From: Deltaproteobacteria bacterium
GTDB taxonomy: Bacteria; Myxococcota; JACPTQ01
Direction: 5' to 3'
DNA length: 35,262 bases
Assembly (NCBI GenBank): GCA_016192705.1
Contig: JACPTQ010000026.1
Location: 1-35,262 of the forward strand
The notes beneath the pieces were generated by a model, which saw nothing but the letters and a program-made list of their open reading frames with translations, did not search any database and was not told the origin of the DNA. The position numbers were made by a program, and so were the translations under genes. Shown here one piece after another: positions 1 through 35,262 of this stretch (the stretch's first letter is position 1; each line of letters begins with the position of its first letter).

Positions 1-11
1 ACGGTGGATAC

Positions 12-490
12 GAGACTTGGGGGTCGATCGATCGTCGGCCGACACCCAGCGGGTGAACCCCTCGTACCGCCCCCAAGCCTAAAGAATACGTCCCCGGAAA
101 GCGGTCGGCAGGGATTTGGGTAGGGTCGGCAGGGGCGACGTGCAGGCACGCCTATTCTGCGAGCGGTCTGCAGGCAAGCCGGTGGCTTGCCTGTGCGAGC
201 AGAATGGCGAGGGCGACGGAACACCCGAGACCTTTGTGTGCTCGGAGTTGCAAATGCAGGTTGTGCTCGACCGAACTTGGTGTCGCGGCAGTGCCGCGCA
301 GCCCGCAGCCCCACCTTTGAGCAGGGTCTGCAGCGTGATATCGCGCGGGGTTACCGAGTTTTCGCATGCCTCTTACTCAGCGGCTCGATCGCGCGAGTGA
401 ATTCAGACCCGAGGACGTCGGCGCGCCGAAGCGGCACCCTGCCGAGCCTACGCACGGAAGAGTACTGGCTGCTTATCGGGGGATCGAGGT
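12..490 (+). repeat. Dispersed repeat copy A, interrupted by a hairpin element
   Basis: This stretch matches the reverse complement of 23236-23548 almost end to end. Both copies start with GAGACTTGGGGGTCGATCGA and end with a module running from TCAGACCC (403-410 here) to a GGGGATCGAGG-like end. Removing the insertion at about 154-318 leaves about 314 bp, the same as copy B. Both copies keep small internal hairpins, for example CACCC-AGY-GGGTG near 47-59, and an outer CTTGGGGG pairing with CCCCCAAG near 16-78. The reading frame is not kept between the copies: a frame open in B meets a stop here after about 23 codons. It is therefore probably not protein-coding. It could be a non-autonomous transposon or a structured intergenic repeat. 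Confidence 0.75.
154..318 (+). mobile_element. Hairpin element copy 1 (inserted in repeat A)
   Basis: The element opens with a 52-nt hairpin at 154-205. The outer arms are ATTCTGC and GCAGAAT. The inner helix is CAGGCAAGCC (171-180) with GGCTTGCCTG (184-193), closed by the triloop GGT. A conserved TCTGC (positions 14-18 of the hairpin) overlaps the bulge on the left side. The tail GGCGAGGGCGAC follows, and the element seems to end at CCCCACCTTT (309-318). Copy B of the surrounding repeat lacks this whole segment, which gives the boundaries. This copy has about 75 extra bases in its tail compared with the copy at 34603. Confidence 0.7.
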
Positions 491-493
491 GGC

Positions 494-522
494 TTGACGC
501 GCATCGCCTTCCCGCTTAGTAA
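494..522 (+). promoter_or_regulatory. Possible sigma70-type promoter for the MDR oxidoreductase
   Basis: TTGACG (494-499) and TAGTAA (517-522) are separated by 17 nt, about 60 nt upstream of the GTG start at 584. The -10 is a weak match. The site lies just beyond the end of repeat A. Confidence 0.3.
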
Positions 523-583
523 TTCGAGCGCGTTGGTCGCTTTTCTCGAGCAACGTGGCGCTTAACGCAAGGAGGTTGAAACG

Positions 584-1735
584 GTGAAAGCCGATGCGTG
601 GGTCCTCCACGCGGGGGAAGACCCGCGGAATCCGAAGCGCGCCGCTCTGGTGCGCGAAACAATAGAAATTCCGGCTCTGGGCGACGACGACGTTCTCGCC
701 GAGCCTTTGTACGGTTGCTTCGAGGGCAACATGGGCCATGCGCTCGAGCGTCGGCCGGTCGATATCTGTCGCCAGCGCGGCGAACCGAAAGTCGTCATCG
801 GCAACGCCGGCGTCGTTCGCGTTCTCGAGTGCGGCAAGGGCGTTACGACCGTTTCGCCGGGGCAGAAGGCGATCATCTTTTGCAACGGCGTCTGGGACGA
901 ATGGGGCTATCCGAAAAAAATCTTTGCGTTCGACGCGCCCGGAACGATGGGGTGCCTCGCAACGAAGATGAAGCTTGGCCAATACAATGTTATTCCGCTC
1001 GCCGATGACACGCGACACGCGCTGGCCGCTTGGGCCGCCTTCTCGCTCCGTTATATCACGGCCTGGTCGAACTGGGAGCTTGCGTTTGGTGTGTTTCGCC
1101 TGCAGGTCCCATGGGCCCGCATGCCGCAGCCAAACGTGTGGGGCTGGGGCGGTGGCGTTACGCTTGGGACGCTCGACCTTGCGCGCCGTCACGGTTGCCG
1201 AACGGTCATGTTGTCCGCGAAGGATCGGCGCCTCGAGACGATTGCGAAGCTCGGCATAACGCCGATCGATCGCCGCAAGTTCGGGACAATTTCATACGAC
1301 GAGGAGCGGTTCGGTGCGGACGAGGCGTATCGCGAAGGTTACAAGCGCGCGGAGGCCGCGTTCTTAGAGGAAGTCAAGCGCGTCACGAAGGGGCAGATGG
1401 TGCAGATTTTTGTCGACTATGTCGGCGCGCCGGTTTATCGCGCGACGCTCAAGGCGCTCGCACGCGAAGGCGTGATCACGACGGCCGGCTGGAAAGAGGG
1501 GATGAAGCTCTGGAACCTGCGGGCTTCCGAATGCATCGAGCGCCACCAGCACATCCACACGCATTACGCGCGGTATCCGCAGGGACTCATGGCGGTCGCA
1601 TATGCCGAGGCGAACGGCTGGATGCCGATCCCCGATGAGCGCATTTTCACCTTCGACGAAATCCCGGAGCTCGCGGAGAACTACCTGAGCGACCGCGTCG
1701 ATTGCTTTCCGTGCTTTTCCATTAATCCCGCGTAA
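584..1735 (+). CDS. Medium-chain dehydrogenase/reductase, probably zinc-independent
   Basis: The 383-residue product has the MDR layout: a GroES-like N-terminal half (about 30-150) and a Rossmann nucleotide-binding half. Residues 185-195 carry the glycine-rich turn (VWGWGGGVTLG), followed by the expected beta-alpha-beta stretch. The four-Cys structural zinc lobe of alcohol dehydrogenases is not visible. Overall it is more like quinone-oxidoreductase or crotonyl-CoA reductase relatives, which use NAD(P)H without zinc. The GTG start is set by a strong AAGGAGG at 569-575. The gene stands alone: an intergenic repeat lies upstream and a convergent lipoprotein gene starts its 3' end 9 bp downstream. 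The substrate cannot be inferred from the neighbours, so only the superfamily call is firm. Confidence 0.8.
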   Translation: MKADAWVLHAGEDPRNPKRAALVRETIEIPALGDDDVLAEPLYGCFEGNMGHALERRPVDICRQRGEPKVVIGNAGVVRVLECGKGVTTVSPGQKAIIFCNGVWDEWGYPKKIFAFDAPGTMGCLATKMKLGQYNVIPLADDTRHALAAWAAFSLRYITAWSNWELAFGVFRLQVPWARMPQPNVWGWGGGVTLGTLDLARRHGCRTVMLSAKDRRLETIAKLGITPIDRRKFGTISYDEERFGADEAYREGYKRAEAAFLEEVKRVTKGQMVQIFVDYVGAPVYRATLKALAREGVITTAGWKEGMKLWNLRASECIERHQHIHTHYARYPQGLMAVAYAEANGWMPIPDERIFTFDEIPELAENYLSDRVDCFPCFSINPA

Positions 1736-1744
1736 GTCCCTTTA

Positions 1745-4339
1745 TCACGGGCACTCGAGTGACGAAGCGGGCGCGAGGCGCCAAACGGCGGTGCAGTTGC
1801 GGTCGTTGCCGCCGCCGTAAAGGATAAGTGTGTCGGTCGGTGCGTCGTAGTTCGCCGTTGGGAGCTCGGCGCCGCAGAGCGCGACGTTTGCCGGCGTCAC
1901 GACTTTGTACGACCACTTGACCGGTGACATCGCGAACATGTCGTAGCACAGGAGGAGAAGTTCGCCCTGGCGGCCGGCGCCCGCGTAGACGGCGACGCGG
2001 CCGGGACCGATCGAAGCGGCGGCATGCCACGAAAGGCCCGGGAGCGGAGTCGACATCGGTTCGTTTGTCCATGAGCTTGTGCTCGACGCGGACGACGTCC
2101 AAAGGTCGGTGAGATCGGCATTGGGGCCTTGCCCGCCGATAACAAGCACGCGTCCCGACTGCGCGTCGTAGACAGAGGCGTGGAGATTGCGCGCGCTTGG
2201 GACGGTGCCGGTGTGGCGCACCCACGTTGTGGCGCCGCCGTCGAGAATCAGGTCCGCACCGCCATCGATGAGGCGGCCCTCGATGTCGACGCCGCCAACG
2301 GTTCGAAGGAGCGGGTACGCGGCGACGTCGGATTGAAGCGCAATGAGCGATGCGGGGCCATGGCCGGCGCGCGCGGTCGGGGCGTTTGCCGCCGAGAGTT
2401 GTGACCACGCGGCTGCGCCCGCGAGGCGAAGTCGCCACAAATCGCCTTGACGCTCGGACGCCGCATTTTCGCCACCGTGAAGGAAGATATCGCCCGCGCG
2501 GTCTGACACGAAGGCCATGAAAGCGCGCTGCCCGGGTCCGGTGCCGCTCGGTCCCAAACGCGACCAATGCACGCCATCAAAGAGCCACACCGTATTGTCG
2601 GCGAGACCGGTCATCTCGGTGCCGCCATAAACGACAAGGCCCGCGATGCCACCGGCATCAATGAGTGCGGCGCCGTGCGCGTTGCGTGCGCTCGGGCGTG
2701 GATCGGTTTCCTCGAAGGCGAGCGAACCCGCGTCGAGTGGGAGTGAATAGAGGGTCGGCGCGCCGGAGGTGATTTGCGACGTGTTGGGGCTCGGGACGGC
2801 GACGACGATGAACGCGTCTGTGACGGCGTCGTAGTGAGCGCTTGCGGGTCCGGCCGTTGGCAACGTCCCGCCTGGCGAAAGTTGCGCCCACGTATCTTTG
2901 CCGCCATCGGCGGATGCCGTGAGCGACCAAAGCTCCGATTTGTACTGCGTGCATGCGGTGTCGGCGCAGCCGCCCCAAATAAGGACTCGGCGACGCGGTG
3001 GGTCGTAGGCGGCGGCGGCACGGTAGACGGCAGGTGGCGATGCGCCTTCGGTTGTGATGGCGTGCCATTTCACGGTGTCCGAAAGTTGGAGGCGATGCGC
3101 GTCGGTTTGCTGCGTCCGCGTTCCGCACGACCCGCTGCACGATACGCCACCGATGACGACGAGGCTGTCGCGCGCCGTATCAAGCACGGAGACGTGCCCA
3201 CCGCGCGCCGACGGGCCGCCATCGATCGCGAGCGCTTGCCACGCTTCGGCGCCCTTCGGTTTCGTTTTGAACGCGGCGAGGTTTTTCGTTGCGCCACCGT
3301 CCCCGATGCCGCCGAAAACGAGAATGCGTCCGCGCGTGGGGTCGGGAGTTATCGTGGAATCCGTGAGCGTTGCGGGCGCGGTGCCGGTCGGGGTGAGCGT
3401 TGCCCACGCTTCGCATCCGCGGTCGAGGGGCAACGACGAGAGCGTTCCGCCGAACGAGACGAGGCGTTGGCCGTCGGTGTCGATCGCGAGCTCTGGAAAG
3501 TCGGTCCACGAAACCTTCGGCGAAAGTTGCCGCCAGCGGAGCGATTCATTGGGGCGTGCCGTTCCGACGCCGGTTACTGTTCGGGCGCGCTCTAGATCGA
3601 ACTCCCACGTGTTGCTGCCGATGAGAACGATGCGGTGCGCCGCCATGTCGAGCACCGTGCGGGGTGGCGGTTCGTTCGCGCCTTGGGTTGTTGCGCGGGG
3701 CGGGCGATCGGCCCACCACGTCGCTTCCGGCGGCGCCACGATGCGCGCGCACGACGTCTGCGTCACGCTCGCGTCGCCACCCGAAACGGTTATTTGCGCG
3801 CGAACTTCCGAGCCGGCGGTCTGGCCGGCGTCGCCGAGATCGAGCGTGAGCGACGCGCCTTCGCGAATGAGGCCACCGTCAAATCCGAGCCACCGCACGG
3901 AAACCGTGAGCGACGCGCCGGTTGGATTCGAGAGCGCGACCGGCCATGCCTCCATCGTGTGACTTGGGGTTGGCTTGTAAGGCGTCAGCCGTACTCCCGA
4001 GAACCACAATCCTGTTGGGCTCACGCCGCTTGATCCCGCGTCCGAGCTTGCATCCCCACCTGTGGCCGCGTCCGCTGGCGTCCCTGCGTCAGGATTTTGG
4101 CCCGCGTCGCCCCCATCGACGCCGAGGTTCGACGGATCGCGGCAAGTGTTGTCGGCGGCGCACGTGAGTCCTGCCGGGCACGAGCCCCCCGCGCCACAGA
4201 GGAGAAGCGTTCCCGCGGGAGGCGTCGTATCGACGACGCAGGCGCTCGCAACGACTGCGGCGAATGGCCACGTGATCCACGCAGGGGACGCTTGCGCCGT
4301 CGGTGGGGACAAAAAACCATGGCGAGGTGCGCGAGGCAT
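1745..4339 (-). CDS. Kelch-like beta-propeller lipoprotein
   Basis: The 864-residue product begins with a hydrophobic segment ending in VASAC, a weak lipobox with Cys34 as the lipidation site. A short Cys-rich motif (about 48-67) and an Asp/Ala/Gly-rich linker (about 72-107) follow. From about residue 230 the protein is made of repeats in which a hydrophobic strand ends in GG (FGG, IGG, WGG, YGG), alternating with W-x-x-L strands. That is the signature of kelch or galactose-oxidase propellers. Such proteins in myxobacteria are outer-surface lipoproteins, mostly of unknown ligand. No catalytic residues were recognised. A TATAAT hexamer lies 8 nt upstream of the ATG, and no Shine-Dalgarno is seen. 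The 3' end converges on the oxidoreductase gene. Confidence 0.8.
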   Translation of the reverse strand: MPRAPRHGFLSPPTAQASPAWITWPFAAVVASACVVDTTPPAGTLLLCGAGGSCPAGLTCAADNTCRDPSNLGVDGGDAGQNPDAGTPADAATGGDASSDAGSSGVSPTGLWFSGVRLTPYKPTPSHTMEAWPVALSNPTGASLTVSVRWLGFDGGLIREGASLTLDLGDAGQTAGSEVRAQITVSGGDASVTQTSCARIVAPPEATWWADRPPRATTQGANEPPPRTVLDMAAHRIVLIGSNTWEFDLERARTVTGVGTARPNESLRWRQLSPKVSWTDFPELAIDTDGQRLVSFGGTLSSLPLDRGCEAWATLTPTGTAPATLTDSTITPDPTRGRILVFGGIGDGGATKNLAAFKTKPKGAEAWQALAIDGGPSARGGHVSVLDTARDSLVVIGGVSCSGSCGTRTQQTDAHRLQLSDTVKWHAITTEGASPPAVYRAAAAYDPPRRRVLIWGGCADTACTQYKSELWSLTASADGGKDTWAQLSPGGTLPTAGPASAHYDAVTDAFIVVAVPSPNTSQITSGAPTLYSLPLDAGSLAFEETDPRPSARNAHGAALIDAGGIAGLVVYGGTEMTGLADNTVWLFDGVHWSRLGPSGTGPGQRAFMAFVSDRAGDIFLHGGENAASERQGDLWRLRLAGAAAWSQLSAANAPTARAGHGPASLIALQSDVAAYPLLRTVGGVDIEGRLIDGGADLILDGGATTWVRHTGTVPSARNLHASVYDAQSGRVLVIGGQGPNADLTDLWTSSASSTSSWTNEPMSTPLPGLSWHAAASIGPGRVAVYAGAGRQGELLLLCYDMFAMSPVKWSYKVVTPANVALCGAELPTANYDAPTDTLILYGGGNDRNCTAVWRLAPASSLECP

Positions 4340-4347
4340 AGCCGCCT

Positions 4348-4353
4348 ATTATA
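4348..4353 (-). promoter_or_regulatory. -10 hexamer of the kelch lipoprotein gene
   Basis: On the minus strand the sequence reads TATAAT, 8 nt before the ATG. A start site at the usual distance would fall within 1-2 nt of the ATG, giving a leaderless or nearly leaderless mRNA. No good -35 was found. It lies back to back with the kinase promoter, so the two may compete for RNA polymerase. Confidence 0.4.
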
Positions 4354-4365
4354 GACGATCGCGGT

Positions 4366-4394
4366 TTGACCGTGTGAAAAAACAAGCGTAATAT
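4366..4394 (+). promoter_or_regulatory. Sigma70-type promoter of the kinase operon
   Basis: TTGACC (4366-4371), 17 nt, TAATAT (4389-4394), in an AT-rich patch unusual for this window. The predicted start near 4401 leaves a leader of about 16 nt before the ATG at 4417, with no clear Shine-Dalgarno. Confidence 0.6.
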
Positions 4395-4416
4395 TCATTG
4401 TTTTATTGGTTTTCAG

Positions 4417-6084
4417 ATGAACACCTGCGGAACAAAACATCGCCCGGACGAAAAGTGCCCAGATTGTGGCGTGATAGCGCACGACGGTTTAAACGGACCG
4501 GAGGGCGAACCCGACCATCTCTCGGCGCCGACGCTCGATTTGGTGCCGGGCGACGGGCCGCTCCTCGATGGGCGGTATCGCGTTGGGCGGATCCTCGCGC
4601 GCGGGGGGATGGGCGAAGTGTTCGAGGGTGTCGACGTCACGCTGCGGCGGCCTGTTGCCGTGAAGTTTTTGGGCGAGCGATTCGTCAGCGACGCGGCCGT
4701 CGTTGAGCGGTTCGGGCGCGAGGCGGAGGCGCTTGCGGCGCTCGAGCACGCGGCGGTCGTGCCGGTTTACGCGGTGGGCACCGCGGCCGATGGACGTCCG
4801 TTCTTTGTGATGAAACGAATTTTCGGGCGCACGATCGACCAACTTATTCGTGCGGCGGGCCCGCTTGATGTCGCGACGACCGTTCACATCGCGGCGCAAG
4901 TCCTCGCGGGGCTGGAGCGAATTCATGGTGCGGGGTTCGTTCACCGAGACGTGAAACCCGCGAACATTATGGTCGATGAAGCGGGGCGGTGCACGCTCCT
5001 CGACTTTGGGATTTTGCGCGCCGAGGAGAGCAACCTGACGGCGACAGGTTTCATCGTCGGTACGCCAGAGTACATGGCACCGGAGCAGGGACGCGATGCG
5101 CGCCTCGCAAGCGCTGCGAGCGATTTGTATTCGATGGGGGCGACGGTTTACGCGATGTTGACGGGGGCACCGCCGTTTCGGGGGTCGTCGAGTTACGAGA
5201 TCGTAAATAAGCACCATACCGAAGTGGTGGTGGCGCCGTCGACGCGCGTGCGGGGTTTGTCGCGCGCGGTCGATCGCGTGGTTGGGCGAGCCCTCGCGAA
5301 GGAAGCGGGTGAGCGTTTTGCGAGCGCGGTTGAGATGCGACGTGCGTTGGAGGCGTTGTCGGAGCCGCGTTGGAGCGGGATGCCGCCGATGCGCGATGGG
5401 CACGCTGCGGCGACGGGCGATACGGCGCTCGGCGGAGAGATTTTTCGCGGAGCGGCGACGACGATTCGAACGCGCCGTGTGCGGTGGATCGGCGCGGCGG
5501 CGTTGGCGGTGGCTGCGGGGCTTGTCGCCGTAATGGTTGGGGTCGATTTTGGAGGCGCGCGGCGATCGGGCGATTCGACGCGGGTTGCCGAAGGGGCACC
5601 ACCACGCGTTTTGGCGCCAGCCGTCGAGTCCGTGCGCCCCGTTGAGGCACTTGCGCCTCCCGTTGTTGTCGAGACGACACCGCGGCCGAGCGCAGTGGTT
5701 TTACCCGACCACAGCGTTCGACGCACGGTCGCTGAGGTGCGACGCGCGATGGCGACGCGTCGACGCGAATCGCATGCGCCATCGGAGCGGGCGGCGGCTC
5801 ATGCGCCGGTGGCCCGGCGTGCGGACACTCCCGTGCCGAGTGTGCGTGCTTCAACGGCGATTGTTCGCGTCGTGGTTCTCGATCGCGGCGAGTCGACGTA
5901 CGCAGAAGTGCTCGTTGATGGCGCACCGATCGGAACGGCTCCGGTCGCGCGCCACGCGGTAACGCAGGGTACGCACGAGTTTGTTGCGAAGCGAGCTGGT
6001 TATCGCGCCGCCAGAAAGGTTGTGGACGTTGTCGCAGGTGGGGTGAGAAAAGTGACGCTGACGCTCGAGCGTCTTGACCCGTGA
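4417..6084 (+). CDS. Membrane serine/threonine protein kinase with C-terminal PEGA domain
   Basis: The 555-residue product is a Hanks-type kinase. The glycine loop is at 59-69 (ILARGGMGEVF), the ATP lysine is K83, the catalytic loop is H176-R-D178 with K180 and N183, and the metal site is D196-F-G198. A GTPEYMAPEQ activation/P+1 segment lies at 215-224. A membrane span follows at about 356-376, then a Pro/Ala/Arg-rich stretch and a PEGA domain at about 482-552, expected outside the membrane. The N-terminus carries Cys4, Cys14 and Cys17, a possible small zinc-binding knuckle. The stop overlaps the GTG of the next gene (GTGA), so the two are probably translationally coupled. Together with the PEGA and FHA-sigma54 genes it forms a signalling operon. 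The kinase assignment is firm; its targets are inferred from context. Confidence 0.95.
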   Translation: MNTCGTKHRPDEKCPDCGVIAHDGLNGPEGEPDHLSAPTLDLVPGDGPLLDGRYRVGRILARGGMGEVFEGVDVTLRRPVAVKFLGERFVSDAAVVERFGREAEALAALEHAAVVPVYAVGTAADGRPFFVMKRIFGRTIDQLIRAAGPLDVATTVHIAAQVLAGLERIHGAGFVHRDVKPANIMVDEAGRCTLLDFGILRAEESNLTATGFIVGTPEYMAPEQGRDARLASAASDLYSMGATVYAMLTGAPPFRGSSSYEIVNKHHTEVVVAPSTRVRGLSRAVDRVVGRALAKEAGERFASAVEMRRALEALSEPRWSGMPPMRDGHAAATGDTALGGEIFRGAATTIRTRRVRWIGAAALAVAAGLVAVMVGVDFGGARRSGDSTRVAEGAPPRVLAPAVESVRPVEALAPPVVVETTPRPSAVVLPDHSVRRTVAEVRRAMATRRRESHAPSERAAAHAPVARRADTPVPSVRASTAIVRVVVLDRGESTYAEVLVDGAPIGTAPVARHAVTQGTHEFVAKRAGYRAARKVVDVVAGGVRKVTLTLERLDP

Positions 6085-7190
6085 GAAGATCCTTTGGGCA
6101 GACGGCGTTTGTGGTTTGCGTCACGTTGGCGGTTCCAGCCGCTTCGCGTGCCGATGATCTCACGACGGGCGTTCGCCTTTTTCACGAGGGCGAGTTCGAG
6201 CTGAGTCTCGCGGCACTCGCGCGGGCGACGGCGCGACTTTCGCGCGGTACCGAGCGGGCACGCGCGCACCTTTTTGTCGGTCTCGGGCGCGCTGTTCTTG
6301 GCGAGTGGCCGGCCGCGCGCGACGCGTTCAAACGGGCGCTTGCCGACGATCCGGAGATTTCACCCGATGCCTCGCGCGTTCGTCCAGCGATTCTCGACGC
6401 CTTTGATGCGGTTCGACGGACATTGCGTGGCATTTTGGAGGTCCGCGTGACAGAGCGCGCCACCGTCTGGATCGACGGCGCAGCGGTTGGCAGAGCGCCC
6501 GTCAAGGTGGAGCGGCCGATCGGTCGACACCGTGTGGAAGCGCGAAGGCTCGATGGATTTGCCGAACTCCGCCTCGATGGCGTCTTGGTGCGCGTCGGCG
6601 AGACGACGCTTGTCGAAGGGCGACTGACGCCGAAGATGGGGAAGGTCGCGCTCGAGTCGGATCCGCGCGGTGCGGCGGTGTTCGAGGGGAAGCGGCGCGT
6701 CGCGACAACGCCAGTTTCGGGGCTCACGATGCCGGCCGGCTCGCGGCGCCTGCGGTTCGAGTTGTTGGGGTTTCGACCCGCTGAGCATGAGCTTTTCGTG
6801 AATCCCGATGCGCCGAGCCGTCTTCGCGTTTCGCTTACACCGCTTGATGACCGTCCGTTTTTGAAGCGCCGGCGGTCGTGGGCCTATTTGACGGCCGGGG
6901 CGTCGGCTGCGCTTCTTACGACGGGCGTGGTTTTTAGCCTTCTCGCACGGTCGGCCGAATCGGAAATCGACTCGCGCGCGCGCGAAGGGACGCTCGACAA
7001 CGACCGACAACAGACGCTCGCGGATTCGGCGAACGGGCGGGCGCTCGCGGCGAACGTGTTTTACGGCGTGGGAGCGGCGGCGGCTGTGACGTCGATCGTT
7101 CTGTTTTTGCTTCGCGATGGGGCCACGGCGTCGGTGTCCGCAAATGTGGCGATTGCGCGCGGAGGTGTTATCGTATGGGGCAAGTTTTGA
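6081..7190 (+). CDS. Exported protein with two PEGA domains and TPR-like N-terminus
   Basis: The 369-residue product starts with a signal peptide (about 1-24, ending ASRA). A helical segment at about 27-110 resembles TPR units (GVRLFHEGEFELSLAAL, and a second one at a repeat distance). Two PEGA-type beta domains follow at about 114-182 and 187-252. Two hydrophobic helices (about 268-288 and 325-347) may anchor it. PEGA domains are surface beta modules common in myxobacterial envelope and kinase proteins. The kinase just upstream ends in the same domain, so the two may interact outside the membrane, which is inference. The GTG start overlaps the kinase stop codon. No enzymatic motif is visible. 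Confidence 0.8.
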   Translation: MRRSFGQTAFVVCVTLAVPAASRADDLTTGVRLFHEGEFELSLAALARATARLSRGTERARAHLFVGLGRAVLGEWPAARDAFKRALADDPEISPDASRVRPAILDAFDAVRRTLRGILEVRVTERATVWIDGAAVGRAPVKVERPIGRHRVEARRLDGFAELRLDGVLVRVGETTLVEGRLTPKMGKVALESDPRGAAVFEGKRRVATTPVSGLTMPAGSRRLRFELLGFRPAEHELFVNPDAPSRLRVSLTPLDDRPFLKRRRSWAYLTAGASAALLTTGVVFSLLARSAESEIDSRAREGTLDNDRQQTLADSANGRALAANVFYGVGAAAAVTSIVLFLLRDGATASVSANVAIARGGVIVWGKF

Positions 7191-7208
7191 CGGAGCGGAT
7201 CCAAACAC

Positions 7209-8999
7209 GTGGGCGCCGATTTCAAAGTTGAGCTGATCGATTCTGACGGGCGAGTCTGTGGAGCGTCGGCTTTAGAGACCGACGAACTCTTGCTCGGTCG
7301 CGACCTCTTGGTGCAACTCGGGCGCGAGAGCGACCCGAGTGTTTCGCGGCGGCACGCACGGCTGTTGCGGCGCGGTGCGGCGCTGTTCGTGGAAGATCTG
7401 GGGAGCCGCAACGGCACGCTCGTTAACGGTGTGCGCGCCGAAGGGGAAGTTGTGGTAAAGGCGGGTGACGTCATCGAGGTTGGTCGCCAGCGCTTTCGAC
7501 TGCGGTCGGCGGGCGCGACGAGCGTCGCGTTTGATTCGCAACCGGCGCCGGCCTTGTTTGAAGGGGCGACCCTTGCGGCCACGCGGTCGGGCGCGCCGGA
7601 ACGCCTGCGTCTCATCTACGACCTCACGCGCCTTGCGGGACGCGCATTGGCCCCACGCGATATCAGCGCGCGCCTCGTGGCTGTCGTCGAGCGGTCGGTT
7701 CGACCCAAAGGCGCGGCGGTCTATTTCGCGGGGAGCGAGGCGCCGATTGTTGGGGCGGCCGATGCGTCGCCGTTTTCTATGGAGCTTCTGTCGACGCGGG
7801 TTATTGGCGAGGGTCATGTTTTACGCATGCCGGGAGGCGCCGAGCCCGCGACGGCGCTTGCACTTCCACTCGCGCCAGAATCGGACTCCATAGGTGCTCT
7901 TGTTCTGTCGGCGATCGAGGAGCGACCGTTTTCGGACGACGACATTTCCTTTGTTGTCGCGGCGGCGGCGCTCGCGGGCGAGGCGCTTCGGCGCGCGCGG
8001 CTGTTGCGGACGATGTCGCTCGAAGCCACAACCGAGCCGGCCGATGACGAAATCGTGGGGCGGAGCTCCTTACTCGTCAAGGCGAAGCGCACCGTGGATC
8101 TCATCGCGCCGCACGACGACCTTTCTGTGTTGCTCATTGGCGAAACGGGCACGGGCAAAGAGCTGTTCGCGCGGCGCGTCCATCGCGCTTCCGGACGGAG
8201 CGGTCCTTTTGTTGCGGTGAACGTCGCGGCACTTCCCGCGGATCTTTTGGAGAGCGAACTTTTTGGGAATACAAAGGGCGCGTTTACGGGGGCGCTCACG
8301 GCGCGCACGGGTTATGTCGAATACGCCGCGGGCGGGACGCTTTTTCTTGACGAGATAGGCGAGATGCCCGTTGCGCTGCAAGCGAAGCTCCTCCGCGTAT
8401 TGCAGGAGAAAAAGATGAACCGCGTTGGCGATCCGCGCTCGATCGACGTCGATGTTCGAATCGTCGCCGCGACCAACGCGAACATTAGCGAAAAGATCGC
8501 CGCGAGCCAGTTTCGCGAAGACCTGTACTTCCGTTTAGCGGGAAAAGAGATTTCGATTCCGCCGCTTCGCGATCGGGAGGGCGACGTCTTGATTCTGGTC
8601 GAGGCGCTCATTCGTCGCAACGCGGGGCGAACGAAGCCGGTTGTTCGTGCGGTGAGCTCGGTTGCCATGGGTCACCTCTCGGCCTACGCCTGGCCTGGCA
8701 ATGTCCGCGAACTTGAAGGGGCGCTTCGGCTTGCGGTCATTCATGCTGCGGCGGATGGGCAGTCGACCATCGGCCCCGAACACCTCGACCCCCGAATCCT
8801 CTCAGGTGCGACGGGCACGGCCGGTCGCCCCCTCACGCTCGCCGAGGAGCTTGAAGAGGCCGAGCGGCGCATCGTACTCAAGGCGCTTCGCCTGTCAAAG
8901 GGCAACAAGCGCGAGGCGGCCCGGCAGCTTGGTTGGAGCATCAACACGCTCCGCGACCGCCTCGAACGGTTCTCTATCGGCGAATCCGATTACGGCTAA
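7209..8999 (+). CDS. FHA-GAF sigma54-dependent transcriptional activator
   Basis: The 596-residue product has an FHA domain at about 25-100 (GR at 30-31, SRRH at 46-49, SRNGT at 66-70, the phosphothreonine-binding signature). A GAF-like domain follows at about 130-270. The AAA+ domain has Walker A GETGTGKE (311-318), the sigma54-contacting GAFTGA (357-362) and Walker [10 protein letters not shown] (378-386). A Fis-type helix-turn-helix sits near the C-terminus ([13 protein letters not shown]). It should hydrolyse ATP to open sigma54 promoters in response to a phosphothreonine signal. It starts 18 bp after the PEGA gene, in the same operon as the kinase, which is the likely source of that phosphate. 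The GTG start has only a distant GGAG. Target promoters are unknown. Confidence 0.93.
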
Positions 9000-9002
9000 A
9001 GG

Positions 9003-9437
9003 TCAGCCCACCTTAACGTCGATCTGCTTGGGCCGCGCTTCAGGGCGCTTGGGCAGTGTCACCACCAGCACGCCGTTCTTATACTCAGCCGCAACCCGCT
9101 CCGCGTCGACACCGTTTGGCAGCGCCAGCGACCGCGCATATGTTCCCTCGGCGCGCTCAAGCGCGAGATAACCCTCCCGCTTCTCGTGACGGCTGAGCGA
9201 TCGCTTAGCGCGAATCGAGAGCACGTCGTTCTCAACGCGCACCGCGATGTCTTTCTTATCGACCCCCGGGATGTCCAGGTTTACCGTAAATTTTTCCGGG
9301 TCCTCGTGAACATCGCACGCCGGCGTCAATCCGTAAGCATCTCCCCGTCTCCCAACCGCAAAATTAAAAAGGCAGTTCATTTCATCTTGCAGCCGGTCCC
9401 ACTCACGAAACGGTTCCCATCTGGTCAACAGCGTCAT
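9003..9437 (-). CDS. Hsp20/alpha-crystallin small heat-shock protein
   Basis: The 144-residue product is of normal family length. The alpha-crystallin domain spans about 40-135 and ends with the typical GVLVVTLPK strand. An ATP-independent holdase role is known for the family: it binds unfolding proteins in the cytoplasm and hands them to other chaperones. The ATG has a strong AAGGAGG just upstream. The 3' end lies 3 bp from the end of the FHA-sigma54 gene, so the two converge. No heat-shock sigma32-type -10 (CCCCAT) was found; a sigma70-like promoter is more likely. Confidence 0.95.
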   Translation of the reverse strand: MTLLTRWEPFREWDRLQDEMNCLFNFAVGRRGDAYGLTPACDVHEDPEKFTVNLDIPGVDKKDIAVRVENDVLSIRAKRSLSRHEKREGYLALERAEGTYARSLALPNGVDAERVAAEYKNGVLVVTLPKRPEARPKQIDVKVG

Positions 9438-9497
9438 CGCAATCCTCCTTCTATCCAGCGCTGCGGCTTCATTCGCCCAGCCCGCCTTCTGGAGGTT

Positions 9498-9525
9498 AAA
9501 GTAGGTCGCGATCCGTTTGTGTCAA
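9498..9525 (-). promoter_or_regulatory. Possible promoter of the Hsp20 gene
   Basis: On the minus strand CTTGACA (-35 core at 9520-9525), 16 nt, then TACTTT (9498-9503). The -35 is a perfect sigma70 hexamer and the -10 is weak. The leader would be about 55 nt and contains the Shine-Dalgarno. Confidence 0.4.
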
Positions 9526-9535
9526 GCGGGCGAAA

Positions 9536-10546
9536 CTAACCCAGATTGATCTCGTCGATTTTGCACTTCGTCAGGTCGGCGACGCCCAAGCCAAGCTTTG
9601 CCGCAGCTTCAATGTACTTCGGTTCGCGCGCCGAACCCTTGAGCGGCTTCAATTTGAATTTCGATTCGCGCCGCAGCCTTTCGACCAAGTCGTAACCGTA
9701 GGCGTCAATCGCCACCATGTCCGTCGCGGCGGCGATCGTGTGCACGTCCGCTCTGTATTGGGGCTTTCCCTGCGGCCCCCCTTCGTATTGCGCCCGCAGC
9801 CAATCCGCGATCACAACGCGGTGCTTTTTCATGTAAAGCGGGTCCGCGTAAATACGTGCAATCTGATCGCTTCGACGTGAGTGGTAAGTCGGCGGGTGAA
9901 TGATCGTTCCGTGGGTGATGTTCTTCATCGCGACGGTGACACCGAAGAGGTCGTGATCCTTAAGCACCGGGATGTTGATGAACGCGGTGATTCGCTCGAT
10001 GACTTTGCACACCTGCGTCGCCTTGCCGGCAAACCGATGAATCTTCTTCGACCAACCTTCGCGCTTCGTGATAACGCCCTCGACTTTGATGTCGGGCGCG
10101 ACATTGATGTAGCCGCGCATCGCACGCATCATCCACGGGTATTGCTCCCAAACGACGATGTTCTCAACGGGAACGCCCGCGGCAATAATTCCTTTGATGA
10201 CGGCGTGAACGACTTCTTTGTTGGTCGAAATCGTGCGTCCGCCGAGCGCGTTGGGTTTGATCCCCACGCGATCGTTTCGATGCACGAACTCGCCCCAAGC
10301 CGACGCAACATCTGGTTTTCCCGTAAGCCCCATAATGGCCCGCCCCACCATATCCTCAACCACAGATGCGCTCGGGAGCTGGCGCGACGCCAACGCCTTC
10401 GTGCTTTTGACAACGACGAGCTTGCCGGGGTAGCGCGTCGCCGCGGGCGCCGTCTCGTCGACCGCGTGCGCGCTTCGCACCACGACCGGCAGACTCGCGA
10501 CACCAATCCCAGCGGCGGTGGTTTTCAAAAATTCTCGACGTTTCAT
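9536..10546 (-). CDS. Tat-exported DUF362 domain protein
   Basis: The 336-residue product starts with a twin-arginine signal (KRREFLK at 2-8, then a hydrophobic stretch ending near SAHA). This fixes the ATG at 10546 together with GAGGAGGAG just upstream; the open frame continues further but without support. The mature part matches DUF362 proteins: the NDRVGIKPNA and PVLKDHDLFGVTVAMKN stretches are typical. The ferredoxin-like Cys clusters found in some DUF362 proteins are absent. Tat export suggests a folded, perhaps cofactor-bearing protein in the periplasm. The activity of the family is not established. A sigma70-like promoter lies about 20 nt upstream of the Shine-Dalgarno. Confidence 0.88.
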   Translation of the reverse strand: MKRREFLKTTAAGIGVASLPVVVRSAHAVDETAPAATRYPGKLVVVKSTKALASRQLPSASVVEDMVGRAIMGLTGKPDVASAWGEFVHRNDRVGIKPNALGGRTISTNKEVVHAVIKGIIAAGVPVENIVVWEQYPWMMRAMRGYINVAPDIKVEGVITKREGWSKKIHRFAGKATQVCKVIERITAFINIPVLKDHDLFGVTVAMKNITHGTIIHPPTYHSRRSDQIARIYADPLYMKKHRVVIADWLRAQYEGGPQGKPQYRADVHTIAAATDMVAIDAYGYDLVERLRRESKFKLKPLKGSAREPKYIEAAAKLGLGVADLTKCKIDEINLG

Positions 10547-10571
10547 CGACTCCTCCTCAATCTGATTCGCG

Positions 10572-10600
10572 AGCGTAGCGATCGTCGTGGTGCGCGTCAA
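10572..10600 (-). promoter_or_regulatory. Promoter of the DUF362 gene
   Basis: On the minus strand TTGACG (10595-10600), 17 nt, TACGCT (10572-10577). The start site would lie near 10565, giving a leader of about 19 nt that includes the GAGGAGGAG ribosome site. Confidence 0.45.
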
Positions 10601-10702
10601 TTCGCGCCCAGCTTTACTCCAGATTAACCCCGCGCACATGAATAAAAATTTCACGCAGGCGTCTAACAGTTGGTGGGAGCGATCGGAACGGGAGGTGTGG
10701 GA

Positions 10703-11227
10703 ATGGTGGGTCGTCGGTTGAATCAATTCGTTGTGGCGATGTTGTTTTTCGTGCCCGCGATTGGGGAATCTGCTTCGAAAGCAAAGAATAAGGGCAAGGG
10801 GATGGAGGCCGAGTTTGTGCGAATGGACGCCAAAGGGAATTTGACAATCGGCAAGGGGCGGACAGCGGGGGTTGTGAAGGGGTGCGCGGTTTTCGTGAGC
10901 GCTCGATTGACGGAGGTGAATGCGAGCAAAGGCACCGCCGTGATTTTTTTGGCGAAGCCGGTTGCCGCCATCAAGAAGGCGCGTTCGATCGACCTCGTGT
11001 GCGGCAAGGCGAAAGTCAAGGCATCGGTTGTCGGTGTGGTCGCAGACCGCGAGCAGGGCGCTCGCGTTACGCTCGGCGGACTTAAGGGCAAGAAGGTCGA
11101 CAAGGAATGCGCGCACACGTTCCTTTTGGGGCGCGTCGAACGGGTTTACGAAAGTGCGAGCGCCGTTCCAACGTCGGTCGGTGACGCCATCGCCACCCAA
11201 AAATCTTTCTGGGTTGAATGTCGGTAG
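10703..11227 (+). CDS. Small exported protein of unknown function
   Basis: The family was not recognised. The start at 10703 is chosen because GGAGG at 10691-10695 is well spaced from this ATG and the product then begins with a signal peptide (basic start, hydrophobic core VVAMLFFVPAIG). The 174-residue product is rich in Lys, Gly and Val and looks all-beta. A repeated pattern of short strands ending in basic turns suggests an OB- or SH3-like fold, which is only an impression. Cys residues occur at about 66, 101, 140 and 173. It runs divergently from the DUF362 gene and ends 6 bp from the end of the topoisomerase gene. Confidence 0.6.
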   Translation: MVGRRLNQFVVAMLFFVPAIGESASKAKNKGKGMEAEFVRMDAKGNLTIGKGRTAGVVKGCAVFVSARLTEVNASKGTAVIFLAKPVAAIKKARSIDLVCGKAKVKASVVGVVADREQGARVTLGGLKGKKVDKECAHTFLLGRVERVYESASAVPTSVGDAIATQKSFWVECR

Positions 11228-11233
11228 CGATTC

Positions 11234-12874
11234 CTAAGACCGGCTGCGTTCGAGCATCGTGACGAGTTTCTCGGTGACCTTCTTCTCGTCCTTTTCAGAC
11301 AGGGCCAGCATTTCACGGAGCGCGATTCCGATGTGCGGCAAGTAGAGCGTGATGTAAGCGCGTTTTTTCTCGTCCTCGAGCGCCCGCCGTCGGTGGCTGA
11401 GGTGAACGCTGAGCTTGCGGCCGACGTCGCGGAGCGCGAGCCGCACCTCTTTAATGATCTCGGGATAATGCGCAATCGCCTCTTTCGACTCGGACGTAAA
11501 CGGCACCCACGCGCTTGCGATGTGGACGACGAGCACCATCGGCGCGAGCGGAAGTGCGCCACGCGGCTGTTGAAGCGCGTAGTTCCGCCACCCCGTTGTA
11601 ATGACCGCGCGCGTGATCGCACACGCCGACTGTTGATAGAGGAGGGGGACACGATTCGCGAATCGCAAGAGCTTTATCGGCTCGTCAGCCGGGAGACCGC
11701 CGCCAAACGCGAGCCCCGCTTCGACGCGAAATGGGTTGCCACGATAAACGTCGGGCGGGCGCGTCGCGGCGACGACGAGCTCGCATCCCGGCCACTGCGC
11801 CGAGAGTCCCTTCGCGATGAGCGCCTCACCGATCGGCACAACCGACGTTGCAGGTGGCGCGATGATCTTCACCTTAGGAATCGCGAGGTGCAGCGCCTCC
11901 GCTTGGTGCGCGGCTTCGCGTGGCCTCATTCCGCCCGAGACGCCAGCCATCGAACAAATCTCGTCGGCGGTTTTCCCCGACACCCGCGAAAACTCCTCCT
12001 GAAAAAATGCGCGCACGGTCCGTGCCTTGGTGTCGGCGAGCATCCGCATCAACAATCCAAGCTCAACGCCGTACGGGTGCGGCTTAATCTCTTTCGCTTC
12101 CGGCGGCAGCTCGTCCGACTGCCGCGTGTAGGCGATCGCATCGCCATCCGGCGACTGATATCGAATTGTCGCGTGCGGATTCACGATGGCCGTGTCGCGC
12201 AGGTAATCATCGATCGAGTGGCGCCCCTTCTTGTGGCTGGCCGCGAGCTCAATCGTGACGCGCGTTCCGTGCGGGCGGTCCCACGCGCGCGTTTCGTCGA
12301 CGCGAATCACCGGCGCGTTCGACTTCGTGTCGATCGCAATTTCGTAGTAATGCGCGAGCTTCCCTTCTTCGGTGCGCGACAGCACTTGCACGGGGCGCCC
12401 CGTCGTCAGTTGCCCGTACATCGCGGCGGCGCTGATGCCAATGCCCTGTTGGCCGCGCTGCTGCTTGAGGCGGTGAAACTTCGAGCCGTAGAGCAGCTTC
12501 CCGAACACTTTTGGGATGTTCGCCTTGACGATGCCTGGGCCGTTGTCTTCGATGGTGACGCGAAAACGCTCCTCCGTGATCGCTTCGACCGAAACCAAAA
12601 CTTCCGGTAGAAGGCCAGCTTCCTCGCACGCATCGAGGGAGTTGTCGACCGCTTCTTTAATGGTGGTGAGAAGAGCCTTCGACGGGTTGTCGAAACCGAG
12701 CAGGTGGCGGTTCTTGGTAAAGAATTCGGAAACCGAAATGTCGCGTTGCTTCGACGCCATCTCCTTCGCGGTGGCGCGGCGCGCGGGGCGCGGTGGCACG
12801 GGCGCTGAAGATGTGGGCGATGCGCTCAGATGCGATGTAACCGTTGAGGGTTGCAAGATTTCAGATTCACTCAT
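11234..12874 (-). CDS. top6B: DNA topoisomerase VI subunit B (type IIB, ATPase subunit)
   Basis: The 546-residue product has the GHKL ATPase motifs of Top6B. The N box is KEAVDNSLDA (E74, N78, D81), the G1 box is DNGPGI (110-115) and the glycine lid is GQQGIGISA (141-149). The H2TH domain follows at about 270-325 (AFFQEEFSRVSGKTADEI), then the transducer domain, with a switch lysine in SESKEAIA (K464). Length matches archaeal Top6B. In archaea and plants this subunit binds ATP and drives the Spo11-like A subunit that cuts DNA. No subunit A gene is next to it or elsewhere in this window. The start at 12874 lies 7 nt after a TACACT hexamer and has no Shine-Dalgarno. The N-terminal 35 residues are low complexity. 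Confidence 0.95.
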   Translation of the reverse strand: MSESEILQPSTVTSHLSASPTSSAPVPPRPARRATAKEMASKQRDISVSEFFTKNRHLLGFDNPSKALLTTIKEAVDNSLDACEEAGLLPEVLVSVEAITEERFRVTIEDNGPGIVKANIPKVFGKLLYGSKFHRLKQQRGQQGIGISAAAMYGQLTTGRPVQVLSRTEEGKLAHYYEIAIDTKSNAPVIRVDETRAWDRPHGTRVTIELAASHKKGRHSIDDYLRDTAIVNPHATIRYQSPDGDAIAYTRQSDELPPEAKEIKPHPYGVELGLLMRMLADTKARTVRAFFQEEFSRVSGKTADEICSMAGVSGGMRPREAAHQAEALHLAIPKVKIIAPPATSVVPIGEALIAKGLSAQWPGCELVVAATRPPDVYRGNPFRVEAGLAFGGGLPADEPIKLLRFANRVPLLYQQSACAITRAVITTGWRNYALQQPRGALPLAPMVLVVHIASAWVPFTSESKEAIAHYPEIIKEVRLALRDVGRKLSVHLSHRRRALEDEKKRAYITLYLPHIGIALREMLALSEKDEKKVTEKLVTMLERSRS

Positions 12875-12881
12875 GCGGCGG

Positions 12882-12909
12882 AGTGTAGTGACGAGGGGAG
12901 GGGTGTCAA
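12882..12909 (-). promoter_or_regulatory. Promoter of top6B, predicted leaderless
   Basis: On the minus strand TTGACA (12904-12909), 16 nt, TACACT (12882-12887). The predicted start site falls at the A of the ATG at 12874 or 1 nt before it. Confidence 0.5.
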
Positions 12910-13073
12910 GGTGGCTTGTCACGATGTCGTATCCGCATGACAACGCCGCCTGTCGGTTTTGCGGTGCCAAACGACGAAACCACGGGTGTTTTTCGGCTGC
13001 GGGCGCCGGCATCGGGAGTGCATTTCGGCCAGGGTGAGCCGCATGGGGGTGGCTCAGTTTAGAGAGGTGCAGA

Positions 13074-14186
13074 ATGGATAACACAATTCGTTTTAGTTTA
13101 GCGGCGCTGCTCGCGATTCCAGCGTGTAGTGGGATGCAAAGCGATATGAACAGCGGCGAGATGGCGTACAACAGCTCGAATCTCGAATCGGGCAACTGTG
13201 GACAGGAAAACAACGCGTCGAACCCGTCTACGGGAGATGCCGACGAGGACAACGATTCCGCGACGAACGCGGACAGCGATGCCGACGACGATTCGGGTGA
13301 AGGCGGTGAAGACGCCACGCGATCGCAAGTCGCGACATCGAAGCACGTCGTTCTGCAAGTGCTTTGGGGGAACCTGATGATTGTGGGGAGCCCGTCGTCG
13401 TCAACGGCGTGGAACGGGAAGTTGAGCGTGGCCGGCGGCGCCAAGCTCAAACTGCTTCGCACGATTCGGTTCGAGGCGAACGACGCGATCACGAGCGAAA
13501 CCGAAACGGAGATCAATTGGACGTCGTCGACGCAACCCAAGTACGACGGGGTTCAGGTGCTCGTGGGGTTGCCCGAAAACGCGGCGAGCGCGAGCCTTAC
13601 GTTTGCGACGGCGCCTTACTCGGTGACGTATTCGGGTGAGGAGTTGATTCGGCTTCGCGCGGTAGCGACGGTTGGGACTGAGGGGAACGCGGTTTCGATT
13701 CGTGCGTTGCCGCTCGGGCGCTGCCAGCACGGGTTCATGCGCGGACATTGGACGCGCGTGGATGCGAAGGGCGGCGTGTTCCGTGGGCAGTGGATTCGCG
13801 CGAATGGAAAGGCGAAGGGGTTTGTCGAGGGGATTTGGGGCGTGCGCCTATCGGGTGAGCAGGTATTCTTTGGGAGAATCGTGTCGCGCGATGGCAAGAA
13901 TCGTGGTACGGTTTTCGGTCATTACGATGCCGGAATGTACCGTGGACACTGGGCGAGAAATGGCAAGGTGCGTGGCGTGATTCGCGGGCACGCTGTTGAC
14001 GCGAATGCGGACGGGCGCGGGTTTTTCGCGGGTGAATGGCTTCGGTTCTGCTCGGCGTACCGGCGGTGCGAGGCGAGCGTCGACGCGAGCGCCTCAGCGG
14101 CGGGTGCGATTGCCACGACTGGTAACGCGACGGACCTTTCCTTCGAGGCGTCGGGCGACGTGACCGTCTCGGCGACGTGCCAGTAA
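13074..14186 (+). CDS. Lipoprotein with Gly/Trp-rich repeats
   Basis: The 370-residue product has a lipobox (AIPAC, Cys18), then a very acidic, Asn/Asp/Ser-rich spacer (about 40-85). A beta-rich domain covers about 90-215. From about 220 to 330 a motif of roughly 20 residues repeats: G-x-x-R/V-G-x-W/Y, a short turn with G-K or G-G, then G again (RGHW, RGQW, EGIW, FGHY, RGHW, AGEW). Cys residues bracket this array. The regular Gly and aromatic spacing resembles MORN-like or other beta-hairpin repeats, but no known family is claimed. It should be a surface-anchored protein. GAGAGGTG lies just before the ATG. It runs divergently from top6B across about 200 bp. Confidence 0.75.
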   Translation: MDNTIRFSLAALLAIPACSGMQSDMNSGEMAYNSSNLESGNCGQENNASNPSTGDADEDNDSATNADSDADDDSGEGGEDATRSQVATSKHVVLQVLWGNLMIVGSPSSSTAWNGKLSVAGGAKLKLLRTIRFEANDAITSETETEINWTSSTQPKYDGVQVLVGLPENAASASLTFATAPYSVTYSGEELIRLRAVATVGTEGNAVSIRALPLGRCQHGFMRGHWTRVDAKGGVFRGQWIRANGKAKGFVEGIWGVRLSGEQVFFGRIVSRDGKNRGTVFGHYDAGMYRGHWARNGKVRGVIRGHAVDANADGRGFFAGEWLRFCSAYRRCEASVDASASAAGAIATTGNATDLSFEASGDVTVSATCQ

Positions 14187-14217
14187 TTTCGCCGCAGTGG
14201 TGGAAGACCCAGTGGGT

Positions 14218-14364
14218 ATTTCGCTTGCTGTCTGCGCGAATGCCAGTGGCATGAGCGCGCAAGCGAAATGGCGAGGGCGACCGAAGGGAAGCCCGAAGTC
14301 TACACCGGGTCCGCGCGGCGAAATTGGGGAGGGCGACGGAACGGAGCCCGAACCCCACCTTTTT
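14218..14364 (+). mobile_element. Hairpin element copy 2, with a partial second unit
   Basis: The 52-nt hairpin is at 14218-14269. The outer helix is a perfect 11 bp (ATTTCGCTTGC with GCAAGCGAAAT), then comes the bulge holding TCTG, and the inner helix closes on the triloop AGT in GCCAGTGGC. The tail GGCGAGGGCGACCGAAGGG follows. At about 14312 a second unit begins that keeps only the right arm (GCGCGGCGAAAT) and its own tail, ending CCCCACCTTTTT. The tail segment CCCGAAGTCTACACCGGGTC is shared with the copy near 35100. Confidence 0.7.
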
Positions 14365-14369
14365 CGATT

Positions 14370-14435
14370 CGCGGGCCAGAGAGAGTGGAAAGTATCTCTC
14401 CCTCCCCTCCCCTCTCTGGTCCGCGGAGCTTTTTT
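14370..14435 (+). terminator. Rho-independent terminator-like stem with T run
   Basis: A 14-bp stem pairs 14370-14383 (CGCGGGCCAGAGAG) with 14412-14425 (CTCTCTGGTCCGCG), with one G-U pair. A 28-nt pyrimidine-rich loop lies between. Four bases later comes a run of six T (14430-14435). It could end transcription from the lipoprotein gene, insulating the leaderless operon at 14484. The loop is larger than in typical terminators. Confidence 0.45.
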
Positions 14436-14446
14436 CGCCGCACGCA

Positions 14447-14476
14447 TTGACCCGCGTTCCTGGCCGTTGTTACAAA
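14447..14476 (+). promoter_or_regulatory. Promoter of the small Cys protein-cutA-hupE operon, leaderless
   Basis: TTGACC (14447-14452), 18 nt, TACAAA (14471-14476), with TG one base before the -10. The ATG follows after 7 nt, so the mRNA would start at or next to the start codon. No Shine-Dalgarno is seen. Confidence 0.5.
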
Positions 14477-14483
14477 TCCAGCG

Positions 14484-14675
14484 ATGCGCGAGAAGTTCCC
14501 GGGCTATCAAGTCGAAGTCGACAAGCAGACGTTGCGCACCGAAGAAGTTTATGCGCGGGCGCTTTCCTGTGAGGCGTGCGCGAAGGAGCGCGAGGTGTCG
14601 GGCGACGTCGACGCGCTTTGCGACCGGCATCTCACGGAGCTGCTCGCGGCCGAAAAGATGGGGACGGCTGAATAA
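14484..14675 (+). CDS. Small Cys-rich protein, possible metal binder
   Basis: The 63-residue product was not recognised. It carries C-x-x-C at 29-32 (SCEACAKE), then Cys46 and His49 in CDRHL. Cys-x2-Cys...Cys-x2-His is a plausible zinc site. There is no signal peptide. Its TAA overlaps the ATG of cutA (TAATG), so it is read with the metal-tolerance gene. The coding case rests on this overlap, the good promoter and the Cys/His spacing. It may bind or sense a divalent metal, which is inference. Confidence 0.65.
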   Translation: MREKFPGYQVEVDKQTLRTEEVYARALSCEACAKEREVSGDVDALCDRHLTELLAAEKMGTAE

Positions 14676-14995
14676 TGGCGATGGACGTTTGCGTCGCGCT
14701 TGTGACGGTCCCGAATATTGACGTCGCGCGAAACGTCGCGAACGCGCTTGTCGAGGCGCGCGTCGCCGCGTGCGTGAATATTGTTCCGGGGGTCGAGTCG
14801 ATCTACCGCTGGGAAGGCAAGATGTGCGCCGATGCGGAGCTGCTCCTCATTGCGAAGGTGCGGACTTCGCGCGCATCCGAGGTGATCAAGGTCGTTGAAG
14901 AAAACCACCCTTATTCCTGTCCTGAAGTGCTGTTCTTGGAAATTCGGGACGGCCGCGCTCAGTACCTCGATTGGGTTCGAACCGAAACAAAGTGA
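14675..14995 (+). CDS. cutA: CutA1-type divalent-cation tolerance protein
   Basis: The 106-residue product is of family length. The hallmark stretch is residues 31-49 (AACVNIVPGVESIYRWEGK), followed by the strands and helix of the ferredoxin-like CutA fold, ending with YLDWV. CutA proteins form very stable trimers and have been linked to copper and other divalent cation tolerance; the molecular role is still debated. The ATG overlaps the stop of the small Cys gene and its own TGA overlaps the GTG of the next gene (GTGA). Confidence 0.93.
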   Translation: MAMDVCVALVTVPNIDVARNVANALVEARVAACVNIVPGVESIYRWEGKMCADAELLLIAKVRTSRASEVIKVVEENHPYSCPEVLFLEIRDGRAQYLDWVRTETK

Positions 14996-16053
14996 ACGTC
15001 GGCAAGCGATCGGGGCGCGCGGCGTGGGGGGTGTGCGTTGTTTTCGCGTTGGGCGGTTTGTCGCGCGACGCGCGTGCGCACGAGGAGTCGACAAGCCATA
15101 GCGCGTGTCGTGCCGAGGGTCCTGACTTCACGTGCACGGCTGTGATTGGCGTTCGCGATTGGGTCGAGGCGCTCGGCGTCGACGAAGACCGCAACGGGCG
15201 AATGAGTGACGCGGAGTTTGAGCGGGCGCGGGCGCGAATCACGAGCGTTGTGTCGCTGGCGTACGATGTTTGGAATGCGAGCGAGCGGTGCAGCGTGGCC
15301 ATGGCCGAAACGACTTTCGCGGCCGACGAAACAACGACGTTGATTCATTTTCGCTGTGCGAAGGCGATCGGTCCTCTCAAGGTCGACGTTCGCCTTTTTC
15401 GCGAAGAGGCGTTTCGGCACACGCACGTCGCGAAGATAGAGGTCGGCGGGCGAACGCACACCGTGGCGTTTTTGCGCGGGTCGAGCGCGTTTGAATCGGA
15501 CGCGGGCCTTTTGCGCCAGGTCTTCGGTTTCTTGACGATGGGAGTTTGGCACCTTTTTCTTGGCATCGATCACATCTTGTTTCTGCTTGCGCTCCTTCTC
15601 GTCAAGATGTCGCTCGCAAACATTATCAAGATCATCACGTCGTTCACGATCGCGCACTCGATTACGCTTGCTCTCGCGGCGCTTTCGGTCGTTGAGGTTT
15701 CACCGAAGCTCGTCGAGCCCGCGATCGCCGCATCGATCGTTTACGTCGCCGCGGAGAACATCTGGCGGAAGAACATTCGGCACCGGTGGATTCTGACGTT
15801 TTTATTTGGCCTCATTCACGGCTTCGGGTTCGCGTCGGTGCTTCGGGAGATGGCGTTAACGAACGAGGGGCTTGCTGTTTCGTTGGTTTCGTTCAATGTC
15901 GGAGTTGAAATCGGGCAACTTGTCGTCGTTCTTTTGCTCTATTGGCCGCTCAAGTGGATCGCGGCGCAGTCGTGGAATCGACGATTCGTGCTCGGGGCGT
16001 CAACCGTTGTTTGTTTGTGCGGAGTTTATTGGTTCGTCGATCGTGTGTCGTAG
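14992..16053 (+). CDS. HupE/UreJ-2-type membrane protein with an EF-hand loop
   Basis: The GTG at 14992 is chosen because it overlaps the cutA stop and gives a signal peptide (about 1-29). The 353-residue product then has an exported N-terminal domain (about 30-170) and about seven membrane helices. Their signature is HLFLGIDHILFLLALLL and the later HGFGFASVL, as in the HupE/UreJ_2 family linked to nickel or cobalt uptake. The exported part contains a full EF-hand loop at 64-75 (DEDRNGRMSDAE) with Asp, Asp, Asn and Glu at positions 1, 3, 5 and 12. That suggests calcium binding outside the membrane. A start at TTG 14971 is also possible. The last 104 bp overlap the mutY gene on the other strand. 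Confidence 0.85.
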   Translation: MNVGKRSGRAAWGVCVVFALGGLSRDARAHEESTSHSACRAEGPDFTCTAVIGVRDWVEALGVDEDRNGRMSDAEFERARARITSVVSLAYDVWNASERCSVAMAETTFAADETTTLIHFRCAKAIGPLKVDVRLFREEAFRHTHVAKIEVGGRTHTVAFLRGSSAFESDAGLLRQVFGFLTMGVWHLFLGIDHILFLLALLLVKMSLANIIKIITSFTIAHSITLALAALSVVEVSPKLVEPAIAASIVYVAAENIWRKNIRHRWILTFLFGLIHGFGFASVLREMALTNEGLAVSLVSFNVGVEIGQLVVVLLLYWPLKWIAAQSWNRRFVLGASTVVCLCGVYWFVDRVS

Positions 16054-17146
16054 AAGGCGTTTCGGCCACGAGACGAAGAGTCTTTTTCGCGAACGATGAG
16101 ATGGCGATTTGAGAGAGCTGGTCGGGGAAAACCCAGCGCAGCTTATTTGACGAGGCGCGTCGGTTTGCTTTCAGATTCCCGCGAAAAACGAAAGCGGTGA
16201 CGTCGCGATGCGTGAAGATTTGGCGGACGACACCGATCGGTTCGAGTTTGTCAGCCGTAAGTCCGACAAGTGCGGCGGCACGATGGGCGATGGCTTCGCG
16301 GGATTGACCGGGTGTGATCACCGCTTCGGGTAAGGACCATGTTCCACCTAAGAGCTCGTTGTCATCGCGGCGTACGACGGCGAAACGGGGCTTCGAGGTC
16401 GCGGGATCCTGAAGGGCGACGCACGCGACGTGAACAACGCGGCGCGCGGGTTTCGGGGCCACGCGTGGAATGGAGGCCGTGAGGCCCGCTCGGTACGCTC
16501 CGCACGAAGGACGAATCGGACACTGTGTGCACGAGGGATTCTTCGGTGTGCAGACGAGCGCGCCGAGTTCCATGACGGCCTGCATGAAATCGCCGGCGCG
16601 AGCCGTAGGGACTTCGACCTCGCCACGAGTCTTGATGCGTTGTCGCACGGCCGGAGACCGAATGTCGTTGCGGATCGCGGCGATGCGGGCGATGACGCGC
16701 GCGCTGTTGCCGTCGACCGCGAAGGCGTGCTCGTCAAAGGCGATGGCGGCGATCGCGGCGGCCGTATACGGACCAACGCCGGGGAGCCGGCGAAGCGCGC
16801 TTTCTTCGTGCGGCAGGTCACCGTCGTGGTCGCGAAGCGAGACGATCGCGGCGCGATGCAGGTTGCGGGCGCGCGTGTAGTAGCCGAGCCCTGACCAGGC
16901 GGCGAGGACGGCGCTTTCAGGCGCGCGGGCGAGCGCGGCGAGTGTCGGAAAGCGGCAGAGGAAGCGCTCGAAGTAGGGCAACACCGTTGCGACGGTTGTT
17001 TGTTGAAGCATGAATTCGGAGACGAGCGTTTTGTAAGGAGACGGCGCCTCGCGCCACGGCAGGCGGCGACGGTGAACGTCGTACCAGGCGAGGAGCTCTC
17101 TCGCGAGGCCGAACGGGCGAGCCGCTTTGCGTTCGCGTTGGGTCAC
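15950..17146 (-). CDS. mutY: A/G-specific adenine glycosylase MutY
   Basis: The 398-residue product has the MutY layout. Glu44 in SEFMLQQT is the catalytic acid. The helix-hairpin-helix is LPGVGPYTAAAI (121-132), and Asp145 in VDGNSARV is the catalytic Asp. The iron-sulfur cluster is C199-x6-C206-x2-C209-x5-C215. A MutT-like C-terminal domain that reads 8-oxoG includes FTHRD. It removes adenine opposite 8-oxoguanine. The GTG start at 17146 overlaps the TGA of the upstream peptidase gene (GTGA), which decides the start. The 3' end overlaps hupE by 104 bp antisense. The last 25 residues are basic, low complexity and lie in this overlap. Confidence 0.95.
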   Translation of the reverse strand: MTQRERKAARPFGLARELLAWYDVHRRRLPWREAPSPYKTLVSEFMLQQTTVATVLPYFERFLCRFPTLAALARAPESAVLAAWSGLGYYTRARNLHRAAIVSLRDHDGDLPHEESALRRLPGVGPYTAAAIAAIAFDEHAFAVDGNSARVIARIAAIRNDIRSPAVRQRIKTRGEVEVPTARAGDFMQAVMELGALVCTPKNPSCTQCPIRPSCGAYRAGLTASIPRVAPKPARRVVHVACVALQDPATSKPRFAVVRRDDNELLGGTWSLPEAVITPGQSREAIAHRAAALVGLTADKLEPIGVVRQIFTHRDVTAFVFRGNLKANRRASSNKLRWVFPDQLSQIAISSFAKKTLRLVAETPSTTHDRRTNKLRTNKQRLTPRARIVDSTTAPRST

Positions 17147-18009
17147 TTTTGCGGCGAACGGGGTGGGCGACCTTCGCGGCGCGCGGGGCCAATCTGCAAG
17201 TGGAAATGATCGCGGTGGTCCCATGCGAGGCGTGGGTAAGGGTGGTCCGGGTGAAGGACGTAACTCGTCGTTCCGATTTCGGTGGGGTCGCCGTTTCGCC
17301 CAGGTTTGGTGCTCGAATCGGAGTACTCGCGCGTCGCGAACTCGTAGATGTCGAGAAACAGCTCGTTGGGCGCTGGCGCCGATTTGTTTTTGGTCTCTTG
17401 GGGGAGAAGACGGAAGCGTGGGTGTTCGGCGTCGGCGCGCGCCTTTCGGGAGAGGCGTGGCTTTCGGCCCCAGTCGCGCCAAACGTCGATCGTGTACGGG
17501 GCGCCGTTTCGTTTGCCGATGACCGAGGCGAGATCGATCGCGCGTCCGCTGTTGTGCGCGTTGTTGCCGCCTTTGCCGGCCGAAATGCCGAGGTGTCGAA
17601 TGGCGGTTGCGCCCCATTTCGCCTTGAGGTGCGCGGCGAGGCGCGCGAGTGCGACCGTGTGCCGATGGTCGAGGCGGCGCGTTGGATAAGGCTTCGGGCG
17701 ATCGACCGGGCCGTATACGAGCGCGACGCCGGCGATCGATTCGGTGATGTCGAGGCGGTCCGTTGGTCGCGGGTACGTGATGCGGCAAGTTTTATCGAAT
17801 GTGACGGTGCGCGTGTGAAGCGTTACGACGCGATCACGAACAAGTGAAACGACGACGTCACGGGCTTCGTCGAGGGTCATATCGCGTGCAGATTTCGTCG
17901 CGGCGGGTGGCAGAGCGAATCGTGCGAGGCAATCGCTTGGCCGCGGGACTTGCGCGGAACCGGGCGTTGGAGCCGAGGCGGTGACGACGAAAGCGGCGAT
18001 GAGCAGCAT
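17143..18009 (-). CDS. Exported LAS-type (M15-like) zinc peptidase, probably murein-acting
   Basis: The 288-residue product has a signal peptide (about 1-19, ending GSAQ). The motif AHNSGRAIDL gives H152 and D159, and WDHRDHFHLQ gives H268 and H270. His-x6-Asp plus a late His-x-His is the zinc site of LAS-fold peptidases (M15, VanX, MepA and extensin-like groups), which cut peptidoglycan stem peptides. The exact subfamily is uncertain. GGGAGGT lies before the ATG. It is translationally coupled to mutY, an unexpected partner, and diverges from the NtrC-type gene over 75 bp. Confidence 0.75.
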   Translation of the reverse strand: MLLIAAFVVTASAPTPGSAQVPRPSDCLARFALPPAATKSARDMTLDEARDVVVSLVRDRVVTLHTRTVTFDKTCRITYPRPTDRLDITESIAGVALVYGPVDRPKPYPTRRLDHRHTVALARLAAHLKAKWGATAIRHLGISAGKGGNNAHNSGRAIDLASVIGKRNGAPYTIDVWRDWGRKPRLSRKARADAEHPRFRLLPQETKNKSAPAPNELFLDIYEFATREYSDSSTKPGRNGDPTEIGTTSYVLHPDHPYPRLAWDHRDHFHLQIGPARREGRPPRSPQK

Positions 18010-18072
18010 GGAAACCTCCCGGAAGCGAGGCGCGACATTAGATCGCGCGCGGACGAATGAAAAGCGGTGTGC

Positions 18073-18078
18073 TAAAGT
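18073..18078 (+). promoter_or_regulatory. Extended -10 element of the NtrC-type regulator gene
   Basis: TGC-TAAAGT, with the GTG start 6 nt after it and no Shine-Dalgarno. It predicts a leaderless mRNA. No convincing -35 was found, but the TG one base before the hexamer may compensate. Confidence 0.35.
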
Positions 18079-18084
18079 CCTCGC

Positions 18085-19593
18085 GTGGCGCGGATTCTTA
18101 TCGTCGACGACGAAGCGATCAACCTGTCGACGCTCGTCGAGATTTTCGCGCGCGAAGGATTCGACGTCACGACGGCCGAGAACGGTAAGGCGGCGCTCGA
18201 TATTGTGCGCGCGGGGGTCGGGCGTGGCGAATCTGTCGAGAGGGACGCTCCGAGGCCAGGCGCTGCTGGTGCGGCCGAATCGGCGGTGCGCGTTGACGTT
18301 GTTCTGACCGACCTCATGATGCCCGTTGTGAGCGGTCTCGATCTCTTGCGTGCCGTGAAGACGCTCGACGCCGAGTGCGAAGTGGTTTTGATGACCGCGT
18401 TCGGAACGGTGTCGGCGGCCGTCGACGCGATGCGCGAGGGGGCGTACGACTTCATCACGAAGCCGTTTCGAAAAATCGCCGTCACCAAGGCGATCAGGAA
18501 GGCGCTCGAACGGCAGCTCCTGATTCGCGAGAATCGTGTCCTCAAGGCGCAGCTCGCTGAGGCGCCGCTTCGTGGGGCGCTCCTCGGGACGTCGCCCGCG
18601 ATGAAGCGCATCGCGGATGTTATCGCGCAGACCGCCAAGTCGACGGCGACGGTGCTTGTGCAGGGGGAAAGCGGGACGGGCAAAGAGTTGGTCGCGCGCG
18701 CGATTCACCAAGCGAGTGCACGGGCCGGGCGGCCGTTCGTGATTTTCAATTGCGCCGCGGTGCCGGAAACGCTGATTGAGTCGGAGCTGTTTGGGTACGA
18801 GCGTGGGGCTTTCACGGGAGCGACGGCGCGAAAGGAAGGGCGTTTCGACACGGCCAACCAGGGGACGCTTTTCTTTGACGAAGTGGCGGAAATGAGCGGG
18901 CCGGTTCAGGCGAAGCTCTTGCGCGTGTTGCAATTCGGCGAGTTTGAGCGGCTCGGTGCCGTCGCGCCGACAAAGGTCGATGTCCGCATCGTCGCTGCGA
19001 CAAACCGCCGGCTCGCAACGCTCGTCACCGAGGGGAAGTTTCGAGAAGACCTTTACTATCGGCTGGCCGTCATCACCGTCGAGATTCCGCCGCTCCGTGA
19101 GCGCCGTGACGACATTCCTCTTTTGGCGGCGCACTTCATCCGGCGAAGCGCCGAACGCAACAACAAGGCGGGGCTCGATTTAACACCGTCGGCGGTCGAC
19201 CGGCTTCTCACGTACGATTGGCCCGGAAATGTGCGCGAGCTCGAAAATGCGATTGAGCGCGCGGTCGTCCTCGTGCGCGGAGACGCCATCGGTCCTGACG
19301 ATATCGAGATCCCTGTGGGGCGTGGTGCGGCACGCGGAGACGCGGGAGGCGCTTTGGGAACGTCGTCGCTCGATGGCCGTTCGATCGCGGTGCCGCTTGG
19401 CACGACGATGGAGACGGTTGAGCGGCGCGTCATTGAGGAAACGCTCCGGCACACAAACGGCGACAAGCGGCTGGCTGCGCAGATTCTCGGAATTGCGCCA
19501 CGGACGATCTATCGAAAGCTGCCGACGCGCGATCGGGCGGACGCCGGGCCCGACGAAACAGACGATGCGGCCGACCACGAAGACGACGAATGA
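18085..19593 (+). CDS. NtrC-family sigma54 response regulator
   Basis: The 502-residue product has a receiver domain with acidic pocket D8-D9-E10, phospho-acceptor Asp76 (VVLTDLMMP), Thr104 and Lys126. The acceptor usually lies near residue 54; here about 22 extra residues (about 44-68, rich in Gly, Ala, Glu and Arg) sit between helix 2 and strand 3. The AAA+ domain has Walker A GESGTGKE (194-201) and GAFTGA (241-246). A Fis-type helix-turn-helix is at the C-terminus (GDKRLAAQILGIAPRTIYRKL region). It should activate sigma54 promoters when phosphorylated. No histidine kinase gene is adjacent, so it is an orphan regulator. The acidic C-terminal tail is an extra of about 20 residues. Confidence 0.93.
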   Translation: MARILIVDDEAINLSTLVEIFAREGFDVTTAENGKAALDIVRAGVGRGESVERDAPRPGAAGAAESAVRVDVVLTDLMMPVVSGLDLLRAVKTLDAECEVVLMTAFGTVSAAVDAMREGAYDFITKPFRKIAVTKAIRKALERQLLIRENRVLKAQLAEAPLRGALLGTSPAMKRIADVIAQTAKSTATVLVQGESGTGKELVARAIHQASARAGRPFVIFNCAAVPETLIESELFGYERGAFTGATARKEGRFDTANQGTLFFDEVAEMSGPVQAKLLRVLQFGEFERLGAVAPTKVDVRIVAATNRRLATLVTEGKFREDLYYRLAVITVEIPPLRERRDDIPLLAAHFIRRSAERNNKAGLDLTPSAVDRLLTYDWPGNVRELENAIERAVVLVRGDAIGPDDIEIPVGRGAARGDAGGALGTSSLDGRSIAVPLGTTMETVERRVIEETLRHTNGDKRLAAQILGIAPRTIYRKLPTRDRADAGPDETDDAADHEDDE

Positions 19594-19604
19594 ACTTGCT
19601 GGAT

Positions 19605-20546
19605 TTACTCGCGGTGGAAGAACCGAAAACGGCCGACGGCGAGAGGGCGGTTGTTGGTCTTGGATACGCCACCAACGGGAGTTTTTGAGGCCGGCCAAAG
19701 CGCGAGTCGATAGCGATGGCCGGGCTTCAGCCAGCCCGATTTGACCGCGACAGGCCATTCGGCCGCGACGGTGTCCCAGGTCGGGTCGGTGCCAACGTCG
19801 AGGCGCGCGGCGTCGAAGTCGGCGTCGGTCTCGTCGCTCACGACAACGGTCAGGCGTTTTTCGCCCGCCGGGCGCGGGAGTGCGGCGCGAATTCCGAGGA
19901 GCACGGGTTTGTCGCCTTCGACCAGATGCTCGCTTCGCGCGCCCAGCATCCGCGCGTAATCGGCGAGACTCAGCGGAAACTGTGCGAGGGCTGGCGGCGC
20001 CATGAAGGCCCGGTCCGCGCTCCGCATCGTGACCAAGATTCCGCCACGAAGCTCGTCGATGGCGCGGCGACACGGCTTCGTCTTCAAGTGACCGGTTGCG
20101 AGCTCAAAGCGATCCGAAAAAACCGAAAGGCGATAGCGGCGGCACGGACGCGCCCAGGTGGATGGGAGCGTTCCAGCGAATGAGCGCGAACCCGGGGCGA
20201 CGGTGACGACGTCCGAAAAAACCGGTTCGCCCGTTGCGGCGGAGGCGTCGCCCGCGATCATTTCGGTGACGTCGCGGATGAGAAGCGCGACTTCGCCCGC
20301 GGCGGACGCCCGCGTGAACGAGGCCGCGATCTGGAGTTCCGTTTTGGGCGCGACGACCCATTCTTCGACGGCGTTCATGGCGGCGGCGTAATCGGCGCGT
20401 GTGCCGCGGAAGCGCGCGGGGGGTGCGGGTGGTGGCGTCGTACCGACGAGGATCGTTCCGCGGGTGTCGTGTTCGGCGGTTGGGATGCAGGCGATAAAAA
20501 GCGGTGCGCTAAGGACGGCGACTCTGTGAAAGGGCCAGCGCGACAT
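19605..20546 (-). CDS. Lipoprotein of unknown function, Ig-like folds likely
   Basis: The family was not recognised. The ATG at 20546 gives a clean lipoprotein signal with lipobox FIAC (Cys20). The open frame runs much further upstream but without support. The 313-residue product then shows repeated beta segments, each with a YRLSVFSDRF or YRLALWPAS strand and a preceding P-C-R-R or K-P-G-H turn. Two related halves are likely, at about 70-160 and 190-300. It resembles the small Ig-like lipoproteins common in myxobacteria. A TAAACT hexamer lies 8 nt before the ATG and there is no Shine-Dalgarno. It converges with the NtrC gene and diverges from the sugar transferase gene. Confidence 0.65.
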   Translation of the reverse strand: MSRWPFHRVAVLSAPLFIACIPTAEHDTRGTILVGTTPPPAPPARFRGTRADYAAAMNAVEEWVVAPKTELQIAASFTRASAAGEVALLIRDVTEMIAGDASAATGEPVFSDVVTVAPGSRSFAGTLPSTWARPCRRYRLSVFSDRFELATGHLKTKPCRRAIDELRGGILVTMRSADRAFMAPPALAQFPLSLADYARMLGARSEHLVEGDKPVLLGIRAALPRPAGEKRLTVVVSDETDADFDAARLDVGTDPTWDTVAAEWPVAVKSGWLKPGHRYRLALWPASKTPVGGVSKTNNRPLAVGRFRFFHRE

Positions 20547-20554
20547 CGAGCAGG

Positions 20555-20560
20555 AGTTTA
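20555..20560 (-). promoter_or_regulatory. Extended -10 element of the minus-strand lipoprotein gene
   Basis: On the minus strand TGC-TAAACT, 8 nt before the ATG. The string GTGCTAAA-C/G-TCCT is almost the same as before the NtrC gene at 18070-18080. It predicts a leaderless mRNA. Confidence 0.35.
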
Positions 20561-20577
20561 GCACCGGGCGGTATCGG

Positions 20578-20606
20578 TTGACGATCGGCAACGAAATCCT
20601 CATAAT
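20578..20606 (+). promoter_or_regulatory. Sigma70-type promoter of the sugar-phosphate transferase gene
   Basis: TTGACG (20578-20583), 17 nt, CATAAT (20601-20606). The predicted start near 20613 leaves a leader of about 15 nt before the ATG at 20628, with only a weak GGG as a ribosome site. Confidence 0.6.
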
Positions 20607-20627
20607 GCGCGGTCCATTAGGGCATCG

Positions 20628-21989
20628 ATGCTGGCACGCGAAGGCTTTTATTTTCGGGCGCTCTTGGTTTTGTTCGACGCGGTCGTCGTCGCGGTGGCGT
20701 TTGTGTGCGCCGACCTGATTCGCTTTGCGTCGCCTGAGTTCATTGCTTTCGAGCATCGCCCGGATTTCACCGAGACCATCACCATGCTTGGCTTTGTTCT
20801 CGTTTCGACGCTCGTCGCGTTTCGGCTGACGCGCCTTTACGACCTTCACCCGGTCGACCGATGGGGGGACGAAGCGTTTCGGCTCGTGAAAGGGTTCGTG
20901 GCCGGCTTTTTCATTTTGACCGCCGCCGCCTATTTTTTGCGGCAAGAAAAATACTCGCGCCTCACGCTTGCCATTTTCTTTGGGCTCGCGGGCCCGGCGC
21001 TCGCGGCGACACGACTCGCGTTTCGGCGATGGCTTCGGACGTCGCTTTACGCGCGCATGCCGCGGCGTCGCGTGCTTATCGTGGGCGAGGGCGAAATCGC
21101 CGAGGGCGTCGCGCGGGCGATTGCGGAGCACGCGGAGTACGGGCTCGAAACGGTCGCGTCGGTTTCGGGGCGTGATGGACTCGTCGCGACGGTGCGAGAG
21201 ACCCGCGCGCAGCTCCTGATTGTCGCGCTTCCGTTCGCCGACACGCCGCGTCTTGCGCCACTTTTGGACGCGCTCAGCGACGAAACGGTCGACATCCAGA
21301 TCGTCCCAGATTTGGTGCGCTTTACGTCGCTTCGAAGCGGGCGGCATGGCGTCGTCGAGGAGTTTGCGGGATTTCCCATGGTGAGTTTGCGGACGTCGCC
21401 GTTTGGTGCGCGCGAGCGACTGATGAAGCGGTCGTTTGACGTGGTCGCGTCGGCGCTGGGGTTGCTCGTCGTGGCGCCGGTGGTCTTGTTGTTCGTGGTA
21501 CTCGGGAAGCTCACGTCGCGTGGGCCGATTTTTTTTCGGCAGGAGCGCACGGGGCTTGATGGGCGCGTTTTTGAGATGCTGAAGTTTCGGACGATGCCGG
21601 TCGACGCGGAGAGCGAGACGGGCGCGATTTGGTCGCCGAAGGGTGATTCGCGCACGACGCGGCTCGGCGCCGTGATGCGCCGACTTTCGATCGATGAGCT
21701 GCCGCAGCTGTGGAACGTCTTTCGCGGCGACATGAGTCTCGTGGGCCCGCGCCCCGAGCGGCCGGTTTTCATCGAGCAGTTTCGTCAGCAGTTCCCGCGC
21801 TACAACTTGCGCCACAAGGTGAAGGCGGGAATCACAGGGTGGGCGCAGGTGAACGGCTGGCGCGGTTCCACGTCGCTCGAAAAGCGAATCGAGTATGACC
21901 TCTACTACATTGAGAATTGGTCGCTCGCGCTCGACCTCAAGATTCTCGCGAGGACAATTGCGGGCGGATTCTTCAACCGCGCCGCGTAG
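20628..21989 (+). CDS. Polyprenyl-phosphate sugar-1-phosphate transferase (exopolysaccharide initiation)
   Basis: The 453-residue product matches the WbaP-like polyprenyl glycosylphosphotransferase layout. About four N-terminal membrane helices (to about residue 120) are followed by a Rossmann-like middle domain (RRVLIVGEGEIAEGVARAI, from about 145). A further helix (near 275) precedes the bacterial sugar transferase domain. Its hallmarks are FEMLKFRTM, the DELPQLWNVFRGDMSLVGPRPE stretch and ITGWAQVNGWRG. It moves a hexose-1-phosphate from UDP-sugar to undecaprenyl phosphate, the first step of capsule or exopolysaccharide repeat units. No other polysaccharide genes flank it, so it may serve a cluster elsewhere. 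A crotonase gene follows after 32 bp. Confidence 0.93.
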   Translation: MLAREGFYFRALLVLFDAVVVAVAFVCADLIRFASPEFIAFEHRPDFTETITMLGFVLVSTLVAFRLTRLYDLHPVDRWGDEAFRLVKGFVAGFFILTAAAYFLRQEKYSRLTLAIFFGLAGPALAATRLAFRRWLRTSLYARMPRRRVLIVGEGEIAEGVARAIAEHAEYGLETVASVSGRDGLVATVRETRAQLLIVALPFADTPRLAPLLDALSDETVDIQIVPDLVRFTSLRSGRHGVVEEFAGFPMVSLRTSPFGARERLMKRSFDVVASALGLLVVAPVVLLFVVLGKLTSRGPIFFRQERTGLDGRVFEMLKFRTMPVDAESETGAIWSPKGDSRTTRLGAVMRRLSIDELPQLWNVFRGDMSLVGPRPERPVFIEQFRQQFPRYNLRHKVKAGITGWAQVNGWRGSTSLEKRIEYDLYYIENWSLALDLKILARTIAGGFFNRAA

Positions 21990-22021
21990 CGCGCTCAACC
22001 ACCTCAATCGGGAGGCGACCC

Positions 22022-22738
22022 ATGGAAACGACAACGATCAAGCTCGAGGCGGTGGGAGACGGTATCTGGCTCCTCACGTTGAACCGGCCGGAGGTGAAAA
22101 ACGCCTTATCGAGCGTCATGCGCCGGGAGATCAGCGCGGTGCTTGCACGCCTTGCGGCCGACGGTGATGCGCGCGCGCTCGTCGTGACGGGAGCGGGGAC
22201 TGCGTTTTGTGCGGGGTTTGACATCGGCGAATTTGGGCGGCCGGAGCTCGCGGCCGAAGTGTTCGAGTCGTCTGCGCGCTACCACCGGGATCTCTGGCGC
22301 TTCCCAAAGCCCGCAATCGCCGCGGTGAACGGCGCGGCTTTGGGCGGGGGATTCGACCTCGCGGCGTTGTGCGATGTGCGCCTTTGCTCGCCGCAGGCAC
22401 GCTTTGGCCATCCCGAGATCAAACTCGGCGGACCGCCGCTCTTCACGGCACTCCGCTTCATCGTCGGTGATTCGCGCGCGCGCGAGATGTGCTTAACGGG
22501 GCGCCGATTCGGAGCGGACGAGGCGCTCCACGTGGGAATCGTCAGCGAGGTGGTGTCGCCGGAGGAACTGTTGCCCCGCGCGCTCGGCATCGCGCGACAA
22601 ATCCTCGAAGCACCCGATGCGACGTTGGCGTTCACAAAGCGCACGATGATGGAAAACCCGGGGCGCAGCTTCGAGGAGGCGTTCGCCGTTGAGCACGACG
22701 AGGCGTTTCGGCGTTTCCTGTTGCGCGAGCCGGGCTAA
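22022..22738 (+). CDS. Enoyl-CoA hydratase/isomerase (crotonase) family protein
   Basis: The 238-residue product is a compact crotonase. The oxyanion-hole segments are AFCAGFDI (61-68) and AALGGGFD (105-112). At the two acidic positions of classical hydratases it has Asp112 (usually Glu, in GGGFDLA) and Glu132 (FGHPEIKLG). The PGAGGTQRL segment after the second Glu is replaced by GPPLFTALR. Thus it is crotonase fold, but the reaction may be isomerase, hydratase or lyase on a CoA ester. The ATG at 22022 is fixed by GGAGG at 22011-22015. It may be read with the sugar transferase gene. Its TAA overlaps the stop of the convergent hot-dog gene. Confidence 0.9.
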   Translation: METTTIKLEAVGDGIWLLTLNRPEVKNALSSVMRREISAVLARLAADGDARALVVTGAGTAFCAGFDIGEFGRPELAAEVFESSARYHRDLWRFPKPAIAAVNGAALGGGFDLAALCDVRLCSPQARFGHPEIKLGGPPLFTALRFIVGDSRAREMCLTGRRFGADEALHVGIVSEVVSPEELLPRALGIARQILEAPDATLAFTKRTMMENPGRSFEEAFAVEHDEAFRRFLLREPG

Positions 22739-23232
22739 CCGCTCGCGCGCGGTGTCGCAGCGCGCGCCTGCGCCGGTTTGACGAAGAGCGTTTTTTCGAC
22801 GCGCGCGATGAGCTGCTTCGCATCGTCGCGGATCTCCGCTTTGAAGCGCGGCTCGGCTTTTCCCGTTTCGTCAACTTCGCGGCGGATGGCGTCGATGCGG
22901 TTTTCAGGGATATGAAACTCGGCGTGCACAGTGCCGCGACCGGGGCGAAGGAAGAGAATCGACGCGGCCTTGTCCCAAACGATGTAGTCGCGGCCGAGGT
23001 TGTGCATCAGGATGAGCATGAAGAAGGGGTCGCACATCGAATAGAGCGAACCGCCGAATTGCGTGCCGACGTAGTTTTTGTTGAGGCGCGTGAGCGGCAT
23101 TTGAACCCTCACGGTTCGCAAGTCGCCCGAAATGTGCGTCATGCGGATCCCGGCGCCGAAGTAAGGCGGATAGAAATTGTAGATGAGGAGTGCCTTCGAT
23201 TTTAGGAGGCGCTTGATGCCGTCGAGGTTCAC
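22735..23232 (-). CDS. DUF4442 hot-dog fold protein, thioesterase-like
   Basis: The 165-residue product matches DUF4442 (PaaI/YiiD-like hot-dog fold). Typical stretches are LTRLNKNYVGTQFGGSLYSMCDPF, with GTQFGGSLY forming the start of the central helix, and IVWDKAASILFLRPGRGTV. Relatives act on, or bind, acyl-CoA or acyl-ACP thioesters; the activity of this one is unproved. The GTG start at 23232 has only a weak G-rich ribosome site. It overlaps the crotonase gene by 4 bp tail to tail. Both handling CoA esters is suggestive, but opposite strands rule out a shared operon. Confidence 0.83.
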   Translation of the reverse strand: MNLDGIKRLLKSKALLIYNFYPPYFGAGIRMTHISGDLRTVRVQMPLTRLNKNYVGTQFGGSLYSMCDPFFMLILMHNLGRDYIVWDKAASILFLRPGRGTVHAEFHIPENRIDAIRREVDETGKAEPRFKAEIRDDAKQLIARVEKTLFVKPAQARAATPRASG

Positions 23233-23235
23233 GAA

Positions 23236-23548
23236 CCCCGATCCCCGGTTAAGCGGTTCGTTCGCTCGTGAGCGTGAGGGTCGACAGGAGCCCGCTTCGG
23301 CGCGCCGACGTCCTCGGGTCTGATTCGAGACGTGCGAACCATCCGCGGGTTACAGGCACGCGAAAGCTCGATGCTCCAAGCCGATATCGCGCTGCAGACC
23401 CTGCGGAGGCGCGCCTCTGCGGCGCCCCTGCCGACCGCACGCAAATCCGGGTGGACCGCTTTCCGGAGACGTGTTTTCTGGGCTTGAGGGCGGTACGAAG
23501 AGTTCACCCACTGGGTGTCGACTGACGATCGATCGACCCCCAAGTCTC
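23236..23548 (-). repeat. Dispersed repeat copy B (uninterrupted)
   Basis: The reverse complement aligns with 12-490 and lacks the 154-318 insertion. It is about 313 bp. Its end module, TCAGACCC (23323-23316 on the minus strand) to 23236, is 88 bp, as in copy A. Many differences between copies fall at third positions of no shared frame, and the CACCC-AGT-GGGTG hairpin is kept. The open frame across it is not conserved. Confidence 0.75.
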
Positions 23549-23890
23549 TTAACCGCCCGTCCAGGAAAACGGCCGGGTTCTGACTGGGCGGGCGGGGATT
23601 GGGCAAGCGGAGGCTCGCGTCCGCAGGGGATGAGGTGCCGATGGGGCGTGGAATTTCCGTTCTCATGATGTTTGATTCATTTCCTGCAGCCTCACATTTC
23701 CTGTCAGACCCGAGGACTTCCGCGAGGCGGAGCGAGCCCAACCCCGACCGCCCCACGCTGGTCTTGGCCGTTAACCGGGAATCGAGGGAGGTTTGCGAAC
23801 ATCGGCGAAAGTTAACAGGGCCGAAAGTGCGAGGTCAAATGAAGGGACGAGAAAGAAGGGGCGGCCGAGCGCGAGAGCGCCAGAATGACA
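23549..23890. other. Intergenic region holding a third repeat end module
   Basis: No gene is supported here. The stretch contains the end module at 23704-23788, an AT-richer patch near 23660-23700, and a purine-rich tail near 23835-23880. No clear promoter or terminator was seen. Confidence 0.5.
23704..23788 (+). repeat. Third copy of the repeat end module
   Basis: TCAGACCCGAGGACTTCCGC begins a stretch of 85 bp that ends TTAACCGGGAATCGAGGG. It matches the last 88 bp of copies A and B at both ends, with a diverged middle. It points opposite to copy B, so the two form an inverted pair 380 bp apart. The rest of the repeat is absent here. Confidence 0.6.
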
Positions 23891-24553
23891 TCAGCACATG
23901 GCGCCGTTCGGGATGCAAGCGTATCCCGTCCAGCAGTAGGTGCAGTATCGGCCCGTCGAGCATCCTGTCTGGCGGCAGTCGCGCGGCGCCGAACAGTCGT
24001 AGCCGCAACGGTTCTGTATGCACGTCGTGGTTCCAACACACATAATGTGAACGAACGGCTGCTGCGAGCAGTCGGATGGCGTTCCACACCACAATTGGCC
24101 GTTGCGCGTGAGGGTTTGCCAGCTCCTCGTGTTCACCTTACGAAGCTTGAGGCTGTCGCCCGCGAGTTTGTACTCGTACTTCACGGGTCGCGCGTTGTGG
24201 AGCACGGGCGAAAATGTGAGGTATCGCTTCGAGCCGCTTCGCGTGAGCCGATAGATCCCGGCCTCGCTGATCGGTGGGCATGGAGCGCGCACGCAGTAAA
24301 CGGTCTTTTCGGTGTGGTATTTTTTGTTTCGAAGCAGCGCCACAAGCCCAAATCCACCGGCGTCCGCGACCTGCGATTGCCACGTTCCGACGATGTCTGA
24401 ATACGCGTCGGCCTTTCCGCCCGCGAGCTCTTCGACTTCGAGTCCATCTTCATCTTCGCCCAGCGCGGCCAGGTCTTCTCCAACCCCGACGCCACACGAT
24501 GCGCCCGAGATTGCAAGCGCAAAAACAAGTCCAATTTTCCCCACTCTCTCCAT
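23891..24553 (-). CDS. Cys-rich lipoprotein of unknown function
   Basis: The 220-residue product has a signal ending GASC (Cys20, weak lipobox), an acidic linker (about 25-50) and a compact beta domain (about 50-150). The latter holds YCVRAPCPP, a Cys-Pro motif seen in similar myxobacterial lipoproteins. The last 70 residues hold about fourteen Cys in a regular pattern (CVGTTTC, CGYDC, DCRQTGC, YCTYC, then C-x8-C), suggesting a disulfide-knotted module. AAAGGGA lies before the ATG. No enzyme motif is visible. The region downstream holds dispersed repeats. Confidence 0.7.
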   Translation of the reverse strand: MERVGKIGLVFALAISGASCGVGVGEDLAALGEDEDGLEVEELAGGKADAYSDIVGTWQSQVADAGGFGLVALLRNKKYHTEKTVYCVRAPCPPISEAGIYRLTRSGSKRYLTFSPVLHNARPVKYEYKLAGDSLKLRKVNTRSWQTLTRNGQLWCGTPSDCSQQPFVHIMCVGTTTCIQNRCGYDCSAPRDCRQTGCSTGRYCTYCWTGYACIPNGAMC

Positions 24554-24880
24554 CTTTTTTTCCCTTTCTTCCAGGTTGATAACCTTAATCAGCGATTCGG
24601 CAGTACGCCGCTGCACTGCGTTGAGCAATCGCTGGGCCACGCGGAGTTGAAACAGACTGACAAGTTTTATTAGAGAATCAGACGGGGTTTTGTTGGAGCC
24701 AGTGGATTTCTGGAGACGATTGACCACAGTTGGCCAGTTCTTGAACAGGTCTTGCGTGGCCGACCGAGCATCAAACGTCTGGATTCCTCAATGAAGTTCG
24801 TTCAGCCGCGCGTGGTATCTGGATTTCCGGGGGTTGGGCGCGCTACAATAAATCTATGGTGCGAGGAATCAGGACGAGGG
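24554..24880. other. Divergent intergenic region upstream of selA
   Basis: No gene is supported. A candidate promoter for the minus-strand lipoprotein is TTGCTC (24623-24628), 17 nt, TACTGC (24600-24605). On the plus strand a strong TACAAT (24844-24849) would start selA mRNA near 24856, leaving a 25-nt leader, but no -35 was found. A tRNA-Sec gene was looked for and not seen. Confidence 0.35.
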
Positions 24881-26311
24881 ATGGACGGCGGCGAAACGAG
24901 CGATGCGCTTCGGCGTATCCCCGCAGTTGACGAGATTTTGAGGCGAGAGGCGTTCGCGCCGCTCCTTAAAAGAATTCCGCGTCCGCTCGTCCTCAAGGCT
25001 CTGGGGGGCGTGCTCGAAAAGATGCGCACCGCCCTTCGCGCGGGAGCCGTTTTAGCGACCGCAGATTCTGGGAAGTTCGCGGTGAGCGCGGCGGATGTCG
25101 AGGCCGTCGCGCGTGAGCTCGGGCAGGCGTCGCTCGCGCCGATCGTGAATGCGACGGGCGTTGTGCTTCACACGAACTTGGGACGCGCGCCCCTTGCGGC
25201 GCAGGCCGCGGCTTGGGGTGCCGAGGTCAGCCGTGGTTATGCGAATCTCGAGTTTGACGTCGCACAGAGACGGCGCGGATCGCGGCAAGCGCATGTGGCC
25301 GAGATTTTGTGCGAACTGACGGGGGCTGAGGCGGCGCTCGTCGTGAACAACAATGCGGCTGCGGTGTTGCTCGTGCTGACGGCGATTGGCGCGGGGCGTG
25401 AGGTCGTCGTGTCCCGCGGCGAGCTTGTTGAAATCGGCGGCGCGTTTCGAATTCCAGACGTCATGCGAGCGTCAAACGCAAAACTCGTTGAAGTCGGCAC
25501 GACCAACAAAACGCACGCGCGGGACTACGAAGCGGCTGTCACGGGCGACACCGCGGCGCTTCTTAAAGTTCACCGGTCGAATTTCGCGGTCGTGGGGTTC
25601 ACGGCCGAGGTTTCGGTCGCGGCGCTTGCGTTGATCGCGGCGGCGCGTGGAGTGCCGCTCGTCGTCGATTTGGGAAGCGGTGCGCTCGTCGATCTCGCGG
25701 CGATTGGGCTTCGCGGCGAAATGACGCTTCGCGAGGCGGTTGGGGCTGGCGCCGATGTCATCACGGCGAGTGGCGACAAACTGCTCGGTGGGCCGCAAGC
25801 TGGGATTCTCGTCGGCCGACGCGCGCTCATCGAACGCGCCGCCCGGCACCCGCTCGCGCGCGCCCTTCGCTGCGACAAGTTCACGCTCGCCGCGCTCGAA
25901 GCGACGCTTCGCATTTATCGCGATGGAGATCCGTGGCGCGAAATCCCGGCGCTTGCGGCGCTCGCGCTCAAAACCGAAGAAGTCGCGGTGCGTGCGCGTC
26001 GCCTCGCTGATGCCATTTTGGCCGAGCGGATCGACGGCCTCGGTGTGGCGGTTCGCGACGAAGTCTCTCGGGTCGGCGGCGGTTCGTTCCCGCTTGCGCG
26101 GTTGGCAACGCGCGTCGTCGAGCTCACGCAAAAAGGGCGCTCGGCAGCGGCCATCGACGCGACGCTCCGATGTGCGTCACCGCCTGTTCTGGCGCGGGTT
26201 TCACGTGGTCGCGTGCTTCTTGATCCGCGGACAATTTTTGAGGGTGAGTTTGACTTTGTGGTGAGCGCCGTGCGAGCGCTGAGGCGAGAGGAGACGAGAG
26301 AGATCGCATGA
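24881..26311 (+). CDS. selA: L-seryl-tRNA(Sec) selenium transferase
   Basis: The 476-residue product matches bacterial SelA (E. coli 463). It has the N-terminal helical tRNA-binding part ([10 protein letters not shown]), [17 protein letters not shown] (89-105), the [10 protein letters not shown] stretch and the PLP lysine K300 in [16 protein letters not shown]. It converts Ser-tRNA(Sec) to Sec-tRNA(Sec) using selenophosphate, so the organism probably makes selenoproteins. The ATG at 24881 is favoured by family length; GAGG sits close before it and GGA motifs lie further up. selB, selD and tRNA-Sec are not in this window. Its TGA overlaps the ATG of the HNH gene (ATGA). Confidence 0.95.
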
Positions 26312-26925
26312 CGACGTTCACGAGTGCTTTGTCGCGAAGTGTGTTGGTGCTCAATCGGAATTACCAGCCGGTCCACGTGACAACCGCCAAGCGCGCGTTT
26401 TCGATGCTTTACCAAGGCGTCGCGCGCGCGTTGAACGAGGAGTATCAACTTCTCGATTTCAAAAGTTGGTCCGAGCTGTCCGCCGAAAACGACCCGAACG
26501 TTGTGCGAACCGTGAGCCGCGTGATTCGTGTTCCGCGCGTCATCCTTCTCCTCGCGTACGATCGGCTTCCGCGCACGCAGGTTCGCTTCAGCCGCTACAA
26601 CATCTATTCGCGCGATAAGAGCACGTGCCAATACTGCGGCCGAAAACGACCGACGTCCGAGCTCAACTTGGACCACGTGGTGCCGCGGGCCATGGGTGGA
26701 CTCACGACGTGGGAGAACATCGTCACGAGTTGCGTCGATTGCAATTTGCGAAAGGGTGGCCGAACGCCAGACCAGGCGGGGATTCGCCTTCTCAAGGTGC
26801 CCGCGCGTCCGCGCTGGTCGCCGCTTTATCGAATCCCTCTCGCGCACGTGGTCCACGATGCCTGGAAGCCGTTTTTGAACATCATCGACATCGCGTACTG
26901 GAACACGGAACTGGACCACGACTAA
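26308..26925 (+). CDS. HNH endonuclease family protein
   Basis: The 205-residue product ends with a complete HNH module. C-x2-C (STCQYCGR) is followed by [21 protein letters not shown], then C-x2-CN ([10 protein letters not shown]). The N-terminal 100 residues ([14 protein letters not shown]) are the conserved leader of a widespread stand-alone HNH group without a known target. Nothing nearby suggests restriction or phage. It is translationally coupled to selA through ATGA; this pairing is unusual and its meaning is unknown. Confidence 0.9.
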
Positions 26926-26950
26926 CGGTTCGGGTAGATAAGGACGAGAG

Positions 26951-27601
26951 ATGGCTGGGCACACCGAAGATCATTATCGCGCGCTTGAAGTGCCGACTGG
27001 AGCGAGTCAAGACGAGATTCGCAACGCCTATCGGCGGCTGAAAGAATCGGTGATCAGCCCGGCCGAGCTTGCGAGCGAATCGATCGACGATGCGGAACGC
27101 GCGCGGCATCGGCGAATTGAAGTCGCTTACGATGTGTTATCGGATCCGGATCGGCGGGCGAGGTACGATCGGGAAATCGGGATTTCGGATGATTTGGATG
27201 AGGCGGCGCCCGCGTCGGTTGTGGCGGCGGTCGTCGCCGATGAGGCGTTAGAAGGTTCGGTTGCCGCGGCCGCGCCTCGGGCGGAGTCGTTTGCGGAGCG
27301 TGTGTCCGAGCCGTCGCGCGAGGTGCCCGATATTCCGGAGGACGCTGAGATCGATGGGCCGATGCTTAAGAAGATTCGCGAGTCGCGCGGGCTCGATCTT
27401 CGGCAGGTGGCGACGATCACGAAGATCGGCTTCGATCACTTGCAGCATCTCGAGGAGGAGCGGTTCAAGAATCTCCCGGCGGTGGTGTATGTGCGCGGGT
27501 TTTTGTCGGCGTACGCACGCGTCTTGAAGCTCGATGTGAAGCGCGTGACGGGGAGCTACCTCAAGCGATTCGAGTCGTATCTCTCAACGTCGCGCCGTTA
27601 G
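26951..27601 (+). CDS. J-like domain fused to a RodZ-type helix-turn-helix
   Basis: The 216-residue product begins with a J-like domain (about 6-76): HYRALEVPTGASQDEIRNAY and DVLSDPDRRARYDRE are typical. The HPD tripeptide that stimulates Hsp70 is missing; the loop after YRRL reads KESVISPAEL. An Ala/Glu-rich linker follows. A RodZ-type helix-turn-helix covers about 134-198 (IRESRGLDLRQVATITKI, then FKNLPAVVYVRGFLSAYARVL). No membrane helix is present, unlike RodZ, so it should be cytoplasmic. AAGGA lies 6 nt before the ATG and the gap to the HNH gene is 25 bp. It may be a DNA- or cytoskeleton-binding adaptor. The 3' end overlaps the GT9 gene by 41 bp antisense. Confidence 0.85.
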   Translation: MAGHTEDHYRALEVPTGASQDEIRNAYRRLKESVISPAELASESIDDAERARHRRIEVAYDVLSDPDRRARYDREIGISDDLDEAAPASVVAAVVADEALEGSVAAAAPRAESFAERVSEPSREVPDIPEDAEIDGPMLKKIRESRGLDLRQVATITKIGFDHLQHLEEERFKNLPAVVYVRGFLSAYARVLKLDVKRVTGSYLKRFESYLSTSRR

Positions 27602-28616
27602 CCTCCAGCCAATCGTCGAATGCCGCAACGACGCGCGTGGGATCGTCGGCGAGTTCAACAGCGCGGCGGCGGCTTCCATCGTCGTGACCAAAGCGCAAAG
27701 AGCCGTGCCATGTGAAGACCGAAAATGTCGCAAGGTCGAGCGCGACCGCGAGATGGGTTGGGCCGGTGTCGGCGCCGAGGTAATGGGTGCACGTCGCGAG
27801 AATGCGTGAAAGATCGGCAACGTCGATGGGGCGAACGATGTCTCCGAGGGGCCTGTGGTCGTCGTCATCACGTTCGGCGGGGCCCGCGATAAAGAGGGGC
27901 GGCAGCGCTGGGCGCGCGCGATCGACGAGGTCTCGGAGGAGCGCCGGGGGGATGGCATTTGCCGATTTCCGTGCGCCGAGGTGGACCGCGAGGCGCGGTG
28001 GGACGGGACTTTGCGAAACGGGGCGCGGCGGCTCTGGCACCTCCATGTCGAGGCCTGACGGGGCGCAGCCGAGGGGCGTCAAGAGGTCAAGCTTGATCTC
28101 GATGTCGTGCACCGCCGAGTCTGCGAGGGGGACCAGCACGTTGAAAAATCGGTCGGCGCCTGGAGCCGCATGGCGAATCGTGACGGCTGCGTGCGAGGCG
28201 CTGGCAAGAATCGCGGAGGTGAGCGAGAGGGTTTCGGGGTGCGCGGCGTCGATGACGACGTCGTACCGCAAACGGCGGAGCGTGCGTGCCATGCGCCAGA
28301 GGGCCAGGGGGCGACGCTTGTCAAACACGTGGACCGATGAGACCCAGCGGTTGCCGGTCAAGAGCGAAGCGTAGAGCGGCGCAACGAGGCAGTCGAGCGA
28401 GACCCATGGGAGCGCGCGCTTCAGGGACCGGAGCATGGGGGTCATGAGGATGAGGTTCCCCATGCGTTCACCGGTGCGAATAACGAGAATGCGGCGAAGG
28501 CGCGCGGTGTCGATGCGCGCGGGGCGCGCGGGCGGCGGACCGAAAAGGCGCGCGGCGAACCAGACGGCGGCACGGCGACCGAATCGGCGTCGCGGCTTAA
28601 GGAGCGCCGTCGTCAT
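27561..28616 (-). CDS. Glycosyltransferase family 9 (heptosyltransferase-like)
   Basis: The start at 28616 gives a 351-residue product, close to the family length; an upstream start at 28679 would overlap the previous gene by 83 bp. Family marks are RILVIRTGERMGNLILMTPM (an early GD/GN loop), and the later GADTGPTHLAVAL nucleotide-sugar motif. GT9 enzymes transfer heptoses or similar sugars in lipopolysaccharide core assembly at the inner membrane. The gene overlaps the metallo-beta-lactamase-fold gene by 20 nt and lacks its own Shine-Dalgarno, so it may rely on reinitiation. The first 35 residues are basic and low complexity. Confidence 0.85.
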   Translation of the reverse strand: MTTALLKPRRRFGRRAAVWFAARLFGPPPARPARIDTARLRRILVIRTGERMGNLILMTPMLRSLKRALPWVSLDCLVAPLYASLLTGNRWVSSVHVFDKRRPLALWRMARTLRRLRYDVVIDAAHPETLSLTSAILASASHAAVTIRHAAPGADRFFNVLVPLADSAVHDIEIKLDLLTPLGCAPSGLDMEVPEPPRPVSQSPVPPRLAVHLGARKSANAIPPALLRDLVDRARPALPPLFIAGPAERDDDDHRPLGDIVRPIDVADLSRILATCTHYLGADTGPTHLAVALDLATFSVFTWHGSLRFGHDDGSRRRAVELADDPTRVVAAFDDWLEANGATLRDTTRIA

Positions 28617-29787
28617 TTCGGGGGTCGCCGGCGACGGTGTACGTGTCGCCCGTGACGGTGGTGATGTCGATGTCGCCATTTAAGACGCGTGAGCCTGCCG
28701 GAAACGACGTGACGGCGCAACCGGCATCGGGCGTCACGATTCCGGCGGTTGTGGCGTACACCGTCACGCCTTCGTTTGACAGCCGATTCAACACCGATGG
28801 CGCCGGGTGACAGTACGAGTTGTCGAGGCCCGCGCTGATGAGGGCAACTTCGGGTTTGAGTTTGCGAATGAACGTATCGCTTGATGACGTCGTGCTGCCG
28901 TGGTGCGACACGTGGTAGATGTCGACGTCGGGGACGAAGAGGCCGAGCGCGGTTTCAACGTCCGTCTCACCTTGCGCGGTTGGGCCGGTCAGGTCGCCCG
29001 CTTGAAACATCCTGAATTTTCCGTGTGAGAGCACGACGCCAATCGAGTTTTCGTTTTCTTCGGTGGAGCTCGTGGCGACGACACCGCCGTCGAGCAAGCG
29101 CCCGCCAACCGCAACGACCGTCAGCGCGGTGCCGCCGCCCAGGTCGAACACGTCACCGGGTGAAACCGTTCGTCGTCGCGATCCCATGGTGGTCTTGTAG
29201 TTTTGGTATGTCGCCGTGCCTTGCGCCGGTTCGCCGCGGTCGTAAGCGATGGTCGGGAGCGGGATTTCGAGCGCGCCCGCGAAGTGGTCCGAGTCGTAGT
29301 GCGTGACGAGGATCCAATCGATGGTGGTGGCGCCGAGACGTGTCATCGCGGCTTGGATTTTGGCGCCGCTTCCGGGACGGCCCTGATCGATGACGCCAAC
29401 GGAGCCGGTCGGCGAAATGACGAGCGTTGCGTCGCCTTGTCCAACGTCGACGGCAACGATGCGCAGACTTGACGAGACCACGCGATAGGCGTTCGTGAGG
29501 CGCGCAGATTTTGTCGATGCGAGGTTCACGGTGACGTCAAAGAGCCCGGCGTCGAGGCCAGCCGGGACGGTCGCGCGGATTTCGCCGTTTGCGACAGAAA
29601 CGATGGCGAGCGTGGTTTCGCCGAGCTTGACGGTCGCGGATGACTCGAAGCCGGAACCGCGAATCGAGAGTTGCGTCGCCTGCGTGTTAAGGCCGGATGT
29701 GGGCGCGACCGAATCGACGGCCAGCGTGCCGCACGCGATGGCGCCGATAAGAAAAAGTTCGAGGGTGTTAAATGCGGCGCGTCGCAC
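28597..29787 (-). CDS. Lipoprotein with IPT/TIG and ComEC-like metallo-beta-lactamase domains
   Basis: The 396-residue product has a lipobox (AIAC, Cys19), an IPT/TIG Ig-like domain (about 26-103) and a metallo-beta-lactamase fold. Its metal motif is T-H163-Y-D165-S-D167-H168, preceded by VDVGQGDATLV and followed by VSHHGSTTSSS. These are the hallmarks of the ComEC/Rec2 C-terminal domain, but without its channel. It is probably a surface-anchored hydrolase of phosphoesters or nucleic acid, which is inference. The GTG start at 29787 overlaps the end of the protease gene by 20 nt, and its stop overlaps the start of the GT9 gene by 20 nt. Confidence 0.87.
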   Translation of the reverse strand: MRRAAFNTLELFLIGAIACGTLAVDSVAPTSGLNTQATQLSIRGSGFESSATVKLGETTLAIVSVANGEIRATVPAGLDAGLFDVTVNLASTKSARLTNAYRVVSSSLRIVAVDVGQGDATLVISPTGSVGVIDQGRPGSGAKIQAAMTRLGATTIDWILVTHYDSDHFAGALEIPLPTIAYDRGEPAQGTATYQNYKTTMGSRRRTVSPGDVFDLGGGTALTVVAVGGRLLDGGVVATSSTEENENSIGVVLSHGKFRMFQAGDLTGPTAQGETDVETALGLFVPDVDIYHVSHHGSTTSSSDTFIRKLKPEVALISAGLDNSYCHPAPSVLNRLSNEGVTVYATTAGIVTPDAGCAVTSFPAGSRVLNGDIDITTVTGDTYTVAGDPRNDDGAP

Positions 29788-32700
29788 GTCTTACCATCAC
29801 AAACGCGATCACGAGGGGCACCGCGATCCAGATCCCACCGCTGCTCTTGCCCGTTGTGCCGCCCAATGCACATCCAGTCGCAAGCGCAAAGCCGTCGGGC
29901 CAAACGATGGTCATCGACACCGTCTCCGACGCGGAAAGCCCGCCATAGCTGGTCGCGGTGAACGTTACGTCGTGGCTTCCCCACTGTTCCTCGCTGGGAG
30001 TCCACGTGAGCGCGCCGGTTGTCGCGTTAAGGCTCGCTCGGCCCGGTAGGTTGGTCGCCGAAAAAACAATTGTGTCACCATCCGGGTCGGTGGCACTCAC
30101 GGTAAACGCCAGCGTCGATCCCACGGTGACACTTTTCGGTCCAATCGCCGCGAGCACCGGCCCGCGGTCGGTGTCCCGGACCGTTATCGTGACCACCTCT
30201 GACGCCGAGAGCCCACCCGAATCGGTCGCGGTGAACGTCGTTTGATACTTTCCCGACCGGCCGTATTCGGGTGTCCACGACAGCGTGCCTGTCCCGGCGT
30301 TAAAGCTTGCGCCGCCCGGCAAGTTTGCAACGGAGTAAGTGACGGTGTCGCCATCTGGGTCGGACGCGCTTGCGACAACGACAAACGGTCGTCCCTCGAC
30401 GGCGGTTTTCGGTCCGATGGCGGCGAGCACGGGCGCGCCGTTCGTGTTGGCGATCGTTATCGTCACGGTCTGCGACGCCGAAAGCCCGTCTGGGTCGGTG
30501 GCCGAGATCGTCACCTTATACACCCCAGCCTGCGCGAGACTCGGCGTCCAAGAGAACGTTCGTGCGTTCAAGCGCGCACCGTCCGGCAAATCGGACGCCG
30601 CGATCGTCAACACGTCGCCGTCGGGGTCGGAGGCGTTCACGGCGAATTCGAGCGCCGCGCCTTCAACGCCGTTTTTCGCTCCGATCGTCGCCAGCGTGGG
30701 CGCGCGGTTCGTGTGCGCAATTGAGATCGTAACCGTCTCGAACGCCGAAAGCCCGCCCGTGTCTGTTGCGGTGATCGTCACCGGATAGCTCCCCGCCTGA
30801 TCAAACGTCGGCTTCCACGCAAACGCGCCCGTCGATTGATTGAACGTCGCTCCCTCTGGAAGCGTCGCCGCCGTATACGTCAATGCGTCGCCATCGGGAT
30901 CGGTGGCGCTCACGGTGAAGGCGAGCGCCCTTCCCGCGACGCCGCTCTTTGCGCCGATGGCCGCCAGCACCGGTGCGCGATTTGTGTTCGCGATTGTCAT
31001 GGTGACGGTTTCCGACGTTGTGAGCCCGCTCGCATCGGTGACCCTAAACATCACGGCGTATGTCCACGCCTGCGTGTGGTTCGGCGTCCACGCGAACGTT
31101 CGCGTTTCTGGGTTGAATGTCGCGCCTTGCGGCAAACCGATCGCCGCGTACGTGATCGCGTCGCCGTCTGGGTCGGAGGCGGTCACGACAAACGCGAGTT
31201 CCGCGCCCTCGACGCCATACTTTGGACCAACCGCCGCGAGCACTGGCGCGCGGTTCGTGTTTGCAACGGAAATCGCGACGGTCTCCGACGCCGAGAGGCC
31301 ACCGGGGTCGGCCACCCTGAACGTCACCTGATACGCACCAGCCTGGGTGTAGCTCGGCGTCCATGAAAATGTTCCTGTTCCCGCGTTGAAGCTCGCGCCT
31401 TGTGGCAGATTCGACGCCGAATAGGTCAGCGTGTCGCCATCTGGGTCGGATCCGCTCACGGTGAAGGCGAGCGCTGCGCCCTCGGCAACGGTCTTTGATC
31501 CGACGGCCGCGAGCACGGGTCGCCCGTTCGCATTGGAAATCGTGATCGTGACAAACGCGTACGACGAGAGGCCCGCCGAGTCGGTCGCGCGGAACGTCAC
31601 CTGATAGCTCGCCGCCTGGGAATAGCTGGGCGTCCACGAGAAGGTGTGCGTCTCCGCGTTAAAGCTCGCGCCCTGCGGAAGATTCGTCGCCGCGCATGTG
31701 ACGGCGTCGCCGTCGGGGTCGGAAGCGATCACCGTAAACGTGAGCTTCGCGCCCTCGACGCCGCTCTTCGATCCGATCGGCGCGAAAACCGGCGCGCGGT
31801 TTCTGTTGGCGATGTTGATCGTGACCGTTTGCGACGACGAGAGCCCACCGGGGTCGGTCGCCTTGAATATGACTTGGTAAGTTCCTGCTTGGTTGTAATT
31901 GGGCGTCCACGTAAACCTGCGCCCGTACAAGGTCGCGCCCTGTGGCAAGCCGGTCGCCGTGTACGAAAGGCCGTCGCCGTCTGGGTCGTACGCGGTGACG
32001 TAAAAAGAGAGCAACGACCCTTCGTAGCCGTATTTGGCCGGGATGGCTGAGAATGTCGGTGCGCGATTTGTGTTGGTGACCGTTATCGTGACCATCTCCG
32101 AATACGAGAGCCCGCTCGAATCGGTCGCGGTGATCGTCGCCTGATGAATCCCCGCTTGAAAGTAGGTTGGTGTCCACGAAAAAACCCCGTTTGCAGGATC
32201 GCCGGGCGTCGCGTTGAACGTCGCGCCGATCGGCATCACGGGCGCTGTCAGCGTCACCGAATCGTTCGGCGTGCCGTCCGTTGCCGAAACCTCGAAGATG
32301 AGTCGGGAATTCTCCGCGACCTCCTTTGGGCCGATCGGCGAAATCGTCGGCGTTCCCGGTTCAACGTCGCCAACGGCAAAGACGAGATCGTCGGTATCAT
32401 TGTAGTAACCCGTGCCGCACGGTGTCGCCGTGCCGCCATATCGGAAGCGACCGCGCACGGCCTGGAGCGCGCTGTCGGGTAGAACGTACGTTGTTGACAG
32501 CGTCTGAAGTCCGCTTTTGGTCGCACTCAGCGTCGTCAAAAACGTCCAGGTTGGAATTGGTGCGCTCGACGCGACGTAAAGATCGAGGCGGTCGTAGTAG
32601 GCGAACCACGACCAGACCGTCGCGCTGATTTTTGCGCGTTTGCCTGGGGCGAAGTTTTTCCCGTCCAGCGTGGAGATCCGAATGCGATCGAGCGATTGAG

Positions 32701-34375
32701 CGTTGTGGAAAGACCCGAGCGTGCCGTCGGCGCAAGAGTTGTTGATCGTGTTGGGTTGGTTCGGCTCGGGACCAAGCGATGCGCGCCCGGCCAGGAGCGC
32801 CGCCGAATCGCAGCGAGTCCCAACCGTTGCGCACTTCGGGACCTTGAGCGTTGGGTCGTATTCCGCGGCGCCCGGCCCCGCGGTCACGGTCACCGTCACT
32901 GTGCTCATGGCGACGTTTCCCGATGCGTCATAGGCCCGGGCCGAGAGCGTGTGCGAGCCCAACGTTTCGTCGTCCGTGTCCCACGACGCGGCGAAGGGAG
33001 CGCTCGTATTGGTCGCCAGGTACCGGCCGTCTTTAAAGAATTCCACGCGCGTGACACCAACGTTGTCGGTTGCGGTCGCGGTGATCGACACGACGCCATT
33101 TATTTCGGCGCCGTTCACGGGAGCCGTGATCGACACGTCGGGTGGTGTGGGGTCGCTCGGCGTGTTGCCAACGAAACCCATGTACAGCATCCGATCGACG
33201 GTATTCGCGGGACGACCCGTGATGATGCCGGTGGTCGAGTTTGCGATGAGGGCGCTTTCGACTTGGACGGGCGTTGCGGTCGGGTTGAGGCCGAGAAAGA
33301 GCGCCGCCGAGCCGGCCACGTGCGGCGACGCCATCGATGTGCCGTTCATGGTTTTCGTGGCCGTGTCGCTCGTATTCGTTGCGGAGGTGATGTCTTTGCC
33401 CGGAGCAAAAATGTCGACGCAGGGGCCGAAGTTGGAGAACGCGGCGTAACGGTCGTCGATGGCGGTTGCGCCAACCGTGATCGCCTCGGGGGCGCGCGCC
33501 GGCGAGCGCAAGCAGGCATCGCCGGCACTGTTTCCAGCGGCCACCACATACACGACGCCCGCATCAACGGAATTCTTGAGTGCGTCGTCGGCGGCTTGAG
33601 TCCCGAGGCCACCGAGACTCATGTTCGCAACCGCCGGCTTCACGTGATTGGCGGTGACCCAGTCGATGCCCGCGATGACGCCAGCCCACGTGCCGGACCC
33701 ATAACAACTGAGAACGCGAACCGCATGGAGCTTGACGCCCTTGGCAACGCCGTACGTGCCGCCGCCCGCCGTGGCGGCAACGTGTGTGCCGTGGCCGTGG
33801 CAGTCCTCGGCGCCGCCGTCGAGCGCGGAGAAGGCCGCGACGGCTCGATTTGGCGCGAACTCGGTGTGAGTCGTGCGAATGCCCGTGTCGATGACGTAAA
33901 CGTTTACGCCCGTTCCGTTTGCGGCGTAGGTATAACTTTGGTCGAGCGGCAAGTTGACCTGATCGACACGGTCGAGCCCCCATGTGGCCCCGGTTTGCGT
34001 GGCGCCGAGCGACACCACGGAATCTTGCTCGACGTAAGCGACGCGCGGATCGGCGCGGAGGGCCATCGCTTCGTCTTCGGACATGGAGACGGCGACGCCC
34101 CGAAGCGCGTGGGAGAAGACGTGGTGGGCGGTCAAGCCGCGGGCGCGAAGGAGGCTACTCGCCGTTATAGCGACGGCATGACGAGCGACGTGATCATCCT
34201 TAAAGACAACGATGTACTGCCCCGGGATAAGCGCCGGCGTAAGCGCGCGTTGGTCCGCGGACGATGGGTCGGGTGTTTCGGATGTGGCTCCGGTGTCTCC
34301 CGCTCGGTTGCATCCGAATAGGAGCGGCAACCCGAGGAGAATGAGAAGCCAATCTTTCGAAACGTGCTCCGCCAC
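29768..34375 (-). CDS. Proteinase K-like subtilase lipoprotein with nine Ig-like repeats and a MYXO-CTERM-like tail
   Basis: The 1535-residue product starts with a lipobox (LLFGC, Cys22). A propeptide inhibitor domain (about 50-122) precedes the S8 protease domain of the proteinase K type. The triad is D163 (VIDTGI), H195 (HGHGTHVA) and S347 (NGTSMASPHVAG), with N282 as the oxyanion residue. Next come an Ig-like domain (about 412-498), a beta domain (about 505-668) and nine repeats of about 90 residues (about 677-1495), each with E-G near the start, DPDGD and F-x-W-x-P. The tail holds GCALGG, a hydrophobic span and VRRATRRI, like MYXO-CTERM. GGAGG lies 8 nt before the GTG. It leads a three-gene overlapping cluster. 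Confidence 0.93.
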   Translation of the reverse strand: MAEHVSKDWLLILLGLPLLFGCNRAGDTGATSETPDPSSADQRALTPALIPGQYIVVFKDDHVARHAVAITASSLLRARGLTAHHVFSHALRGVAVSMSEDEAMALRADPRVAYVEQDSVVSLGATQTGATWGLDRVDQVNLPLDQSYTYAANGTGVNVYVIDTGIRTTHTEFAPNRAVAAFSALDGGAEDCHGHGTHVAATAGGGTYGVAKGVKLHAVRVLSCYGSGTWAGVIAGIDWVTANHVKPAVANMSLGGLGTQAADDALKNSVDAGVVYVVAAGNSAGDACLRSPARAPEAITVGATAIDDRYAAFSNFGPCVDIFAPGKDITSATNTSDTATKTMNGTSMASPHVAGSAALFLGLNPTATPVQVESALIANSTTGIITGRPANTVDRMLYMGFVGNTPSDPTPPDVSITAPVNGAEINGVVSITATATDNVGVTRVEFFKDGRYLATNTSAPFAASWDTDDETLGSHTLSARAYDASGNVAMSTVTVTVTAGPGAAEYDPTLKVPKCATVGTRCDSAALLAGRASLGPEPNQPNTINNSCADGTLGSFHNAQSLDRIRISTLDGKNFAPGKRAKISATVWSWFAYYDRLDLYVASSAPIPTWTFLTTLSATKSGLQTLSTTYVLPDSALQAVRGRFRYGGTATPCGTGYYNDTDDLVFAVGDVEPGTPTISPIGPKEVAENSRLIFEVSATDGTPNDSVTLTAPVMPIGATFNATPGDPANGVFSWTPTYFQAGIHQATITATDSSGLSYSEMVTITVTNTNRAPTFSAIPAKYGYEGSLLSFYVTAYDPDGDGLSYTATGLPQGATLYGRRFTWTPNYNQAGTYQVIFKATDPGGLSSSQTVTINIANRNRAPVFAPIGSKSGVEGAKLTFTVIASDPDGDAVTCAATNLPQGASFNAETHTFSWTPSYSQAASYQVTFRATDSAGLSSYAFVTITISNANGRPVLAAVGSKTVAEGAALAFTVSGSDPDGDTLTYSASNLPQGASFNAGTGTFSWTPSYTQAGAYQVTFRVADPGGLSASETVAISVANTNRAPVLAAVGPKYGVEGAELAFVVTASDPDGDAITYAAIGLPQGATFNPETRTFAWTPNHTQAWTYAVMFRVTDASGLTTSETVTMTIANTNRAPVLAAIGAKSGVAGRALAFTVSATDPDGDALTYTAATLPEGATFNQSTGAFAWKPTFDQAGSYPVTITATDTGGLSAFETVTISIAHTNRAPTLATIGAKNGVEGAALEFAVNASDPDGDVLTIAASDLPDGARLNARTFSWTPSLAQAGVYKVTISATDPDGLSASQTVTITIANTNGAPVLAAIGPKTAVEGRPFVVVASASDPDGDTVTYSVANLPGGASFNAGTGTLSWTPEYGRSGKYQTTFTATDSGGLSASEVVTITVRDTDRGPVLAAIGPKSVTVGSTLAFTVSATDPDGDTIVFSATNLPGRASLNATTGALTWTPSEEQWGSHDVTFTATSYGGLSASETVSMTIVWPDGFALATGCALGGTTGKSSGGIWIAVPLVIAFVMVRRATRRI
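29887..32347 (-). repeat. Nine tandem coding repeats of about 270-285 bp
   Basis: The repeats encode the Ig-like domains of the protease. Each unit boundary shows a similar string on the plus strand (GGCGCGCGGTTCGTGTT and relatives). Units 3-8 are closest to each other; the first and last are more diverged, as expected for expansion by internal duplication. Confidence 0.85.
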
Positions 34376-34395
34376 GTTCGGATCCTCCGCTTCTT

Positions 34396-34422
34396 ATTCT
34401 ACTTGGCGCTCTCTCGTAACAA
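34396..34422 (-). promoter_or_regulatory. Possible promoter of the protease cluster
   Basis: On the minus strand TTGTTA (34417-34422), 15 nt, TAGAAT (34396-34401). The -10 is good but the spacer is short. The leader would be about 15 nt and would contain GGAGG. Confidence 0.35.
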
Positions 34423-34602
34423 GCCCTGGGCACTCCTTTGCCCACTACAGCGAGATTCTCATATTCGGGACCGATTCTCAACAACGAGGGAATGCGTGGT
34501 CGGATGCGGAAACGGAGACCGTTCGATTTGCGTTACGGCGCGAGGCACCCTTTCAGCCTCGAACGCCTCTCGGAAACCGTCGACGGCCGCATCGCCTACA
34601 AA

Positions 34603-34691
34603 TTTCGCGAGCAATCTGCGCGAAAGCCAGTGGCTTGAGCGTGCGAGCGAAATGGCGAGGGCGACCGAAGGGAGGCCGCAGCCTTCCTTTA
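34603..34691 (+). mobile_element. Hairpin element copy 3 (inserted in the IS91 relic)
   Basis: The hairpin covers 34602-34653 (52 nt). The outer arms are ATTTCGC and GCGAAAT, the bulge has TCTG, and the inner helix closes on GCC-AGT-GGC. The tail GGCGAGGGCGACCGAAGGGA ends in GCAGCCTTCCTTT. Leaving out 34603-34691 (89 bp) joins GRIAYK to LKKPRQ, as expected for an intact transposase. This is the shortest full copy. Confidence 0.75.
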
Positions 34692-35099
34692 TTGAAAAAA
34701 CCGCGCCAAGGAAAACGATTCCTCGTCATGACGCCCATTGCCTTCCTACGCCGTCTTGCCTTCCTTGTTCCACCACCGTTCTATCCCCTTCTTCGGTACC
34801 ACGGCGTCTTCGCCCCAAACTCGACTTGGCGAAGCCGCGTTGTCCGCGTGAACACCGGAATCATGGCGAGCCAAAGACAACTCGCGCGCTGTGCCGAACC
34901 GATATCGCCCATGCCTCCCCCACAGAGCGACATCAAGTTGATACTTGCGACCACGCTTCTCGCCGCCACGACTTCCCGGCTATCCCGCTTCGAATGGGCA
35001 ACGCTTCTCAAACGTATATACGATGTCGACGCCCTCAATTGTCCGCGCTGCGACGGCCGCCTCGAGTTTATTTCTGTCATCACTGACCCCATCACGACA

Positions 35100-35195
35100 T
35101 GCGACCCGGCGTAGAGTTCGGGCTCCGTTCCGTCGCCCTCCCCGTTTTCGTCGCGCAGACGCGCCACTGGCGCCTCTGCAGATCGCGACGAAAAC
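35100..35195 (-). mobile_element. Hairpin element copy 4 (inserted in the IS91 relic, opposite orientation)
   Basis: The hairpin is at 35144-35195 (52 nt) with a perfect 12-bp outer helix (GTTTTCGTCGCG with CGCGACGAAAAC) and an inner helix closing on GCC-AGT-GGC when read on the minus strand. The tail runs towards 35100 and ends in CCCGAACTCTACGCCGGGTC, the same tail type as copy 2. It separates ITDP from KLLEHIGLP and shifts the frame. The left edge is approximate. Confidence 0.7.
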
Positions 35196-35262
35196 TCCTC
35201 GAGCACATCGGCCTGCCTTCCGTGGCCCCCGTTCTCGCCCGCGCTCGCGACCCGGCTCCAAC

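Follow-up and report, generated by a model that had tools for sequence, protein, structure and literature searches.

The window analysed here, a stretch of 35,262 nt, ends in the C-terminal part of an IS91/Y2-type transposase relic (34504–35262, forward strand). The relic matches Pfam Y2_Tnp (PF04986) with E-values of 0.001–0.002, slightly short of the cut-off, and tblastn finds relatives of it in other genomes with 35–62% identity. It runs on into contig C31, which shares 141 identical nt with the window end. Two copies of a small structured element lie within it. Copy 1 (34602–34692, forward strand) is 91 nt long and adds a net 89 nt, with a junction ambiguity of 3 nt (ATT); the CM match covers 34599–34687 (87.9 bits, E 6e-20). 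It consists of two hairpins on the same strand. Hairpin 1 (34602–34653) has the outer stem ATTTCGC/GCGAAAT, a tandem G.A, an AATC bulge, an inner stem, and a CCAGTGG loop, while hairpin 2 (34654–34687) has the form GGC-GA-4bp-GA-CC-GAA-GG-GA-4bp-GCAGCC, a covarying variant of the usual CG-GAA-CG. Copy 2 (35105–35195, reverse strand) is likewise 91 nt long with a net gain of 89 nt (CM match 35110–35198, 96.3 bits, E 4e-22), and its 3′ end, ACGCCGGG, is the same as that of the nested subfamily described below.

A PF04986 profile search found no intact IS91/Y2 gene in this genome, the sole match being the below-cut-off relic in the window; therefore, the junctions were compared with relatives in other genomes. 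The spacing from GRIAYR to (M/L)KRP is 0 nt in 10 relative loci versus 89 nt in the window (GRIAYK/LKKP), and the equivalents of ‘ITDP’ and ‘LLEH’ are 15 nt apart in 23 relatives versus 104 nt in the window. Each copy adds exactly 89 nt to the relic, and both are frameshifting. An earlier note on this DNA had claimed that two elements in opposite orientation interrupt one IS91-type transposase gene and that their removal restores a continuous C-terminus. Both points are borne out by the relatives, which are contiguous at the two sites, and the opposite copies belong to one family. Its interval for the first insertion, 34603–34691, is the exact net span, apart from the 3-nt ambiguity. For the second, given as roughly 35100–35195, the place was right but the limits were not: the net span is 35100–35188 and the element occupies 35105–35195. 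The claim of mobility with near-exact empty sites is also well supported. Intact relatives that carry the hairpin segments would have spoken against insertion, and at least 33 relative junctions lack them. The hairpins might still be native parts of this IS91 lineage, either its own domains or its ends, given that this genome offers just a relic for comparison. However, with these hairpin-free junctions in relatives and identical sequence in unrelated genes and at tRNA ends, the probability of this reading is close to nil.

The inserted segments are members of one multi-copy repeat family with well over 100 copies. Base-by-base reading covered 2.44 Mb of the 5.21-Mb genome, including the window. 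CM R1 gave 117 matches (E<1e-4) in 1.32 Mb picked around known copies and 10 in a further 1.12 Mb, counts that include fragments as well as near-identical members of the longer repeats, groups A and B; a core 12-mer has 77 exact occurrences genome-wide. The element forms part of these longer repeats, many of which are located at the ends of contigs, as in C7, C20, C29, and C37, and likewise in C54, C63, C67, and C69. The repeats are divergent in places, about 325 nt apart, and since they so often end contigs, the assembly appears to break there. The open reading frames of C7 resemble host genes, and C7 was dropped as a candidate autonomous element. A group A copy is present in the window (154–236, forward strand), where hairpin 2 is broken by a different repeat ending in GGTGTCGCGGCAGTGCCGCG. 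Members of this second repeat family interrupt hairpin 2 in several copies of the element and also occur on their own, with 12 exact cores in 2.44 Mb; the sites include window 209–320 and L066, L069, L077, L090, L098, L100, L116, L117, and L122. At L106 (9367–9600), part of the 5′ hairpin of an element copy recurs behind that copy as a direct repeat.

Outside this genome, blastn found no member of the family in 57 relatives, and a CM search of 194 other genomes of the phylum gave none apart from one weak match that may be chance (G168, E 0.003). Rfam contained no credible match to the element, and blastn of plasmid and phage collections did not find it. Pattern searches in public genomes and in viruses returned 11 and 1 single matches, respectively, in unrelated organisms, which are probably chance. 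So far, the family has been seen solely in this genome, and the collections may lack very near genomes.

A fold with two helical domains was derived from an alignment of 34 copies. Hairpin 1 has the outer stem seen in copy 1, a bulge resembling AATC, an inner stem, the CCAGTGG loop and, often, a tandem G.A. Hairpin 2 follows the pattern GGG-GA-4 bp-GA-CG-GAA-CG-GA-4 bp-GAA-CCC, with alternative tips in some copies, e.g., CCTGTTTACAG. Compensatory substitutions preserve the fold: double compensatory changes occur in 23 of 29 pairs, and 97.1% of cells pair, versus 78.3% after shuffling and 33–45% when the partners are slid. G-U pairs (29) far outnumber A-C mismatches (3), which indicates selection on the element strand as written, i.e., on an RNA or on one DNA strand.

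The rule of insertion is best read where copies have entered other copies. In the window, a 92-nt copy (14218–14309, forward strand) has entered an outer copy within its hairpin-1 stem; the 5′ part (14186–14217, read by eye) and 3′ part (14310–14361) of the outer copy flank the nested one on the same strand. Seven nested insertions were found, at this site and at L065, L100, L077, L102, and L069, where nesting is three deep (A contains C, which contains D). At the nested junctions, the host runs to …GG(N), the insert starts from ATTT and extends over 91–92 nt, and the host resumes minus 2 nt. This loss was read against real uninterrupted sequences from other copies for C in A and D in C; in the remaining cases, it was deduced by comparison with related copies or from the symmetry of the stem. 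Because the nested copies define a unit of about 91 nt that replaces 2 nt, the copies in the IS91 relic are best placed at the 91-nt intervals given above. Indeed, 91 minus 2 equals the 89 nt observed at both sites, although an 89-nt element with zero loss fits these two sites equally well. At copy 2, the codons CGA AAA may be assigned either to the host (Arg-Lys, the family consensus) or to the element.

Of 66 distinct sites, 62 have T or A at target position −1; this set of sites excludes groups A and B and, through a first-four-base filter, a few copies with another start. While the 5′ end is ATTT, the 3′ ends are subfamily-specific, such as GGG or CTCTC. No consistent short target-site duplication was detected, the single exception being an 82-nt repeat at L079 (6560–6960, contig C44). 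There, a truncated tRNA-Arg gene contains the element in its anticodon loop (T33/T34). The insert is flanked by this direct repeat, with an intact tRNA-Arg downstream; thus, insertion is not always simple. Two further ideas about target choice were dropped. Target hairpins do not hold as a general rule, as the non-tRNA, non-nested empty sites are folded to much the same degree as a GC-matched background (mean percentile 0.44). Guide-target complementarity was considered when the 5′ arm of copy 2 seemed to stem from the host and to be able to pair with an internal ‘guide’; according to the nested copies, this arm is part of the element.

Many copies are associated with tRNA genes. Of the 66 distinct sites, twelve have the element start at the 3′ end of a same-strand tRNA gene, and one has it at the 5′ end of a tRNA-Trp gene and on the strand opposite to it. 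At two further tRNA ends, the copy present has been split by a nested one. With interrupted copies included, 14 of 30 sampled tRNA genes have an element at the 3′ end; in pieces chosen independently of copies, the figure is 4 of 8 tRNA genes with a copy. These copies begin directly after the discriminator base, and the trailers of uninterrupted tRNAs also often start with ATT. A cluster at L074 (8300–12000, contig C41) contains tRNA-Tyr, -Gly, -Thr, -Trp, and a second -Thr; no fewer than seven copies of the element lie between and behind these genes. At L080 (11344–11442, reverse strand), the trailer of a predicted tRNA-Sec resembles the element start and is apparently a truncated copy.

The copies at tRNA 3′ ends might themselves be functional, as trailers or processing signals, with the family spreading from them and the other copies being by-products. 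The same-strand position right after the discriminator base in nearly half of the sampled tRNA genes, the ATT start shared with uninterrupted trailers, and the G-U/A-C asymmetry, which indicates one strand, are in line with this idea. Yet, about half of the tRNA genes have no copy, and the structure is kept equally in copies far from tRNAs, so that such a function appears rather doubtful. The position of the 5′ end after the discriminator base suggests a possible release of the element as RNA during 3′ maturation of the tRNA. Extended to the whole family, this would describe an RNA mobile element launched from tRNAs: transcribed behind them, with its 5′ end set by tRNA 3′ maturation, the folded 91-nt RNA, or a copy of it, would be inserted elsewhere with the same 5′ end. 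Such a scheme is speculative and would, on present evidence, be an unlikely one.

Element copies are also found in protein genes. The five intact genes examined carry an in-frame copy (about 90 additional nt, about 30 residues): those for a polysaccharide flippase, prolyl-tRNA synthetase (ProS), an AMP-binding ligase, phosphatidylserine decarboxylase, and a PGI-domain protein, the last with the copy in antisense orientation. In all five, the reading frame is open through the copy and Pfam domains span or flank the insert. The prolyl-tRNA synthetase gene (L054, 5022–6875, reverse strand) contains one copy, seen as a 30-residue insert (EFRERSAGKPVAGPRERNGEPDGTEGATHTM) at the editing domain. A gene on contig C58 is, like the IS91 relic, interrupted twice by the element.

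To explain why one IS91-type gene was hit repeatedly, the earlier note had offered two possibilities: that the DNA of HUH transposases, often single-stranded, is a preferred target, or that decaying DNA simply tolerates insertions. A general preference is not what the sites indicate, since most of them are tRNA 3′ ends, loops of other copies, intact genes, and intergenic DNA. Tolerance fits, the two insertions in the window relic being frameshifting whereas those in the five intact genes are all in frame. The count of copies in relics versus elsewhere that the note had proposed gives at most 4 in relics, with the rest of more than 60 sites elsewhere, and any enrichment calculated from it is post hoc. 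All three detectable IS91 relics carry the element, namely those of the window (two copies), C47 (one copy, open in frame), and C45 (one degenerate copy at the relic’s edge). If copies were spread evenly over non-coding DNA, about 0.4–0.5 would be expected in the roughly 1.6 kb of relic DNA, a rough, after-the-fact estimate. Other IS families offer no comparison, as no relics of them were found in the genome with the Y1, DDE_Tnp_1, and rve profiles. The enrichment in IS91 DNA is therefore suggestive only.

IS91 insertion produces no target duplication. This feature, together with a copy in three of three detectable relics, would agree with IS91/HUH DNA as a preferred target or with an element moved by an IS91-type transposase. 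Against such a role stand the well over 60 distinct sites, of which at most four are in relics, the many sites at tRNA ends, in other copies, and in intact genes, the lack of an intact IS91 gene in the PF04986 search of the genome, and an enrichment figure that is post hoc and based on so little relic DNA. A special part for IS91 is thus improbable. Tolerance of dead DNA is enough to account for the relic copies, alongside a possible mild preference for IS91.

Collectively, the two segments in the relic are very probably separate insertions of one non-coding, two-domain mobile family of 90–92 nt, the folded strand of which would be recognised by a machinery supplied in trans, with the IS91 relic serving as dead DNA. 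The insertions themselves, the multi-copy family, the strand-specific fold, the fixed 5′ end and, in the nested cases, the 2-nt replacement are direct observations. In the proposed mechanism, a copy would enter, as the nested ones do, with a fixed ATTT 5′ end after T or A and would replace 2 target nt. The substrate recognised by the mobilising machinery would be a folded single strand, either RNA or one DNA strand, and the enzyme would presumably act in trans. The IS91 relic may have been interrupted twice mainly because dead DNA lets any insertion survive.

The search for a mobilising enzyme in this assembly, a MAG of 96.65% completeness, comprised the profiles for Y1, reverse transcriptase, DDE_Tnp_1, rve, and Y2. 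Y1_Tnp (PF01797; REP/RAYT type) had no match in the genome, while its controls were positive in 5 of 14 genomes, and neither the reverse transcriptase profile PF00078, used to look for a group II intron or another retro-element, nor DDE_Tnp_1 and rve had a match. The element could, in principle, be an ordinary DNA MITE left by a lost DDE transposon, being small, multi-copy, and non-coding, and having no coding partner. Its ends differ from those of a MITE, with ATTT at the 5′ end, subfamily-specific 3′ ends, and no terminal inverted repeats. Moreover, insertion leads to a 2-nt loss instead of a target duplication, save for the single 82-nt case, and DDE_Tnp_1 and rve had no match in the genome; a MITE origin is accordingly very unlikely.

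Compared with known systems, the family shares with MITEs of the TIR type a non-autonomous nature, short length, and high copy number. It does not belong to them, as it has no TIRs and no short TSD, and its nested junctions combine a 2-nt loss with unlike ends. REP elements are 20–40 bp long with a GTAG or CGTC tag at one end (PMC3733652). Like the present family, REP/RAYT elements are small structured repeats that sometimes lie within genes and are themselves insertion targets. In contrast, the unit here is 91 nt long and starts with ATTT, in a genome without a Y1_Tnp match, and membership is rejected on unit length, end tag, and the missing Y1_Tnp gene. Palindromic elements derived from IS200/IS605 have strand-specific hairpins and insert without target duplication. 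The present family resembles them in both respects, but there is no Y1 match in the genome and no fixed tetranucleotide target beyond T or A at −1.

The closest known kind appears to be the Rickettsia palindromic elements (RPE-1 and others), small dispersed palindromic repeats of a reported length of 100–150 bp that enter protein genes in frame (PMC3767692, PMC3733652). Their hosts include a tRNA synthetase and other housekeeping genes, and they are found in non-coding DNA too (PMC3767692, PMC3733652). The present family seems to work like RPE and the Wolbachia WPE, being small, dispersed, and palindromic, in frame in protein genes and also present in non-coding DNA; common descent and membership are not claimed. 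Most known examples of small palindromic elements that insert into genes without a frameshift come from Rickettsia and its relatives. Here, the filled and empty junctions of self-nested copies, the covariation, the strand signature, and the link to tRNA ends allow one to ask what the mobile molecule is, and an insert of about 30 residues in an essential tRNA synthetase raises the question of how such inserts affect host proteins. Unlike RPE, the family has a unit of about 91 nt, two domains with tandem G.A motifs, a fixed 2-nt target replacement, repeated self-nesting, and exact placement at tRNA 3′ ends, a link to mature tRNA ends that is unusual.
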